64,000 nucleotides of DNA, from assembly GCA_016432545.1 (NCBI GenBank), contig CP066694.1:186001-250000 (forward strand), written 5' to 3'. The translations under genes were made by a program, and so were the position numbers. The stretch comes from an archaeon (GTDB taxonomy: Archaea > Thermoproteota > Nitrososphaeria > Nitrososphaerales > Gagatemarchaeaceae). Every line of letters begins with the position of its first letter. Position 1 is the first letter of the stretch. Below the pieces are notes generated by a model. That model made no database searches. It was not told the DNA's origin and was given only the letters and a program-made list of their open reading frames with translations. This document shows, piece after piece, positions 1 to 64,000 of this stretch.

Positions 1-535
1 GCGGGATCAGCGCGGTTGACCTCGAGAGGAGTGCGCCTTTCGACCTGGAGAGGTCTAAGCCCACTATCGCGTCTTCTAGTTTCTCCTCTTTGGATGGCCG
101 GACCCGCCTTCCGTCTCTCATCGCCCCTCCGCCCCGTTTCGCGTAGTACGTCCGGCCGCTCTGAAGGTCGGTGACGATTCCGAACTCGACGTCGGAGAGT
201 CTTGGGCCTCTCGCTACGGCGATCGAAGCACAGTAGAAAGGGATCCCCTGCGAGTAGTTGCTTGAGCCGTCGAGCGGGTCTACGACCGCGACCCAAGTGG
301 ACTCCCGAGGCCCGACCTCCCCTGCCTCCTCGCTCAGCACTCTGACGCCCGGGAGCCTGAGGGTCTTGATGATGGCGTCCTCCGCGGCCCGGTCCGCGAC
401 GAGGGTCGTGTCGCCGGAGGCCCCTTTTCCGAGTCGCCTTGACCTCTGCGACTGGTGTATCTTAGAGACAGCGGCCCTGGCCCGCCCGACGGCGAGCGAG
501 AGCGTCGTGTCCCAGTCGACCCGGTCTGACTTCAA
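1..535 (-). CDS. Inositol monophosphatase/FBPase-family protein, 3' end cut by window
   Basis: The N-terminal 178 codons are present; the rest lies beyond the window start. A Glu-Glu pair near residues 69-70 and the metal-binding motif DPLDGSSN near residue 86 are the signature of the Mg-dependent inositol monophosphatase/archaeal fructose-1,6-bisphosphatase fold, so the protein should hydrolyse a sugar or inositol phosphate ester in the cytosol. The substrate cannot be told from the part seen. The TTG start overlaps the TGA stop of the upstream kinase gene (TTGA), so the two are probably co-transcribed and translationally coupled. Confidence 0.85.
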   Translation of the reverse strand, partial: MKSDRVDWDTTLSLAVGRARAAVSKIHQSQRSRRLGKGASGDTTLVADRAAEDAIIKTLRLPGVRVLSEEAGEVGPRESTWVAVVDPLDGSSNYSQGIPFYCASIAVARGPRLSDVEFGIVTDLQSGRTYYAKRGGGAMRDGRRVRPSKEEKLEDAIVGLDLSRSKGALLSRSTALIP

Positions 536-1122
536 CTCAGGCCCAGTCCCTTTCTCTTCAGCAGGCTCACAAGGGCAGTCAGGGTGATCGGGTGGTCCCT
601 GTCCGTCAGGAGGCGCTCGACGTTCGTCTGGGCCAGGTCTTCGTGGAGCCCGGTGAGCACATCATAGTAGCTTCTGCGGAAGTAGCTGTTCTGGTTGCGC
701 TCGCGGGCGTCCTTCTCTGCCTGCCTTCGGCCGATCGTCTCCGGACGGGCCTCGAGGAGGACGTAGAGGTCTGGGACCATCGCCGGCTCGGAGAGAACGC
801 TCTTGCACATCGCAAGCATTCCCGGGTAGGCCCTGCTCTTGCCAAGGTCGTAGCGGATGCGGGCGTAGGCCAGGTCGGAGAGGAGGTAGCCCTCTGAGAC
901 GATCATCGACCCCGTCCTCAGGCGAGAGATCGCCGAGCAGTAGGACATCGTCGAACCGAATAGCGTCAGGTCGGAGTACGTGTCGGCCCCTTCGCCGACT
1001 GGGACGCTCGCGGGGACCGCGTGCGCAGACTCCGGGAGCCTTACCCAGCCCTTGGTCTCCAGGCCCCTCGCCAGGGTAGTCTTGCCGCTCCCCGAGAATC
1101 CCTCCAGGACTACGAAAGTCAT
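532..1122 (-). CDS. P-loop kinase, thymidylate kinase-like
   Basis: This 196-residue protein opens with a Walker A loop (GFSGSGKTT, residues 8-16) and has an Arg/Lys-rich lid-like stretch near residues 130-145, as in dTMP kinases and related nucleotide kinases. It probably phosphorylates a nucleotide or small metabolite with ATP. It is somewhat divergent from canonical Tmk, so the substrate is uncertain. A TATA-like box (GGTTAAATCC on the minus strand, about 1147-1156) lies 25-33 bases before the ATG, suggesting a leaderless mRNA. It is the first gene of a two-gene unit with the phosphatase-like gene. Confidence 0.7.
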   Translation of the reverse strand: MTFVVLEGFSGSGKTTLARGLETKGWVRLPESAHAVPASVPVGEGADTYSDLTLFGSTMSYCSAISRLRTGSMIVSEGYLLSDLAYARIRYDLGKSRAYPGMLAMCKSVLSEPAMVPDLYVLLEARPETIGRRQAEKDARERNQNSYFRRSYYDVLTGLHEDLAQTNVERLLTDRDHPITLTALVSLLKRKGLGLS

Positions 1123-1173
1123 CTTGTGGCGGCGCTGCCAGCACTCCGGATTTAACCTAACCCGGTGGCAGAC

Positions 1174-1794
1174 CTAGGGGAGGCCGAAGAAGACGTCCGG
1201 CGCGAACACGAGCAGATAGACCAGGAACGCGGCGTATCCGACCCCCAAGTACGCCACTGTCGGCACCCCATAGCTCACTTCGACGCTCGCGCCTGGGTCC
1301 TTTGCTGCTTCCACCTCGTCCCTCGCCACGTTGACGTCGCCGCTGACCTCCTTCCTGATTCCGCCGGACAGTATCGCCTTTGGAATCCACTTTTGTTCCC
1401 GGAGGAACCTGTCCATCGGGACGGTGAGCCCCTTCTTCGTGTCCCCGGTCGCGAACACGTACCCGATGTGCCCCAACGCGACCACGGCCGCGGCGAGGAC
1501 CGCGGGTATCGGCGAGAGGGGGTAGGGGTCGGCGGCGATGATGGCCATCGCTATGGCGTCTGCCTGGCCTATGAACCCGAAGAGGGCGAAGGCGAGCGCA
1601 ATCCCGCCGAGCAGTCCGACCTTCAGGAGCTCGAGCTCGAGGCCAGGAAGGAACCTCTGAGTCACGAAGGCGTAGAAGACGAGCGCGATGCCCGCGACCG
1701 AAGGAAGCCACACCAGGTCGTTGACCGACCTCTGCCTCACGTCCTGGACGGCCGCTGTCGCGAACGAGACGAGGATGAGGGCCTGGGAGTACAA
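1174..1794 (-). CDS. A24-family prepilin/preflagellin peptidase
   Basis: This is a 206-residue integral membrane protein that would cleave class III signal peptides of archaeal pilins or archaellins at the inner face of the membrane. It has the family layout: Asp18 in QDVRQR after the first helix, followed by SVND, and a second Asp79 in GQAD, where the classical motif is GxGD. A soluble insertion (about residues 115-180) separates the last helix, which ends at the C terminus. The start is TTG, with a TATA-like box (about 1820-1828) 26-34 bases upstream. No pilin gene is nearby, so its substrates are encoded elsewhere. Confidence 0.75.
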   Translation of the reverse strand: MYSQALILVSFATAAVQDVRQRSVNDLVWLPSVAGIALVFYAFVTQRFLPGLELELLKVGLLGGIALAFALFGFIGQADAIAMAIIAADPYPLSPIPAVLAAAVVALGHIGYVFATGDTKKGLTVPMDRFLREQKWIPKAILSGGIRKEVSGDVNVARDEVEAAKDPGASVEVSYGVPTVAYLGVGYAAFLVYLLVFAPDVFFGLP

Positions 1795-1843
1795 CGGCCC
1801 GACGGCTGGGGAGGGCGATTTAAGGAGCGCAGGAGACGTCCGT

Positions 1844-3505
1844 TCAGGGCTCGACCTTGAGCTTCTGGGAGGAGAAGATCTCAGCGACCCTCTCGAGCGT
1901 GTCGACCTGGTCCGGGGCCTTGTCAGTCCGGATCCTCTTGATCCTGGGGAACCTGAGAGCGTACCCGCTGTCGTGCCTGCTGCTCTTCTGGACGCTGTCG
2001 AAGGCGACCTCCAAGACCACCTCAGGCTTCACCGTCCTCCTGTAGCCGAAGTCCTTGGTGGTGATCGACTTTAGCTTCGCGGTCATCTGGTCGATCTCTT
2101 CGTCAGAGAGCCCGCTGTAGGCCTTGCCGACTGTCTTGAGGCCTCCTTCGCTGCGGACGGCGAATGTGTAGTCAGAGATGACCCCGACCCTCTTGCCGTG
2201 CCCGTATTCCGCCGCCACGACTACGACATCAAGGGTGTCGAGCTCCTCCTTGAGCTTGACCCAGCCTGAGCCTCTCTTCCCCATGGTGTACACGCTCTCG
2301 GGGTCCTTGACCACGAGCCCCTCGTATCCTAGGTCGCGGCTCTCGCGGAACGCGCTCTGTATCTCTTGTCCGGTCTTGACCAGCCTCGACTCGGCCAGCT
2401 TCACCCGAGTCCCGGCCACGACTTGCGCCAGTTCCTTCTTCCTCTTCGCGAGCGGGAGGGCGGTCAGTTCCTTCCTTTTCCGATAGAGGATGTCGAAGGC
2501 GAACAGCACGACAGGCGCGTTCTGTGCCGCCTCTTCGAAGCCCTCCATCCTGCGCAGCCTCCTCTGGAGGAGCTGGAAGGGCAGGGGCTTCCCGTCGGAG
2601 AAGGGGACGAGCTCGCCGTCAAGGATGAACGTCTCGTCCACTCCTTCGAGCGCCTTCACGACTTCTGGGAAGCTCGAAGTAATGTCTTCGAGGCGGCGGG
2701 AGTAGAGGCGCGTCTCCGTTCCTCTCTTGTGGACTTGGGCTCTCACCCCGTCGTACTTGTATTCGGCGACCACCTCCTTCCCGAAGTGCTGGGCGACCTC
2801 GTCTGCCGAGGGCACCGGCTCCGCCAGCATGAAATTGACCGGCCGGAAGGGCTCCATCTCCACGGCGTCAGCCGTCCCCTGGGCCCCTGCCTTGGCCAAG
2901 AGGCCCACGTCCCCCAGCAGCATGTGCGCCCTGGCAATCGTCTCTTTGGGAATCGAGTAGGCGACGGAGACCGCCTCCTCCAAGAGGCCCGAGACCATCC
3001 CGGTCCGCATCTCGGCCGTGAGCGCCTTCACAAGATACTTCGCTTCGAGGGGGCTCGCCCTGAGCAGGAGAGACTTCACGACCCCCTTCCTTCTAGCAGT
3101 GGCCCCGTGCCCCTTGGAGGACCTGAGGTCTTTCGACGCCTGGTCTATATCAGAGAGCCGCAAGGGCTCAGAGAACAGGGTCTGCTCTTTTTTCTTCGAA
3201 AGTAGCTTCTCGGCGACCTCCCCAAGGTCACCGTGCTCAAGGTAGACGTCAGACACATCGATTGAGGAGGCGCCCGTGACGTCCTTCAGGACGTCGAGCA
3301 GCGTAGAGTATCCGACCTGGGCTTCGTCCTTCCCGCCGCGCTCACCCGTCCTCCCGACAGCGAGCCTGGCTGCGACCTGCGCGTCCTCCGGGGACAGGTC
3401 CTTGAGGTAGTCTGACAGGAACGCGACCTTCTGCTTCTTGCTTGAGGTTGACCGCACCCTGTCAAGGGCCTCGGCGAGAGCTAGGAAGGAGCCGCTCTCT
3501 TTCAT
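1844..3505 (-). CDS. lig: ATP-dependent DNA ligase
   Basis: The 553-residue length and domain order fit archaeal replicative ligase I: an N-terminal helical DNA-binding domain, the adenylation domain with nucleotidyl-lysine motif KYDG (Lys250), the LDGE-type motif near residue 295, and a C-terminal OB fold. It seals nicks in replication and repair using ATP. The ATG overlaps the stop of the upstream rimI gene (ATGA), so the two are translated from one mRNA. The short tail lacks an obvious PCNA-binding box, but this was not examined closely. Confidence 0.95.
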   Translation of the reverse strand: MKESGSFLALAEALDRVRSTSSKKQKVAFLSDYLKDLSPEDAQVAARLAVGRTGERGGKDEAQVGYSTLLDVLKDVTGASSIDVSDVYLEHGDLGEVAEKLLSKKKEQTLFSEPLRLSDIDQASKDLRSSKGHGATARRKGVVKSLLLRASPLEAKYLVKALTAEMRTGMVSGLLEEAVSVAYSIPKETIARAHMLLGDVGLLAKAGAQGTADAVEMEPFRPVNFMLAEPVPSADEVAQHFGKEVVAEYKYDGVRAQVHKRGTETRLYSRRLEDITSSFPEVVKALEGVDETFILDGELVPFSDGKPLPFQLLQRRLRRMEGFEEAAQNAPVVLFAFDILYRKRKELTALPLAKRKKELAQVVAGTRVKLAESRLVKTGQEIQSAFRESRDLGYEGLVVKDPESVYTMGKRGSGWVKLKEELDTLDVVVVAAEYGHGKRVGVISDYTFAVRSEGGLKTVGKAYSGLSDEEIDQMTAKLKSITTKDFGYRRTVKPEVVLEVAFDSVQKSSRHDSGYALRFPRIKRIRTDKAPDQVDTLERVAEIFSSQKLKVEP

Positions 3506-4005
3506 TGCCCGACCTGCGCGGCCATTACGAGGGCTGCCTCCCCGTCCCTGTAATAGGCCTCGAGGCGCCCCGTCGTCTTGTACCCGAGCTTCTCATAGAG
3601 CGATATGGCCTGCGTGTTGGAGACGCGGACTTCGAGGTAGCTCTCGGTCACCGCCTTCTTTCCCATCTCGCCCTCTGACGAGATGACAAGGTTGCCCCCA
3701 ATCCCCTTGCCTCGGTGCTCTTCGCGGACAGCCACGGAGACGATGTGCCCTTTCCTTGCGAGGCCTAGCCTCCTGACGTGAGAGAAGCCGTACTCGATTC
3801 TGCACATGATGTACCCGACAACCTCCCCAGAGAGTTCTGCGACCAGGAAGGTCTCGGGGAACTCAGCGAGGATCTCGAAGTAGAAGTGGTCCGAGTAGTG
3901 TTCGGGCAGGGTCTTGGAGTTGATGTCTATCACTTGCTCGATGTCGTCGCTCGTGCACTGCCTGATCTGGTAGTCTCCGACCCTGGCCACGACCTCCTTC
4001 TGCAA
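3502..4005 (-). CDS. rimI: RimI-type protein N-alpha-acetyltransferase
   Basis: This 167-residue GNAT protein has the acetyl-CoA loop with REEHRGKGIGG (about residues 93-103), followed by the helix and the YEKLGY motif near residue 141. Archaeal RimI homologues (NatA/ARD1-like) acetylate protein N termini with relaxed specificity. The gene is upstream of, and overlaps by four bases, the DNA ligase gene. It is divergent from the M50-like gene that begins at 4090, and the gap between them holds promoters for both. Confidence 0.9.
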   Translation of the reverse strand: MQKEVVARVGDYQIRQCTSDDIEQVIDINSKTLPEHYSDHFYFEILAEFPETFLVAELSGEVVGYIMCRIEYGFSHVRRLGLARKGHIVSVAVREEHRGKGIGGNLVISSEGEMGKKAVTESYLEVRVSNTQAISLYEKLGYKTTGRLEAYYRDGEAALVMAAQVGQ

Positions 4006-4089
4006 GGTGCCCGCTTCCCGCTCTGCGGTCGGTTAAGTTTTGCTGGCGCGCGGCAGACCTTATTATCGAGGCGCCCGGCGGCGGGCGAG

Positions 4090-5196
4090 TTGCCTGAAGC
4101 TGCGACCGACGTAGACCGGCTGGTCGCCTCCAGCTTCAAGGTCCTTGATTCGTATCAGCTCGAGGGAGGGGAGTCCGAGTACAGGGTCGAGTACGAGGCA
4201 CGGACCAAGCAGAGCTTCGCCTCACTGCGGCGGACCCTGGCCGGGAAAGGGCTGACGCCCTGGCTGACCGGTTCTGAGTCGGAGTGCGTCTTGCAGTTGA
4301 AGAAGTCGCAGGCAGTCGAGCAGAAGGGCTCGAGGCTCCCTGTCATCCTTGCCCTTCTAACATTGAGTTCGGTCATAGTCTTCTCCCTCCTCGAGAGAAT
4401 CGTCTACGACCAGTTCGTGCCCGGTGCGCCGGGCTACTTCGTGGTGCTCTCCTACGGAGGGACAGTGGTTGCTCTGCTGGCGGCTCGCGAGGTTGGTCAC
4501 AGGTACTCGTCCAGTCGCTCAGGGGATGCGCCCAGCACCTCGCTCTTCATACCTGGGATTCCGTACCTCACTTCCTTCCTGCCCACCCTAGGGGCCACTT
4601 CTCTCGCGAAGAAACCATCACTCAACCGCGACTCGCTCTTCGTAAGTAGGATCTCTGGACCCCTCAGTTGCATCGCCCTTGCAGTCGTCCTCTACCTGAT
4701 TGGAGACCTGACGGCCTACGGGTCCTCTACCGTGGTACAACAGAGCCAGTTCCTCTTTTTCAATCCCAGTGGCATAGAGTGGGGTATCGACTCACTACTT
4801 GGGCCCCTGGCGGGGGGTGCGGCATCAGCAGTGCGCCTCTCGCCCATCGCTGACGGGGCGACCGTGGGGCTCGCGGTAGGTGCGATAGGCCTGATGCCGC
4901 TCGCGTACTTCGACGGAGGGTACCTCTCGAGTTTGGCCTGGGGCCAGAGGGCCTCGAGGGTCGCGGGATACCTGACGATCTTTCTCCTGTTCGTAGTTGA
5001 CATAGGGCACACGCAGTCCTACTGGGCGCTCTCGGTCTTCGCCTTACTCCTCGTCGGGAGGCCTCCGCAGGTTCTGCTCCTAGACGAAGTCTCGAAGCTC
5101 TCTAACTCGAGGAAGTGGGCCTACCTCGCGGCGATACTCCTACTCATCCTGTGCCTGCCCGTGCCTCAAGACATCGCAGGGTTCCCGCTAGGCTGA
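4090..5196 (+). CDS. Site-2 protease (M50)-like membrane protein with altered zinc motif
   Basis: This 368-residue multi-pass protein has the layout of archaeal M50 proteases: an N-terminal soluble domain (residues 1-85), about six hydrophobic segments, a first motif near residue 133 and a second motif FDGG at residues 274-277. M50 enzymes cleave membrane proteins within the bilayer. The first motif reads REVGH where HExxH is expected: the first zinc-binding His is Arg133, while Glu134 and His137 remain. It is either an inactive homologue or it binds metal differently. The start is taken as TTG 4090, after AT-rich promoter-like sequence at 4032-4060. Confidence 0.7.
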   Translation: MPEAATDVDRLVASSFKVLDSYQLEGGESEYRVEYEARTKQSFASLRRTLAGKGLTPWLTGSESECVLQLKKSQAVEQKGSRLPVILALLTLSSVIVFSLLERIVYDQFVPGAPGYFVVLSYGGTVVALLAAREVGHRYSSSRSGDAPSTSLFIPGIPYLTSFLPTLGATSLAKKPSLNRDSLFVSRISGPLSCIALAVVLYLIGDLTAYGSSTVVQQSQFLFFNPSGIEWGIDSLLGPLAGGAASAVRLSPIADGATVGLAVGAIGLMPLAYFDGGYLSSLAWGQRASRVAGYLTIFLLFVVDIGHTQSYWALSVFALLLVGRPPQVLLLDEVSKLSNSRKWAYLAAILLLILCLPVPQDIAGFPLG

Positions 5197-6288
5197 GGGC
5201 CTGCACTCGGACGCCCTGGTGACGACGTTGACCTTGCCGCTGCGCCCGACCTTGTTGAGGAGCCGACCAACCGCCTCCCCTGACCCTTTGGCGGTCGTCA
5301 GGCCGAGCTTCTGGCTCGCGTAGACTTCAGGGAGTCCCGATAGCAGGAGAACGTCGTATTCGTCCTTGAGCTTGTTCAAGTAGAAGACCTCCTCCATCCC
5401 CACTGCCGCGCGGTCCTGCTTTCGAGCAGCCTCCATCGGGAGCCTCCCCGTGGCCAGCATCTCCAGCGTGGTGGACCCTAGGCCCTCTGAGCACTCCGCG
5501 ATCAGGAGCAGGGTTCCCGCCTTCCTGAGGCCTGCAGTTGCGCCCCACACTGAACGCAGCGAGGAAGAGAGGGAATCGTCGTAGCCGCGCCCCCCGGCGC
5601 CTATCACTAGCGCCTTCGCGGGCGACATCTCGACCTTGGGGAAGCCGTTCCTCACGGCGTCGAACGGCGCGTCCTCCATCACAGTCCTCAATTTGCCGCC
5701 CCGGGGGACTACGGTCAGGAAGGTCGAGTGGGTGAACCTCTGAGTGAGGTCCTCAAGCCTGTCGTAGTGAAGGGTCTTGCGGAACGGGGTCGGCTCGAGG
5801 CTCTTGGTCCCTTTCGCCGCCTCTCTCGAAGAGTTTGCCACCCAGTTGAGGCACGCTTCAACCCGGGGGTCCGAGATTCCGAAGTAGGGGTCCGGGCTCG
5901 CAGTCCCCGCGAAGACCTTCTTCCCCGGAGCAGTGAGCTCCGCGGAGAGTACAGGCTTTTCGTCGCCCCCAAGCTTGACGGGAGGAGGCAGGGTGTAGAC
6001 TCTCCCCCTCAGCTCGGGGACGGCCGACTCGACCCTTCGAGGGGCTGCGGAGAATACCTTGGTCCCGTCGGAGGATGAGATTGCAGGCGACAGGTCTTTG
6101 ATCAGTTCGAGGGTCGAAGGCCTTACGTCGCAGACGAAGAATGCGGCTGCGGCCTTCGCGGTCTCGAGGAGGCGCTCCGAGTCGACTGTCCCTTTCTCCG
6201 CTCTTTCGTCCACAACTGTTCCCAAGTTTTCTGCTTGGATGGTGACGAGCGTCTCGACCGGCCCGAACGGAATCCAGATTTCTGGCAA
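5188..6288 (-). CDS. LarA-like (DUF2088/lactate racemase-type) protein
   Basis: This 366-residue protein resembles the nickel-pincer lactate racemase fold. It has an N-terminal domain followed by a C-terminal region with ALVIGAGG and LLIAECSEGLGS, which look like the LarA C-terminal signature. LarA needs LarB, LarC and LarE to make its cofactor, and none is in this window, so a different role is possible. It is convergent with the M50-like gene (9 bases shared at the 3' ends) and divergent from pyrE; the two promoters share 6289-6342. The family call is from pattern only. Confidence 0.5.
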   Translation of the reverse strand: MPEIWIPFGPVETLVTIQAENLGTVVDERAEKGTVDSERLLETAKAAAAFFVCDVRPSTLELIKDLSPAISSSDGTKVFSAAPRRVESAVPELRGRVYTLPPPVKLGGDEKPVLSAELTAPGKKVFAGTASPDPYFGISDPRVEACLNWVANSSREAAKGTKSLEPTPFRKTLHYDRLEDLTQRFTHSTFLTVVPRGGKLRTVMEDAPFDAVRNGFPKVEMSPAKALVIGAGGRGYDDSLSSSLRSVWGATAGLRKAGTLLLIAECSEGLGSTTLEMLATGRLPMEAARKQDRAAVGMEEVFYLNKLKDEYDVLLLSGLPEVYASQKLGLTTAKGSGEAVGRLLNKVGRSGKVNVVTRASECRPSA

Positions 6289-6310
6289 TCATCAAATCTG
6301 CGGCCGGGTT

Positions 6311-6320
6311 GGTTTAAAAG
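6311..6320 (+). promoter_or_regulatory. TATA box of pyrE
   Basis: The sequence GGTTTAAAAG is centred about 27 bases before the ATG at 6343, the spacing expected between an archaeal TATA box and the transcription start. The pyrE mRNA is therefore probably leaderless. Confidence 0.65.
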
Positions 6321-6342
6321 CTCGAATCGCGGCCCGGCTTTC

Positions 6343-6960
6343 ATGACCTGGAAGAACAGGCGCGCTCTACTCAGGTCGCTTGCGGAGGGCTTGGTGAAGG
6401 CGGGGGCCCTGCAGTTCGAGCCTACTACGATGCCGGACGGAAAGGAGAGTTCGTACTACGTCAACCTAAAGGGAATATCCAGCTATCCTGGCCTGTACAG
6501 ACTGGTCGCGGAGGCGATCGGGGACCTGGTCACCAAGAAGGCCGGGCGCGTGGACGCTCTGTGCGGGACACCGATGACCGGGCTTGTGATCGCTTCACCC
6601 GTTGCGGTCTCTCTAAAACTTCCACTCATCTATGTCAGGACCTCCAAACAAGCTGGGGAGAAGGAGGTCGAGGGAGAGATAAGGCCGGACTGGACCGTCG
6701 TGCTTGTCGACAGCCTCTCCAGGTCAGGAAAGTCAATCCTCTCCTCGGCGAAGGCAATCGAGGACGAGGGCGGAGAGGTGAAGGACGCGGTCGTGCTGAT
6801 TGACAGGATGGAAGGGGCAAGGGAACGGCTAAGCAAGGCAGGCATCGCCCTGCACGCGGTCACCGACGTGATGGAGCTGGCTGACACCCTGGCTTCGATG
6901 GAGCTGATATCTCAGGACGACATGAAGGCGATCGTCCGGTCGGTCGGACGCCGTCAGTAG
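6343..6960 (+). CDS. pyrE: Orotate phosphoribosyltransferase
   Basis: This 205-residue protein is a type I phosphoribosyltransferase that joins orotate to PRPP to make OMP in pyrimidine synthesis. The N-terminal part (GALQFEP, SSYYVNLKGI) matches the OPRTase hood region. The PRPP loop is VDSLSRSGKS (about residues 120-130), with Ser-Lys replacing the usual Thr-Gly residues, a mild divergence. The ATG was chosen because a TATA box lies at the leaderless distance; upstream in-frame codons lie in the promoter. The last 7 bases overlap the convergent TBP gene. Confidence 0.9.
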   Translation: MTWKNRRALLRSLAEGLVKAGALQFEPTTMPDGKESSYYVNLKGISSYPGLYRLVAEAIGDLVTKKAGRVDALCGTPMTGLVIASPVAVSLKLPLIYVRTSKQAGEKEVEGEIRPDWTVVLVDSLSRSGKSILSSAKAIEDEGGEVKDAVVLIDRMEGARERLSKAGIALHAVTDVMELADTLASMELISQDDMKAIVRSVGRRQ

Positions 6961-7511
6961 ACCATCAGGTTCTTTTCTTCTAGGGTGACGTGGAGGTTGT
7001 TGACCGCTCTGTAGACTTCGCTCTCTTTCTTCGCGCCTGTGCAGACGAGCTTGCCCGACGCGAAAAGGAGTATGACCGTTTTGGGGTCGGCCATCCTGTG
7101 GATGAGCCCTGGAAACTGCTCGGGCTCGTACATCGACTTTGGCAGGGTCCTCGCGGCCTCTTCGAGGTGGACCTTCCCCCCGAGGCTTGCAGAGGCGACG
7201 ATGTTCTGGATCTCCACTACGGCTTCGTTCTTGATCGGGATCTTTCCCTTCCTGAGTTGGCGAACGACCTCCTGAACCGCCTTCCTCGCCTGCTCCTCAG
7301 ACTTTGCGCCCGTGCAGACCATCTTCCCAGAGCTGAAAATCAGGGTCGCTGTCTTGGGGTTCCTCAGCCTGAAGACGAGCCCCGGGAACTGGTCCGGGTG
7401 GTACTCGACCGTGACGAAGTTCTTGGTGATCAGGTTGAGGTCGACGGTTTGGTTGACTGACGCCGACGCGACCACATTTTCGATGCTTACGATGGCCTTG
7501 GTCTGAGGCAT
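6954..7511 (-). CDS. tbp: TATA-binding protein
   Basis: This 185-residue protein is the two-repeat saddle that binds TATA boxes and recruits TFB and RNA polymerase. The repeats are clear: each has an IENVVAS/IQNIVAS strand, the FPGL(V/I)xR motif (residues about 42 and 134) and the FxSGKxVCTGAK motif (residues about 58 and 150). Its own TATA-like box lies 25-33 bases before the ATG. It is convergent with pyrE. One TBP gene is seen here; the matching TFB gene is near 47 kb. Confidence 0.97.
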   Translation of the reverse strand: MPQTKAIVSIENVVASASVNQTVDLNLITKNFVTVEYHPDQFPGLVFRLRNPKTATLIFSSGKMVCTGAKSEEQARKAVQEVVRQLRKGKIPIKNEAVVEIQNIVASASLGGKVHLEEAARTLPKSMYEPEQFPGLIHRMADPKTVILLFASGKLVCTGAKKESEVYRAVNNLHVTLEEKNLMVY

Positions 7512-7535
7512 CTAGAAATTGCTCGTCAGCCGAGG

Positions 7536-7545
7536 CTATTTAAAG
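7536..7545 (-). promoter_or_regulatory. TATA box of tbp
   Basis: On the minus strand the sequence reads CTTTAAATAG, centred about 29 bases upstream of the tbp ATG, which indicates a leaderless tbp transcript. A second AT-rich stretch (GTATATAAGC on the plus strand) lies just beyond it at 7548-7557. Confidence 0.6.
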
Positions 7546-7602
7546 GGTATATAAGCAAACGGCCGGTTCTGGTAACTTGGCTGGGGATTACGCACTTCCA
7601 GA

Positions 7603-7899
7603 CTACTCCGAGTTCTCGGCGTCAACTGTCTGGGGATTATGGGTTGGGCCGAAGAAGGAGTAGACGACCAATGCCAGTCCGACTATCGCTGACGGAACGG
7701 CAGACACCATTAGGTCAGAAATCGGGTTGCGGCAGAGTATGAGGCCATGCGCAGACGCGCACACCAATTGATTGTTGTAAACGAAAGCCAGCCAAAAAAG
7801 GCTGATTCCGAGGAATACTAAACCACCTGCGAAGGCGAGCCTTCTCACTCTTCCGCTTCTTCCCTTGGAGGAAGTTCGTTCTGGATCATCGTCATCCAC
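7603..7899 (-). CDS. Small two-helix membrane protein, unknown
   Basis: This 98-residue protein has a charged N terminus (residues 1-22, rich in Asp, Ser and Arg), a hydrophobic helix (about 24-44), a short loop with two cysteines and a second helix (about 65-84). No family is recognised. It lies downstream of the signal peptidase gene on the same strand with a 19-base gap, so they may share an mRNA. Two other small membrane proteins lie nearby. Confidence 0.55.
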   Translation of the reverse strand: MDDDDPERTSSKGRSGRVRRLAFAGGLVFLGISLFWLAFVYNNQLVCASAHGLILCRNPISDLMVSAVPSAIVGLALVVYSFFGPTHNPQTVDAENSE

Positions 7900-7918
7900 T
7901 TGTCCCAGCTATGCGGGG

Positions 7919-8467
7919 TCAAGATGCCGTGGTCGAGTCCTTCGGGGGCGGCTCGGGACGTTCTTCAGGCTGCTCGCTGTCGGCTTCAGCCTTGCCCCTT
8001 CCTCCCAGCTCAGAGTAGAGCACCGCGATGAAGATCAGAGCCGCAAGGATGTAGTTGGCTCCGTACGGCAACGAAGCGAGCCGCTCAACGTAGGGGACAA
8101 CGAAGACGACCTTTCCGACAATGCAGTCTTGGGTGATCGGTCCTGTGGCGATCCTCGCGCTTGGGTCCTGGTCGGGCAACGGATTGTTGTCGCCCCTTGT
8201 AGTGAACCCATCAGGGCTGGACGCGACGACCCTATGAATCACGGATGAGCCGGTCGCCGAGCAAGGTGGGTCGTAGACGATTATGTCTCCCACATGGACA
8301 TCAGAGAAGGAGGCGTGCTCAAGCACGACCAGGTCGCCCTCCTCCAAGGTCGGAAGCATGCTCGTCCCGTCCACCCTCCTAGTGTAGGAGAGCAGCAGGA
8401 ATGAAAAGACAAGCAAGAAGACGACGAATCCCACGACGTAGACTGCGGTTCCTGCCTGGAACTTCAA
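7919..8467 (-). CDS. Signal peptidase I (S26B, archaeal/ER type)
   Basis: This 182-residue protein has an N-terminal membrane helix (about residues 9-28), the catalytic Ser motif SMLPTLEEGD (Ser near residue 35), the VIHRVV motif whose His replaces the bacterial Lys, the GDNN motif (near residue 92), and a C-terminal membrane helix. It removes signal peptides of secreted proteins on the outer face of the membrane, as Sec11 does. The C-terminal tail after the second helix is acidic and Pro-rich. Substrates in this window could include the binding protein at 13.5 kb. Confidence 0.9.
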   Translation of the reverse strand: MKFQAGTAVYVVGFVVFLLVFSFLLLSYTRRVDGTSMLPTLEEGDLVVLEHASFSDVHVGDIIVYDPPCSATGSSVIHRVVASSPDGFTTRGDNNPLPDQDPSARIATGPITQDCIVGKVVFVVPYVERLASLPYGANYILAALIFIAVLYSELGGRGKAEADSEQPEERPEPPPKDSTTAS

Positions 8468-8548
8468 CGTCGGGACGCCGGCCAGACCAGCGGTTAAACC
8501 CTTTTCGCGCGATGAGGGTTTTTATTGGCCGACCGGGGGTCGAGTACA

Positions 8549-8842
8549 TTGGCCAAGGCTGGGCTCAAGTTGCTCATCGGGGACGTCCTGATTCTTGTCG
8601 CGGGGTACCTGGTGACCAAGGACCTTCAGGCCCGCGTCGCATACGCGGCCGCGGAGAGATACTCGCCTTCGTTCTCGTACTCGATCCTCACAAAGTACTT
8701 TGACATGATCAGGAACTCGGTGACGCTCCAGAGTCCTCTGACCCTTGACTGGATTCAGGTCCTGGCGTTCGCTTTCATCATCGTGAACGGATGGTACGCA
8801 TACGGTTTCCTACGGGGTCGTTCTGTTCCAATGACAAAATAG
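8549..8842 (+). CDS. Small membrane protein, unknown
   Basis: This 97-residue protein has two hydrophobic helices: residues about 6-20 (LLIGDVLILVAGYLV) and about 72-90. The region between them is polar with several Tyr and Ser residues. The TTG at 8549 is preferred over the in-frame TTG at 8525 because a TATA-like stretch (GTTTTTATTG, 8517-8526) lies 23-32 bases before it. No family is recognised. It is divergent from the signal peptidase gene and convergent with the next membrane protein. Confidence 0.55.
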   Translation: MAKAGLKLLIGDVLILVAGYLVTKDLQARVAYAAAERYSPSFSYSILTKYFDMIRNSVTLQSPLTLDWIQVLAFAFIIVNGWYAYGFLRGRSVPMTK

Positions 8843-8857
8843 GGTCAGCCTGCCAGG

Positions 8858-9460
8858 CTAGGCCAAGCTCAGAGTCAACGCGCTCAACGGCTTCGCCCCT
8901 CCGGAGCTTGCTTCCTTCCTGGCGACCTCCTCCAGGGCGGCCCTCTTCTCCCAAGTCCGGAAGTACGAATATCCCAGCAGCCCGACCAACGCCACGAATA
9001 GCCCTTCTGACGTGTAGCCCCTTAGGAAGTAGTACCCTGACCAGTTCCCGTCCACGGCGATCACGAAGTGTGTCCTGTTCCCCGAGAAGACGTAGATTCC
9101 ATACGGCTGTGTAGACGGAGACACGAACGAGACCCTGACCAGGGGGCTGGAGAAGTTGTGTATGATCAAGATCGGTGTTCCTATGGTCGCGAGCCCGCCC
9201 TCGGCGGTTGAGAAGACCGACAGATAGAGGCTAGAAGGCGAGTACCCGGTTATCACTATCGTGACTCGAGTGCCTTGGTCGACCGGCGGGATGTAGTATC
9301 CGCTCAGAGTGGTGGACGAAGCTCCATACGGGGCGGTAGGCCCCTCGAGGGCCACGGTCTGCGGGGTCCTGACTACAGGCAGGATAAGCGTCGCCAGCGT
9401 GATCACAATCCCGGCAATGGCAACGACCTTTGAGCCCTGGGTCCGGAGTCGAGCGACCAA
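8858..9460 (-). CDS. Membrane protein with extracellular beta domain, unknown
   Basis: This 200-residue protein has an N-terminal hydrophobic segment (about residues 11-29), a Ser/Thr/Tyr-rich region of likely beta structure with several NxS/T sites (about 35-145), a second hydrophobic segment (about 152-166) and a short charged tail. The topology suggests an extracytoplasmic domain held by two helices. The TTG start has a TATA-like box (about 9484-9496) at leaderless distance. It is divergent from the peptide ABC transporter, but a functional link is not shown. Confidence 0.55.
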   Translation of the reverse strand: MVARLRTQGSKVVAIAGIVITLATLILPVVRTPQTVALEGPTAPYGASSTTLSGYYIPPVDQGTRVTIVITGYSPSSLYLSVFSTAEGGLATIGTPILIIHNFSSPLVRVSFVSPSTQPYGIYVFSGNRTHFVIAVDGNWSGYYFLRGYTSEGLFVALVGLLGYSYFRTWEKRAALEEVARKEASSGGAKPLSALTLSLA

Positions 9461-9506
9461 CGGCAGGACGAACAGACTCCGTCCTTAAAGGATAAACCCC
9501 GTCTCA

Positions 9507-9525
9507 TTGGTAACAACCTATATTA
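9507..9525 (+). promoter_or_regulatory. Promoter of the peptide ABC operon with AACAAYC element
   Basis: TTGGTAACAACCT runs directly into a TATA box (ATATTA), with the GTG start of the first permease about 27-30 bases further on. The same 13-base block, with one C/T change, precedes the TATA box of the winged-helix gene at 17.65 kb, and its core AACAAYC precedes the TATA box of the binding-protein gene at 13.5 kb. Confidence 0.55.
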
Positions 9526-9550
9526 GCACCGAACGGCAATAATTTCACCC

Positions 9551-10522
9551 GTGGCGAGTCTTCTCACCTACTTGATACGCCGGGTCCTGTTCATGATTCC
9601 AGTCTTCCTCTCCGTCTCTATCATCACTTTCATCATAACCAACGCAGCCGGAGACCCGATCAAGCTGATCAGGCTCTCCTTCAAGACCCTGACCCCGGCC
9701 CAGCTTCAGCAGCTGATAGCATTCTATCACTTGAACGAGCCACTCTACGCGAGGTACTTCCAGTGGCTGGGCGAGTTCCTGACGGGCAACCTGGGGATTT
9801 CCCTCCAAGGAGGAACGGTGGCTGACAAGATCGTCCCCTGGATCGGGACGACGCTCGAGCTCCAGCTCCTCGCGCTCTTCCTCAGCCTTGGAATCGGAGT
9901 CCCGATCGGGATCTACTCCGCGAAGCACCAGTACTCAAAGTCAGACATAGCGGTCACCTCGACAGCGATCTTCGGCGTGTCTATGCCGACCTTCTGGGTC
10001 GGGATCATGCTGATCCTCATCTTCTCGGTGTACTTTCCGTGGCTCCCCGCCTTCGGTGCCGTCTCCCCCTACCCGCCCTACTGGTGGGGCAACTACCAGC
10101 TGGACGTCCTGGCCCACCTCATCCTTCCCGTACTCGTGCTCACCTTCGTCTCTGTCGCGACCATCGTCCGGCTCATCAGGGCCAACATGCTTGAAGTCCT
10201 GAGGCAGGACTATGTGCTCGCAGCCAGGGCGAGCGGGATCAAGGAGTCGACCATAATCTACAGGTACGCGCTGAAGAACGCCGTCACCCCGGTGATCACG
10301 ATCGTGGGCCTCTCCTTCGGGTTCCTCCTCGCTGGGGCTCCCGGGCTCGAGACGACCTTCACCTGGCCCGGCCTGGGCTACGCCTTCGTCCTCGCCGCCA
10401 CCGTCCTCGACCTCCCTGTCGTGCAGGGGATCACGATGATAATCACGCTGATAGTCCTCATCGCTAACCTGGGCACGGACCTCGCATACGCCTGGCTCGA
10501 CCCGAGAGTGAGACTCTCCTGA
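9551..10522 (+). CDS. Oligopeptide ABC transporter permease, DppB/OppB type
   Basis: This 323-residue protein has six membrane helices and the N-terminal LIRRVLFMIPVFLSVS segment typical of the first Dpp/Opp permease. The cytoplasmic coupling loop with ARASGIKES (about residue 226) contacts the ATPases. With the next three genes it forms the complete importer core for di- or oligopeptides. The GTG start is set by the promoter at leaderless distance. The substrate may instead be a sugar oligomer or nickel chelate, because this family is broad. Confidence 0.93.
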   Translation: MASLLTYLIRRVLFMIPVFLSVSIITFIITNAAGDPIKLIRLSFKTLTPAQLQQLIAFYHLNEPLYARYFQWLGEFLTGNLGISLQGGTVADKIVPWIGTTLELQLLALFLSLGIGVPIGIYSAKHQYSKSDIAVTSTAIFGVSMPTFWVGIMLILIFSVYFPWLPAFGAVSPYPPYWWGNYQLDVLAHLILPVLVLTFVSVATIVRLIRANMLEVLRQDYVLAARASGIKESTIIYRYALKNAVTPVITIVGLSFGFLLAGAPGLETTFTWPGLGYAFVLAATVLDLPVVQGITMIITLIVLIANLGTDLAYAWLDPRVRLS

Positions 10523-10554
10523 GCGGGGAGTCCAAGAACCCCCCAGCGCCTCCG

Positions 10555-11448
10555 GTGAAAGCCCACAAGCGAAGGGCCGCGGGCCAGTGGGCGGTCGCTT
10601 TCAGGAGGTTCAGGAAGAACAAGGCTGGCCTCGCCGGGTTAGCCATCGTCGGTTTCTTCGTCTTCCTGATGGTCTTCGGTTTCTTCCTCGCTCCTTACCC
10701 CGTGAGGGACTTCGGGTGCCTCTACCAGGGGTGCACGAACCTCCCCCCCTTCACGAACTGGGCCCACCCCCTCGGGACTGAGAACTCCGGGATCGACGTT
10801 TACAGCGAGATCCTCCACGGGACGCCGAACGACCTCTTCGTCGGCATAGGGGCCACAGTCATTTCGGTGGCCATAGGAGTCCTGGTCGGAAGCCTTGCCG
10901 GCTACCGGAGGGGCTTCTCCAGCGCCTTCCTCCTGGGGTTCACCCAGGTCTTCCTCACGCTGCCAGTCCTCGTGATCATCCTCCTCTTCGCGAGGGTCTT
11001 CGTGCTCCTGGTCGCGGGGGGCTTCGGGCTCCCGCTCATCACGCTCATCCTGGGAGTCTTCGGCTGGCCCACCATAGCCCTGGTCGCGAGGGGAGAGATT
11101 CTGAGGATTCGGGAGCTAGAGTTCGTGCAGGCCGCGCGTGCTCTCGGCGCGAGCAACACGAGGATCCTCTTCAGGCACGTCGTCCCGAACATGCTCTCGC
11201 CGATCATAGTCATCTCGTCACTCCTCATCGCCGGCAACATCCTGACGGAAGTCGTCATCAGCTTCCTCGGCTTCGGGGACCCGAACACCTCCACTTGGGG
11301 ACTCCTCCTTCAGGAAGGTTTCGCCTACATCAGGACCGAGTGGTGGGTCTCTCTTTTCCCGGGCTTGGCAGTGGTCTTCTGCGTCCTCGGCTTCAACCTG
11401 ATGGGGGACGGCCTCTCCGACGCGCTGAATCCTAGGTTGAGGGAATAG
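10555..11448 (+). CDS. Oligopeptide ABC transporter permease, DppC/OppC type
   Basis: This 297-residue second permease starts with the FRRFRKNKAGLAGL motif that marks DppC/OppC N termini, followed by six helices and the coupling loop with ARALGASN (about residue 198). It pairs with the DppB-type protein in the membrane. The GTG start lies 32 bases after the previous stop; there is no other in-frame start between them. An extracellular loop after helix 1 carries two cysteines that may form a disulfide. Confidence 0.93.
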   Translation: MKAHKRRAAGQWAVAFRRFRKNKAGLAGLAIVGFFVFLMVFGFFLAPYPVRDFGCLYQGCTNLPPFTNWAHPLGTENSGIDVYSEILHGTPNDLFVGIGATVISVAIGVLVGSLAGYRRGFSSAFLLGFTQVFLTLPVLVIILLFARVFVLLVAGGFGLPLITLILGVFGWPTIALVARGEILRIRELEFVQAARALGASNTRILFRHVVPNMLSPIIVISSLLIAGNILTEVVISFLGFGDPNTSTWGLLLQEGFAYIRTEWWVSLFPGLAVVFCVLGFNLMGDGLSDALNPRLRE

Positions 11449-11451
11449 AGC

Positions 11452-12447
11452 TTGGCAGGCCAGGAGATCCTACGCGTAGACGACCTGCACACGTACTTCT
11501 TCACCGAAGCAGGGGTCGTAAAAGCCGTGGACGGCGTCTCCTTCACCCTCAACGAGGACGAGCCACTCGGCCTCGTCGGAGAGTCCGGCTCCGGCAAGTC
11601 TGTCACCGCCCAGTCGATCCTTGGGATAGTCCCTCGCCCCGGCAAGGTCCTCTCGGGGCAGGTCATGCTCAGGGGCGAGGACCTCCTCCGCAAGAAGGAC
11701 AAAGAGATGCGCAAGGTGAGGGGTAAGAAGATCGGTGTCGTCTTCCAAGACCCCAACTCATCGCTCAACCCTCTCTTCACTGTAGGCAGGCAGCTCACGG
11801 ACGTCGTCAAGACACACTACGACATCTCCAACTCGCAGGCCTTCGAGAAGGGCGTGGGCCTGCTAAAGCTGGTCAGGATCCCCGAGCCCGAGACGAGGAT
11901 GACCCAGTATCCTCACGAGCTGAGCGGGGGGATGCGCCAGAGGGTCGCGATAGCAAGGGCGCTCGCCGGGGAGCCGGAGATACTCATAGCCGACGAGCCG
12001 ACCACCAACCTCGACGTCACCATCCAGGCCCAGGTCCTGGAGCTCCTGAAGTCGATACAGCGCGAGCTGAACATGGCACTGATAATGATAACCCACGACA
12101 TGGGAATCGTCGCGGAGATGACCGAGAAGGTCGTGGTCCTCTATGCCGGCAGGGTCGCGGAGGTCTCGCGCACCCGAGAGATCTTCTCGACGCCCAAGCA
12201 CCCGTACACTTCCGCGCTCCTGAGGGCAGTCCCGAGAGTCGACAGGACAGCGGCCCTCATGTCGATCCCTGGCAACATACCGAACCTGATCGAGCCGCCC
12301 ACCGGCTGCAGGTTCCACCCCAGGTGCAGGTACATGACCCAGCTCTGCGTGGACAAGGTCCCTCCTCTCGAGGACATCCTCGAGCACAGGAAGGTTTCCT
12401 GCCACCACTGGAAGGACCTTGCCCTCGAAAAGGAGGCGGCCGTCTGA
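11452..12447 (+). CDS. Peptide ABC transporter ATPase, DppD/OppD type
   Basis: This 331-residue ATPase has Walker A GESGSGKS (about residues 43-50), the signature LSGGMRQR, Walker B ILIADEPTTNLD and the C-terminal oligopeptide-transporter domain with GCRFHPRCRYM and further cysteines (about residues 284-302). In DppD proteins those cysteines can hold an iron-sulfur cluster. It powers import with the DppF partner. The TTG start is three bases after the DppC stop, and the stop overlaps the next start (TGATG). Confidence 0.94.
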   Translation: MAGQEILRVDDLHTYFFTEAGVVKAVDGVSFTLNEDEPLGLVGESGSGKSVTAQSILGIVPRPGKVLSGQVMLRGEDLLRKKDKEMRKVRGKKIGVVFQDPNSSLNPLFTVGRQLTDVVKTHYDISNSQAFEKGVGLLKLVRIPEPETRMTQYPHELSGGMRQRVAIARALAGEPEILIADEPTTNLDVTIQAQVLELLKSIQRELNMALIMITHDMGIVAEMTEKVVVLYAGRVAEVSRTREIFSTPKHPYTSALLRAVPRVDRTAALMSIPGNIPNLIEPPTGCRFHPRCRYMTQLCVDKVPPLEDILEHRKVSCHHWKDLALEKEAAV

Positions 12448-13442
12448 TGGCCGACCCGCTGATCAGAGTAGAGAACCTCGTAAAGTACTTCCCAGTCTAC
12501 GAGAGGGGCATCCTGCTCAGGAGGAAGGTCGGGGACGTCCACGCGGTCGACGGCATAGACCTGACCATAGGCAAGGGGGAGACCCTGGGACTGGTCGGCG
12601 AAAGCGGGTGCGGAAAGACCACAGCGGGCAAGGTCATCCTCTCGCTCGAGGAGCCCGACTCGGGCAAGGTCTACTTCGAGGGCAAGGACGTCTACGAAAC
12701 CTTCGCGAAGGGGACCACCGAGGACAGGAAGTACATCAGACGCAACATGCAGATGGTCTTCCAGAACCCATACGGGTCGCTCGACCCGAGGATGACAGTC
12801 TTCGACATCGTCTCAGAGCCCTTCGCGATCCACAAGAACATCCCCCAGGGGCAGTGGGAGGACAACGTCTACCGCCTCCTGAAGATGGTCGGGCTGGAGG
12901 AGTACCACGCCGAGAGGTACCCGCACGAGTTCTCTGGGGGGCAAAGGCAGCGCATCTCGATAGCGAGGGCCCTGGCCACAGACCCCAAGTTCGTGATCGC
13001 GGACGAGCCAGTCTCCTCCCTCGACGTCTCGGTCAGGGCACAGGTCCTCAACCTCCTCGAGGAGCTCCAAGCCAGAGCCGGCATTTCGTTCCTCTACATC
13101 TCCCACGACCTCAGCTCGGTGAGGCAGATCTCCCAGCACGTGGCGGTGATGTACCTCGGGGAGGTCTTCGAGTACGCCCCCACGGACAGGGTCTTCACAA
13201 AGCCCCTCAACCCCTACACAATCGCCCTCCTCTCGGCCGTGCCCGTGCCCGACCCTGAGAAGAAGGTCAAGAGGATCATCCTTCCGGGCGACGTGCCCAG
13301 CCCGGTCAACCCGCCGGGGGGTTGCAGGTTCCACCCGAGATGCCCATACGCGACCGACATCTGCAGTACTTCGAAGCCGGCCCTGAGGGAGCTCGAACCG
13401 GGCCACCTCGTCGCCTGCCACCACGCTGAGAAGTTCCTGTAA
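12447..13442 (+). CDS. Peptide ABC transporter ATPase, DppF/OppF type
   Basis: This 331-residue second ATPase has Walker A GESGCGKTT (about residues 51-59), signature FSGGQRQR, Walker B FVIADEPVSSLD and the C-terminal motif GCRFHPRCPYA. It forms the heterodimeric motor with the preceding protein. The ATG overlaps the previous stop, so the pair is translationally coupled. The open frame extends upstream within the previous gene, but those codons belong to that gene. Confidence 0.94.
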   Translation: MADPLIRVENLVKYFPVYERGILLRRKVGDVHAVDGIDLTIGKGETLGLVGESGCGKTTAGKVILSLEEPDSGKVYFEGKDVYETFAKGTTEDRKYIRRNMQMVFQNPYGSLDPRMTVFDIVSEPFAIHKNIPQGQWEDNVYRLLKMVGLEEYHAERYPHEFSGGQRQRISIARALATDPKFVIADEPVSSLDVSVRAQVLNLLEELQARAGISFLYISHDLSSVRQISQHVAVMYLGEVFEYAPTDRVFTKPLNPYTIALLSAVPVPDPEKKVKRIILPGDVPSPVNPPGGCRFHPRCPYATDICSTSKPALRELEPGHLVACHHAEKFL

Positions 13443-13452
13443 TTTCGGACAG

Positions 13453-13470
13453 AACAATCGTTTATAAAGC
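13453..13470 (+). promoter_or_regulatory. Promoter of the surface binding protein
   Basis: AACAATC is followed at once by the TATA box TTTATAAAG, about 28-37 bases before the TTG start at 13498. The AACAATC core is shared with the ABC operon promoter and the winged-helix gene promoter. The upstream ATG at 13483 is not usable because TAA follows four codons later. Confidence 0.55.
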
Positions 13471-13497
13471 GAGGAACGCTACATGAAACGAAAATAA

Positions 13498-16209
13498 TTG
13501 CACTCTTCTTTGATTGAAGAGACAGCTACAGGTGCAGCTTTAGCATCAATAGGATTTCTGCTCATCTTCTCTGCGCTGCCATTGAGCGTCAGCGCGGCGA
13601 CGACTTCGGGGACCTTCTTCACCGTGACGGTGATAGCCCCGACCTCGAACCCGCTTAGGCGCCAGTGGGCAGCAATCATCACCAACAACCTCAAGCAAAT
13701 CAACATCGACGCACGTCTGATCTACGTGAGCTTCGGAGTAATGTCCGGGCTTACGTTTGGCTGCTCTGCCGACAATTGCGGCAAGACTTACGATCAAGGC
13801 GGGTTCGACGTCCACTTCGTCGGGTACGGAGGCGGAACTCCGCTCCCAGACTTTGGGACTCAGAACCAAGTCACTTACAGGAGCCTGACTGCCGCAGACT
13901 ACGCGCCGACAGGGGCCAACTACTACTTCTACCACAACGACACCTACAATCAGCTCTCAGTCCAGTACAACACCGAGTTCAACGCGACGGCAAGGATCTC
14001 AATCGCCCAACAGATGGTTAGGATCGTTTCGCAGGACAAGCCGGACATGCCCATCTTCTACGGGGTGGACGTCTACGGCATCAAGAACTACCTCAGCCCA
14101 TGGGGTACTAACCAGGCTGAGGGAGCGACTACTGCGAACCGGGACTTCCAGCACTGGGGCGTAAGCACGGGCACTGAGATCAACATCGCCGAGACGGGCG
14201 ACATCAACTCGGTCAACCAGTGGGTCAACGGGCCTGCCAACACCTACTACGACGCATACCTGTACAACCCGACCGCCGCCTCCCTCGAGGAGGTAGACGC
14301 AAGGACGCTCGGGTACTTCAACGCGCTCGCCACGTCGATCAAGTCCTCCTCGGACCACCTGACGTGGGACGTCTCCTTCAGAGCTCACAGCTTCCAGGAC
14401 GGAGTCCCGGTAACGTCCGATGACTACCTGTTCTCCATCATGGGAAGCATCGACACCGACGTGGGCTATGTCGGCGGCGGCACGCTCCAGAGCCTCCTCG
14501 GAGACTATGGACACGGCGGCGCGTGCAACTGCAGCCAGGTACAGTTCACCTATCTCAACGGCACTTCAGACTACGTGGTCGGCGGGACCTACTCGCACGG
14601 AACAGCTCCGGGCGGGTTCACCGCTACTTCCGTCTGGACGGCCGTCAACGCCACATCGTTCAGGTTCACCCTGACTGACCCATACCTCTTCGCTGACCCG
14701 ATCCTCACTGGGATTGCCGCGGCCCCGATGCACGTCTTCGAGGAGCTGCCGTTCGCCACTTGGTCGAACAGCTGCTACGCGACACTCCACACCACTCCAT
14801 GCCCATACGTCTACAACCTTCCAGGCCAGGCTAACCACGGGGGTAACGGCTCCGCGGTCGCATATGGGCCGGTCGGTGACGGGCCGTACTTCTATCACGG
14901 CTACGACACCGTGACTGGAACGGGCACGCTGGTGAAGTGGGGAGGCTATTGGAACGCGTCAGGACTACAGGGTCTCGGGCTCTTCGGCGCCCAGACGATC
15001 CACGTGGTCCACATCCTGAACAAGGACAACGCGCTCGCAGCCTTTGCCAACGGTCAGGTCAACTTCCTCGACGCCAACTACCAGCTCAACCCAACAGACT
15101 TCCCGGTACTGACCTCTAACGGTGGCACCGGCACTCAGAGGGCCAGCCCAGGCGCGGGCTTCCAGATGATGGCCGTCCAGAACACCCACCCAATCTTGGG
15201 CACGGGAACTGCGACGCCTCTCGGAATCTCCGACCCGAGCAGGGCCGCGGAAGCGGCAAGGGACGTCAGGGCCGCTCTGAGCCACGCCATCCCCAGGCAG
15301 TACATCATCGACAACCTCAACCAGGGAATCGGGACGATAGGAATCACCGAGTTCTGCTCGTGCTTCGGGTTCGCATACCCGTCGGACGTCCAGCCGGACT
15401 CCTTCGACCTCACCCTCTCTGCGCAGCTCCTTGCCAAGGCAGGGTACACTACGCAGAGCGGAGGAGTTACCCCGATCCAACCACCGACAATCTCGTGCCA
15501 AGCTCCGGCCGGTTCTCCCGGCGGGGCGGTCTCAATCCCATCATTCCTCTCTGGCAACACCCTAGCCCTGTCGGGGACCTTCGCGGTCGTCCCGGCCAAG
15601 GGAGCGGGCACTGGCGGGTTCTACGCGACCCTTCAGCAGAGCACGGACAGTGGGACTACCTGGACACCGGTCGCCATGACCCTGACGTCGACTGGAGGAT
15701 ACTACTCCTTCAGCTACACGCCCACGGTCAGCGGCGCTGTCTGGTACAGGGTCTTCTTCACGGGCGTGAGCTACAACGCCTTGCAGGCGTTCGCTCCGTC
15801 CTCGCCATCCTTCCCTGAGGGCTACACGTGGCCCCAGTCCAACAGCACATCCGCCGGCACATCACAGAACGGGCTTCCGCAGCTCAACAGCACCGACGTG
15901 CAGTACAGCGCGGTCACTACGCTGACCGTCGGCTCTCTTGCACAGGTGGTTCAGGATGCGCTATCGAGCCTCGCAGCGTCGGACACTGTCGCCATTCACG
16001 ACGCAGTGTGCGGCCTCGCAGACTCGACCAACTCGGCAATCTCGGACTTGACAACCTCGGTCAACACAAGGCTAGACGCGCTCGCGGCGAAGTCTGACAG
16101 CCTCAACAACAACCTCACCAACCTTTCGTACATAGCATACGCTGCACTTGCAGTAGCAATAATTTTGGGCCTCGTAGCCATAGCGCTTTCCAGGCGGAAA
16201 GCGAGCTAG
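13498..16209 (+). CDS. Surface-anchored ABC solute-binding protein (SBP family 5-like), lobes apparently permuted
   Basis: This 903-residue protein has an N-terminal signal segment (about residues 14-34) and a C-terminal membrane helix (about 876-898) after a likely coiled-coil stalk (about 815-875). It should capture ligand outside the cell for the ABC importer encoded just upstream. Standard family 5 proteins run N-lobe then C-lobe. Here residues 38-220, with the FDV...PDF...YxNxxYNxL pattern, look like the usual C-terminal portion. They are followed by the usual N-terminal portion (LTWDVSFRAHSFQDGVPVTSDDY, about 286-310), the GDGPY segment (about 460) and the AARDVRAALSHAI segment (about 587). 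An Ig-like domain (about 655-770) follows. Confidence 0.75.
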   Translation: MHSSLIEETATGAALASIGFLLIFSALPLSVSAATTSGTFFTVTVIAPTSNPLRRQWAAIITNNLKQINIDARLIYVSFGVMSGLTFGCSADNCGKTYDQGGFDVHFVGYGGGTPLPDFGTQNQVTYRSLTAADYAPTGANYYFYHNDTYNQLSVQYNTEFNATARISIAQQMVRIVSQDKPDMPIFYGVDVYGIKNYLSPWGTNQAEGATTANRDFQHWGVSTGTEINIAETGDINSVNQWVNGPANTYYDAYLYNPTAASLEEVDARTLGYFNALATSIKSSSDHLTWDVSFRAHSFQDGVPVTSDDYLFSIMGSIDTDVGYVGGGTLQSLLGDYGHGGACNCSQVQFTYLNGTSDYVVGGTYSHGTAPGGFTATSVWTAVNATSFRFTLTDPYLFADPILTGIAAAPMHVFEELPFATWSNSCYATLHTTPCPYVYNLPGQANHGGNGSAVAYGPVGDGPYFYHGYDTVTGTGTLVKWGGYWNASGLQGLGLFGAQTIHVVHILNKDNALAAFANGQVNFLDANYQLNPTDFPVLTSNGGTGTQRASPGAGFQMMAVQNTHPILGTGTATPLGISDPSRAAEAARDVRAALSHAIPRQYIIDNLNQGIGTIGITEFCSCFGFAYPSDVQPDSFDLTLSAQLLAKAGYTTQSGGVTPIQPPTISCQAPAGSPGGAVSIPSFLSGNTLALSGTFAVVPAKGAGTGGFYATLQQSTDSGTTWTPVAMTLTSTGGYYSFSYTPTVSGAVWYRVFFTGVSYNALQAFAPSSPSFPEGYTWPQSNSTSAGTSQNGLPQLNSTDVQYSAVTTLTVGSLAQVVQDALSSLAASDTVAIHDAVCGLADSTNSAISDLTTSVNTRLDALAAKSDSLNNNLTNLSYIAYAALAVAIILGLVAIALSRRKAS

Positions 16210-16228
16210 GGGCCCTCCCCAGTTTTCT

Positions 16229-16594
16229 TCAGTACAGGACTACGCTTAGGATACCCGCTTCCGCGAAGAGCAGCACCCCTGTGAGTGCGTACGTCCCTGC
16301 CATCCCCACCACCTTCTTCGGGTCAGGTGCTCCTGGCGTCGAAGTAGAGACCTTCAGTCCAAACAGGACCCGCAGCTGCTTCCCAAAGACTTTGGCCGAC
16401 CCCGTCGTGCTCATCTCTAGCGCCGCCCCGGTGAGCATCAAGATGACTGACTCCAACAGGAGGACCAGGCCGTAGGCCGGGACGAGCTCCCCGGCGAAGA
16501 GCAACGAGATCCCGACAGCTACCCCCGCCGCCAGGGCACTGAAGACTGCCACCTCGAGGATGGACGTGTAGAGCAACCTGACGATCCAGTGCAC
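16229..16594 (-). CDS. Small polytopic membrane protein, unknown
   Basis: This 121-residue protein has about three to four hydrophobic helices separated by short loops, with a longer polar stretch before the last helix. No family is recognised. The open frame extends to an ATG at 16645, only two bases from the start of the divergent gene, which would leave no room for promoters. The GTG at 16594 is preferred because the symmetrical TATA-like sequence at 16615-16625 lies about 22-31 bases upstream of it. Confidence 0.5.
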   Translation of the reverse strand: MHWIVRLLYTSILEVAVFSALAAGVAVGISLLFAGELVPAYGLVLLLESVILMLTGAALEMSTTGSAKVFGKQLRVLFGLKVSTSTPGAPDPKKVVGMAGTYALTGVLLFAEAGILSVVLY

Positions 16595-16614
16595 GAGACA
16601 CAATCTCCCTCCAA

Positions 16615-16625
16615 GGCTTAAAACG
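16615..16625. promoter_or_regulatory. Candidate bidirectional TATA box
   Basis: GGCTTAAAACG lies about 23-33 bases from the TTG at 16648 on the plus strand and 21-31 bases from the GTG at 16594 on the minus strand. One AT-rich core could therefore serve both divergent genes with leaderless transcripts. Confidence 0.45.
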
Positions 16626-16647
16626 TTGAAAGTCTGCTCGGCCATTC

Positions 16648-17565
16648 TTGCTGAGGCGACGGAGGAAGAGAAAGAACGTCAGGATGCTCTCCTTCATCGG
16701 CACCTTCGTCGTGCTCGTCTCCATCTTTGGGGCCACCTTCGTCTATTCGTACTTCAATTCGGTCCCGGTCAGGCACCTGCCCCAGGACCTCCCCTCCTAC
16801 GACGCCCTGTGGGGCAAGTATGCCCCGAGGTCTGCGATACAGGTCGGGTTCCTGAACTACACCGCGCTTCGGCATGCGAATTCCTCCCTCCCATTCCACG
16901 CTACGATACTCCACCTCTCCAACCCTGCCTTGGTGATCAATTCTTCTGACGCCGTCTACTTCGAGACGATGGTCTTCGAGACTCCGAACTCCACGCTGGA
17001 CTTCGCCTTCCTGAACGCCCAGAAGTTCTCCGACGTCGTCGACCTGTTCGCGCCCCTGGGCGCGTTCGAGGTCAAGTTCGGGAACGACAGCCTATACGCG
17101 GTCCAGGACGTGGCGACCGGAAAGTCCGTCTTGGGGTGGCTGGGTATCGTTCCAGGAGAGAGGGCCGTCGCCTTCGTCGCTGGCCAGAACGAAGCTAAGC
17201 AGCTCCTCTTGTCGGTGCTCGACGTCCCGAACCACGCGTCCTCTTCGATGATCGATGTCCTGGCAATAAGACAGATGCTCTGGACCGTCGGAGGGGCCCA
17301 GCACCTCAGCCTAGGCATCCAAAACTTCACGGGGGAGATCAAGGGTGCTCAGAGAGTCCTGACGACGGTCGACGCGTCCAGAGGGAGGGTCAACCTTACG
17401 CGGGTGGTGCAATTCGAGAACTTCACGACCGCTCGGGACCAGTACTCCGAGGTCAGGCTGGGCTTCAAGTCCGCGACCAACTTCGTCGTCTACGACGCCC
17501 TAGTGAGGGTCTCGCAGCTCGACCGCTTTGCCGACCTGGGCGGAGACTACCGGCTCGTCCTCTAG
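16648..17565 (+). CDS. Membrane-anchored extracellular protein, unknown
   Basis: This 305-residue protein has a very basic N terminus (RRRRKRK), one membrane helix (about residues 14-33) and a large domain placed outside by the positive-inside rule. The domain has several NxS/T sites and no cysteines that stand out. No family is recognised. The start is TTG, about 27 bases after the shared TATA box. It lies between the surface binding protein and the winged-helix regulator, on the same strand as both. Confidence 0.55.
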   Translation: MLRRRRKRKNVRMLSFIGTFVVLVSIFGATFVYSYFNSVPVRHLPQDLPSYDALWGKYAPRSAIQVGFLNYTALRHANSSLPFHATILHLSNPALVINSSDAVYFETMVFETPNSTLDFAFLNAQKFSDVVDLFAPLGAFEVKFGNDSLYAVQDVATGKSVLGWLGIVPGERAVAFVAGQNEAKQLLLSVLDVPNHASSSMIDVLAIRQMLWTVGGAQHLSLGIQNFTGEIKGAQRVLTTVDASRGRVNLTRVVQFENFTTARDQYSEVRLGFKSATNFVVYDALVRVSQLDRFADLGGDYRLVL

Positions 17566-17604
17566 GCAACGAAGAATCCACGGTCGAATGAGAGGGGACC
17601 GCCT

Positions 17605-17626
17605 TTGGTAACAATCTTAATATACG
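17605..17626 (+). promoter_or_regulatory. Promoter of winged-helix gene with AACAAYC element
   Basis: TTGGTAACAATCT is followed by the TATA box TAATATACG, 26-34 bases before the ATG at 17652. The block matches the one before the peptide ABC operon in 12 of 13 bases. Confidence 0.55.
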
Positions 17627-17651
17627 CAAAAGCCCCATTTTCGCCGTCAGA

Positions 17652-17924
17652 ATGTCGGTGAGTAGCTTCAGCGGGCTGCCGAAATTCGTGACGAGCAGCG
17701 AAGTTAGAAGGAAACTCCTAGGGCACCTCGCAAAGGAAGCGATGACGCCTACGGAGCTCGCCTCCATCGAGAAGAAGCACATCAGCCACGTCAGCCGAGC
17801 CCTAGCAGAGCTGAAGGCCCAGGGCTTGGTGGAGCCCGTCTTCGCCCAGTCCAGGGAGAAGTACTATCGCGCGACGCACCACGGGCTCAGCCTGTACCAG
17901 AGCGTCCTGAACTCACCGAAGTAA
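17652..17924 (+). CDS. Winged-helix DNA-binding protein (ArsR/MarR-like)
   Basis: This 90-residue protein consists almost entirely of a winged helix. Residues 19-42 form the first helices (SEVRRKLLGHL), the recognition helix follows around KKHISHVSRALAELKAQGLV (about 40-60), and a wing with YYRATHHG lies near residue 75. It is probably a small transcription factor. No metal or ligand site is obvious. Its promoter shares an element with the peptide ABC operon, which makes it a candidate regulator of that system and of itself; this is inference. Confidence 0.75.
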   Translation: MSVSSFSGLPKFVTSSEVRRKLLGHLAKEAMTPTELASIEKKHISHVSRALAELKAQGLVEPVFAQSREKYYRATHHGLSLYQSVLNSPK

Positions 17925-17963
17925 CTTTCACTGTAGCCTCCCGAAAACCGCTGCTTTCCTCTG

Positions 17964-17981
17964 CTTCCTTTTTTACTTCCT
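17964..17981 (+). terminator. T-rich terminator candidate
   Basis: Pyrimidine-rich sequence with a TTTTTT run lies about 40-50 bases after the winged-helix gene. Archaeal transcription commonly ends at such U-tracts. Confidence 0.4.
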
Positions 17982-18000
17982 TCCTTGACTTCTCCACGTC

Positions 18001-18585
18001 GTGTTCTCAGGCCCGAGGGTTCCCAGCGAAAGGGCTCGGGGGTACATCGAGGGCACGTTCTCAATCCCTCCGATGCTCCAGGTCGAAGCGGAGATAGCCT
18101 CAACTTTGGGCCGTACCGAATCAGTCTTCGACTCCAGGGTCGTGCGGGCGATCGCTGCCTGCAGGACCGGGACTCCTCCTGAGCTCGTCGCGAGGCACCT
18201 GCACTGGTCAGAGTTCGAGTCGTTCGGGGCGGACCTGTTGAAAGCCAGCGGGTATGGGGTGGAACAGGACGTGGTCCTGAAAAACCCGAGGGCCCAGATA
18301 GACATCCTCGGTCGTTCGGGCAGGATCGCGGTGGCGGTGGACTGCAAGCGATGGTCGAAGAGCGCAGCCCCGGGAGTGGCGATGAAGGTGGCAAGGGCCC
18401 AGGGCGAGAGGGCGGTGCTTCTGAGGAGTGCGAGGCCCTACTTGGAGCCCATAGTGGCTGTAATTCTAATGATTTCGCTGGAGGCGCCTTTGTTGATGGA
18501 GGGCGCCGCGGTGGTTCCGATCCACGCATTCCGCGACTTCCTCGAGAGCCTCGACTCGCTGGTCCCCGAGCTCACCGCATACTGA
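18001..18585 (+). CDS. PD-(D/E)XK nuclease-like (Mrr/restriction endonuclease-like) protein
   Basis: This 194-residue protein carries a core typical of the restriction-endonuclease fold: LHWSEFESFGADLLKASGYGV (about residues 66-87), then IDILG and VDCKRW (about 99-116). The Asp, the acidic residue and the Lys fit the D...(D/E)xK catalytic set, with Asp-Cys-Lys at the last position. Such proteins cut or bind DNA in repair or defence. No methylase or helicase partner is adjacent, so a complete restriction system is not evident. The GTG start has no clear promoter of its own. Confidence 0.65.
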   Translation: MFSGPRVPSERARGYIEGTFSIPPMLQVEAEIASTLGRTESVFDSRVVRAIAACRTGTPPELVARHLHWSEFESFGADLLKASGYGVEQDVVLKNPRAQIDILGRSGRIAVAVDCKRWSKSAAPGVAMKVARAQGERAVLLRSARPYLEPIVAVILMISLEAPLLMEGAAVVPIHAFRDFLESLDSLVPELTAY

Positions 18586-18632
18586 GTCGTCATAGCATCG
18601 ATTATTAGACGCCACGGAATCAGAAACGCCCG

Positions 18633-19568
18633 TTGGCGAGGGTCGTCCTCTGCGGGATGGGCGCCATCGGGACGGAGGTTCTGAGGTATCTCGTCGAGAG
18701 GGGCCACACCTTAGTCGGCGTGGTGGACACAGACCCAGAGAAGGTCGGGAGGACGGTCGCCGAGATAACGGGCCTTCCGGTCGGGACGAGGGTCTCGCAC
18801 TCCGTGGAAGAGCTGGCAGAGGGGACGGCAGACGTCGCGGTCTTCGCGACTACCTCCAGGCTAACGGGGATTGCGAGCGACGTGATGCGCGCTGCGAGCC
18901 TGGGGATGGACGTCGTGGCCACTGCGGAGGAGATGGCCTTTCCCGAGTCCTCTGACCGAGAGGCGGCCGGGAGGATTGACGCCCTGGCCAAGGAGAAGGA
19001 CGTTACTGTGGTCGGGGTCGGGGTCAATCCGGGCTTCGTAATGGACTGGGTCCCTGCGCTCGTCCTCTCAGCCTCCAAGAACCCGACCAAAGTCCACGTG
19101 GTCCGATCGGTGGACGTAAGCAGGCGCCGGAGGCAGCTCCAAGCCAAGGCAGGGGTCGGGCTTACCAGGGCGAAGTTCGAAAAGGGGGTCGAAGAGGGGT
19201 CTCTGGGGCACGTGGGTCTCGTCGAGTCTGCGAGCCTGATCGCAAGGTCCCTTGGGACGACGCTCGAGGATACGAAGCAGGGGGTCTTCCCAGTCCTGGG
19301 GTCTGATGAATACGTTCTGGGCGTAAGGCAGTTCGCGGAGGGGACCGCCGGGCGCTGCCTGATCAGGCTTGACCTCGAGATGTCGGTCACTTCGGCGGAC
19401 TTTGACGTGGTGGAGGTAAAGGGAGATCCGGACATCAAGCTGAGGTTCGAGAAGGGCGTCTTCGGAGACTCGGCCACTGTCGCCCTGGTCGTGCACGCAG
19501 TCGAGAGGGTCGCCGCGGCGCGACCTGGCGTCGTCACCGTCCTCGACCTCCCCCTCGCGCGGCCGTAG
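18633..19568 (+). CDS. Dihydrodipicolinate reductase-like NAD(P)-dependent dehydrogenase
   Basis: This 311-residue protein has an N-terminal Rossmann fold (VVLCGMGAIGTEV, residues 4-16), a GVNPGFVMDW motif (about 129-138) and a C-terminal domain of the type seen in 2,4-diaminopentanoate dehydrogenase and dihydrodipicolinate reductase relatives. It probably oxidises or reduces an amino-acid-derived substrate with NAD(P). The exact substrate is not clear, and no lysine-pathway genes lie nearby. The TTG start lies about 27 bases after an AT-rich box (ATTATTAG, 18600-18607). Confidence 0.65.
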   Translation: MARVVLCGMGAIGTEVLRYLVERGHTLVGVVDTDPEKVGRTVAEITGLPVGTRVSHSVEELAEGTADVAVFATTSRLTGIASDVMRAASLGMDVVATAEEMAFPESSDREAAGRIDALAKEKDVTVVGVGVNPGFVMDWVPALVLSASKNPTKVHVVRSVDVSRRRRQLQAKAGVGLTRAKFEKGVEEGSLGHVGLVESASLIARSLGTTLEDTKQGVFPVLGSDEYVLGVRQFAEGTAGRCLIRLDLEMSVTSADFDVVEVKGDPDIKLRFEKGVFGDSATVALVVHAVERVAAARPGVVTVLDLPLARP

Positions 19569-19581
19569 GTCCTCGAAATTC

Positions 19582-19590
19582 CTTATATCG
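19582..19590 (+). promoter_or_regulatory. TATA box of candidate C/D box sRNA
   Basis: CTTATATCG is centred about 26 bases upstream of the first base of the candidate guide RNA stem at 19612, the standard archaeal distance from TATA box to start site. Confidence 0.5.
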
Positions 19591-19611
19591 ACTCGGGCCC
19601 CTCAAAGAGTC

Positions 19612-19675
19612 GAGGCTGTGATGTTACAGAGTTACGGTTAGGTCAATATGACCGGAAGGCATTAGACTGAGCCTC
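19612..19675 (+). ncRNA. Candidate C/D box guide RNA
   Basis: The 64-base stretch starts with GAGGC and ends with GCCTC, which pair to form a terminal stem. Just inside the stem lie a C box (GTGATGT, 19618-19624, six of seven consensus bases) and a perfect D box (CTGA, 19667-19670) next to the 3' arm. The internal C' and D' boxes are weak; ATGACC at 19649-19654 is the best C'. The guide before the D box would be the 12 bases at 19655-19666. Fibrillarin and Nop5 genes in this window supply the protein partners. No open frame fits here. Confidence 0.55.
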
Positions 19676-19686
19676 ATCTGTTACCG

Positions 19687-20091
19687 CTAACTGGTCTTGT
19701 AGATCAGGTTTAGGCCCAACTCTTCATCGAACCTTCGGACCGCGTCGTTGGTCGTTTTGGTAATGACAACTTCGAGGAGCGGATGGACCTCCGCTGAGAG
19801 GAGATGCCCTCCGATGACCGACATGTCCCGCCTGCCCAACGTCGCGTGGGCATGAAGAAAGGGCGCCCCGTCCTTTGTCGTGATGTTTCCGAGCAGGCTC
19901 GTGACTTCAAGGTTCTCCGCGTACCGGTGCTCCTCGTACTTCTTCGTGGCAGGGTTGTAGTATGCAAGCTTGAGCCGCCTCACGGCCCCTATCCCTTCCA
20001 CGCTTGCTGTGCGTACCCCTTCCTTTGCAGCTAGTCTCAGGATTTCGCCCGGAATCTTCGACCCCTCCTTGAGGGAGTAGATCTTGGCCAC
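19687..20091 (-). CDS. PPC/DUF296-domain protein
   Basis: This 134-residue protein is a single PPC (DUF296) domain. The conserved pieces are GEILRLAAKEGVRTASVEGIGAV (about residues 15-37), the LLGNI strand (about 66-70), HAHATLGRRDMSVIGGHLLSAEV (about 80-102) and the C-terminal EVVI strand. Prokaryotic stand-alone PPC proteins form trimers and may bind DNA or metal through the His residues, but their role is poorly known. It is divergent from the DUF99 gene, and the two share a TATA-like box. Confidence 0.8.
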   Translation of the reverse strand: MAKIYSLKEGSKIPGEILRLAAKEGVRTASVEGIGAVRRLKLAYYNPATKKYEEHRYAENLEVTSLLGNITTKDGAPFLHAHATLGRRDMSVIGGHLLSAEVHPLLEVVITKTTNDAVRRFDEELGLNLIYKTS

Positions 20092-20111
20092 GCCTCGGCA
20101 GAGCTTCCAGA

Positions 20112-20120
20112 GGTTAAAAG
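20112..20120. promoter_or_regulatory. Candidate shared TATA box, PPC/DUF99 genes
   Basis: GGTTAAAAG lies 21-29 bases from the start at 20091 on the minus strand and 23-31 bases from the GTG at 20143 on the plus strand, so one AT-rich core could drive both. Confidence 0.45.
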
Positions 20121-20142
20121 TCTGGATGCGGTCGAACCCCCG

Positions 20143-20715
20143 GTGCGCCCCAGCCTCTCCAAGCCCGGCCTCAGAGTGCTCGGAGTCGCAGAGAGCTTCA
20201 GGAAGGAGCTGCCGAGGTCCGTCCTCGCGGGCGTGGTAATGAGGGGCGACCTTGTGATTGACGGACTTGCCCTTGGAAGGACCTCCGTCGGCGGAGACGA
20301 CGCGACCGCATCGATATCCTCCCTGTTCAGGAGGCTGAAGAGGAACGACGTCAACCTCATCATGGTCTCAGGAGCGATCCTTAGCCTCTACAACATCATC
20401 GACGTTGACCAACTATCGGCGAAGACCCGCCGCCCGGTCATCTGCCTCACCTTCAAGGAGACCAAAGGGATCGAGGACTCCATTAGGAGGCACTTCCCCG
20501 ACAGCGCCGAGGGCAAGCTCCTGGCATACCGGGCCCTGGGGGAGAGGAGAAGGTTTCGGCTTTCGACGGGCAAGGCTGTCTACGGCCGTCTTTCCGGTCT
20601 CTCGTTCTCGGAGGCCATGCGCGTCCTCGAGCTCTTCACGCGGCAGGGCTCGGTCCCCGAGCCGATCAAAGTTGCAAGGCTGCTCGCGCGGGCAGCCTCG
20701 ATCAGACAAGCTTGA
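20143..20715 (+). CDS. DUF99/UPF0215 family protein
   Basis: This 190-residue protein matches the archaeal DUF99 (UPF0215) family: an N-terminal KPGLRVLGVAESF segment, VLAGVVMRGD (about residues 28-37), NVNLIMVSGAILSLYNIIDVD-like central strand and helix, and RRPVICLTFKE (about 95-105). DUF99 shows distant similarity to endonuclease V folds, but its role is not established. The GTG start is at leaderless distance from its TATA box. The 3' end overlaps that of the FAD oxidase gene by 14 bases. Confidence 0.8.
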   Translation: MRPSLSKPGLRVLGVAESFRKELPRSVLAGVVMRGDLVIDGLALGRTSVGGDDATASISSLFRRLKRNDVNLIMVSGAILSLYNIIDVDQLSAKTRRPVICLTFKETKGIEDSIRRHFPDSAEGKLLAYRALGERRRFRLSTGKAVYGRLSGLSFSEAMRVLELFTRQGSVPEPIKVARLLARAASIRQA

Positions 20716-22165
20716 CGCCGGGGTTCAGGACTCCCTTCGGGTCGAACAGCGATTTGATTTCCTTCATTATCCAGTACGTCTTGGGATACTGGCGCCCTAC
20801 ATAGGGAGCCCTCAGCATCCCGTCCCCATGCTCACCCGTCATCGAGCCACCCATCCTCCAGACAGCCTCGAAGCACTCGTCCATCAGGTTGTCCAGGGTC
20901 CTGCGTCCCGAGGAGTCGGTGGGGTCGAGGAGAGGGCGGGCATGGAGGTTAGCATCTCCTGCGTGGCCGTAGGAGATGTACTCGAGGCCCCTCCTATCAA
21001 ACTCGGTCTGCAGGAGCCTGACCAGGTCCGGGAGCCTCTCGCCCGGGACTACGAGGTCCTCCACGCCCGGGACCAATACCTTGCCGCCGCTCCTTACCTG
21101 GAGGCCGAGCTTGAGGGTCTCGTTCCTCACCTCCCAGGCCTCGGAGATGGCCGCAGGGTCCGTGATGACGAGGGGCTCGTATCCCGACACCTTCGAGCCG
21201 GCGACCTCCTCAATCTTCGCGTCAGGGGAGCCTTCCCCGTCGTACTCGGTGAAAAGGAGGTAGTTGGAGTCGGACTTTGCATACTTCGAGAGCATCTCCT
21301 CCTTGCCCATCCTCCTGAAGACCGACCTGTCGAGCAACTCGATCGCGGTCGGAGAGGTGCTCCTGAAGGCCGAGACTGCGTCCCCGAGCCCTTCCAAGGT
21401 CGTCTCGACGACGAACAGGACCCTCCAGCCAGGCTTCCTCCTCGTCGCGAACCCCACTTCTGTGAAGACCCCCAGCGTGCCTTCAGAGCCGACGAAGAGT
21501 TTCTCCAGATGGAGCCTGTCGCCCTCGATCGCGCGCTCCAGCCTGAACCCCGAGGAGTTCTTGCTGACTCGGGGCCGCTCCGCCAGAATCTCCTTGTGGT
21601 TTTGGAGGATCAGCTCGCAGACCTTCCTGACCCTCGGGTCACTGCCGTTGGCTGCCTCCTCGAGCGAGCCAGGCTCTAGCCGCATCGCGTCTCCGCCTGG
21701 GAGGATGACCCTGAGCCACTCGACGTGGTCTATGGTGGTGCCGTACTTGGGCGTCCGAATGCCCGCGGAGTTGTTGGCGGCCATCCCTCCCACGGTGCAA
21801 CTCGAGTAGCTGGACGGGTCGACGGGCATCCAAAGGCCCAGGTCTCCGAGGGCTTCGTTGAGCTTCCCCTTGACGAGGGCGGGCCCGCAGCTTGCGACCC
21901 CCTCGACCAGAGCAAAGCCCTGCATCTTCTGAACGAGGACGATCCCCCGCCCCACCGACTGGCTGGGTATCGAGGTGCCGCCGCCTCTTGGCGTGAGGGA
22001 GAGACCAGAATCGTCGGCGAGCTTGAGGGACGAGATCACGTCCACCTCTGTCTCCGCCTCGAAGGCCCGCTGTGGGTGGAATGTGATGATCCCTGCGTCT
22101 CTAGAGAGCGCTTCCAGGTCCTCTTTGGAAGTCAGTTCCTTCAAACTGCGCTCGGCGCCATACAC
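20702..22165 (-). CDS. FAD-linked oxidase, GlcD/D-lactate dehydrogenase family
   Basis: This 487-residue flavoprotein has the FAD-binding PCMH domain (PRGGGTS near residue 60, then VGGMAANNSAGIRTPKYGTT near 130) and the C-terminal GlcD-type domain (SYGHAGDANLHARP near 395, GEHGDGMLRAPYV near 445). The family oxidises D-lactate, glycolate or related 2-hydroxy acids and passes electrons to the respiratory chain. It lies 12 bases after a cupredoxin gene on the same strand, so the two are probably co-transcribed and a copper protein may be involved in its electron transfer; this is inference. Confidence 0.88.
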   Translation of the reverse strand: MYGAERSLKELTSKEDLEALSRDAGIITFHPQRAFEAETEVDVISSLKLADDSGLSLTPRGGGTSIPSQSVGRGIVLVQKMQGFALVEGVASCGPALVKGKLNEALGDLGLWMPVDPSSYSSCTVGGMAANNSAGIRTPKYGTTIDHVEWLRVILPGGDAMRLEPGSLEEAANGSDPRVRKVCELILQNHKEILAERPRVSKNSSGFRLERAIEGDRLHLEKLFVGSEGTLGVFTEVGFATRRKPGWRVLFVVETTLEGLGDAVSAFRSTSPTAIELLDRSVFRRMGKEEMLSKYAKSDSNYLLFTEYDGEGSPDAKIEEVAGSKVSGYEPLVITDPAAISEAWEVRNETLKLGLQVRSGGKVLVPGVEDLVVPGERLPDLVRLLQTEFDRRGLEYISYGHAGDANLHARPLLDPTDSSGRRTLDNLMDECFEAVWRMGGSMTGEHGDGMLRAPYVGRQYPKTYWIMKEIKSLFDPKGVLNPGVKLV

Positions 22166-22177
22166 GGCGCAGTCCGA

Positions 22178-22627
22178 CTAGGGCGACTTTACTGTAACGG
22201 TGCCCCGCATCCACGCGTGATAGATGCACTTGTAGTCGAAGGTCCCCGCGGTCGCGTAGGTGTACTGGTATGCCCCGTTCTCGTGCATGTCGCCCGAGCT
22301 AGGCCCCACGCCAGTCGTCTCGGTCACGGTGTGGATGCTCCCCGGGTCGAGGTTCTTCCACACCGCCGTGTTGTTGACCCCGATCACCAGAGTGACGCTC
22401 AACGGCGCGTACCCGCAAGGGCCCACTGGGCCGCAGGTGCCTGCGCCGTTGGTGATGTTGACGTAGGCGCATGTGCTCGGAGTGCAGGTCACTGCGGATG
22501 TAGTCGAGGTCGTGGTGGTGGAGTTCTGGCCCGGCGCTATTGCGAATTGGTAGTAACCGATGGACGCGATCGCACCTATTATCAGAATCGCGACGACCGC
22601 CCCTACGACCGTCGAGCTCTTGGCCAA
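22178..22627 (-). CDS. Membrane-anchored cupredoxin (plastocyanin-like)
   Basis: This 149-residue protein has an N-terminal membrane anchor (about residues 7-27), a Thr/Ser-rich linker and one cupredoxin domain. Type 1 copper ligands are visible: His in SIHTVTE (about residue 107) and the Cys-x-x-His-x-x-Met set in KCIYHAWMRG (about 135-141). It should carry electrons outside the membrane. It is divergent from the Rieske-cytochrome b operon, which makes it a plausible electron acceptor for that complex, and precedes the FAD oxidase. The start is TTG. Confidence 0.85.
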   Translation of the reverse strand: MAKSSTVVGAVVAILIIGAIASIGYYQFAIAPGQNSTTTTSTTSAVTCTPSTCAYVNITNGAGTCGPVGPCGYAPLSVTLVIGVNNTAVWKNLDPGSIHTVTETTGVGPSSGDMHENGAYQYTYATAGTFDYKCIYHAWMRGTVTVKSP

Positions 22628-22748
22628 CTGGAGATTCTTTCGCCACCTCGTGTCAGATTGGCTTTAAGCGTTTTCGCGCTCTGGCGATTTTCCAATCACT
22701 CATACGAAGGTTAAAAACGCCATGCGTGAGCCAGTCGCCGGAGAATAA

Positions 22749-23729
22749 ATGGTGGACGAGACTAAGGAAGGCCCACCCTCCCAGACTCAAGCTGAACAGG
22801 AGAAGAAGCCTGCACCACAGACGACGCCGCCTCCCCGCCCTGCCCCTGTTATTGCGCAACCTCCTCAAGTGCGGCCTGCGCCTACACCTCCGCGCCCTGC
22901 TGCCCCGACGCCCGCTCCCCCGAAGCCTGCCACGCCGCCCGATTCGAGCCGGCGGAACTTCGTGAAGGCAATCTTCGCCCTTAGCGCCGTCCTCTCAGTT
23001 GTCCCCTTCGTCCCTTGGGGAAGCTTCCTCTCGTCAAAAATCACCATAGGCACGGCCACCCAGAAGGTCCTCCAGAAGGCTGTGGTAGACGACGACTCGA
23101 AGTACGGAGCGGCCGCGGGGCAGCAGGTCAAGGTCAGCGACCTGGCCACCTTCCCGCCCAACGGACACTGGGTCATCACCTACCCGAGCTCTGGAGATCC
23201 CACCCTCGATGCTCAGAACCCCGACACCTTCCTGAAGTACGAGCTCATCCGACTCCCTGAAGAACTGGGCGGCTCGAGCATGAAGGCGACGGACTTTGTG
23301 GCGTTCAGCAAAGTCTGCGTCCACCTCTGGTGCAGCCCGAATTATAATCCGACTCAGACCAACAATCCCAGCGAATTCGGATACCAGGCTCCCAGCCCTA
23401 CTGTGACTACGCACCAGCGGTACGAGTGCCCCTGCCACGGAAGCATTTACGAGCTCCCGGACGGAAAGGCCATCCTGGGACCCGCCGCTCTCCAGGCCCC
23501 TCCCACCAACGCGATCCCGATGCTCACTCTTCAGGCCGACTCCGACGGATACCTGTACGTGTACCTGCCGAACCACGACCCCACCAAGGCCTACCCGGAC
23601 AACGGAGTAGGGTCCATCGGCGCGAACGGCGACCTGGGCTTCGGGCGCGACTCCGGGAGCTACCAGTCTTTCATCAAGCCGATGGGCGAAGTCCCCGCCG
23701 ACACGAGCCTCCTGGAGGAGAACGCCTGA
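22749..23729 (+). CDS. Rieske iron-sulfur protein
   Basis: This 326-residue protein is the Rieske subunit of a cytochrome bc/b6f-type complex. Cluster ligands are Cys190, His192, Cys227 and His230 in CVHLWC and CPCHGS, with Cys195 and Cys229 as the expected disulfide. A twin-arginine segment (SRRNFVKAIF, about residues 71-80) precedes the membrane helix. Unusually, the first 70 residues are a cytoplasmic Pro/Ala-rich tail before the Tat signal. A TATA-like box (GGTTAAAAACG, 22708-22718) lies 31-41 bases upstream. The gene is followed three bases later by cytochrome b. Confidence 0.92.
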   Translation: MVDETKEGPPSQTQAEQEKKPAPQTTPPPRPAPVIAQPPQVRPAPTPPRPAAPTPAPPKPATPPDSSRRNFVKAIFALSAVLSVVPFVPWGSFLSSKITIGTATQKVLQKAVVDDDSKYGAAAGQQVKVSDLATFPPNGHWVITYPSSGDPTLDAQNPDTFLKYELIRLPEELGGSSMKATDFVAFSKVCVHLWCSPNYNPTQTNNPSEFGYQAPSPTVTTHQRYECPCHGSIYELPDGKAILGPAALQAPPTNAIPMLTLQADSDGYLYVYLPNHDPTKAYPDNGVGSIGANGDLGFGRDSGSYQSFIKPMGEVPADTSLLEENA

Positions 23730-23731
23730 CC

Positions 23732-25087
23732 ATGGCAAAGGCTCCCCAGAAGCGGAATCTGGTCTCCAAGCTCTACTACTGGCTCGTGGACGGCCTCGAA
23801 AGGACGGTCTATTGCGGCGTCCAGTACACTTTCCCCAAGAGGTTCGTAAATCCCCTCGCCTACCTGGGCGTCCTCACTGGGATCGTATTCCTCGTACTGG
23901 GAGTGACCGGGGGGCTGCTGATGATCTACTATCAGCCAACCCTCGCGGGGTGCGGGAGCATAACGTGCGCATTCTCGAGCATCCAAAGAATCAACGACTC
24001 GGTCCCGTTCGGCTGGCTCATGAGGAACATACACTACACGGCCTCCAACGCGATGGTGCTACTCGCGGTCCTGCACATGTACTATCAGTACTTCAGCGGG
24101 AGGTTCAAGATCAAGAACGAGGTCCTCTGGGTGACCGGGATAATCTTGGGAATCATCACGGGCGTAGAGGCCTTTACGGGGTACGACCTCCTGTTCAACC
24201 AGAGGGCCGGGCTTGCGATAGAGATCGGCTCCTCCCTCGCTAACGCATCACCTGTGATCGGCGGGGCCCTCAGGCTCGCGACCTTCGGGTACGGATTCAC
24301 CGACTTCGTCCTCAGGCTCTATTCGGCCCACGTGTTCATCCTACCGATGTTCATGCTCATCCTTGTCTTCATCCACTTCCCCAGGTACATGGTCTTCGAC
24401 CTGCCGGTGATCTCGACCGTGGTGGGGGGCCTCTTCGCGATCGCTGCCATCTTCCCTGTGGCGGTCGGCATCCCATACAGCCCCAGCAACCCCCAGCTGA
24501 CCATTCCGGAGTGGTACCTAACCGGAATCTACGCCCTCCTCAGGACCGAGTTTGACAAGTTCGTCATGGGGGGTCTCATGCCTGCCTTGCTCTTCCTGAT
24601 GGCGCTCGTAGTCCCATTCGTGGACACCTCCAAGAAGCTCAGCTGGAAGGAGCGGCCCTTCTTCACTGCGCTCGGCATCACCAGCATTGCCCAGATCTTG
24701 ATCACGACTGCCTGGGGCTTCTACATCAACCCCGACACCGGCCTCCCGACCCTCGAGAGGCTCTTCGTGGACCCGGTGCTCTACTTCAGCTCGATGCTCG
24801 GAGTCACCATACTGTCCTTCGTCCTGACCTACGCCTACCTCAGGTACCTGAAGTCTAAGGAGCGGGTCAGGAAGGCGATCGCGCCGCAGGGGACACTCCT
24901 CACGCGGAGGTGGGTCTTCATCATCTTCGTGCTCCTAATCCTTGCCCAGGTCATGGTCAACGGCCTCGCCGCTCAGGCTGTCGCGACCGGCCTGAGGAAC
25001 ATGGCCCTCTTCGACGTGGGGGCGATACTGATCACCTTCGGGGTCCTGGCGCACCTGTACAGGTACAGCCAGACGCTGCCCTTCTAG
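23732..25087 (+). CDS. Cytochrome b (b/b6-type, N and C domains fused)
   Basis: This 451-residue protein has about nine membrane helices and is the haem-bearing core of a quinol-oxidising complex. Haem ligand pairs are His in RNIHYTASN and VLHMYYQ, and His in YSAHVFILP and VFIHFPRY. The quinol-site motif PEWY follows in IPEWYLTGIYALLRT. The N-terminal b6-like and C-terminal subunit IV-like parts are in one chain, as in mitochondrial cytochrome b. The ATG is taken because it directly follows the Rieske stop. No cytochrome c1, f or other c-type gene is in the window. Confidence 0.93.
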   Translation: MAKAPQKRNLVSKLYYWLVDGLERTVYCGVQYTFPKRFVNPLAYLGVLTGIVFLVLGVTGGLLMIYYQPTLAGCGSITCAFSSIQRINDSVPFGWLMRNIHYTASNAMVLLAVLHMYYQYFSGRFKIKNEVLWVTGIILGIITGVEAFTGYDLLFNQRAGLAIEIGSSLANASPVIGGALRLATFGYGFTDFVLRLYSAHVFILPMFMLILVFIHFPRYMVFDLPVISTVVGGLFAIAAIFPVAVGIPYSPSNPQLTIPEWYLTGIYALLRTEFDKFVMGGLMPALLFLMALVVPFVDTSKKLSWKERPFFTALGITSIAQILITTAWGFYINPDTGLPTLERLFVDPVLYFSSMLGVTILSFVLTYAYLRYLKSKERVRKAIAPQGTLLTRRWVFIIFVLLILAQVMVNGLAAQAVATGLRNMALFDVGAILITFGVLAHLYRYSQTLPF

Positions 25088-25908
25088 TTCCGCAGGCGTA
25101 TCTCTGCGGCCATCTCGACCCATCTGGGGCCGACGTCTCTTACCCTCCTGACTGTGAACCTGGTCTTCGGAGGCAGGAGGCCAGAGAGCTCGCCCTTGAG
25201 GGCGCGCCCCGCATCCCTCTCGTCCTTTCCGAGGACGTGCCTGTAGTAGTGGACGAGGCCATCCCTCTTACACATCGAGAGTGCGACCTCGAGGAAGCGG
25301 TCAGCTTCGGAGGGATGTGGCATCAAGACCCGGTCGAACTTCCCAGTCACTACCTCTGGAAGGTCCGCGGCGTCGCCCCGTATGAGCGTGACCAGGTCCT
25401 GGACCTTGTTGAGCCGGTTGTTCTCCTCGTGGTACCTGCACGCCGACGGGTTGACCTCGCAACTCACGACCCTGGCGCCCGCGACCTTCGCGATCGGGAT
25501 CGAGAACGGCCCGACCCCTGCGAACATGTTCAGGACTCTCTCCTTCTTCCGAACCTCACTTGCTATCCTCTCGCGCTCCGTGGAGAGCCTCGGAGAGAAG
25601 TAGCACTTCGCCACGTCCAGTCTGTAGGAGCAGCCGTTCTCCTTGTGCACCGTCGTTGACCTCTTCTCCCCCGTCAGATGCCTTAGCCTCCTGAGGCGGT
25701 GCTTCCCCTCGATCCCTCCCTCCTGCTCGAAGACCACCTTGATGCTCCCCGACTCCTCGCAGAGGGCCTCCGCGAAGGACCGTTTCTCCTTCGCCCTGAG
25801 TCCAGGCAGTCTCAGTATCGCGATGTCTCCGATGACATCGACCCCGGTCGAGGGAAGGTCGGCCTTTATCCCTGACCTCGCCAGCGCTGCCCTAATCAGC
25901 CTCGGCAA
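25084..25908 (-). CDS. Trm5/TYW2-family tRNA methyltransferase
   Basis: This 274-residue protein has an N-terminal domain with the DVIGDIAIL motif (about residues 24-32) and a Rossmann methyltransferase domain with the SAM motif VLNMFAGVGPFSIPIAK (about 144-160) and the acidic SCEVNPSA loop. This layout is that of archaeal Trm5 (m1G37 of tRNA) and the related wyosine enzyme TYW2. The catalytic-loop sequence here is MPHPSEA instead of the usual NLP, so assignment within the family is open. The TTG start overlaps the 3' end of the ABCE1 gene by 17 bases. Confidence 0.75.
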   Translation of the reverse strand: MPRLIRAALARSGIKADLPSTGVDVIGDIAILRLPGLRAKEKRSFAEALCEESGSIKVVFEQEGGIEGKHRLRRLRHLTGEKRSTTVHKENGCSYRLDVAKCYFSPRLSTERERIASEVRKKERVLNMFAGVGPFSIPIAKVAGARVVSCEVNPSACRYHEENNRLNKVQDLVTLIRGDAADLPEVVTGKFDRVLMPHPSEADRFLEVALSMCKRDGLVHYYRHVLGKDERDAGRALKGELSGLLPPKTRFTVRRVRDVGPRWVEMAAEIRLRN

Positions 25909-27700
25909 CTTCTTCCTTCTGGGAGACGTAGTAGTAGGTCCCCTTCTCCTTCTGGTCCCTGTCCAACTTGCTCCCGGGCTTGTTGACCCTGGGCCGGCCC
26001 GTGTTGACGTCGCGCCGGTACGTCAGCCCCACCTGCTTGAGGAACGCATTCATCCCGTCCTCCTTGGGAAGCGGCGCCGTCGCCTCCCCCGAGACGCCGG
26101 GCTCGCCTGTGAAGACCATCAGCCGGTCAGAGACGATGTCGATGACCTGGAGGTCGTGGTCTATGATGATGGCAGCCTTCCCCCTTGCCTTCACCAGGCG
26201 GTTGATCGCCCGCGCTACTACAAACCTGTCCTCCACATCGAGGAAAGCCGAAGGCTCGTCGAGCGCGTAGACCTCAGCCTCCTGGGCCATGGTCGCCAGG
26301 ATGGCGACCTTCTGGAGCTCGCCTCCGCTCAGCTCCTTGACCCTCCTGGCTAGGAGCTTCTCCATCCTCAGCGGGTTGGCCAGGGCCTCCTGGAGGGCCG
26401 CGTCCCCGTACTTGGCCCCCAAGGTAGAGAGGTAGAACTCGTCCACCGTACCTTCGAACTCCGACGAGAGGTACTGCGGCTTGTAGGCCACCCGCGCGTC
26501 GAGGCCGACGCTCCCCTTTGTCGGCTTCTCCTGGCCGGCGACCATCTTCAGGAACGTCGTCTTGCCAAGCGCGTTGGCGCCCACGACCCCCAGGATAGTC
26601 CCCTGGTTGATCATCCCCCCTTCTACTTTGAGCTTGAACGATTCGTAGGACTTCCGCAGCGTCGTGTACTTTGCCACCGCCTCCTCGCTCTCCACGGTTT
26701 CGCCCGCCGCCCTGAGCCCGAAGGAGACCGCGTGGTCCCTGAACCTGACGTTCTCTTGTGGGAGGTACCCGTCGAGGAGCGAGTTGATCCCAGTCCTAGA
26801 GGCGTAGAGGCCCGAGACTATCCCGTACGCCCCCGGCTCCCCATAGATCACTTGGACGTAGTTGGCGACGTAGTCGAGGAACGCGATGTCGTGCTCCACG
26901 ACGAGGACGGCCTTTCCGGCCTCGGCCAGGCCGGCTATCAACCGAGTCACCGCGAGGCGCTGGTACACGTCGTTGTAGGACGACGGTTCGTCGAACAGGT
27001 AAAGGTCAGCATCCTTGAGCGTTGCGGCGGCAACCGCGACCCTCTGCAGCTCCCCTCCGCTCAGCTCGGTCAGCTTCTTGTGCATGGTCTCCTTGAGGCT
27101 CAGGGTCTCGACGACCTCGTCCAGCTTCCCCCTCTCGTCCATCTGTTCCAGCAGGGGACGGGTCTCTCTCTTCCATGCCTCGGGGAGCTTGTAGACCGCC
27201 TGGGGCTTCAGGGAGACCTTGAGCTCCCCGTCCGCGACCCGCTCGAAGTGCTCCTTCATCTCCCGCCCGCTCAGGTACTTCAGGAACGGATCCCACGAAG
27301 GCTCGCGGTCGTAGTCGCCCAGGTTGGGTATCGTCTGGCCGGCCAGGACCTTCAAAGCAGTCGACTTCCCTATCCCGTTCCGTCCCACTAGCCCCACCAC
27401 CGAGCCCCTCCGGACTGTCGGTATCCTGAAGAGCCTGAACGAGTTGACTCCGTACTGGTGGATCTTGTCCGTCTTCAGCTCCTCGCTGAGGTTCAGGATG
27501 TCGATGGCGTCGAACGGGCAGACCTTGATGCAGATCCCGCAGCCGATGCAGAGCTCTTCGGAGATCAGCGCCAGCTTGTCCTCTCCGAGTACTATGCACT
27601 CTTCTCCGTTGATGTTGACCGGGCACTCCTTGATGCACTCGAGCCCGCACTTCTTGGACTGGCAAAGGTCCGAATCGACGACAGCGACTCTCTGTACCAA
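25892..27700 (-). CDS. ABCE1/RLI ribosome recycling factor
   Basis: This 602-residue protein has the full ABCE1 layout: an N-terminal domain with eight cysteines for two 4Fe-4S clusters (CGLECIKECPVN and CIGCGICIKVCPF), two ABC ATPase domains with Walker A GRNGIGKST (about residue 104) and GANALGKTT (about 375), and signatures LSGGELQRVA and LSGGELQKVA. It splits ribosomes after termination. The start is TTG. It lies between the Trm5-like gene and a membrane protein with CxxC motifs, all on the same strand. Confidence 0.97.
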   Translation of the reverse strand: MVQRVAVVDSDLCQSKKCGLECIKECPVNINGEECIVLGEDKLALISEELCIGCGICIKVCPFDAIDILNLSEELKTDKIHQYGVNSFRLFRIPTVRRGSVVGLVGRNGIGKSTALKVLAGQTIPNLGDYDREPSWDPFLKYLSGREMKEHFERVADGELKVSLKPQAVYKLPEAWKRETRPLLEQMDERGKLDEVVETLSLKETMHKKLTELSGGELQRVAVAAATLKDADLYLFDEPSSYNDVYQRLAVTRLIAGLAEAGKAVLVVEHDIAFLDYVANYVQVIYGEPGAYGIVSGLYASRTGINSLLDGYLPQENVRFRDHAVSFGLRAAGETVESEEAVAKYTTLRKSYESFKLKVEGGMINQGTILGVVGANALGKTTFLKMVAGQEKPTKGSVGLDARVAYKPQYLSSEFEGTVDEFYLSTLGAKYGDAALQEALANPLRMEKLLARRVKELSGGELQKVAILATMAQEAEVYALDEPSAFLDVEDRFVVARAINRLVKARGKAAIIIDHDLQVIDIVSDRLMVFTGEPGVSGEATAPLPKEDGMNAFLKQVGLTYRRDVNTGRPRVNKPGSKLDRDQKEKGTYYYVSQKEEVAEAD

Positions 27701-27709
27701 GCCGATCGC

Positions 27710-28219
27710 CTAGTGCTGGGCCAGTCTCTTCGGGATCGGGCAGAACGAGCAGATCGCAGCGTCTCCCTCGAGCGCCAGCGACTGGGCGCTGTGCCTCTGC
27801 CTCATCGAGGCCCAGACCTCCTTCTCGCTCGAGACTCCCGCAATGTGGATCGACTCGTGCTCCTTGATTACCGGAAGAAGCCTGCAGCGAACGCAGATCG
27901 GCTTCACGAATGCGATGGGGGTGATGCTTCCCGCAACCATGACTACCCCCGTGCTTCCGAGGAGCCAGAGTCCCAACAGGGCCCCCGCGAGACCCATCCC
28001 GCCACCAACAAGAGAACCGATCACGGCGCTCCCGACCACCAGCGCTCCGCCGACGATCGCGCCAGAAGCGCCCGAGTGGAAAGAAAGCCCCCTGGTGCTC
28101 TTGGGCGCCGAAGAGATCAGCAAAGAGGGTACCAAGAGCCTGACCGGCCCAGAGAGATTCACTACCCTGAGCCTCCTCTCGACTCCTTCCCATCCCTCCC
28201 CGATTCGATGCATCTCCAA
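27710..28219 (-). CDS. Membrane protein with two C-terminal CxxC motifs, unknown
   Basis: This 169-residue protein has a basic N-terminal part, a Gly-rich pair of hydrophobic segments (about residues 50-100) and a C-terminal domain with CVRC (about 109-112), two nearby His residues and CSFC (about 157-160). The cysteines suggest a zinc or iron-sulfur site on the cytoplasmic side. The family is not recognised. It lies 9 bases upstream of the ABCE1 gene on the same strand and may be co-transcribed, but a shared role is not shown. Confidence 0.6.
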   Translation of the reverse strand: MEMHRIGEGWEGVERRLRVVNLSGPVRLLVPSLLISSAPKSTRGLSFHSGASGAIVGGALVVGSAVIGSLVGGGMGLAGALLGLWLLGSTGVVMVAGSITPIAFVKPICVRCRLLPVIKEHESIHIAGVSSEKEVWASMRQRHSAQSLALEGDAAICSFCPIPKRLAQH

Positions 28220-28238
28220 TTGTGAACAGCTCTCGTTT

Positions 28239-29084
28239 CTATTTATCCCTGAGGCGACGCTTCTGCCCTTTGACCGAGAGCCTCTTCTCGACCCTCCGCT
28301 TGAGGGACACGAGCGGCTCCGTGACTGGCCCTGACATGCTAAGCACCATCGGGGAGATCGAGATCTTTCCTTCTTTGAGTACGGCCTCCGCGTCGCTGCT
28401 GGCTGGGAACTCCGAGAGCTTCTCCCCGAAGAGCCAGTAGTACGGCCTCCCTCTGGGGTCCTTTCTGACGATCACCGTGTCGGTGTACTTCCTCCTCCCG
28501 ACTTCTGTGAGCTTGATCTCCGTCCTCTTCGTCGCTCCCTGTGGAAAGTTGACGTTGAGCATCTCCGCGCCGCCAGGCATCCCGTTCTCCAGAACATCCC
28601 TGACTATCTCCCCGGCCACCTCGGAGGCCTCGTCGAAGTTCGGAGGGTTGTACTCCAGTGCGAACAAGGACTCGTCCCTGACCTCCATGGAGAACGCCAC
28701 CGCTGGTATCCCGGTCAGCGCAGACTCGAGGGCAGCTGCCACAGTCCCGGAGGCGAGGATGTCCTGGAAGGTGCTGTTCCCTCCGTTATTTATCCCTGAG
28801 ACGACGAGGTCGGGCTTTCTGGGCAGTATCTTGTTCACCCCGATCATGACGCAGTCCCCCGGAGTTCCGGAGACGGCATAGCACTTGAAGGCGCCTAGCC
28901 TGACCTTTGCAACTCTCAGCGGCTTGTGGAAGGTCAGACTCAGGGCCGTCGCACTCTGAGGTTGTTCGGGAGCCACGACTATCACCTCGGCGTACTTCGA
29001 GACGGCGCGCGCGAGGCCCTTCAGCCCCTCGCTCTGCACGCTGTCATCGTTTGTGACCATTACGAGCTTTCTGTTTCTTGGCAC
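28239..29084 (-). CDS. surE: 5'/3'-nucleotidase SurE
   Basis: This 281-residue protein has the SurE N-terminal core: VTNDDS with the metal-binding Asp pair (about residues 10-14), the VVAPEQPQSA segment (about 36-45) and SGINNGGNS (about 99-107). It dephosphorylates nucleoside monophosphates, perhaps as part of a stress or salvage response. The start shown overlaps the upstream regulator gene by 41 bases; an in-frame ATG eight codons later also fits. It appears to be in one unit with that regulator. Confidence 0.93.
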   Translation of the reverse strand: MPRNRKLVMVTNDDSVQSEGLKGLARAVSKYAEVIVVAPEQPQSATALSLTFHKPLRVAKVRLGAFKCYAVSGTPGDCVMIGVNKILPRKPDLVVSGINNGGNSTFQDILASGTVAAALESALTGIPAVAFSMEVRDESLFALEYNPPNFDEASEVAGEIVRDVLENGMPGGAEMLNVNFPQGATKRTEIKLTEVGRRKYTDTVIVRKDPRGRPYYWLFGEKLSEFPASSDAEAVLKEGKISISPMVLSMSGPVTEPLVSLKRRVEKRLSVKGQKRRLRDK

Positions 29085-29682
29085 TGCTTCTGGCTGCCGC
29101 GATTGCTTTCTCTATAGACCTTCTCCCGCTCTTTGCCCCGAAGCTCTTTCGGAGGACCTCGCCTGCCTCCTCTAGGGAGCCCTCGGTGAGCAGGGTCTTG
29201 ATCATCAGCTCGCTCGCGCCGTCAAGGTCCAGTCCCTCGACGATCCCTTCGATCCGGGCGTCGACGGACACCGCCTCGTCAATCATCCTGCCCAGCCTAC
29301 GGGCCTGCTCCCTTATCCTCCGCCTCTGGATCAGATCCTGCTCGGCCAGCGCTTCCAGCTCCGGTAGCGGGTCTTCCGGCAGCAGCCCTAGGGGGCGGGA
29401 GCGAACGAGCTTCACGGCGAAGAGGTCCCCTGCCGAGTGGTCGACGACCTTCATCTCCGTGGAAGTGTAGACCTTGTGGACTGAGACTCCAACGCCGTCA
29501 ATTTTGCGCTCCGCCACCAGTCCCAATGCCTTCAGCTTCGCGATGTGTTTGAGCACTCCCTGGACGGAGACTCCGGTAAGGTCGGAGAGCTCCTTGAGAG
29601 TTCTAGGCCTCCTGGCGACTAGGCCGGCTATCTTCAGCCTCGTCTGAGACGACAGGACTTCGTGGATCTGGTCCGGGCGCAT
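29044..29682 (-). CDS. ArsR-like winged-helix regulator, divergent from hsp20-cdc48
   Basis: This 212-residue protein has an N-terminal winged helix (SSQTRLKIAGLV, then LKELSDLTGVSVQGVLKHIAKLKALGLV, about residues 11-57) and a helical C-terminal region (about 100-200) that probably serves dimerisation or sensing, ending in a basic tail. It is divergent from the Hsp20 gene. Two abutting TTAAC-N5-GTTAA operators sit between the genes next to a symmetrical TATA box, so it is a good candidate for a self-regulating repressor of the heat-shock operon, like Phr of Pyrococcus in arrangement. That role is inferred. Confidence 0.8.
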   Translation of the reverse strand: MRPDQIHEVLSSQTRLKIAGLVARRPRTLKELSDLTGVSVQGVLKHIAKLKALGLVAERKIDGVGVSVHKVYTSTEMKVVDHSAGDLFAVKLVRSRPLGLLPEDPLPELEALAEQDLIQRRRIREQARRLGRMIDEAVSVDARIEGIVEGLDLDGASELMIKTLLTEGSLEEAGEVLRKSFGAKSGRRSIEKAIAAARSSAKKQKARNGHKR

Positions 29683-29702
29683 AGGCCTCTCGAAGGAAAG
29701 GA

Positions 29703-29711
29703 TTTATAAAA
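29703..29711. promoter_or_regulatory. Shared TATA box, regulator/hsp20
   Basis: TTTATAAAA is nearly symmetrical. It lies 21-29 bases from the regulator start on the minus strand and about 27-47 bases from the possible Hsp20 starts on the plus strand. Confidence 0.6.
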
Positions 29712-29715
29712 GGGT

Positions 29716-29745
29716 TTAACCGACGGTTAATTAACAAGTGGTTAA
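29716..29745. promoter_or_regulatory. Tandem 15-bp palindromic operators TTAAC-N5-GTTAA
   Basis: Two copies abut exactly: TTAACCGACGGTTAA (29716-29730) and TTAACAAGTGGTTAA (29731-29745). Each is an inverted repeat with five-base arms and a five-base centre. They cover the expected transcription start of the hsp20-cdc48 operon, and the second covers the GTG at 29738. A dimeric regulator bound here would block initiation. Confidence 0.7.
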
Positions 29746-29749
29746 CTTG

Positions 29750-32657
<2,908 letters not shown>

Positions 32658-32716
32658 GCCACCGCGCACGGACAGCGACATACTAATTACCTCTAACTGC
32701 GCCGCGAGATATCGGA

Positions 32717-34345
32717 TTGGAGACAGCCAAGGTGATAGGCCGAGGCACGTGGCTCGACAAGGTCGCCATGGACACGATCGACAGGGAGGAGAGACTCGGG
32801 CGAAGCACGTCCAGGCTCAGGGTCGAGAGCGGCCTCGGGGCCTCGGGGCTCCCCCACATCGGGAGCGTTGGGGACGCGATACGAAGCTACGGGGTCAAGA
32901 TGGCCCTGGAGACTGCCGGCTACAAGTCTGAACTCATCGCATACTCCGACGATTTTGACGGCCTACGGAAGGTGCCCGCAGGCTTCCCTGCGTGGCTCAA
33001 GGACTACATCGCCCACCCGGTCTCGCGGATACCGGACCCGTTCGAGTGCCACAAGTCCTACGCTGACCACGTCGGGTTCCTCCTAAGGGAGTCCCTGGAG
33101 AAGCTGGGCCTCCAGTTCACGTTCCAGAGCGGCGCGGACGCTTACAAGTCCGGGCTCCTCAACGACCAGATAAGGAAGATACTGCTCAATTCCAAGGAGA
33201 TAGGGAAGAAGATCAACGAGCTGGTCGGCCAGGAGAAGTACGAGGGGACCCTCCCCTACACTCCGGTCTGCGCCGAGTGCCACCGGATCTACACGACTCG
33301 AGCGACCTCCTACGACAAGGACTCCGACACCGTCCACTACGTGTGTTCGGGGACCGACCTAGGGGACAAGTTCGTCGCCGGCTGCGGGCACGAAGGCGAT
33401 GCGCGGATTACTGACGGGGACGGCAAACTCATGTGGAAGGTGGAGTTCGCCGCGCGCTGGGCCGCCTTCGACATCAGGTTCGAGGCCTACGGAAAGGAGC
33501 TGACGGACTCTGTAAAGATCAACGACTGGGTCTCCGAGCACGTCCTGGGGTATCCTCCTCCCCACCACGTGCGGTACGAGCTCTTCCAGGACAAGGGAGG
33601 GAAGAAGCTCTCAAAGTCTGCGGGCAACCTCGTCACCCCCCAGCAGTGGCTGGACTTTGCCTCACCGGCGAGCCTCAGGCACCTGATGTTCAAGAGAATA
33701 GTCGGCGCCCGCAGTGTCTCAATCGACGACGTCCCGTTCTACATGGACGAGGTCGACGACCTTGAAGCGTACTACTTCTCCAAGAAGAAAGACGCGAACC
33801 CGATGAAGGACGCCCGGATGAAGGGGCTCTACGAGTACAGCTTGCTCCTCGAAGTTCCAAAGTCTCCGGGACCCCACGTCCCCTACAGGCTGATCGCGGA
33901 CCTCGCCAGGGTCGCGCCAGAAGGCTCTGTGGGTGAGTTTGTAGTCAAGCGTCTTGTCTCGTACGGCATGGCAAAGGAGGCGAACGAGCCTCTTCTTCAG
34001 AGGGTCGGCTGGGCTGCGAAGTGGGCGGCCCGCACAGGCGAGGAGGCCCCCAGAGAGGTCGAGGTCTCGGCGCCAGCGGCCAAGGCTCTTGAGGAGTTCG
34101 CTCGGGCTCTACCAGGCGCTAAGGACGGAGACCAAATTCAGGAGGCCGCCTTCCAGGCGCTGAGGAAGTCGGGCCTCAAGCCAGGCGACTTCTTCACTGC
34201 CGTGTATTCTATCCTCCTAGGGTCGGACAGGGGGCCGCGCCTGGGGCCGTACATCCTCGATGCGAACCCGCAGAAGGTCAGCGAAAAGATCCTGAACGCC
34301 TTGAGGAAACAAGACCGTGGGTCACAGACTCGGCCCAAAGCATAA
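32717..34345 (+). CDS. lysK: Lysyl-tRNA synthetase, class I
   Basis: This 542-residue protein is the class I LysRS of archaea, which charges tRNA-Lys. The HIGH signature appears as HIGS (His47) within LPHIGSVGD and the KMSKS loop as KLSKS (about residues 297-301). The SAYSDDFDGLRKVP-like region and two zinc-type CxxC sets (CAECHRI and CGH) fit the family. The TTG start follows an AT-rich box (ACTAATTACC, 32683-32692) at leaderless distance. The gene follows cdc48 and precedes tRNA-Arg. Confidence 0.95.
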   Translation: METAKVIGRGTWLDKVAMDTIDREERLGRSTSRLRVESGLGASGLPHIGSVGDAIRSYGVKMALETAGYKSELIAYSDDFDGLRKVPAGFPAWLKDYIAHPVSRIPDPFECHKSYADHVGFLLRESLEKLGLQFTFQSGADAYKSGLLNDQIRKILLNSKEIGKKINELVGQEKYEGTLPYTPVCAECHRIYTTRATSYDKDSDTVHYVCSGTDLGDKFVAGCGHEGDARITDGDGKLMWKVEFAARWAAFDIRFEAYGKELTDSVKINDWVSEHVLGYPPPHHVRYELFQDKGGKKLSKSAGNLVTPQQWLDFASPASLRHLMFKRIVGARSVSIDDVPFYMDEVDDLEAYYFSKKKDANPMKDARMKGLYEYSLLLEVPKSPGPHVPYRLIADLARVAPEGSVGEFVVKRLVSYGMAKEANEPLLQRVGWAAKWAARTGEEAPREVEVSAPAAKALEEFARALPGAKDGDQIQEAAFQALRKSGLKPGDFFTAVYSILLGSDRGPRLGPYILDANPQKVSEKILNALRKQDRGSQTRPKA

Positions 34346-34370
34346 CTACGATTCAGAATTAGCCATCCTC

Positions 34371-34446
34371 GGGCCCGTAGCCTAGCATGGATCAGGGCAC
34401 CAGCCTGCGGAGCTGGGGGTCGAGGGTCCGAATCCCTCCGGGCCCG
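34371..34446 (+). tRNA. tRNA-Arg (anticodon GCG)
   Basis: The 76 bases fold as a full cloverleaf. The acceptor stem is GGGCCCG/CGGGCCC, and the D stem is GCCT paired with GGGC (with one U-G pair). The anticodon stem is CCAGC/GCTGG with loop CTGCGGA, giving anticodon GCG (codon CGC). The T stem is GAGGG/CCCTC with loop TCCGAAT, and the discriminator is G. CCA is not encoded and no intron is seen. It sits at the left edge of an AT-rich patch, as an integration site would. Confidence 0.93.
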
Positions 34447-34489
34447 CTTTGTTTCCTGCTTGAGGCAACCAGAGGAGTCCAATCGCCGC

Positions 34490-35400
34490 TCCATGCCAAT
34501 TACTAAATATTGGAGACTAGACGCTCGATGGGCATTCGTGAAACTGAACTATATTCTCTACTATATCTTTTTGGCAGTGGTAGCTGGCTTCTTCTTTGGA
34601 TTCATTGGCGCCCTCGTAGTATTGATTGCTACTGCTGCAATAGTGGCCTACCTAAGGCGTGGTCGCTCTTCGGTTTCGCCCGCGTCCGTCACTCCCGCAC
34701 CAAGCGTGCAGAGTCGAGATCCCGCTCTCGAAGACTATCTATCTGGTGTAAGTTCTAGACTCTCGCGAATCGGCTTCGAGATTCGACGCAATGTTGTGGT
34801 AGGCGGGCAGGGCTTAGCCCTTTATGCCGCCCGAAACCGATTCGAACTAAGTAAATTAGGAACAGCAAGGCGTGTCATAGCAGTGTTCGAAATGGACAAT
34901 ATGACCCCGCAAAGTATCGAAGGAATTGCAAGTTCACTGATGGAACACGAAAGAGATGGCTCTCTCGGAAGTTCACTAGCCAACCAGTCCACCTTCTGCT
35001 TTACAGTCGCTGTCGCGAAGAGTGTAAGCGATCAAGTGATAGGTTGGACAGAGAATACAGCGGGTAAGCGAGCTTGGAAAGGAGTAAGCTTTCCCGTCGC
35101 AGTGTCTCTTACCGAGCGTCGCATATATCGACCCGCCAAGACGCCTATCTTCGGAGCGGCGTACTATAGGGGTTTAAGAAAATTCGCTGATCAAAACTTG
35201 GGATTCTGGCAACTACCGACGAGCCAAAGTCAACAAAGTCAATAGAGTTCGCCTGTCTGTTTCTTGGGTTTCGGACACCTCATGAAAAGACACTTCGAAG
35301 CCCGTCAGAAGAGAGTCTCCTCCACATGCCTAAACTCGTGGTATTCCTGTCCAGGACGACTCAAGAGCATTTATCTATACAAAACGAGCCGCCTCGCCGT
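34490..35400. other. AT-rich patch next to tRNA-Arg, possible integrated remnant
   Basis: Base use changes sharply after the tRNA, with AT-rich codons such as ATA, TTA and AAA that are rare in neighbouring genes, and returns to the high-GC style near 35400. It holds one orphan gene and about 165 bases without a gene. No integrase and no direct repeat of the tRNA 3' end was found, so the element, if there was one, is decayed or lacks its own integrase. Confidence 0.5.
34493..35245 (+). CDS. Orphan membrane-anchored protein in AT-rich patch
   Basis: This protein of 250 residues has a hydrophobic hairpin near the N terminus (about residues 18-55) followed by a soluble domain rich in Ser, Arg and Val that faces the cytoplasm or outside. 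No family is recognised. The start could be TTG 34460, ATG 34493 or GTG 34538; a TATA-like box (ACTAAATATT, 34502-34511) would favour GTG 34538 as a leaderless start. Codon use differs from that of all neighbours, which suggests recent transfer. Confidence 0.6.
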   Translation: MPITKYWRLDARWAFVKLNYILYYIFLAVVAGFFFGFIGALVVLIATAAIVAYLRRGRSSVSPASVTPAPSVQSRDPALEDYLSGVSSRLSRIGFEIRRNVVVGGQGLALYAARNRFELSKLGTARRVIAVFEMDNMTPQSIEGIASSLMEHERDGSLGSSLANQSTFCFTVAVAKSVSDQVIGWTENTAGKRAWKGVSFPVAVSLTERRIYRPAKTPIFGAAYYRGLRKFADQNLGFWQLPTSQSQQSQ

Positions 35401-35411
35401 TTTCCCCACCA

Positions 35412-36194
35412 ATGAAACGCGTCAAGGAACGGATCTTCCCCTACCACTTCGCTCCTGACGAAAAGCTCTTCCACATCGTCGTCCAGATCAAGGACCTCCC
35501 AGGCGCGCTCGGCTCAGTCCTATCCCTCCTGAGCGACAGGCTCGACCTCGTGGGCATCACCAGCTACGGCCTGGACGACAGCACCGCGATCTGCAGTGCG
35601 TTCGCGAGGGCCATGTCCCGGGCGACGACGGCAGACCACATACACAAGTCGCTAAAGTCGTCTCCGATGGTGGTAGAGTCGTTCGTCGAAGAGGGGCGCG
35701 ATGGGCTCCTCGTGGACGGCTTCCACACTGGGATGGAGACCAAGCCGGGTCAGGAGTTCATGCTGATGCCGAGGAGGACGCAATCAGCAATGATGCGGCG
35801 CATCGTGAAGGAGTTCGGGAGCGGCGGGAAGGCGATACTCTACGAGGAGGGGGTGGCGGCAGGAGAAGCCAACGCGGAATTCCTTGTTGAGCTCCTTGGA
35901 GAGGAGGGCGTCTCTCGTACGGGCCCCGCACTGCTCCGAAGACGGGCTGTCTACGGTTGGGGTGAGATGGAGCCCGTCAGCATGGTCATCGGGGAGTCGG
36001 CCACGCTGAGGGTAATCGATTGCTTCGAGTGTTCAGAGTGGCACCGCGAGCTGGACGGCTGCCACTTCTGGAGAGGGTTCATTGTGGGCCGGTTCTCCTC
36101 GCTCTGGGGCACCAAGGTGACTGCGGAAGAAGTGAAGTGCGTCGGGCGCGGAGACGACTTCTGCGACTTCAGCCTCAAGAAAGTACAGGGCTAG
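35412..36194 (+). CDS. ACT-V4R two-domain protein, likely ligand-responsive regulator
   Basis: This 260-residue protein has an N-terminal ACT-like domain (HIVVQIKDLPGALGSVLSLLS, about residues 19-39) and a C-terminal V4R (4-vinyl reductase) domain with the typical Cys pattern (VIDCFECSEWH near 200, CHFWRGF near 217, VKCVGRGDDFC near 241). V4R domains bind small hydrocarbons or metals, and ACT domains bind amino acids. No DNA-binding domain is present, so it may act through a partner. An AT-rich promoter-like box (CATTTATCTATAC, 35369-35381) precedes the ATG. Confidence 0.75.
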   Translation: MKRVKERIFPYHFAPDEKLFHIVVQIKDLPGALGSVLSLLSDRLDLVGITSYGLDDSTAICSAFARAMSRATTADHIHKSLKSSPMVVESFVEEGRDGLLVDGFHTGMETKPGQEFMLMPRRTQSAMMRRIVKEFGSGGKAILYEEGVAAGEANAEFLVELLGEEGVSRTGPALLRRRAVYGWGEMEPVSMVIGESATLRVIDCFECSEWHRELDGCHFWRGFIVGRFSSLWGTKVTAEEVKCVGRGDDFCDFSLKKVQG

Positions 36195-36789
36195 GCCCCG
36201 CATCGTTCCCGGCCTTCGAAGCGATCTGGTCGATGCTGTGCCCGCTGACCGCAGAAAAGTCGAACTTGTTCGCGTCATAGCCAGGAACGGTGTATGCGTC
36301 CCGGTGCTTCACCATGAGCCAGCTGTCCTTACCTCCGAGCCCTTTGGTCCTGAATATGGCGAAGGACCCCTTGAGCTTCGTCCCATAGAGCCGGAACTTC
36401 ATCATCCCCGCCGCCAAGCCTTCCTGTGCCGCCTTCTTTGCCTCCTCCAGTGAGTTCGCTTCTACTCTAGCGCCCTTCTCGACTTCCCTCTCGGGTGTAT
36501 ACTTCCCCTCGTCCCAGATCATCACCGCTCCGGCACCATACTCTCCCGCCTGGATCGAACCCTCGAAGTGCCGATACTCCAGGGAGTGGTCTCCGGTTGG
36601 CATGGCCAGGCGGCGGACCGAGCTGTCAAGGGTCGGCCCCTTGGGAATCGCCCACGAGGGCATGACCCCGCCAACCTCCAGGCGGAAGTCATAGTGCAGT
36701 CTCGTCGCCCGATGCTTGTGCACTACGAAGGCCAGGTATCCTTCCACGTCCAATGAGACTACGGCCCCCGAGTTAAAGGCGGAGGGCAC
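36175..36789 (-). CDS. LigD-type 3'-phosphoesterase domain protein
   Basis: This 204-residue protein is a stand-alone copy of the LigD phosphoesterase domain, which trims 3'-phosphates and ribonucleotides from DNA ends. The motifs are FVVHKHRATRLHYDFRLE (about residues 25-42), SWAIPKGP and the later MKFRLYGTKLKGSFAIFRTKG (about 143-163), with the metal-binding His and Asp. No Ku or LigD ligase is adjacent. The GTG start at 36789 lies about 28-36 bases from an AT-rich box shared with the divergent cupin gene. The 3' end overlaps that of the V4R gene by 20 bases. Confidence 0.85.
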   Translation of the reverse strand: MPSAFNSGAVVSLDVEGYLAFVVHKHRATRLHYDFRLEVGGVMPSWAIPKGPTLDSSVRRLAMPTGDHSLEYRHFEGSIQAGEYGAGAVMIWDEGKYTPEREVEKGARVEANSLEEAKKAAQEGLAAGMMKFRLYGTKLKGSFAIFRTKGLGGKDSWLMVKHRDAYTVPGYDANKFDFSAVSGHSIDQIASKAGNDAGPSPVLS

Positions 36790-36843
36790 GGTCGCATGCG
36801 AATCGAAGAAAACGATTTCATATCTCTCGCACGAGGGTGAAGC

Positions 36844-37215
36844 ATGGAGAGGATTGAGGTTGCAAAGAAGGGGACACTGGCCAGGGGGAGCACGACCCCT
36901 GGGGTGGTCCGGGAGAAGGCGTTCGAGGTTGGCGGGGCAGTCTTCAACAGGTCGACCATCGCCGCCGGGGTCGTGTCGGGGTGGCACCACCACGGAACCA
37001 GGGACCTGCTCGGGTATGTCATCTCGGGGAGCCTGAGGCTCGAGTTCGGGAAGGGTGGGACGGACTCGGTGGTAGTCTCTGAAGGGGACTTCTTCCACAT
37101 CCCGGTCGGGCTCGTCCATCGGGATGTCAATCCCGAAGGCTCAGAATCGGTCGTCATCGCGAACCTATTGCTGGGAAGCGGCGAGTCGCTGGTCAACGTC
37201 CAAGGGCCCGGGTAG
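36844..37215 (+). CDS. Cupin-domain protein
   Basis: This 123-residue protein is a single cupin barrel. Motif 1 is GWHHHGTRDLLGYVISGSLRLEFG (about residues 46-69), giving two to three His ligands and a Glu, and motif 2 is FFHIPVGLVHRDVNP (about 83-97). It probably binds a divalent metal and could be an isomerase, dioxygenase or storage protein. The substrate is unknown. It is divergent from the phosphoesterase gene and convergent with the DUF1404-cupredoxin gene. Confidence 0.85.
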   Translation: MERIEVAKKGTLARGSTTPGVVREKAFEVGGAVFNRSTIAAGVVSGWHHHGTRDLLGYVISGSLRLEFGKGGTDSVVVSEGDFFHIPVGLVHRDVNPEGSESVVIANLLLGSGESLVNVQGPG

Positions 37216-37225
37216 CGGGTCCGCA

Positions 37226-38227
37226 TCAGCCAGCAAGTACTGTGACGGTGCCCGCCATCCAGGGATGGTAGGCGCAGTGGTATTCGTAGACTCCCGGGCT
37301 CGCAAACGCGAAAGTGAAAGTCCCTCCTGGAGGGACGGGACCTGAGTCAAAAGTCCCGCTCCCCGACGTTACGGTGTCGTAGGAGATGGACTGGCTCTTC
37401 CAAGTGACCGTCGCGTTTACCCCTAGTACCACGACTATATCCCGGGGCGAGTACTGCCACGAAACGGGTGTCTCAATGATGGTCACAGCTGCTCGGCCCG
37501 TGCTGGCTCCCTGAGCTGCGAGGACGTAGCCGGTGAACGCAAAGTATCCTACGAGCGCCGCGACGAGAACTATCCCGATCGCAGGCATCACGAATCCCGG
37601 GACCTTCACCCGAAACAGAGTCGAGTCCCTGCGAGCTTGGGGAGTAGCTCCTGATGCCCCGCCTAGCCAGTCGGGATTCCGCGAAATGACATGTGCCACT
37701 CCGACCAAGACCGTGGGACCTGTAAGAAGAAGCGCCCAGCCGAGGGTCGTCTGGTCAGGAATTGGGTACAAGGAGTACACCTGTATCCTGAGCGGGAGGA
37801 CCAAGGCCAGGGCGTACCCCATGTGGCCGAAGAAGGCCGACATTAGGGCTCCTATCTTCGCCGAGTCGGAGAGCCTGAGCATCCAGGACCCAGCCATAAA
37901 GCCCACGCCGAGGAAGGAGGCGTGCTCCACCACGTGGATCCAGGGGTCGAGGACGGCCGTGTCCCAGAGTAACGGGAGGTGCCACAGTATGAGGAGCCCG
38001 CTTCCCCCTGCGAGCGCAACACGCGGGGCCCAAGTGCGTCCCCGCTCAGCGAGCCGCCTGGACCAGACCCATCTTGCAATAGATACTCCCGCGAGTATGA
38101 CCAGTATGTGTTGAGCCATGTGGACGGTCAAGTTGACCTCGGAGAGGTCGTCAAGCGGCGGCAGCAGTGTTGCGAAGGCAAGCAATGCGATCCCAAATCC
38201 GAGCGTCGCCCTCCATTGTCGGCTCAA
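37226..38227 (-). CDS. DUF1404/CtaG-like membrane protein fused to a C-terminal cupredoxin
   Basis: This 333-residue protein has about six to seven membrane helices (residues 1-235) with conserved His residues (TVHMAQHILVILAG, HVVEHASFLG), as in archaeal DUF1404 and CtaG-type copper insertion factors. A cupredoxin domain follows (about 245-333). The CAYHPWM set supplies Cys, His and Met copper ligands. Where the first His is expected (HTVTS), the sequence reads YDTVTSG, so one ligand is missing or replaced by Asp. It may deliver copper to a terminal oxidase. The start is TTG, with a TATA-like box about 25-36 bases upstream. Confidence 0.8.
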   Translation of the reverse strand: MSRQWRATLGFGIALLAFATLLPPLDDLSEVNLTVHMAQHILVILAGVSIARWVWSRRLAERGRTWAPRVALAGGSGLLILWHLPLLWDTAVLDPWIHVVEHASFLGVGFMAGSWMLRLSDSAKIGALMSAFFGHMGYALALVLPLRIQVYSLYPIPDQTTLGWALLLTGPTVLVGVAHVISRNPDWLGGASGATPQARRDSTLFRVKVPGFVMPAIGIVLVAALVGYFAFTGYVLAAQGASTGRAAVTIIETPVSWQYSPRDIVVVLGVNATVTWKSQSISYDTVTSGSGTFDSGPVPPGGTFTFAFASPGVYEYHCAYHPWMAGTVTVLAG

Positions 38228-38374
38228 GTGTCGAACTGGCGCAAGCGACCCGGTTGATTACTTAAGCGAGCAAGAAGCAATCACGGCGCGACCAAAGCAT
38301 ACTACTCTGTAGAGCTATAGAGATTCGAGAGCCCATATTGATATACTGAGTTCGCCACCGGTGGTAAGTCAGAC

Positions 38375-39169
38375 TTGCAGAACCTGAGCTCTTCCTCAAG
38401 CGTATCGATCAAGGTCGCAATAATAGCCGTGACGGCTGTGCTGTATGCGCTCGGGAAGGGAATCACAGCTTACATCCCAACTCCGTTCAGCGTGGGCCAA
38501 TTGCTCGTGGGAGTCTTTCTCCCAGCCTTCCTCGCCGTCGTTTCTGAGACGGTCCCGGTCGCTGTCGGGGCAGGCCTCGGCACCTTCGTCGGCGACGTAG
38601 TCTTCCTTGTCCCGTTGGGCGGGACGACTCCCATCCTGAGCCTCGAGGCGGGCGTTCCTGCCAACTTCATCGCATTCCTCTTCTTCGGATGGTTCGTCAA
38701 GAAGTATCGCTCCTGGGGCGCCTTCGTGGCCGGGACCGTCTCCTTCGTCACTCTGGGCAACCTGATCGCGGCCACTCTCGTCGCGATCTTTCTGCCGCTC
38801 CCAGTCTCGTGGATCCTCGGGCTGACGATATTCTGGAACATGACATCGATTCCGGCGATAATAGTGGCTGTCCCGGTGCTGGTGAGGGCGGTCAGACCGG
38901 TCTTCGGGAGGTCAAGGATCCTCTCTGCCGAGCCAGACTGGGCTGGGGCGGTGACCCGGAATCAGACGATTCTCGCGACGGCCTTCGCGGTCTTTTTCTT
39001 GGCCCTGGGCGTGGTCTTCTTCGTCCTGCTTCCCAACGCAGTCGTCGCCTCCGCGCTCAAGTTTGATCCTCTGTACTACGAGATATCCGCCCTGATAGTC
39101 ATCGTGTTCGCTCCACTCGCAGGCGTGATAGCTGGGTCGAAGCTTCAGGCGAACAAAGCTGCAGGCTAG
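38375..39169 (+). CDS. ECF-type S-component-like vitamin transporter
   Basis: This 264-residue membrane protein has about six helices. Its N-terminal part (VTAVLYALGKGITAYIPTPFSVGQLLVGVFLPAF, about residues 17-50) resembles substrate-binding S components of energy-coupling factor transporters. The pantoate kinase gene overlaps its 3' end, so a coenzyme A precursor is a plausible substrate; this is inference. No ECF ATPase or T component is nearby. The TTG start lies 27-37 bases after a TATA-like box (TTGATATACTG, 38338-38348). Confidence 0.6.
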   Translation: MQNLSSSSSVSIKVAIIAVTAVLYALGKGITAYIPTPFSVGQLLVGVFLPAFLAVVSETVPVAVGAGLGTFVGDVVFLVPLGGTTPILSLEAGVPANFIAFLFFGWFVKKYRSWGAFVAGTVSFVTLGNLIAATLVAIFLPLPVSWILGLTIFWNMTSIPAIIVAVPVLVRAVRPVFGRSRILSAEPDWAGAVTRNQTILATAFAVFFLALGVVFFVLLPNAVVASALKFDPLYYEISALIVIVFAPLAGVIAGSKLQANKAAG

Positions 39170-40088
39170 GGCCGCGGTCGCCTTCGCGCCTGGCGCGATC
39201 ACCAACTTCTTCAGCATCCACTCGGAGCGGAGCAGTTCCGGGGACTACTCGCTCCTAGGAGCAACTGGAGGAGGGTACATCCTCCCTAGGGGCGTCGTTT
39301 CACGGGCGACTTTCCGCCAAGGCTCGAAGAAAGGCATCTCCATCGTCGTGGACGGGGACCGCGCGTACAAGGCCAGGACAACTCTGAGAGCAGTGAGGCT
39401 CCTCCTCAAAGCAAACAACGCCCCTGAAGGACAAATTTCGATTGATCAGACGATGCAGGTTCCAGTGGGCTCCGGTTTCGGGGCCAGCGCGGCAGCGGCG
39501 ATCTCGGCAGTGTACGCGGTCGCGTCCGCAACAGGAATCAAAGGGACGAAGGACGAGATAGCGTATCATGCTCACGTCGCAGAGATCCAGGAACAGACCG
39601 GGCTCGGCACCGTGTCCGTCTCGTACAACTTTGCCGGCGCGGGCGCCATCGTGAAGCCAGGGGCTCCGGGCGTCTCGGAGTTCGTGAGGGCGAAGGTGCC
39701 GAGGGGTACGAAGATCGTCACCGCCTCCATCGGGCCGTACCGAAAGTCCGACGCCCTCTCCAACCGGGCGACCTCCTCTGCGATCAACCTGCTGGGCGAC
39801 GCCGCGCTGAAGGAGTTCCTGGCTCTTCCGACTCTAGACAGACTCGCCGAGGAAGGGGAGAGGTTCTCGGTGGCCCTCGGGCTTATGACACCCGAGGTCG
39901 TTGAGCTCGCGGAACTGGGCAAGGACTCCGGCGCGTCGTACGCGAGTCAGAACATGATAGGGCTAGCGGTGCACTGCCTCTGCCCGAGTGGGAAAGAGCG
40001 CGCAGTTGCCAGAGCCCTAAGAGGGTCCCGGCTCCGACCCAGGGTTGACACCTTCGGCATCGGCGGGAAGAAGGCGGGCGTCCAGTAG
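39159..40088 (+). CDS. Pantoate kinase (GHMP family), no canonical start codon
   Basis: This protein of about 309 residues is a GHMP kinase that phosphorylates pantoate in the archaeal route to coenzyme A. The N-terminal FAPGAITNFFSIH segment is the family's diagnostic start, and the ATP loop is PVGSGFGASAAAA (about residues 105-117). The frame is open from 39132, but no ATG, GTG or TTG lies before the conserved N terminus. CTG 39159 is the only near match and overlaps the upstream stop by 11 bases. The first GTG (39348) would delete the conserved N-terminal strand. A CTG start or a sequence error is likely. Confidence 0.8.
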   Translation: MQARAAVAFAPGAITNFFSIHSERSSSGDYSLLGATGGGYILPRGVVSRATFRQGSKKGISIVVDGDRAYKARTTLRAVRLLLKANNAPEGQISIDQTMQVPVGSGFGASAAAAISAVYAVASATGIKGTKDEIAYHAHVAEIQEQTGLGTVSVSYNFAGAGAIVKPGAPGVSEFVRAKVPRGTKIVTASIGPYRKSDALSNRATSSAINLLGDAALKEFLALPTLDRLAEEGERFSVALGLMTPEVVELAELGKDSGASYASQNMIGLAVHCLCPSGKERAVARALRGSRLRPRVDTFGIGGKKAGVQ

Positions 40089-40093
40089 AGTCC

Positions 40094-41140
40094 CTATCCG
40101 GCAGTGACCAGTTCCTTCGTAAACCTCGTGAGAGGGACCGGTTTTCGCCCTATTTTCAGCGTGTCTTCAATGCGGATCCCGTACTTGCCCAAGAAGTAGA
40201 CCCCCGGCTCGTCGGTGATCACATCGCCTTCCAAGAGCTTCGACTTGCTACCCTTCGAAATTTTGGGCAACTCGTGGATGTCTATCCCCACCCCGTGCCC
40301 TACGCTGTGGTTTAGCCGCTTGGCAAGACCGTGCTTCCTGAGGACCCTGACCGCTTCTAGATGTACGTCCTCGCAAATGGTACCGACGCGGGCGATCTGC
40401 ATCGAACTCTCCTGCGCCTCCAGGACTGCGGAGTAGCTCTTCTTCATCTCCGAAGAGATCGTGCCGACCGCGAAGGTCCTGGTCTCGTCCGAGTTGTATC
40501 CCTCGAACCGGAAGAAGATGTCGGCGACCACGAGGTCTCCTCGTTTGATCTTGCGGCTCGTCAGCTCCGAGTGAGGAAGCGCGCCGTTCTCGCCCGCAGC
40601 GACTATCGTGGGGCTCAGAGCCGAGTCAGAACCAGACGGAGTCAGGCCCTGTTCGGTGGCCATCTTCATGACCTCGGCTGCGACCTGCCACTCTGTCCTC
40701 CCCGGGCGCAGTTCGCCTGGGAGCGCTTCGAAGATCTTGTCGAGGCGTCGGGAAGCCTGACCGATCCTCGCAATCTCCGGGGCGTCCTTGACTCTCCTTG
40801 CTTGCAGGAAGAGGTTCATGTCCATCGAAAACCTCCCCGTCGCTCTGAGCTCAGAATCGTCGTCCACGACCCCCTTGCCCTTCTTCATACGTCTCGTCAG
40901 AGCGGCCGGAACCTCCTTCCACCTCTTGGCGACCACCAACTCGACTTCCTTGCCCAGTTCCTCTGCCCTGTCTGCCTCCAAAGGGCTCGTTACGACCACC
41001 GTTTTGTCAGGGAGCACGATAGCCGCCCCTCCTCCCCAGAAATCAGTCAGGTAGAACATGTTAGCGGCCGTCATGGCGACGACCTGCTTCCCGCGGGCCA
41101 AGGAGAGCAGTCTCCTGCGCCTTTCCGCGTAAACGGTCAA
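40094..41140 (-). CDS. M24B metallopeptidase (Xaa-Pro aminopeptidase/dipeptidase type)
   Basis: This 348-residue protein has an N-terminal creatinase-like domain (residues 1-115) and the pita-bread catalytic domain. Metal ligands are visible in DIFFRFEGYNSDETRT (about residues 208-223), HSVGHGVGIDIHELP (about 283-297), TDEPGVY (about 317) and RIEDT (about 333). It removes residues next to proline from peptides, which fits a peptide-using organism. The start is TTG. It is divergent from smc. Confidence 0.92.
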   Translation of the reverse strand: MTVYAERRRRLLSLARGKQVVAMTAANMFYLTDFWGGGAAIVLPDKTVVVTSPLEADRAEELGKEVELVVAKRWKEVPAALTRRMKKGKGVVDDDSELRATGRFSMDMNLFLQARRVKDAPEIARIGQASRRLDKIFEALPGELRPGRTEWQVAAEVMKMATEQGLTPSGSDSALSPTIVAAGENGALPHSELTSRKIKRGDLVVADIFFRFEGYNSDETRTFAVGTISSEMKKSYSAVLEAQESSMQIARVGTICEDVHLEAVRVLRKHGLAKRLNHSVGHGVGIDIHELPKISKGSKSKLLEGDVITDEPGVYFLGKYGIRIEDTLKIGRKPVPLTRFTKELVTAG

Positions 41141-41209
41141 CTTCTTGCCTTCTCAAACCAAGCGCTTATATTGGTTCGCTGCAGTGTTCGAGTTGGGGCA
41201 GTCCTCAGA

Positions 41210-44200
41210 GTGACGCATATCCGCCGGCTCGAGATGCGAGGTTTCAAGTCGTCCGGGCCCCGCCCCACGGGGATTAATTTCGAAAGAGGATTCACAGTAA
41301 TCACGGGACCCAACGGGAGCGGAAAGTCCAACATCGCGGACGCGATAACTTTTGCCATCGGAGAGAATTCTCCGAAGGCTTTGCGAGCCGCGAACGGCAG
41401 GCTCACTGGCCTGATCTTCGACCCCAAGAGCGACACCACTCCGTCGACCGGGAAGCTCGGGGGCTGCAGAGTGACCCTTCAATTCGACAACGCCGACAGG
41501 TCGATACCAGTCGACTCCGACCTCGTGACCGTCACCCGGGAGCTCAGGGACGACGGAGAAAACCTGTACTACGTCAACGGCCGCAAGAGCACGAGGTCTG
41601 CGCTCACCGAGGTCCTCGACCTGGCCGGGCTCTCTCCGGGCGGCTTCAACATCGTTGCTCAGGGAGCAGCTACAAGGATCGCCGACCTCACTCCCGAGGA
41701 GAAGCGCAGGCTGATCGAAAGCGTCGTCGGAATATCAAAGTTCGACGAGCGGAAGTCCGAGGCGCAGCGCCAGCTGAGTCAGGCCGACCAGAGGCTCGAG
41801 GTTGCGATGGCAAGGATCGGCGAGATGCGGAACACCCTGGAGTCCCTTGACTCGCAGAGGAACGACCTGGTCCGATTCAACCTCCTCGAGGGCCAGATCA
41901 ACTGGCTGACCGCTGTCGGGACCTCGCGCAGGATAAGCGAATTGAGGGGGCGCCTCTCCTCGCTCAGGACTCAGGAGCTTGAGGTGGGCGGACGGCTCTC
42001 CGAGCTCAACGCCCGCATGGTCGAGTTTGAGAACAGGATAGCCCAGGTCGAAGCGGAGAAGACCCGCTTCATAGTGGAGGTCATACAGGGAGGCGGAGCA
42101 AGCCACGTCGAGCTCCAGTTCCAGCTTGCTGAGCTGAGGAACGAGCTTGAGTCGCTCGAGGCTCAGCTGAAGTCGGCGGAGGCCAACGTCGCCGAGCTCG
42201 AAGGGGACACGGTCCCTCAGCTCAAGCAGGTCGTCTCGGCCAAGCAGAAGGAGTTCAACGCCGCTTCTTCCAACGTCAGGCAGCTGACAGCAGACATCGG
42301 AAAGCTTGACGCGAAGCACGCGGAGATGGCTTCGAGGCTCAAGGAGCTCTTCAAAGCAGGAGAGGAGCTCAGAGCGACGATCGACAAGAAGGGGAAGCAG
42401 AACGCAAGGGTCCAGCTCAAACTCGTCGACCTGGCCCAGAAGCTCGGCCAGATAGAGCTCGGGATAAACGCGGCGAATGCGGGCCTCAGCGCCGAGGGCA
42501 AGCGCCTCGACGAGCTCAAGCTGAGGGTGGACGGATATTCAGAGGTCCTTGGAAAACTGGAGGCCAACACGACCAAGCTCTTCGAGCTCTACGACGGCTC
42601 TACCAAGGAGCTAGGCCAGCTGGACGAGGACCTTTCAGGCGTCGAGAAGACGCGAGAGAAGCTCGTCTCGTCGATCGAGGGGGCATCGAAGATCCTCGAG
42701 AGGGCGGCGGCCGAGGTCTCGAAGGAGGAGGCCTTCAGGCACATGTCGGAGAGCCTCGCTGGCGAGCGGGCTGGCCAACTGAAGCTCCAGGAGTACTGCG
42801 ACAACGGCGGCGTCCCGGGATACGTGGGCCGGCTGGGGCAGCTCGTCAAGTTCCCCCAGTCGTACTCCAAGGCTGTCAACGCTGTGATGGGCAGGTGGAT
42901 GGGCGCATTCGTAGTGCAGGACCTCAGGTCGATGACGCAGCTCATCAAAGCGGCGAAGTCGCTGAAGGCGAAGGCCTTCTCGGTCATCCCGCTCAGCGAG
43001 GTCGACACCAGTCAGGCCGTCGACGTCTCAAGGTCGGCTGGGATCATGGGCCCGCTCTCCGCCGTGATCCGGTGCGAACAGGAGTTCCAGGGGCTCGTGA
43101 ACTTCCTCGCGGGCGACTCTGTACTCGTCGACACCGAGGCTTTGGGGTACATCATGGCCTCGGAGGGCGTGAGGGCGGTCACGGTGAACGGAGAGATCTT
43201 CGAGCCCGGCGGCCGGGCGTTCACCTACGGATACCAGGAGATCCTGATGAACCTGATGGAGGGCCTGGAGAACCTCGAAGGGATGAGCGAGGTCGAGGAC
43301 GCTGTCGGGGCGCTGAAAGGGGCCATCGACAGGAGGAAGTCAGAGCTCGGTTCCATCGAGTCTCAGAGCAGGTCCCTGATGAAAGAGAGGGTGAAGACCA
43401 TAGTCACTGCCACGAGCTTCAAGGCTGAGGCTACGACGATCACAAAGATGTCCAACAGGTACAAGAGCATCTTCAGGAACATGAGCGCGGAATACCAAAG
43501 ACAATTGGGGGTCGTCTCGAGGCTCGAGGCGAAGCTCAAGCTGGGGTCAGACAGGAAGGAGTCGATCTCGAGGGGAATCGCGTCGCTTCAGCAGGTTCTT
43601 TCAGAGTCCCAGGAGCTCGGGCTCGAGTCCCACCTCGCCGAGCTTGATGCCTCCAAGCAGTCGGCTTCTTCGGAGATCGATTCGATCAGGAACAGGATCC
43701 AGGACCTCAACCTGCTGATGAACAGGGAGCGCGCCAACCTTGAGAACGTCCTGCAGAGGGCCCTCGAGGAGAACCAGCTCGACCTGGAAAGCGCGGTCGA
43801 GAACCTCCAGTCGGACAAGCAGTTCGTCAGGGAGACCCCCCGGAGGATACGCGGGCTCTCGGAGCAGAGGTCGGCGATGGAGCAGAAGATCCAGAAGCTG
43901 ATGGACTCATCCAAGCAGAGCCAGCCTGTCTTGGACGAATTCGACACGAAGGCGCGCAGGCTCAAGGAGGAGAGGGACGCCATCTCCCGCTCCGCAACGT
44001 CCACCCAGAAGGAGCTCTTCTCCGTGAGCGGCCAGGCTGAGGCGACCCAAGACAAGGTGGAGGAGGCCCTGGGGAGCCTGAGGATGCTCGGGTTCGCACA
44101 GGAGCTCGAGTTCTTCGAGACGAGCGATTCACTGCTCTCCGAGCTTCAGTCTGAGTACCAGGGTGTGGTCGGCTCGGTCAACCGAGGCGCGGACCGCCAG

Positions 44201-44770
44201 TACACCGACATGTACCTGAACTACAAGAGCCTCTCGGAGAGGCACAACGACCTGGAGAGGGAGCGCAACTCGATCATCGGCTTCATAGAGAGCGTCGAGT
44301 CCGAGAAGAAGAAGGTCTTCATGGCCGCCTTCGACAAAGTGGGCAAGGAGTTTGAGGACATCTTCGAGCGCCTGACGGGCGGCCGGGCACTTCTGGAGCT
44401 CGAGGACCCCGAGGAGCTCTTCTCGGGCGGAATCCTCCTACGCGCTGACTTTGGCAACGGGCTCCGCGAGTCGTCCCAGCACAGCGGAGGGCAGAGGGCC
44501 GTCACCGGGGTCTCGATGATCCTCGCGATGCAGGCAGTCCAGTCGCACCCCTTCTACCTCTTCGACGAGATCGACGCCGCCTTGGACGCAGTCAACTCGA
44601 ACAGCCTTGCCCGCTTCCTGAAGGAGAGGTCTTCTGAGGCCCAGATCATAGCGATCACGCTTCGCGACGTCTTCGTCTCGGAGAGCAAGATCACTTACGG
44701 TGTCTACTCGGCCGGCGGGGTCTCCAGGGTCGTCCACTACAAGCCGGCAGAGGTCGCCCAGCGTGGCTGA
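41210..44770 (+). CDS. smc: Chromosome segregation ATPase SMC
   Basis: This 1186-residue protein has the usual SMC length and order: N-terminal head with Walker A GPNGSGKSN (about residues 33-41), a long coiled coil (about 170-500), a hinge (about 525-680, with GVPGYVGRLGQLV and the IFEPGGRAFTYG region), the second coiled coil and the C-terminal head with signature HSGGQRAVTG and Walker B YLFDEIDAALD. With ScpA and ScpB it forms the condensin ring. GTG 41210 is the only usable start before the conserved VTHIRRLEMRGFKS segment. The open frame upstream to 40361 is antisense to the peptidase gene. Confidence 0.95.
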   Translation: MTHIRRLEMRGFKSSGPRPTGINFERGFTVITGPNGSGKSNIADAITFAIGENSPKALRAANGRLTGLIFDPKSDTTPSTGKLGGCRVTLQFDNADRSIPVDSDLVTVTRELRDDGENLYYVNGRKSTRSALTEVLDLAGLSPGGFNIVAQGAATRIADLTPEEKRRLIESVVGISKFDERKSEAQRQLSQADQRLEVAMARIGEMRNTLESLDSQRNDLVRFNLLEGQINWLTAVGTSRRISELRGRLSSLRTQELEVGGRLSELNARMVEFENRIAQVEAEKTRFIVEVIQGGGASHVELQFQLAELRNELESLEAQLKSAEANVAELEGDTVPQLKQVVSAKQKEFNAASSNVRQLTADIGKLDAKHAEMASRLKELFKAGEELRATIDKKGKQNARVQLKLVDLAQKLGQIELGINAANAGLSAEGKRLDELKLRVDGYSEVLGKLEANTTKLFELYDGSTKELGQLDEDLSGVEKTREKLVSSIEGASKILERAAAEVSKEEAFRHMSESLAGERAGQLKLQEYCDNGGVPGYVGRLGQLVKFPQSYSKAVNAVMGRWMGAFVVQDLRSMTQLIKAAKSLKAKAFSVIPLSEVDTSQAVDVSRSAGIMGPLSAVIRCEQEFQGLVNFLAGDSVLVDTEALGYIMASEGVRAVTVNGEIFEPGGRAFTYGYQEILMNLMEGLENLEGMSEVEDAVGALKGAIDRRKSELGSIESQSRSLMKERVKTIVTATSFKAEATTITKMSNRYKSIFRNMSAEYQRQLGVVSRLEAKLKLGSDRKESISRGIASLQQVLSESQELGLESHLAELDASKQSASSEIDSIRNRIQDLNLLMNRERANLENVLQRALEENQLDLESAVENLQSDKQFVRETPRRIRGLSEQRSAMEQKIQKLMDSSKQSQPVLDEFDTKARRLKEERDAISRSATSTQKELFSVSGQAEATQDKVEEALGSLRMLGFAQELEFFETSDSLLSELQSEYQGVVGSVNRGADRQYTDMYLNYKSLSERHNDLERERNSIIGFIESVESEKKKVFMAAFDKVGKEFEDIFERLTGGRALLELEDPEELFSGGILLRADFGNGLRESSQHSGGQRAVTGVSMILAMQAVQSHPFYLFDEIDAALDAVNSNSLARFLKERSSEAQIIAITLRDVFVSESKITYGVYSAGGVSRVVHYKPAEVAQRG

Positions 44771-45428
44771 CTCTTCCCTGCTGTCAAGGCCTCCTCTGAA
44801 CGTCCTCGTAGACCCGTCCCTGGCCAAGAGGAAGAGCCCCTGGGAGATCAACCTGTCGGAGCTGCTCGACATGTTTCTGAAGGCGATATCGGGCCCGGAC
44901 CTGATCGACATGCGAGCCGCGGGCACGGCAGCCCTCTCTTCAGCTACGATCTACAGGCTCAAGGTCGAGACCCTCTTCCTCTTCGAGAGGCTCAGGGCCA
45001 AGGGCAGGCTCATCGACGCCTCTGAGCCGCCGCAGATCATAGTCATGCCCTTCAGGTACGAAGTGTACTCGACGAACATTGAGGAGCTCTTCGACGAGCT
45101 GGGCCGCATCCTCCAGGGCATCGTCACGTCGGAAGAGGAAGGTCCAGAGCAGGGCCTCCTGGGCGTCGCGGAACTCGCCCCTCCCAACCTCGACGACTAC
45201 GTGATCTCGCTCCAGGCGCTCCTGTCCGAGTTCAGAAAGATCCTCGTGGAGAGGCTGCGGGCGACCGGGAAGTCGTTACTCTCCGAGCTGATCCGAGGCC
45301 TCGAACCTGTCGACGCGGCCCGAGTCTTCATCCTCCTCCTCTTCGCAGCAAGCAACGGAGAGGTCGTCATAAACCAGGAGGAGGAAGACGTGGACGCGCT
45401 CGTGGTCTCGGTGGGCCAGCTTGACTGA
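44763..45428 (+). CDS. scpA: Segregation and condensation protein ScpA
   Basis: This 221-residue protein is a kleisin that bridges the SMC heads. The N-terminal WEINLSELLDMFLKAI segment and the central PPQIIVMPFRY region, followed by the C-terminal winged helix (LEPVDAARVFILLLFAASNGEVVINQEEE, about residues 185-213), fit ScpA. GTG 44763 overlaps the smc stop by eight bases, and its own stop overlaps scpB by eight, so all three are translationally coupled. Confidence 0.88.
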   Translation: MADSSLLSRPPLNVLVDPSLAKRKSPWEINLSELLDMFLKAISGPDLIDMRAAGTAALSSATIYRLKVETLFLFERLRAKGRLIDASEPPQIIVMPFRYEVYSTNIEELFDELGRILQGIVTSEEEGPEQGLLGVAELAPPNLDDYVISLQALLSEFRKILVERLRATGKSLLSELIRGLEPVDAARVFILLLFAASNGEVVINQEEEDVDALVVSVGQLD

Positions 45429-45957
45429 GGTCCAGCCTCAGGTCCCCAAGGAAGTCCTTGCAAGGGTCGAGGCGGCCCTTTACGCTGCAGGACGGCCGCT
45501 GGACTCGGCAGAGGTTGCCAAGGTCGCTGGCACCGCCTCTGAAAGGAGGGCCGTGGCGGTCGCAAGGGAGGTCGCGAGGCAGGTCAACTCGGCCCTGAAT
45601 GCCTTGGAGGTCGTGGAATACCCGGGGCCCAGGTTCGCGATGCAGCTAAAGGCCCAGTACACCCAGGTCGCGAGGAAGTACGCCACGAAGCCCCTCCTCT
45701 CGAAGGCAGCCATGAGGACCCTTTCGTTCATCGCCTTCTTCCAGCCCATACCCGCGAGCGAGCTCGTCCTCCGGCGCAGCTCCGCGGTATACCAGCACCT
45801 CCGGGAGCTGGAGGAGGTCGGGTTCATCGCGAGCGAGAAGCAGGGGAGGGGAAAGGCCTACAAGACGACAGGCCGCTTCTCCGAATACTTCGGCCTGAGC
45901 ACAGACGTCGGGTCCCTCAAGAAGCAGCTCGAGTCTCGGACCCTGTCTCTGCGTTAA
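45421..45957 (+). CDS. scpB: Segregation and condensation protein ScpB
   Basis: This 178-residue protein has the two winged-helix domains of ScpB: EVLARVEAALYAAGRPLDSAEVAKV (about residues 11-35), then KPLLSKAAMRTLSFIAFFQPI and SAVYQHLRELEEVGFIASEKQGRGKAYKTT (about 90-150). It dimerises and binds ScpA in the SMC complex. The start is TTG. It is the last gene of the smc-scpA-scpB unit, ahead of the ribosomal protein eS8 gene. Confidence 0.9.
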   Translation: MTEVQPQVPKEVLARVEAALYAAGRPLDSAEVAKVAGTASERRAVAVAREVARQVNSALNALEVVEYPGPRFAMQLKAQYTQVARKYATKPLLSKAAMRTLSFIAFFQPIPASELVLRRSSAVYQHLRELEEVGFIASEKQGRGKAYKTTGRFSEYFGLSTDVGSLKKQLESRTLSLR

Positions 45958-46012
45958 CAAAACGCTTAACATCAGGCCAAGAGCGGCGGGCCCAAGAAGG
46001 CAAGACGGTACT

Positions 46013-46399
46013 TTGACAAGGCCCATCGAAAACCTCACGAAGCGCAAGCCGACCGGTGGAAGGTCTCGCCCATCGAGGGGGAGGCTCGCCTCTGAGCGGG
46101 ATGGGTATCCCATCGAACCCACCGTGGGTCCGAGTTCCTTCAGGTCCTCCCGCCTCCGCGGAGGCAAGAACTCGACTGGGATGGTCAGGTCTGAATTCGC
46201 CAATGTCTCCGACGCTTCGGGCAAGACGACCAAGTCGAAGATCCTCCGCGTCAAGCGCAGCCCGGCGAACAGGGACTACGAACGCAGGGGCGTGATCACA
46301 AGGGGCGCTGTGATAGAGACCGAGGCAGGGGAAGCGGTCGTCTCTTCAAGGCCCACGGACGACGGAGCTGTGAACGCCGTCCTCACCACGAAGAAATGA
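46013..46399 (+). CDS. rps8e: Small-subunit ribosomal protein eS8
   Basis: This 128-residue protein matches archaeal eS8: KRKPTGGRSRPSRGR (about residues 9-23), RLRGGKNS (about 47-54) and the C-terminal NRDYERRGVITRGAVIETEAGEAVVSSRPTDDGAVNAVL. It is part of the 30S subunit. The TTG start is used because no ATG fits. Its stop overlaps the SRP19 start (ATGA), so translation machinery and protein targeting genes are coupled here. Confidence 0.95.
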   Translation: MTRPIENLTKRKPTGGRSRPSRGRLASERDGYPIEPTVGPSSFRSSRLRGGKNSTGMVRSEFANVSDASGKTTKSKILRVKRSPANRDYERRGVITRGAVIETEAGEAVVSSRPTDDGAVNAVLTTKK

Positions 46400-46713
46400 A
46401 AGAATACGAAAGATTCGTCCTCTGGCTAGACTACTTCAACTCGGAGCTGAAGCGCTCCGACGGGCGAAGGGTGCCACTGAGTCTTGCCACTCGAACGCCG
46501 ACGCTTCTGGAACTGGACGAGGCCTGCAGGAGGCTCAACCTGAAGCCCCTTCCCCAGGCAGGGCGATTCCCTTCGGGGCCCTCCAGAGACTCCGGCTACG
46601 TCTCCGTCGCCAAGGCCCCTCCAAAGGCGGCCCTGGTCCTCAGGGTCGCCAAGGAACTTTCTGCGGTCAGGGGACTGGCCCAGAGGAAGCAGGCCCAAGT
46701 TCGGAAAAAATGA
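46396..46713 (+). CDS. srp19: Signal recognition particle subunit SRP19
   Basis: This 105-residue protein has the SRP19 fold markers: VLWLDYFNSELKRSDGRRVPLS (about residues 8-29), TPTLLELDEACRRLNL (about 34-49) and a basic C-terminal tail. It binds 7S RNA and helps SRP54 assemble. The ATG overlaps the eS8 stop. The gene is followed by a 49-base gap containing the Gar1 promoter. Confidence 0.9.
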   Translation: MKEYERFVLWLDYFNSELKRSDGRRVPLSLATRTPTLLELDEACRRLNLKPLPQAGRFPSGPSRDSGYVSVAKAPPKAALVLRVAKELSAVRGLAQRKQAQVRKK

Positions 46714-46728
46714 GGCCAATCCTGCGAA

Positions 46729-46738
46729 GGTTTAAAGG
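46729..46738 (+). promoter_or_regulatory. TATA box of gar1-tfb unit
   Basis: GGTTTAAAGG lies 25-34 bases before the TTG start of the Gar1-like gene, giving a leaderless start for the unit that also carries TFB and TFE-beta. Confidence 0.55.
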
Positions 46739-46762
46739 AGAGGATGGGCTCGCGAGAGTTTC

Positions 46763-46984
46763 TTGTTACAAGTCGGCTCTTTGCTTCACCGCGCTAGGAG
46801 CGGCCGGCTTCTGATTCGCTTATCCAGGGAAGTCCGCCCGGGGTCGTATGTCCTCGACGAAAAAGGGAGGCGCCTCGGAAGGGTGGTGGAGATAATCGGC
46901 GGTGTAAGGGCCCCCTACGCTTCGCTCGCACCGTCGAGCAGCAGGGACCCCAAACCAGGCGAGCCTGCGTTCGCCGAGGGCTGA
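46763..46984 (+). CDS. Gar1-like H/ACA RNP protein
   Basis: This 73-residue protein is a small beta-barrel with the Gar1 pattern LQVGSLLHRARSGRLLIRL (residues 2-20), GSYVLDEKGRRLGRVVEIIGGVRAPYASL (about 27-55). Gar1 is part of archaeal H/ACA particles that make pseudouridine in rRNA. The start is TTG. It is followed seven bases later by the TFB gene, an association of RNA-modification and transcription genes often seen in archaea. Confidence 0.85.
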   Translation: MLQVGSLLHRARSGRLLIRLSREVRPGSYVLDEKGRRLGRVVEIIGGVRAPYASLAPSSSRDPKPGEPAFAEG

Positions 46985-46991
46985 GAAAGAC

Positions 46992-47939
46992 ATGAGCCTT
47001 TGGAACGCCAGGCGAGATGACGCGTTCAGGACTTCGTGCCCAGTGTGCGGTAACAAGCTCATCGGGGACCTAGAGAAGGGAGAACAGGTCTGCCCCACCT
47101 GCGGCTACGTTACATACGCTCCGGCCGACCAGGGACCCGAATGGAAGGCGATGGACCTGGAGGAGAAGAACAAGAGGGTGAGGGTGGGCTCGCCCACGAC
47201 CCTCGCTCTCCACGACCTGGGCCTCACGACTGAGATCAGCCGCTCTATGCGCGACTCCCACGGGAGGTACCTCGACCCGGCCATGAGGGCGACCGTCGAG
47301 AAGATGCGCAAGTGGCAGAGCAGGACCCGGACGATCAACAGCGAGGAGAGGGGGCTCTCCAACGTTCTCTCCAAGATTGGCGAGCTGTGCCAGTCGCTGA
47401 ACCTCCCGGACAATGTCGCGGAGACCGCGGCACTGATCTATCGCAACTCTGCCCGCATGAAGGTCGCGAAGAGCAAGTCCATCCTCGGCATGACAGCCGC
47501 GACCGTCTACCTCGCGTGCAGGAAGTGCGGGGTCTCGAGGACGCTCAAGGAAGTCGCCAGGGCTGCAGGCATGGAGAAGGGGACAGTCGCCAGGTACTTC
47601 CGCCTGGTGCTTAAAGAGGTCGAGAAGGAGTACGTCCCTCCCCCGTCGGTCGAGAAGTACATTTCGAAGCTGGTGAACACGGCAAAGATCGACCCCAGGG
47701 TCGAGCACCTGGCCCTCACTCTCTCCAGCAAGACCAGCGAGTCGAAGATCTCGAGCGGGAAGGCCCCGGCCGGCCTCGCCGCCGCCTACGTCTACCTGTC
47801 GTCGGTCATGATCGGGGCGCGCCTTCCCCAGCGGGAGGTCGCCGAGTTCGCTGAGGTGACCGAGGTCACGGTCAGGAACCGCTGCAGGGAGATCCTCGAC
47901 AACTTCGTGATCAGGATGGAGTTCGGTCCGGCGAAATGA
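46992..47939 (+). CDS. tfb: Transcription initiation factor IIB (TFB)
   Basis: This 315-residue protein has the N-terminal zinc ribbon (CPVCGNKL then CPTCGYV, about residues 16-38), the B-reader/linker region (about 55-105) and two cyclin folds (about 115-205 and 215-305). It bridges TBP, promoter DNA and RNA polymerase. The ATG lies seven bases after the Gar1 stop. Its own stop overlaps the start of the TFE-beta-like gene (ATGA). Confidence 0.97.
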   Translation: MSLWNARRDDAFRTSCPVCGNKLIGDLEKGEQVCPTCGYVTYAPADQGPEWKAMDLEEKNKRVRVGSPTTLALHDLGLTTEISRSMRDSHGRYLDPAMRATVEKMRKWQSRTRTINSEERGLSNVLSKIGELCQSLNLPDNVAETAALIYRNSARMKVAKSKSILGMTAATVYLACRKCGVSRTLKEVARAAGMEKGTVARYFRLVLKEVEKEYVPPPSVEKYISKLVNTAKIDPRVEHLALTLSSKTSESKISSGKAPAGLAAAYVYLSSVMIGARLPQREVAEFAEVTEVTVRNRCREILDNFVIRMEFGPAK

Positions 47940-48436
47940 AGGCCAAGCCTGCAAAGAAGCCGGCGCGCAAGCCCGCGGCGCAGAAGAAGGCCCGCGTCGC
48001 GAGGAAAGCAGCCGGGCCTTCGCTGCCAGTCGAACGGACCGAGGAGGAGCTGGTCGACCTCACATCAAGGGTCTACAAGCTCGTCGTAGAGAGAGGGAGG
48101 GACGGAGTCCTGCAGAGCGAGATTTGGAAGGAGCTGGGTCTCACGAGCAGGGATGGCTCAAGGCTGGCGATCAGGCTCGAACGGAGGGGGCTCATCGGAC
48201 GCGTCAAGGTCCTCGAAGAAGGGAGGTGGACCTACAAGCTGACGCCGCTGAGGTTCCCGACCGACATGACCTCCATCGAGAAGGCCCCTTGCATCGTCTG
48301 CCAGTACGAGCCGAAGTGCTCCATCGACGGCGAGATTAGCCCGTACGTCTGTCCGTGGATCGGGCCCTGGGTGATCGAAGAAGCTAGGATTGCGCAAGGG
48401 CGGATTGCAGAGCCGAGCGCCGTCCCCGCAAGATAG
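47936..48436 (+). CDS. TFE-beta/RPC34-like transcription factor with four-cysteine cluster site
   Basis: This 166-residue protein has a basic Lys/Ala/Pro-rich N terminus (about residues 1-30), a winged helix (about 38-95) and a C-terminal motif with Cys119, Cys122, Cys128 and Cys139, including the hallmark DGEISP (about 131-136). This pattern is that of archaeal TFE-beta and eukaryotic RPC34/RPC39, which hold a 4Fe-4S cluster and help open promoters with TFE-alpha. It overlaps the TFB gene by four bases, which supports a role in initiation. Confidence 0.85.
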   Translation: MKAKPAKKPARKPAAQKKARVARKAAGPSLPVERTEEELVDLTSRVYKLVVERGRDGVLQSEIWKELGLTSRDGSRLAIRLERRGLIGRVKVLEEGRWTYKLTPLRFPTDMTSIEKAPCIVCQYEPKCSIDGEISPYVCPWIGPWVIEEARIAQGRIAEPSAVPAR

Positions 48437-48516
48437 GCCAACCGAATGACGACGGAGGCGAGGCCTCACGGAGCCAAGTCGCTCACGAGCCCCCCGGAAG
48501 CTGACAGGGCCTCGGG

Positions 48517-49155
48517 ATGAGGCTCCACGAAGCCAGGCGGGACCTGTACCGCCGGCTCGCGAAGGAACAGGGATACAAGAGCAGGGCCGCCTTCAAGCTC
48601 ATCGAAGCCGACGAGAAGTACCAGATCATCAGGGAAGGGGACAGGGTCGTCGACTTCGGGTCAGCGCCCGGCGGCTGGCTGCAGGTCGCGTCGCGCCTCG
48701 TTGGGCCGAAGGGGAAGGTCGTCGGGGTGGACTTGAACGACGTGCGCCTGAGGGAGGAGAGGAACGTCCAGAGCCTTGTCATTGACATAAAGGACCCTGC
48801 CGTCCTTCAACGGGTGAGGGCCCTTCTTGGGGGCCCGGCGGACGTGGTCCTCTCCGACCTGTCACCCGAGGTCTCGGGGGTGTGGGAACTGGACCAGACC
48901 AAGCAGACTGACCTGACCTTGAGGTCCATCGAGCTCTCCAGAGACCTCCTCCCCCCCGACGGCCGCGCCTTCTTCAAGCTCTTCGAGGGCGAGCGCTCCG
49001 GCGAAGTGAGGGTCTCGCTCCGGGCGACCTTCAAGAGCGTGCGGGTCCTGAAGCCCGCAGCAAGCAGGAACGCAAGTTCTGAGCTCTATTACTACTGCGA
49101 GGGCCTGAAGCCCGGCGCCCAGGAGGCGAGCGATGCCTCCCCGTCATCGGCCTAA
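48517..49155 (+). CDS. rlmE: RlmE/FtsJ-type 2'-O-methyltransferase
   Basis: This 212-residue protein has the FtsJ core: the YKSRAAFKLIEADEKY segment with the first catalytic Lys (about residues 20-35), SAM motif VVDFGSAPGGWLQVAS (about 43-58), DLSPEVSG (about 114-121) and the FKLFEG segment with the late Lys and Glu (about 153-158). It methylates ribose in 23S rRNA or tRNA. The ATG is set by the conserved N terminus. The 3' end overlaps that of the trm1 gene by 12 bases. Confidence 0.93.
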   Translation: MRLHEARRDLYRRLAKEQGYKSRAAFKLIEADEKYQIIREGDRVVDFGSAPGGWLQVASRLVGPKGKVVGVDLNDVRLREERNVQSLVIDIKDPAVLQRVRALLGGPADVVLSDLSPEVSGVWELDQTKQTDLTLRSIELSRDLLPPDGRAFFKLFEGERSGEVRVSLRATFKSVRVLKPAASRNASSELYYYCEGLKPGAQEASDASPSSA

Positions 49156-50292
49156 GCGCACGGTCGACTCCTTGACAGCACTGTAGAATTCGTCATAGGA
49201 CGCGTTGGTCTTGACCCCCGTCTTTTCGAAAGGCTGCTCCCCCCAGGTGTGGCCGGCCTCGGCCAAGTGGCGCAGCACGCTCCCGCGGGGAACGGTCGCG
49301 ACGCCTAGCGAAGAACATGCCTCCTCTATGCTAAAGCTCCAGGGTGGAAAGTCGTCCGCCGCTTCGAGCCGTCCGAGGAGGCTCTCGGCGTCCAGTAGAC
49401 CTCTCGTCTTCGCGGCTTCCTCGGCGCTCCGGGTCAGCGCCCCGTCCGCGAGCCCTCCCTTCCAGAGAGGTCCGGCTGAACGAGCCTTGCCACCGCAGGT
49501 CGCGCATGCTTCAGAGCGCTTGTCTGAGACTTGCATGTGCCTGCAGCCCATCCCCGATACCAGGTACCCGAGGTGCGCGATGGCCGCATCGGCCTTCGAG
49601 GCTCCGGGCTCGACCCTGACGTAGGCCCTGATGTAGTGCCTAGAGCTGTGCACAGCCACGGGGGCGACGCCTATCTCGAGCGAGGCAGCAAGGCTCGCTA
49701 CCCCTCCCAGCAGGATCCTGATCCCCGTCTCGTGGTGGAAGGAGTTGTTGAGAGGCTCCGCCCCGTATCTCCGCCTGCACGCAGAGGGGTAGACGCCGCA
49801 GAGCGCCGCAGTGTCGGTCGCCGTAAAAGAGGCGATCCCTCCCTTTGCGGTCGCGCTCACCGCGGCCTGGACGTGGCCGATGGGACTCCCGAAGGGGTCG
49901 ACGTCCACAGAGTCGAACTTCTGGAGCCTCCCAAACCGCCCGAAGAGGAAGGAGTTGGACTCCCCGTGGACCACCTGGCACACCCCTGCGACCCTGTTGA
50001 GCCTCGCCCCCTCGCGCGCCAGCTTCAGGGCCTCCTTGTTGAAGTCCACGAGCGCGACTGACTCGGCCTTCCCCGACTCGACCGCTACCCTCAGGCCCCG
50101 GGATCCCACGCCCGCGAGCGAGTCGCAAAACGTTCTCGAACGCGCGGCTGCCGCGATGGAGACCGACACGTCGCGGTTGAGCTTGGCCGCCGGGTTGAAG
50201 AAGACGGGACTCTGCGAGGGGGGCGCGCCTTCGAGGCTCCTAGCAGGGACGACCAGCCGAGTCTTACCTTCTACGACCCTCACCTTCATCAT
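49144..50292 (-). CDS. trm1: tRNA (guanine-26,N2) dimethyltransferase Trm1
   Basis: This 382-residue protein makes m2,2G at position 26 of tRNA. It has a Rossmann domain with the DVDPFGSP motif (about residues 134-141) and TATDTAALCG, the YGAEPLNNSFHHETGIRILL segment (about 175-194) and a C-terminal domain with a zinc-type pattern C(R)HM...CATCGGK (about 250-270). The start is ATG. It is divergent from the THEP1-like gene. Confidence 0.93.
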   Translation of the reverse strand: MMKVRVVEGKTRLVVPARSLEGAPPSQSPVFFNPAAKLNRDVSVSIAAAARSRTFCDSLAGVGSRGLRVAVESGKAESVALVDFNKEALKLAREGARLNRVAGVCQVVHGESNSFLFGRFGRLQKFDSVDVDPFGSPIGHVQAAVSATAKGGIASFTATDTAALCGVYPSACRRRYGAEPLNNSFHHETGIRILLGGVASLAASLEIGVAPVAVHSSRHYIRAYVRVEPGASKADAAIAHLGYLVSGMGCRHMQVSDKRSEACATCGGKARSAGPLWKGGLADGALTRSAEEAAKTRGLLDAESLLGRLEAADDFPPWSFSIEEACSSLGVATVPRGSVLRHLAEAGHTWGEQPFEKTGVKTNASYDEFYSAVKESTVRLGR

Positions 50293-50383
50293 CTGAGGAG
50301 CGGGGCCCAGCAGATGGGAAAAGGCTTGAGTTTGCGGGGGTTCCCGCAGGTTATTCTACCCGCCCTGCGAGGTGACGGGCAAG

Positions 50384-50929
50384 ATGATCTGGGCTATCAC
50401 CGGCCCTCCCGGAGTGGGCAAGTCTACCGTCCTTTCGAAGGTGGTCTTGAGGCTCAAGAGCGCCGGGCTGATAGTCGGCGGATGCTCCACAGCGGAGGTG
50501 AGGCGGAGGGGCTCAAGAATTGGATTCGAGATACTGGACCTGACGGACGGAAGAAGGGGCGAGCTCGCGTCCCTCAAGCTGCGGCTGGGCCCGAAAGTCG
50601 GGAGATACAGGGTCAACCTCGGAGACCTGGCCTCGATCGGGGCCGAAGCCCTTGAAAGGGCGGCGGTCAGGTCTGAGGTCATAGTGGTGGACGAGGTCGG
50701 GCCCCTCGAACTCGTGAGCCCAGAGTTCAGGCGCGCGGTGAAGACCTGCATGGGCTCTGGAAAGCCGATGCTGGTGGTGATTCATGAGAGGCTGGACGAT
50801 GACCTTCTCAACGAGATAAAGGGAGTCGCGGCAGAAACGGTCACGGTAACTTCAGACAACAGAGAAGAGGTCCCTGCCGCCCTGGGGGACTCGGTCATGG
50901 ACTCGATTGGTGGGCCGAGGTCGAGATGA
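50384..50929 (+). CDS. THEP1-type nucleoside triphosphatase
   Basis: This 181-residue protein (ATG start) has Walker A GPPGVGKST (about residues 7-15), VGGCSTAEVRRRGSRIGFEILDL (about 32-54) and Walker B VIVVDEVGPLEL (about 99-110), the layout of archaeal and human cancer-related NTPase THEP1. It hydrolyses NTPs in vitro, and its cellular role is unclear. GTG 50372 is an alternative, but the AT-rich box at 50350-50357 sits at leaderless distance from the ATG. Confidence 0.88.
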   Translation: MIWAITGPPGVGKSTVLSKVVLRLKSAGLIVGGCSTAEVRRRGSRIGFEILDLTDGRRGELASLKLRLGPKVGRYRVNLGDLASIGAEALERAAVRSEVIVVDEVGPLELVSPEFRRAVKTCMGSGKPMLVVIHERLDDDLLNEIKGVAAETVTVTSDNREEVPAALGDSVMDSIGGPRSR

Positions 50930-50933
50930 GCGC

Positions 50934-51602
50934 GTGACAACAGAGTCCGCGGAAGTCTTCGGGGGCGTGGACGAGGCAGGGAGAGGGTGTATGGTCGGGC
51001 CTCTCGTGGTGGCCGGGGTCAGTGTGAGCAGGCGCGGCGAGGAGCTGCTGAAAGAGATCGGAGTCCGTGACTCAAAGTCCCTTTCCCCCCGCAGGAGGGA
51101 GCACCTCTACGGCGAGATCTTGAAGGTGAGCGAACGAGTCCACTGGGAAGAGATCCCGCCCGGCGAAATCGACCGGGTCGTCAGGACCGGCCGGAAGTAT
51201 CGGAAGCTCAACTACCTGGAGGCCCAATACTTCGCCCGAGTCATCGACGAGCTCGGGGCTCCTCGGGTCACCGTCGACGCGGCCGACGCCGTTCCGGAGA
51301 GGTTCGGAAATGTGATCTCGGACCACCTAAGAAAACCGTGCGCCGTGCTCTCTTTGCACCGGGCCGACAGGAACTTCGCCGAGGTCTCGGCCGCTTCGAT
51401 AGTAGCAAAGGTCCTTAGAGACCGAAGCATCGAGCGGCTCAAGGACGGGCTCGGAGACTTCGGCTCAGGGTACCCCTCCGACCCTGCGACCAGGGTCTTC
51501 TTCTCAGAGCGCATGAGACGGGGCGCCCCACTCCCCGACTTCGCCCGGGGTAGCTGGAAGACCTGGGCGCGCCTCCAAGAGACGCTGGATTCTGCGTTCT
51601 AG
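50934..51602 (+). CDS. rnhB: Ribonuclease HII
   Basis: This 222-residue protein has the RNase HII core: GGVDEAGRGCMVGPLVVAGV with Asp and Glu (about residues 9-28), DSKSLSP (about 45-51), TVDAAD (about 111-116) and ADRNFAEVSAASIVAKVLRD (about 140-159). It cuts RNA-DNA hybrids, for example at Okazaki RNA or single ribonucleotides. GTG 50934 is chosen, four bases after the THEP1 stop, because the conserved part begins just after it. The 3' end overlaps the fibrillarin gene by four bases. Confidence 0.94.
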   Translation: MTTESAEVFGGVDEAGRGCMVGPLVVAGVSVSRRGEELLKEIGVRDSKSLSPRRREHLYGEILKVSERVHWEEIPPGEIDRVVRTGRKYRKLNYLEAQYFARVIDELGAPRVTVDAADAVPERFGNVISDHLRKPCAVLSLHRADRNFAEVSAASIVAKVLRDRSIERLKDGLGDFGSGYPSDPATRVFFSERMRRGAPLPDFARGSWKTWARLQETLDSAF

Positions 51603-52255
51603 GGGCGCTCAGCGACGATGAGGGCGTGGTCCTTCTCAAAGGGCGAGAGCTCAACAACCGCGCGGACCCTGTACCCATCCGCCTCTATCTTGGACCGCTC
51701 CTCTTCGTACACCCTTGAAGGCTCCTTGAGGACGTCGATGCTCCGCGCCTTGACGACCAGGAAGAGGGTCCCGCCCTTCTTGAGTAGCCTGCGGCAGTTG
51801 GCGAGGGCAATCTGCGTCTGGTCGGGCTGCGCGATATCGCAGTAGACCGCATCGACCTGGGAGATCGCATACTTCTCGGGGTCTCTTGCGTCCGCCACGT
51901 AGGGTATCACGTTCCTCCTCTGGCGGGCGACCTTCTCGACGAACTCCCTTGCCACCCGGGGGGCGAATTCCACTCCTATGACCAAGCCCTTCTCCCCTAC
52001 TATGTCCGAAACATGGGAGGAAGTGGTCCCGGTGGAGGTCCCGAGGTAAAGCACCCTGCTTCCCTCCCTTATCGAGTCCACGGGCAGGCCTTTGAGCATG
52101 GCTGCCGCGAGCTTGCTCCTGAAGGGGTCCCACGTCCTGTACTCGACGCCACCCCTGAACACGAGGTCTTCGTTGTAGACCCTGATGCCCGGCGCTAGGT
52201 TACGGGTAAGGAGAAAGTCCCGTCCGTTCTTGCGCTCTCTGAGGATTGAGCTCAT
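51599..52255 (-). CDS. flpA: Fibrillarin-like rRNA/tRNA 2'-O-methyltransferase
   Basis: This 218-residue protein is the methyltransferase of C/D box RNPs. The features are GVEYRTWDPFRSKLAAAML (about residues 36-54), SAM motif VLYLGTSTGTTSSHVSDIVG (about 68-87), EFAPR, DVYCDIAQP-like (about 135-143) and FLVVKARSID (about 164-173). It overlaps the upstream Nop5 gene by four bases, the conserved archaeal operon. A candidate guide RNA for this system lies at 19.6 kb. Confidence 0.96.
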   Translation of the reverse strand: MSSILRERKNGRDFLLTRNLAPGIRVYNEDLVFRGGVEYRTWDPFRSKLAAAMLKGLPVDSIREGSRVLYLGTSTGTTSSHVSDIVGEKGLVIGVEFAPRVAREFVEKVARQRRNVIPYVADARDPEKYAISQVDAVYCDIAQPDQTQIALANCRRLLKKGGTLFLVVKARSIDVLKEPSRVYEEERSKIEADGYRVRAVVELSPFEKDHALIVAERP

Positions 52256-53163
52256 CGTCGCCTTTGTTTTCTATACCTCGGATTGCCCCGGTCTTGTCCA
52301 GGCCGCTCCCACCTGTCGTCCCTCCTGGGGGGCGGATCCTTGTACCTCTCCTTGATGCTCTCGATGCGCTTCTGGAGGCCGGCCTTGATCGTAGACTCTT
52401 CCGTCCCCCTGTAGTAGTCCACTCGGGCGGCGATCGCGATCTTGTTCGCCAGGGTCCTTGCTATCTTTCCCCGCTGCCACTTGGGGGCAGTGTGCACCTC
52501 GTTGTGCTGGAACAGGATGCCGTGCTTCGGGGGTCGCGCCCCGGTCCTCAGCGACCGGAAGAGGGCCTTCTCCGCTCCAAGAATCTGGATTGTGCTCGCC
52601 GGCATGACCGCGAGTCTGTCCAGCCCGCCCGCCTTGGCCATCAGGCGAGCACCGATTGTGGCGCCCGCGACCTCCGTTACGTTGGGGGCGACCTTCTTCA
52701 TCTGCGACTCCACGTACCCGTTCAGGCTCTCACGCTGAGAGGAAAGCTCCAGGGCAAGGCTGGCAAGGGCCCTCACCCTCTTCAGGTCTCCTTCTGAAAT
52801 CTCTCCTCCCTTGGATCGGTCCCTCGCGACCGTCATCGCCTCTATCTTCTTCTCGGTCAGCCCGCGGCCTTTCAGCGCTTCCGCGGTGAACCCTGAGCGC
52901 CCGCCCAGCTCGGCGATTAATTTGCAGAGCCCGATGGTGTCTTGCATCATCTGCGCCACTTCGGGGAAGTGCAGGCCGTACCACTCCGAGGCCCTCGTCG
53001 AAGTCACGTTCAGATACTTGTCAGTGTCGTCGAGGGCCTGGATCGCCTGGACGAGGTGCAGGTCTGGCCGGGAGGAGGCCTCCCTGATGGCCTGCTCTGC
53101 GGCCTGGATGCTCTTCGTCCTGATCGCTTGAAGGTCTTCAGTCGTACCAGGTTCCGCTGACAT
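52252..53163 (-). CDS. Nop5/Nop56/58-like C/D box RNP protein
   Basis: This 303-residue protein has the central coiled coil (about residues 85-140), the NOP domain (about 145-265, with AGATIGARLMAKAGGLDRLAVMPASTIQILGAEKALFRSLRTG) and an Arg/Lys-rich tail. It scaffolds fibrillarin and L7Ae on guide RNA. The N-terminal fibrillarin-binding domain is short here (about 75 residues) compared with euryarchaeal Nop5, a trait seen in several TACK archaea. ATG start; TATA-like box (GCTTTAAAC) near 53197-53205. Confidence 0.93.
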   Translation of the reverse strand: MSAEPGTTEDLQAIRTKSIQAAEQAIREASSRPDLHLVQAIQALDDTDKYLNVTSTRASEWYGLHFPEVAQMMQDTIGLCKLIAELGGRSGFTAEALKGRGLTEKKIEAMTVARDRSKGGEISEGDLKRVRALASLALELSSQRESLNGYVESQMKKVAPNVTEVAGATIGARLMAKAGGLDRLAVMPASTIQILGAEKALFRSLRTGARPPKHGILFQHNEVHTAPKWQRGKIARTLANKIAIAARVDYYRGTEESTIKAGLQKRIESIKERYKDPPPRRDDRWERPGQDRGNPRYRKQRRR

Positions 53164-53214
53164 TGTCTAGGTCTGGCCCGCTCCAGTCTCAGCAGTTTAA
53201 AGCGTTTAGCGGGA

Positions 53215-53232
53215 CCTTTTCACAAAAAAGGA
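53215..53232 (-). terminator. Palindrome with T-run after DUF1326 gene
   Basis: On the minus strand the sequence reads CCTTTTTTGTGAAAAGG, an inverted repeat with a T6 run, about 16 bases after the DUF1326 stop. It probably ends the DUF2182-DUF1326 transcript before the Nop5 promoter. Confidence 0.5.
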
Positions 53233-53247
53233 GCGCCCTAGCGCTTG

Positions 53248-53847
53248 CTAGGGGCCCGAGAATTGGAAGCCCGAGTAGTTGCCGTCCTTCCCCGTGTTGT
53301 CCCATTCAAGGCCATAGTCCTTGAAGTGGCTCATCACCCCCATCCCCATGTTCATGGCGTTGACGGCTGGCGAGAGCGGGTGGTTGGCGACTTGAATCGG
53401 TTTCTTCTTGTCTCCGCCTTCTGTTGGTTTGAGCTGGTACTCCAGCACTCCTGGCACCTTGACCCACATCTTCTTGGCGTCGAACTCGATCGCTGCCCAC
53501 TTCAGCCCCTTCAGGTCAGAGATGAGGCCCGCGAGCAACGACGGGGCTCCTCCAGCCTTCCCGCCGAAGATGGTTTCCAGTGCTGCCTGCTGCTCCTTGT
53601 TGGCCCTGCTGTCAAGGTAGAGCGCCGCGGTCCAGTTCCCCTTCCAGAAGTTGCCTGGTGAGTGGGAAGCCATGACCGCGTTGAGCCCGTCGAGCTTGAC
53701 GTTTCCGTACTTGCCCTTGTTGATGTGGAAGCCGTCCAAGGCGTCGCAGTGGCCCTTGGTCGGGTCCGAGTAGAATAGGCATGGGCACCCGGAGTCGCAG
53801 TTGCAGGAGTTGATCCAGTCTCCTTCTATTTTCCATTTTTCTGCCAA
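53248..53847 (-). CDS. DUF1326 domain protein
   Basis: This 199-residue soluble protein begins with a Cys-rich motif, NSCNCDSGCPCLFYS (about residues 13-27), typical of DUF1326. The rest is beta-rich with no known active site. The gene is commonly next to a DUF2182 membrane protein, as here, and the pair is thought to handle a metal, possibly copper; the function has not been shown. The gene lies 63 bases downstream of its DUF2182 partner on the same strand. Confidence 0.85.
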   Translation of the reverse strand: MAEKWKIEGDWINSCNCDSGCPCLFYSDPTKGHCDALDGFHINKGKYGNVKLDGLNAVMASHSPGNFWKGNWTAALYLDSRANKEQQAALETIFGGKAGGAPSLLAGLISDLKGLKWAAIEFDAKKMWVKVPGVLEYQLKPTEGGDKKKPIQVANHPLSPAVNAMNMGMGVMSHFKDYGLEWDNTGKDGNYSGFQFSGP

Positions 53848-53910
53848 TGAGACCGACAGAGGTACTCGCCTTGCGGGGTTATTTATCCATGTAAGGCGCC
53901 GCTTTGTAGG

Positions 53911-54696
53911 TTAGGTCAGAATGAGGACAGATCCCGCCGCCAAGAACCCGAGGCCGAAGAGCCTCGGCACCCACTTGTTCAGGGGGAGGGTCCGCTCCGC
54001 GAAGATCACGGCCGCGAATCCTGCCATCCAGACGAGACCCATAGAAGCTGAGACGAGGAGGAAGACCATCATGACCCAACAGCACCCTACGCAATACTTG
54101 GCGTACTCATAGCCCATCCTGACCGAGCCCTTGATCCCGCCTCTGTAGTACTTGAAGAGAAACGAAGTGGGGTGGCACCTGAAAAGGCACTCCCCTTTGA
54201 CCGGCGAGAGCTGGTAGGCCGCGACAACCAGCAGCGCCAAGCCTATCCCGACGGGGGTCGCGATGAAGACTGTCGCGGAGAGCGGGAGGAGCCCGAAGAG
54301 GATGGCCGCCCCCACGAAGAACCCAGCGCCGGTCGCGACCCAGATTCCTAGGTATGTGCCCACGAAGGTGACCGCGCTTGCAGCATTGGGTCCGCCTCCG
54401 GCCTTCACATCCGGCTTCGAAGTGCGTCCTACGTGCAGGAGCATCATCAGCATCGGCATTGCGGTGGGGAACATCATCGCGACCATCCCAACGGTCCAGG
54501 CGGAGACGAATATCAGTAGGGTCGCGATGTCGATTGGCAGGGAGGGCGTGCCCATCATCAGTCCGATGTTCAGAACGGTCAGGACCCATGCGGTCAGGGC
54601 AAACGCTCCGATTAAGGTGCCAACTCCGAGCCTCGCGGAGACCAATGGGCCGCGCACTGAGGGTTGGTTATTGAGCTTTGAAGAACGTCCAGTCAC
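53911..54696 (-). CDS. DUF2182 membrane protein (predicted metal-binding)
   Basis: This 261-residue protein has about six to seven helices and the DUF2182 pattern: WTVGMVAMMFPTAMPMLMML (about residues 66-85), CLFRCHPTSF (about 170-179) and YCVGCCWVMMVFLL (about 200-213). The Cys and Met residues in the helices suggest metal binding. It pairs with the DUF1326 protein. The GTG start shown is only nine bases from an AT-rich box that serves the eS30 gene; an internal GTG at 54657 is also possible. Confidence 0.82.
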   Translation of the reverse strand: MTGRSSKLNNQPSVRGPLVSARLGVGTLIGAFALTAWVLTVLNIGLMMGTPSLPIDIATLLIFVSAWTVGMVAMMFPTAMPMLMMLLHVGRTSKPDVKAGGGPNAASAVTFVGTYLGIWVATGAGFFVGAAILFGLLPLSATVFIATPVGIGLALLVVAAYQLSPVKGECLFRCHPTSFLFKYYRGGIKGSVRMGYEYAKYCVGCCWVMMVFLLVSASMGLVWMAGFAAVIFAERTLPLNKWVPRLFGLGFLAAGSVLILT

Positions 54697-54751
54697 CTCA
54701 AAACCTTAATTTACCGTGCCCCGCCGGACAAAGTGGGAGGTTTGAGGAGAA

Positions 54752-54919
54752 ACGCCGACGCACGGTAGTCTAACAAAGGCGGGTAAGGTCCGGAGCCAGA
54801 CCCCTAAGCTTGAAGGTAAGCCGAAGAGGGCTGCCATCCCGAAGGTAAGGAACAAGCGGACCTTCGAAAAGAGATTCACGCTGAAGCGCAAGCCGGGCCA
54901 GAACTGGCTGCGCAGGTGA
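54752..54919 (+). CDS. rps30e: Small-subunit ribosomal protein eS30, apparent ACG start
   Basis: This 55-residue basic protein matches eS30: [18 protein letters not shown] (residues 2-19), then a basic middle and a C-terminal [13 protein letters not shown]. eS30 is found in eukaryotes and TACK archaea but not in Euryarchaeota. The frame is closed by TGA at 54743, and no ATG, GTG or TTG lies between that stop and the conserved PTHGS. The family's Met position is an ACG (54752). A GAGGAG run lies just upstream (54744-54749). Its stop overlaps the Elp3 start (GTGA). Confidence 0.85.
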
Positions 54920-56505
54920 CGCTGCAAGAAGGGCCGAGAGACTCTGATGCCCTCGCTTTCATAGCGCAGTCTCTTGAGCGCGGTCAGCTCACCCACGAGG
55001 AAGTCGAGCGCCTCAAGAAGACCGCAGCGAGGCTCTTCGGCCTAGGCAGATTTCCGTCCAACTCGGAGATACTCTCCGCCGTCTCCTCGAGCATGAGGGG
55101 CCAGGTCGAGGAGGTCCTCAAGGTGCATCCCCGAAGGAGCGCCTCCGGCATAGTCGTCGTCACTGCGTTCTCGGCGCCCTACAGCTGCCCTCACGGAACC
55201 TGCGTCTTCTGCCCTGGAGGGCCGCGGTTCGGGACGCCCCAGAGCTACCTTCCCGAAAGCCCGGGAATGGCGGCAGCCTTGGAGCTGAACTTCAGCCCCT
55301 CGGCCCAGGTGGAGCGGTCGCTGGCAAAGTACAGGGCCAACGGGCATCCTACGGACAAAGTGGAGACGATCATAGAAGGGGGCACCTTCCTGGCCGTGCC
55401 CGCAGAGTATCAGGTCTCGTTCGTGAAAGGAGTCTTCGAAGGGCTCAACGGACATCCTTCGAGCAGCCTCGCCTCGGCCCAGTCCTCGAACGAGGAGGCA
55501 CGCAGCAGGTGCGTCGGGCTCACCCTGGAGACGAAGCCCGACTGGTGCGGGCCTCAGGACGCAGACCTCATGCTCGAGTACGGCGTCACCAGGGTCGAGC
55601 TCGGCGTGCAGACCCTTAGGGACGAGACCCTTTCGAAGGCCAACAGGGGACACACAGTCGCCGACGCGGTCGAGGCCATGCGGGTGGCCAGAGACGCGGG
55701 TCTGAAGGTCGCAGTCCACATGATGCCCGGACTACCGGGCGCCTACCCCGACGAAGACCTGAAGGATCTGAGACGCCTCTTCGAAGACCCAGACTATCGG
55801 CCGGACATGATGAAGGTATATCCCACGCTGGTGGTCCCCGGAACAGCGCTCGCAAGGCAGTTCGAGGCCGGCCTCTTTGTTCCCTACGGGCTCGAGACCG
55901 TCGTGGAACTGCTCAGCGAGATGAAGAGGGCCATCCCGTCCTGGCACAGGATCATGAGGATCCAGAGGGAGATACCCGAGCGGGAGATCTCCGGAGGAGT
56001 CAACAAGGGCAACCTCAGGCAGCTCGTCCTCCAGAGGGCGACCCGGAAGGGCATCTCCTGCCGCTGCATCCGATGTCGAGAGGTAGCCCTCGACGAGCCC
56101 GAGGCCCTGGAAGAGGACGACTCGCTGAGATACTCAGAGCAGAGGTACGAGGCGTCGGGTGGGACCGAGGTCTTCGGCTCCTACGAGTTCAAGAGGTCGG
56201 GGAGGATCGCCGGATTCGTGCGCGCCCGAATTCCATCCCCACGCGCCCACAGAGCCGAAGCATCGGGAAGTCTGATAGTCAGAGAGCTGAGGGTCTATGG
56301 AAGGGCCCTTGAGATAGGGGGTAGGGACAGCCGGGCATGGCAGCACTCGGGGCTCGGGTCCTCGCTCATGGGCATAGCGGAGGCTCTGGCGCGGGAGCAG
56401 GGAGCGAGAAGGGTCCTTGTGACGAGTGCGGTGGGGACGAGAAACTACTACAGGAAGCTAGGGTACGAGCGCCTCGGTCCCTACATGGCAAAGTCAGTTG
56501 TCTAG
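54916..56505 (+). CDS. elp3: Elp3-type tRNA U34-modifying radical SAM acetyltransferase
   Basis: This 529-residue protein has a radical SAM domain with the cluster motif [13 protein letters not shown] (about residues 91-103), [10 protein letters not shown] and HMMPGLPG (about 270-277), and a C-terminal GNAT domain (about 385-529, with [27 protein letters not shown]). It adds the carboxymethyl group to wobble uridine of tRNA. The GTG overlaps the eS30 stop by four bases, so the two are translationally coupled. It is convergent with the ABC-2 exporter genes, with a four-base overlap. Confidence 0.96.
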
Positions 56506-57344
56506 GCGAGCCTTCTGTCGATGACGCCGTCTTTCCGCGCCTTCCTTTCTGCCGCGAGGTAGACCCAGAGGCTTGCTCCGAGGAGGAGCAGGCCCCCGGC
56601 CACGCAGATTGAGAGCGAGTAGAAGTAGTCTCCCACCTGGTTGTAGATGAGCGCGTCCCGGGTTGCGGCGATGAACTGGGTGAAGGGGAGGTAGGTCGCC
56701 CCGGCGGAGACCGGGTAGGGGAGGATCGTCGGAGGGAACAGGGCCCCGGAGAAGACCATCAGCAGTCCTGCGACGTAGCCCGGGAGCGACCACTCGAACT
56801 TGCTTGCGTAGAGGGAGTATGCGCCCAGGAAGTACCCTAGGCCGAGCGCGGCAGGTATGTTGGCCACGAGGGCCACGCCGAGCAGGAGGACCGAGGTCGG
56901 GGTTATGATCAGAGGCACAGAGGTGGCCAGAAAGCCAGCCAGCGTGAAGGTCGCCACTGCGAGGGCGGCCAAGGAAGTAGTTGTTGAGATCGCGAATGCG
57001 GACAGAGTCCTACCTGCCACATAGAGCGCCGTCGATCGGGCGGTCAGGTAGATGTGTGGGAAGACCGAGAGGTTCTTTCCTTCAGCTATGGCGATCGTGG
57101 GGACCCACGCGTAGGACGCCACGTGGGCATAAAGGGTAGAACCAACCAGCACGTAGGCCAGCTTCGCAGGGCTGAATACGACACCACTGTTCGTCGTCCC
57201 GAACCAGTAGATTATCGACACGGTCATGGCCGAAGCGAAGGGCGCTACCGCCCGGAGCGCCAAGGAGAGCGGTGGCGTCGTCCACGCCAGGTCGTGCTGG
57301 ATGCCCATCCATGCCGAGGCGAAGACGGACCGGGTGCTCTTCAT
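56502..57344 (-). CDS. ABC-2 type transporter permease
   Basis: This 280-residue protein has six hydrophobic segments in the ABC-2 arrangement and is the last gene of a three-gene exporter unit (ATPase, permease, permease). It begins with the amphipathic segment RSVFASAWMGIQHDLA and overlaps the upstream permease gene by four bases (ATGA). Such systems export drugs, lipids or polysaccharides. The substrate is unknown. Confidence 0.85.
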   Translation of the reverse strand: MKSTRSVFASAWMGIQHDLAWTTPPLSLALRAVAPFASAMTVSIIYWFGTTNSGVVFSPAKLAYVLVGSTLYAHVASYAWVPTIAIAEGKNLSVFPHIYLTARSTALYVAGRTLSAFAISTTTSLAALAVATFTLAGFLATSVPLIITPTSVLLLGVALVANIPAALGLGYFLGAYSLYASKFEWSLPGYVAGLLMVFSGALFPPTILPYPVSAGATYLPFTQFIAATRDALIYNQVGDYFYSLSICVAGGLLLLGASLWVYLAAERKARKDGVIDRRLA

Positions 57345-58150
57345 CTGATCCTCACCGTTATTGTCCCCTCCCTCCTCCCCCTGGTCTCCAGCGCCTTGAG
57401 GGAGAACTTCGAGATGGCGAGAAAGACGACTGCCATTACCGCGAGCGCTGCGAGGCTGGGCCAGACCGCGTCCCAGGGCGCCGCGTAGAACAAGGTCAGC
57501 CTCAGAGCGTACATTCCGATCGTCAGGGGAATCAGGGACGCCACCGCCTGGACTGCGAAGGGGAACCTCGAAGCCTGCCCAATCGAGGGGAAGTAGATTC
57601 CTGAGAGCATCGAGACCGGCTCCTGCAGGACTTCGTTCATGGACTCCGCTTCCCTTCCGTACGTAAGGTAGAGCGAAGACAGGGTCATGCCGAGGGCGTA
57701 CAGAGACGCGAGGGTGAGGCCGAAGCTGAGCCCCACCAGGCCCCAGCTCGCGTTCACGACGGGGTGAAAGAGGAGCCAGCCGATCGCGGTGACTATGATG
57801 GCTGAGGGGACCGTCCCGATTATTCCGCCTACGGACATCCCGATCAGGATCGCTGTAATCGACGCGGGCGATGTGAGGTAGATCTCGAAGAGCCCCTCCT
57901 GCTTATCCCAGTTGAACTGGCTCGCCATCGACCAGAGCACGTTCCCCCAGAACGCTACCATCACGCCTCCAAGCACCGCAAATCCCACGTAGTTTGCGGC
58001 GCCTATGCTATAGTAAAGCAGCGAGAGCGCGAGCGATGAGAGGACGGGGAACCCCATGCTCACCACTATCCAGAGTGGCTCGCCGAAGATGCTCCAGAGC
58101 CTCACCAGCGCCCGGGCGCGCATCGTCCTGATCCAGGGGCTAACGGCCAT
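57341..58150 (-). CDS. ABC-2 type transporter permease
   Basis: This 269-residue protein has six hydrophobic segments and an amphipathic N terminus (IRTMRARALVRLWSIFGEPLW) of the kind that couples to the ATPase. It is the second subunit of the exporter. Its 5' end overlaps the ATPase gene by 11 bases. It differs in sequence from the other permease, so the membrane part is probably a heterodimer. Confidence 0.87.
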   Translation of the reverse strand: MAVSPWIRTMRARALVRLWSIFGEPLWIVVSMGFPVLSSLALSLLYYSIGAANYVGFAVLGGVMVAFWGNVLWSMASQFNWDKQEGLFEIYLTSPASITAILIGMSVGGIIGTVPSAIIVTAIGWLLFHPVVNASWGLVGLSFGLTLASLYALGMTLSSLYLTYGREAESMNEVLQEPVSMLSGIYFPSIGQASRFPFAVQAVASLIPLTIGMYALRLTLFYAAPWDAVWPSLAALAVMAVVFLAISKFSLKALETRGRREGTITVRIR

Positions 58151-59141
58151 CTTGCTCCTCCCTCTCTTTGAAGCCTCTGCCTACGAGCGCGACGAAGACC
58201 TCCTCCAGGGTGGCCTGCTTCCGCCACGAGGCCACGACCTTGTGGCCGTCCGACTGGATCGCCTCCTCGGCCTTGCGGGCTGCAGCGTCGTCTTCGACTA
58301 CCACCTGGACGGTGGAGAGTCCCCTCTCTTCGTCGGTCGAGGAGGTGAATCCCTTCACCCCCGGGACCTGCGTTAGCATGTCCATGTTGCCTATGGCAGG
58401 GGCGACCTCCATGACGAGGGCCGGGACCCCAAGGGACTTCTTGAGGTCCGAGGGCGTGCCGTCAGCGATCATCTTACCCTTGTCCACGATCGCGACCCTG
58501 TCGCAGATCGCCTCCACCTCGGCCATGTTGTGAGTAGCGAGCATGATGGTCCTTCCTTTGTCTCTTGCCTCGCGGTCGAGGAACTCCCTGATGCTTCTGG
58601 CCGTCATCACGTCCAAGCCTATCGTCGGCTCGTCCAGGAAGACGACCTTCGGGTCGTTGATGAATGCCCTCGCTATGGTGGCCCTCTGCCTGTACCCAGT
58701 GGACAGCGCGTAAAACTTCCTGTCCAGGTACTTCGTGAGGCCCAGCATCTCGGAGAGGTCGTTGATCCTCTTCTCCGCGACCTCGCTCGGGATCCCGTAG
58801 AGCTGCGAGAAGAACCAGAGGTTGCGCTTTGCGCTGATGAAGTCGTACCCCGCCTTTTCGGCCCCGCTGGCCATGTTGATCACGTGCCTCACCTTCTCTG
58901 GCTCGTGCTCTACGTCGAAGCCCATCACCCTGGCCGAGCCCGAGGTCGGAAGGAGGAGGGTCGAGAGGATCCTGATCATCGTTGTCTTCCCTGCTCCATT
59001 CGGCCCCAGGACCCCGACGATCTCTCCCTGCCCCACGTTCAGGCTGATGCCGTCTACTGCCACCACTGGCCCTGACTTGCTCTTGAACTCCCTGCGGAGG
59101 TCTGTCACTTCAACTGAGTACGAGTCTGTCAAACATGGCAC
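58140..59141 (-). CDS. ABC-2 exporter ATPase (DrrA-like)
   Basis: This 333-residue ATPase has Walker A GPNGAGKTT (about residues 47-55), the signature LSTGYRQRATIA (about 147-158) and Walker B VVFLDEPTIGLD, followed by a C-terminal extension (about 245-333) as in DrrA-type multidrug exporters. It drives the two permeases encoded downstream. GTG 59141 or TTG 59132 are both possible starts. Confidence 0.93.
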   Translation of the reverse strand: MPCLTDSYSVEVTDLRREFKSKSGPVVAVDGISLNVGQGEIVGVLGPNGAGKTTMIRILSTLLLPTSGSARVMGFDVEHEPEKVRHVINMASGAEKAGYDFISAKRNLWFFSQLYGIPSEVAEKRINDLSEMLGLTKYLDRKFYALSTGYRQRATIARAFINDPKVVFLDEPTIGLDVMTARSIREFLDREARDKGRTIMLATHNMAEVEAICDRVAIVDKGKMIADGTPSDLKKSLGVPALVMEVAPAIGNMDMLTQVPGVKGFTSSTDEERGLSTVQVVVEDDAAARKAEEAIQSDGHKVVASWRKQATLEEVFVALVGRGFKEREEQDGR

Positions 59142-59211
59142 CTACTGGGTTGGTCGCGACCTCTGCCGGCCATATCATCAATAACCTTTCGGTCGAGAAA
59201 TTCAAGGAATC

Positions 59212-59221
59212 CTTTAAGACC
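59212..59221 (+). promoter_or_regulatory. TATA box of gatD
   Basis: CTTTAAGACC is centred about 28 bases upstream of the gatD ATG, which suggests a leaderless gatDE transcript. Confidence 0.55.
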
Positions 59222-59243
59222 GCTTTGCCTCTCCTCGGACTGC

Positions 59244-60557
59244 ATGGACGAACTGCCCGGGTACTCGGGCGTGGCCCTCAGACTCCTCAAGGGGGCGAAG
59301 GCTCGAGTGGGCGACGTCCTCTCTGCCGACACCGACTGGGGGAAGGTCACAGGTACGCTGGTCCCGAGATACGCCGGCTCGGCCTCGGACGCAGTCGTGA
59401 TCAAGCTCCCGTCGGGATACAACATCGGGCTTTCTCCAAGGTCCCTCCGTTCAGTCAGGGTCGTCGCAAAGGGTGAGAAGCCGTCATTCTCTGCCCCCGA
59501 GCCACCCAAGGCGGACACGTCCCTTCCCAAGGTGCTCGTTCTGGGAACGGGCGGCACCATCGCCAGCCGCGTAGACTACAGGACCGGGGCGGTCCACCCT
59601 GCGGTGACCTCAAGCGAGCTTCACTCTTTGGTTCCTGAACTCTCCAAGTTCGCGAGGCTACAGACAGAGATACTCTTCAACGTCTTCAGCGAGAACATCG
59701 GGCCCTCGCACTGGACGAAGATCGCCCGGAGGGTCGTTGCGGCTGTCGCCTCGCGCGTCGACGGCGTAGTGGTGACCCACGGGACGGACACTATGGGATA
59801 TTCAGCCGCTGCGCTCAGCTTCGCCTTGTCCGGGGTCCCTATCCCGGTGGTCCTGGTGGGAGCACAGAGGTCTTCCGACCGGCCATCCTCGGACGGTCCC
59901 CTGAACCTCGTAGCGGGCGTCTCGGCGGCTGCCACTGCCCCCTTCTCGGGCGTCTATGTCGCCATGCATCTCGACGAGAGCGATGACACCGTTGCCCTCC
60001 ACAGGGGCACCAGGGTCAGGAAGGACCACACGAGCAGCCGCGACGCGTTCGAGTCCATAGGGGTCCCTCCTGCGTCATTTTGGCGAGGAGGCAGGCTCGA
60101 AGGCACGGACGCCGCCCTCCCTCCGCGCGGCGACATCAAGGCGTTCCATCCGAGGCCGGGCTTCGACTCTCGCGTTTCGCTGATCAAGTCGCATCCCTCA
60201 ATGCAGCCTTCGATCTTCTCATGGGCAGGGAAGGAGGGCCTCAAGGGCCTCGTCCTCGAAGGGACGGGGCTCGGCCATGTGGGCTCGAACGCCCTGGCGG
60301 GCATCCGAAGGCTTGTGAAGGGCGGCGTGATGGTTTGCATGACTTCCCAGTGCCTAAACGGGAGGGTGAACATGAATGTCTACGACACGGGGAGGGACCT
60401 GCTGGAAGCTGGGGTCGTCCCCCTCGAGGACATGCTCCCCGAGACCGCCCTCGTAAAGGCGATGTGGGCGCTCCGAAATTCGAAGAGCTCCAAAGGGGCC
60501 GCGGAGTTGATGAGGAGGAACCTGCAGGGCGAGACGACTTCAAGGACTCTGTCCTAG
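59244..60557 (+). CDS. gatD: Glutamyl-tRNA(Gln) amidotransferase subunit D
   Basis: This 437-residue protein has an N-terminal beta-barrel domain (about residues 1-90) and an L-asparaginase-like domain with LGTGGTIASRVDYRTGAVHP (about 101-120) and VTHGTDTMGYSA (about 176-187), which carry the catalytic Thr, Asp and Lys set. It releases ammonia from glutamine for GatE. Together they convert Glu-tRNA(Gln) to Gln-tRNA(Gln), the archaeal route. It lies seven bases before the gatE TTG start. Confidence 0.95.
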   Translation: MDELPGYSGVALRLLKGAKARVGDVLSADTDWGKVTGTLVPRYAGSASDAVVIKLPSGYNIGLSPRSLRSVRVVAKGEKPSFSAPEPPKADTSLPKVLVLGTGGTIASRVDYRTGAVHPAVTSSELHSLVPELSKFARLQTEILFNVFSENIGPSHWTKIARRVVAAVASRVDGVVVTHGTDTMGYSAAALSFALSGVPIPVVLVGAQRSSDRPSSDGPLNLVAGVSAAATAPFSGVYVAMHLDESDDTVALHRGTRVRKDHTSSRDAFESIGVPPASFWRGGRLEGTDAALPPRGDIKAFHPRPGFDSRVSLIKSHPSMQPSIFSWAGKEGLKGLVLEGTGLGHVGSNALAGIRRLVKGGVMVCMTSQCLNGRVNMNVYDTGRDLLEAGVVPLEDMLPETALVKAMWALRNSKSSKGAAELMRRNLQGETTSRTLS

Positions 60558-60564
60558 TGGGAAA

Positions 60565-62460
60565 TTGCCCCAAGAGCGACCCTCTACGGGAATGAAGGTG
60601 GGCCTTGAGATCCACCAGCAGCTGGCATCGGGGCACAAGCTCTTCTGCTCCTGCCCGGCGGTCAAGTCCGAAGACCTGCCGCTCTCCTTCGAGAGGACAC
60701 TCAGGCCTGCCCAGAGCGAGACGGGGAAGACAGACCCCGCAGCCGTCTTCGAATTCTCGAGGCACAGGGTCAACCAGTACCACTGGAGCCCTGAGTCCGC
60801 GTGCCTCGTGGAAGCGGACGAGGAGCCCCCGCACCCGATCAACGAGGGAGCGCTTGAGACCGCCGTCATTGCCTCACAGATCTTGGGCTCCAAGGTGATC
60901 GACGAGGTCCATGTCATGCGGAAGATCGTGATCGACGGTTCCAACACCACCGGGTTCCAGAGGACCGCCTCGGTGGGCCTGGGGGGGTCGATCGAAGTCG
61001 ATGGTGTCAGGGTGGGGGTCCAGTCGGTAACCCTGGAAGAGGACGCGGCGAGGATCCTGGGAGAAGACTCGAAGAAGAGGAGGTTCGCCCTCGACAGGCT
61101 TGGGGTCCCCCTCGTTGAAGTGGCCCTAGACCCCGTCGAAGGGAGCCCCGAGTTCGTGGGGCGCGTCGCACTCCAGCTCGGGAGGATCCTCCGCTCGACG
61201 AAGCGCGTAGCCAGGGGACTGGGCACCATCAGGCAGGACCTCAACATCTCCGTGGCGGGCGGCAGGGTCGTGGAGGTCAAGGGGGTCCAGAGGCTGCAGT
61301 TGATCCCGAAGGTCGTCGAGTACGAGCTGAGGAGACAGGTCGGACTCCAGGAAGCCGCGGTCGAGCTGAAGAAACGCGGAGCGGCTACGAGTGGGTTTGC
61401 GACAAAGGAAGTGACGAGGCTATTTTCGAGCACAAGGTCCTCGGTGCTCAGCAAGGAATTGGCTAGGAACTCGGCCGTGCTGTGCGTGGCGGCTCCGGGG
61501 TTCCAGGGGATGTTCGGATGGGAGCCGAGTCCCGGGGTCAGGCTCGGCAAGGAGATCGCCGACGTCGCTCGCGCGAGCGGCCTCGGAGGGGTGATTCACT
61601 CCGACGAGTTCGAGAAGCAGGGAGTCTCAAGCGCCGAGGCTGCAAGCCTGCACGCAGAGTTCGGCGGACACAAGGGGAGTGGCTTCGTCCTCGTGGCCGG
61701 ACCGCGAGGCGTGGCCGAGGCTGTCTGTGCAGGAATCGTCTTGAGGCTGCAGGCGGCAACCGCTGGGGTGCCTGCAGAGACGAGGGCGGCGACAGACTCC
61801 GGCGAGACAAGGTATCTTCGACCAAGGCCCGGGGCCCAGAGGATGTACCCGGAGACAGATGTCCCAATGATCGTCATGGACCCTGAGAGGCTCGAGCTCT
61901 CAAGGCGCTCGCTCCCCAAGGGTTGGGACTCAGAGGTGGTCAGGCTCGAACGCGAGTACACCCTGAGCAGGGACATGGCCCTCAAGGTCTACGACTCTGA
62001 CTTGGAGGAGGACTTCGAGAGGATCACGAAGGAGACCGGGGTCCAGCCGTCGGTCGCTGCGTCCATCCTCGCCGAAGCGCCCACGAGGCTGGCGAGAGAA
62101 GGGCTCGCGCTTGAGCCGCTGGGCTTGGAGGTCCTCGAGGAGGTAATCTCGCTGATAGGAAGCGGACGGCTTGCAAAGGAAGCTGCCATCGACGTGATGC
62201 GGGCGATTGCGAAGGGCTCCTCCGCGGACGTGGAGTCAGCTGTCGTCGCCCTGGGTCTGGGCGCCGTCGGGGAGGAAGAGGTCCTGGTTGCGATTGAGAG
62301 GGTAATCGCCAGAGATAGGGGACTAATTCTGGAGAGAGGTGAGCGTTCATTCTCGCCGTTGATGGGTGAGCTGATGCGCGAACTTAGGGGGAAGGCTGAC
62401 GGCGCACTCGTGAGCCGCCTTCTGAAGAAGAAGATGGACGAGGTTAGAGGCTCTGGATAG
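60565..62460 (+). CDS. gatE: Glutamyl-tRNA(Gln) amidotransferase subunit E
   Basis: This 631-residue protein has the GatB/E cradle domain starting KVGLEIHQQLASGHKLFC (about residues 11-28), the RKIVIDGSNTTGFQRT segment (about 118-133), an AspRS-like insertion (about 280-400) and C-terminal helical YqeY-like domains. It activates Glu-tRNA(Gln) with ATP and transfers ammonia from GatD. TTG 60565 gives a short leader; ATG 60592 is the alternative start. Confidence 0.95.
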   Translation: MPQERPSTGMKVGLEIHQQLASGHKLFCSCPAVKSEDLPLSFERTLRPAQSETGKTDPAAVFEFSRHRVNQYHWSPESACLVEADEEPPHPINEGALETAVIASQILGSKVIDEVHVMRKIVIDGSNTTGFQRTASVGLGGSIEVDGVRVGVQSVTLEEDAARILGEDSKKRRFALDRLGVPLVEVALDPVEGSPEFVGRVALQLGRILRSTKRVARGLGTIRQDLNISVAGGRVVEVKGVQRLQLIPKVVEYELRRQVGLQEAAVELKKRGAATSGFATKEVTRLFSSTRSSVLSKELARNSAVLCVAAPGFQGMFGWEPSPGVRLGKEIADVARASGLGGVIHSDEFEKQGVSSAEAASLHAEFGGHKGSGFVLVAGPRGVAEAVCAGIVLRLQAATAGVPAETRAATDSGETRYLRPRPGAQRMYPETDVPMIVMDPERLELSRRSLPKGWDSEVVRLEREYTLSRDMALKVYDSDLEEDFERITKETGVQPSVAASILAEAPTRLAREGLALEPLGLEVLEEVISLIGSGRLAKEAAIDVMRAIAKGSSADVESAVVALGLGAVGEEEVLVAIERVIARDRGLILERGERSFSPLMGELMRELRGKADGALVSRLLKKKMDEVRGSG

Positions 62461-62481
62461 GAAAGTGGGGAGCCCCCCGGG

Positions 62482-63660
62482 CTAGCTGCCCAGGGGAGAC
62501 TTCTTGTTCCTTCTCGAAGCCAGGCCTGCGACCACCAAAGACGCGAAGATTACCCCGCTCGCGAGGATCGAGGCGGGCGTCATCCCCAACCCGCCCTGCG
62601 CTCCGCTCTGAGACGTGGGCCCTTGGCTGCCGTCAAGGGAGGGTATGCTCTTCGGAAGATAGTACTGGTTGCCTCCGCTCTGGGATCCCTGGTTCACGAG
62701 GGTCGGAATCCCTGTGGGCTGCCGGGCCACTGTCCCAACTGTGCCGCCACTGGTGAAAGTGCCGGACGATGCGCCCATCGGCATTGCCCAGTAGCTCGGT
62801 TGCTGATAGTGGAGCACGAGGTCGAGGCTGTTCGAGGGTGGAAGGACCAGTGCAGACGCTGAGAGTCCCACGTAGCTTGGCTGCCAGTAGACAGTCACGT
62901 TGATGTCCTCGCCGCCGATGTTCTTCACCACGGTCGAATGGCTGCTGTCCAGCGTGACTGGGAGCCAGCCCCAGGCGGTCACAACAGCGGGCGCGCGTGG
63001 GATCACAAGCGATGCGACCCCGTCGGATCCCGTCTGCGCGTACATCGTTGTCTTCGAGTCCGAACCCCACCAGTAGTACCACTGCCCGACTACCGAGGCG
63101 GAGACCGAGACTCCTGCTGCCGCGGTGCCGTTCACGAATGTGGTCTTGACAGTGACTGGGACCGTGGAGAGGGCAGAGGTGTTCTGTGTGGTGATAGTGT
63201 AAGTGCCCGAGGCGCTGACGTTCTGGACGAGGTATCCATACTCGGACTGTGGTTGGTACGGCTTCACGAAGGCCTCGGTGGATCCGTTCGAGTAAACGGT
63301 CGTTGTCGAAGCCCCGGCGGGCGACACGCAGTAGCATGAGCCCCATTGCTGGTAGACCGCGCTCACCGTGAAGAGGTACTCCCCTGAGGGAAGCTCGAAG
63401 GCTGCCGCGGGGAATTGGCTCTGGTAGCTGGCCACCTGGGTGCCTGTCAGGTTGTACGCCGTGACAGAGTAGGTGTAGGCGAGCGACTGCGACGTGGAAA
63501 TCATGATCTGCACGTTGTTGAATCCTGAGGCGGCTAGCGCGCCGGGGATGGCGCCGGTGCCTGCTAGCATCAGGGCGAAGCACGCGAGTGCCAGGACCTT
63601 CCCATTCTTGGCTTGGCTTTCGTTTGTTCCGTTTGACGTTTTCATCGTTTGCAAGCCCAC
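62482..63660 (-). CDS. Secreted or surface protein with C-terminal membrane anchor, unknown
   Basis: This 392-residue protein has a signal segment (about residues 21-44), a long extracellular part rich in Tyr, Ser, Thr and Trp with many NxS/T sites and repeated beta-like strands (about 45-355), and a C-terminal helix (about 362-382) followed by RRNKK, a stop-transfer end. It resembles archaeal surface proteins in style, but no family is recognised. The GTG start shown is at leaderless distance from ATTAACC near 63679-63685; ATG 63645 is the alternative. Confidence 0.6.
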   Translation of the reverse strand: MGLQTMKTSNGTNESQAKNGKVLALACFALMLAGTGAIPGALAASGFNNVQIMISTSQSLAYTYSVTAYNLTGTQVASYQSQFPAAAFELPSGEYLFTVSAVYQQWGSCYCVSPAGASTTTVYSNGSTEAFVKPYQPQSEYGYLVQNVSASGTYTITTQNTSALSTVPVTVKTTFVNGTAAAGVSVSASVVGQWYYWWGSDSKTTMYAQTGSDGVASLVIPRAPAVVTAWGWLPVTLDSSHSTVVKNIGGEDINVTVYWQPSYVGLSASALVLPPSNSLDLVLHYQQPSYWAMPMGASSGTFTSGGTVGTVARQPTGIPTLVNQGSQSGGNQYYLPKSIPSLDGSQGPTSQSGAQGGLGMTPASILASGVIFASLVVAGLASRRNKKSPLGS

Positions 63661-63735
63661 GTATAGAGGGCAGGATGGTTAATCCCATCCCTCAGAACGG
63701 GCGTTCTCAGGGATAGAACGGGTGCGAAGTGCGCC

Positions 63736-64000
63736 TCAGGCTGCAGGTTTCTTGGCTCTGGACCTCTCCTCAAGCGACCTCACCCTCGAGTCGACGTAGT
63801 CCGACTGTCCTGAGAGGAACTTCCTGTATGCTCTCAAGAGCCCAAGTTGTTCTCTCTCGGTCGTTGTGTCGATGGTCTTCATGGCGGAGCTGAAGCCCTT
63901 GGCTGCCGAGTCCAGCGAGGAGTCCATGGACTTCTGCAGTGATGGTGCGGCTCTGTCTACCTCTTTCCTGACTGTCTCTTGGGCATTCTCCACCGCCTCC
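63736..64000 (-). CDS. Coiled-coil protein, 5' end beyond window
   Basis: The last 88 codons or so of a gene are present; the frame stays open to the window end, so the start lies outside. The visible part is helical and charged, with heptad-like spacing (about the first 60 residues) and a basic C-terminal tail (SRAKKPAA). It contains no hydrophobic segment and no motif that names a family. Confidence 0.55.
   Translation of the reverse strand, partial: EAVENAQETVRKEVDRAAPSLQKSMDSSLDSAAKGFSSAMKTIDTTTEREQLGLLRAYRKFLSGQSDYVDSRVRSLEERSRAKKPAA

Follow-up and report, generated by a model that had tools for sequence, protein, structure and literature searches.

Permuted segment order in an archaeal family-5 substrate-binding protein points to circular permutation, a probably recurrent change in its family

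The window analysed here is a 64,000-nucleotide stretch of contig CP066694.1 (positions 186,001 to 250,000, forward strand) from an archaeon of the phylum Thermoproteota, order Nitrososphaerales. It carries a complete oppBCDF operon, of which the last gene, downstream of the transporter genes at 9551-13442, encodes a substrate-binding protein (SBP) (Table 1). By gathering score this SBP belongs to family 5 (PF00496, cluster C): the profile matches in two stretches against a cut-off of 32.4 bits, and PF00496 is the sole family matched in a Pfam search of the protein. Judged by hydropathy alone, the protein bears signs of export, with a hydrophobic N-terminal segment and a C-terminal transmembrane (TM) segment. 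An earlier note on the sequence of the window had described the C-terminal region as an Ig-like domain, a coiled-coil stalk and a membrane anchor. The anchor is borne out by hydropathy, and the Ig-like domain and coiled coil remain impressions from the sequence to which no Pfam family corresponds. Farther along the window, positions 18001-18585 (+) encode a small protein in which an Mrr-type restriction endonuclease domain is recognised (PF04471, 27.8 bits).

Table 1. Genes of the opp operon and segments of the SBP, in window coordinates
Feature	Position	Strand	Evidence or remark
OppB-type permease	9551..10522	+	PF00528 134.7 bits, PF19300 25.9 bits
OppC-type permease	10555..11448	+	PF00528 98.8 bits, OppC_N PF12911 47.1 bits
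OppD-type ATPase	11452..12447	+	ABC_tran 102.2 bits, oligo_HPY 70.1 bits
OppF-type ATPase	12414..13442 (stretch tested; ORF opens at 12324)	+	ABC_tran 117.6 bits, oligo_HPY 76.9 bits
Putatively circularly permuted family-5 SBP (type A cut), 903 aa	13498..16209	+	PF00496 113.2 bits; TTG start
Signal segment, residues 1-35	13498..13602	+	N-terminal hydrophobic segment, hydropathy 2.1; cleavage inferred from sequence
Usual C-terminal SBP part, placed first: second half of lobe II and end of lobe I, residues 37-206 = profile 324-475	13606..14115	+	
Junction of old C-terminus to old N-terminal strand, residues 207-246	14116..14235	+	Unbroken path over profile junction
Usual N-terminal and middle SBP part, to KAGY helix of lobe II, residues 247-654 = profile 19-326	14236..15459	+	
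Beta-rich, probably Ig-like domain, residues 663-790	15484..15867	+	Sequence impression; no Pfam match; kept in three homologues
Stalk, likely coiled coil, residues 791-876	15868..16125	+	Heptad-like sequence, by eye
C-terminal TM anchor, then basic tail	16126..16188	+	Hydropathy 2.8; conserved IAYxAxAVAIILG block

The order of segments within the SBP module departs from that of standard family members. In a genome-wide search, PF00496 positions 288-360 fell at G000:C1:199618-199869, upstream of positions 5-288 at 200323-201480, within one 903-aa frame; the latter positions match residues ∼276-659 of the protein. We compared the protein with a standard-order profile, built first from SBPs of relatives and then, more broadly, from 37 standard SBPs, of which 484 core positions (p) were kept. 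This profile matches twice, p324-475 ahead of p19-326, and with these two matches every segment of the family-5 fold is found. The standard N-to-C order is not found; the C-terminal part stands first, as the earlier note had read it. Segment order, although usual, lies outside the family's curated definition, and we therefore file the protein as a permuted member of the PF00496 family. Against a doubled profile, in which two copies are joined head to tail (2 × 484), a single path leads from residue 37 to residue 654 over p324-810, exactly one turn, and scores 146 bits versus 95 bits for the best single stretch. For eight bacterial controls of standard order, scored in the same way, doubling brought zero gain, and for archaeal standard SBPs in the sample listed it brought at most 9 bits. 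Taken alone, the match of the C-part is modest (39-43 bits, or 24 bits with Pfam). The one-turn path, the complementary ends and the retention of one cut in both archaea and bacteria (see below) together support the earlier proposal that the SBP is circularly permuted.

The same profiles bear on a different reading, in which residues 38-220 would be an unrelated extra domain ahead of an ordinary SBP whose complete C-lobe would follow residue 650. SBP-linked extra domains exist, and a long region of 250 aa does follow residue 655. However, residues 37-206 match the SBP profile and are joined to the rest in one path, and standard-order profiles, with which a C-lobe was looked for after residue 650, give no SBP-like match after residue 655. 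Moreover, small relatives leave no room for such a lobe, since their chains reach the TM segment 10 aa after the AGY helix that closes the SBP module (L109) or, in the 579-aa L240, end at about AGY. The extra domain is thereby refuted, and we reject it as extremely improbable.

The alignments place the cut inside lobe II, after the AGY helix. Of the permuted lobes described earlier, the order stands, but the break does not lie at the boundary between lobes. The SBP module closes with the RAALSHAI..LLAKAGY segment of lobe II and opens with the strand that would normally come after it. Relative to AppA (PDB 1xoc), residues 588-655 of the window protein correspond to AppA 281-349 and residues 38-78 align weakly with AppA 357-397. 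L246, a compact bacterial homologue of 573 aa, aligns over longer stretches, with residues 227-554 matching AppA 22-345 (125 bits) and residues 62-194 matching AppA 369-496 (32 bits). The old termini are bridged by a short junction of about 10-40 residues, which in L246 amounts to ∼32 residues (194 to 227; AppA 496 and 22). A bridge of about 10-40 residues could favour a domain-swapped dimer, in which each lobe II is completed by a partner molecule and the fold does not close within one chain; in other proteins, domain swapping can follow permutation. The ∼32-residue bridge of L246 is, however, comparable to the natural chain at that place in the AppA alignment, which makes closure within one molecule the simplest arrangement and a swapped dimer very unlikely.

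SBPs with this cut, which we call type A, extend well beyond the window. Three homologues with 87, 64 and 48% identity have the full architecture of the window SBP, and matches to the type A profile come from 8 genera and 3 families of the order (13 of 300 genomes) and, at the level of the phylum, from 28 of 398 genomes. The ends are complementary: with few exceptions, complete members begin at p324-328 and terminate at p325-327. A tblastn search of plasmids with the compact member L109 returned single-piece matches in permuted order from Salipiger, Neorhizobium and several haloarchaea. The doubled profile identified eight of these plasmid regions and three others as type A without exception, and the eight bacterial control proteins as standard. 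With L246 as query, 32 plasmid records matched over at least 80% of its length; viral contigs scanned with the type A profile gave no match. The search for homologues of the same segment order that had been suggested earlier thus succeeded, both within the order and phylum and on plasmids of haloarchaea and Alphaproteobacteria: the same rearrangement is present in other archaea and in bacteria.

The sequences also show the mark of selection. Between the window SBP and L008, an 87% identical protein from a Thaumarchaeota/Nitrososphaerota groundwater metagenome-assembled genome, dN/dS is 0.093 overall, 0.041 in the C-part and 0.05 (0.053) over the junction (residues 195-235), these ratios being approximate because dS is near saturation. 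The window belongs to one assembled contig, where an assembly error, frameshift or chimera might have put gene pieces in the wrong order. The identical order recurs in dozens of genomes that were assembled separately, as well as in finished isolate plasmids. Together with the purifying selection over the junction and the intact frames, this refutes the explanation, which we reject as vanishingly improbable.

Type A SBPs form a single clade (SH-aLRT 100), except for one contig-cut type A fragment, L108, that our script mislabelled as type B. In the best unconstrained tree the bacterial and haloarchaeal members fall in two places, and a single type A clade is not rejected (AU p = 0.28). The neighbouring transporter genes follow a similar pattern. 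At least three of oppBCDF lie within 6.5 kb at 24 of the 26 type A loci with neighbourhood sequence, the exceptions being L147, at a contig start, and L149; this count excludes L158, labelled ‘SBP_A’, a piece of a type B gene truncated at the edge of a slice. The OppB proteins of type A loci, that of the window included, fall into one clade (SH-aLRT 100), which holds solely permeases that adjoin type A permuted SBPs. Together, the SBP and OppB clades give the pattern that a long-lived SBP–permease pair produces.

The ligand-binding site differs from that of peptide-binding relatives. In OppA and DppA, the Asp of the PDYxDPD segment binds the amino group of the peptide. In the window clade this lobe II segment of standard SBPs reads GGGTPLPDF, and the conserved Asp of OppA/DppA peptide binders is not found there, which makes binding of ordinary peptides by the window SBP doubtful. 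On haloarchaeal and alphaproteobacterial plasmids, the type A operons L243, L245, L247 and L253 adjoin creatininase, hydantoinase/oxoprolinase, M20/M28/M81 peptidase or racemase genes. These neighbours hint at amide or ureido compounds as putative ligands of bacterial and haloarchaeal type A systems, and are to be taken as a lead only. The altered lobe II segment, together with the large stalk and the Ig-like region that members of the window's order carry, would also suit a surface sensor or adhesin that keeps the permuted SBP fold and has no transport role. The tight, conserved linkage to complete oppBCDF genes and the single co-inherited permease clade argue against such a role, as does the retention of the operon by stalkless bacterial members, and we assign it very little probability.

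We consider it highly probable that the window protein is the surface SBP of the oppBCDF-type ABC importer encoded upstream, probably with an ordinary two-lobe fold on a circularly permuted chain. An AlphaFold model of residues 36-660, made with one homologue, reached a pLDDT of 26.3 for want of alignment depth and was discarded as unusable; the fold is therefore drawn from homology, which points to the two-lobe, three-domain architecture of family 5. No solved chain in permuted order occurs among the matches listed by a sequence search. The old C-terminus would be fused to the old N-terminal strand, and the new ends would lie in lobe II, in the loop that leads from the (K/L)LAxAGY helix to the following beta strand. 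The protein would act like OppA and AppA, closing on its ligand outside the membrane and handing it to OppB and OppC, with OppD and OppF hydrolysing ATP for import. Its C-terminal spacer, stalk and membrane helix would hold it to the membrane at the newly opened end in lobe II, whereas tethered standard SBPs are held at an old chain end. The most likely origin of the permutation is an in-frame tandem duplication after which the outer parts were lost; duplication, fusion and truncation is an accepted route to circular permutation (PMC2213659). No tandem-fused intermediate was found.

Type A is one of several cuts in the family. Type B proteins are cut at p190/191, after the NPDYW strand, and the type B profile matches in 205 of 300 genomes of the phylum, or about two thirds (E ≤ 1e-20; most matches span the whole length collinearly, and the weaker ones are partial). 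In the genome to which the window belongs, each of the four family-5 SBPs found is permuted, one of type A and three of type B, and a genome-wide profile search detected no standard-order family-5 SBP there. The three type B genes lie at L038:4157-6610 and 6738-8990 and at L039:5377-7848 (G000:C1 ∼718-723 kb and ∼745-748 kb). Type B SBPs occupy at least three separate places in both the SBP and the OppB trees, and a single origin is unlikely; L002, the second gene of L038, and L163, which our script labelled standard, are incomplete matches inside type B clades.

Types C and D have one protein behind each. L220 (L220:3763-5802, 680 aa) is cut at p233/234, with a doubled-profile score of 431 versus 227 bits. 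It is N-terminally anchored, contains a small beta-like domain, lies beside oppBCDF and is 41% identical to its nearest standard relative. L214 (L214:586-2898), cut at p∼408, is 60% identical to the type B protein L223 (L223:6017-8248) in swapped blocks (107-531 = 319-736 and 544-768 = 84-308), and the pair thus aligns as a re-permutation within one clade. Tree backbones are weak, which leaves the number of origins uncertain. The trees do not show the root either, and we treat standard order as ancestral since it is commoner. On balance, we regard circular permutation as a likely recurrent evolutionary mode of family-5 SBPs. It would comprise at least four distinct cuts with several independent origins, a renewed permutation inside one clade, and a permuted lineage that Thermoproteota, haloarchaea and Alphaproteobacteria share, each with its own transporter genes. 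Separately, two ORFs of more than 2000 aa (L071:2-6550 and L239:3941-10117) contain a single standard-order family-5 SBP within a far larger surface-like protein.

A role for the membrane anchor in fixing the permutation had been suggested earlier, on the idea that the anchor leaves the SBP from a different face. Among complete archaeal type A proteins of the phylum, most combine a hydrophobic N-terminal segment with a C-terminal TM segment. Most archaeal members have a stalk-like segment similar to that of the window protein, and in archaeal anchored members the anchor is attached at the new cut. In L109 (622 aa) the TM segment begins within ∼10 residues of AGY, and the window protein, with its Ig-like domain and stalk, is the opposite extreme. 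The suggestion thus holds for where the anchor sits in these archaeal members, but fails as a general reason. Bacterial and haloarchaeal type A proteins have a Tat- or lipoprotein-like N-terminus (by eye), stop at or soon after the cut and have no anchor, and the permuted SBPs of types C and D are anchored N-terminally. Anchor placement therefore cannot be the general cause of permutation, and we reject it as such. New chain ends may tune the tethering of the SBP or its closure on the permease.

OppA/DppA-type SBPs are among the best-studied transport proteins and are read as having a fixed order; here, several cuts are found, one of them conserved in both archaea and bacteria and accompanied by its own transporter. 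Permuted SBPs are broken into fragments by profile searches, and annotation and domain counts miss them as a result. A search of the open full-text literature, with subscription papers outside its scope, found no published description of naturally permuted SBPs. Natural cut sites would show at which places the chain of an SBP can be broken with transport preserved, and they bear on folding, on the geometry of tether and cleft and on biosensor design. The L214/L223 pair, 60% identical and differently permuted, is a natural experiment.

Among solved structures, AppA of Bacillus subtilis, a family-5, cluster C SBP, shares all fold segments with the type A protein L246, as judged by sequence. The order differs, with the equivalent of AppA 369-496 first in type A and the cut at AppA ∼345-369, and the archaeal type A form bears a C-terminal stalk and TM segment, unlike AppA. 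PDB 7fi3, an archaeal family-5 SBP of standard order that we take to be an OppA of Thermococcus type, is the closest solved relative of type B (L050 399-691 = 17-309 and 121-314 = 401-603); it is not the closest relative of the window SBP and is absent among the type A profile matches. Engineered circularly permuted periplasmic binding proteins, made as biosensors, show that SBP folds tolerate new termini. Those permutants are man-made, whereas the SBPs described here are natural, conserved and linked to transporters. Natural permutations by tandem duplication include the saposins/swaposins and the adenine-N6 DNA methyltransferases, both cited in PMC2213659. Type A SBPs resemble these in their one full turn, complementary ends, fused old termini and new termini in a loop, but differ in the SBP fold, in the four cut positions within one SBP family and in having a 60% identical pair with different permutations.
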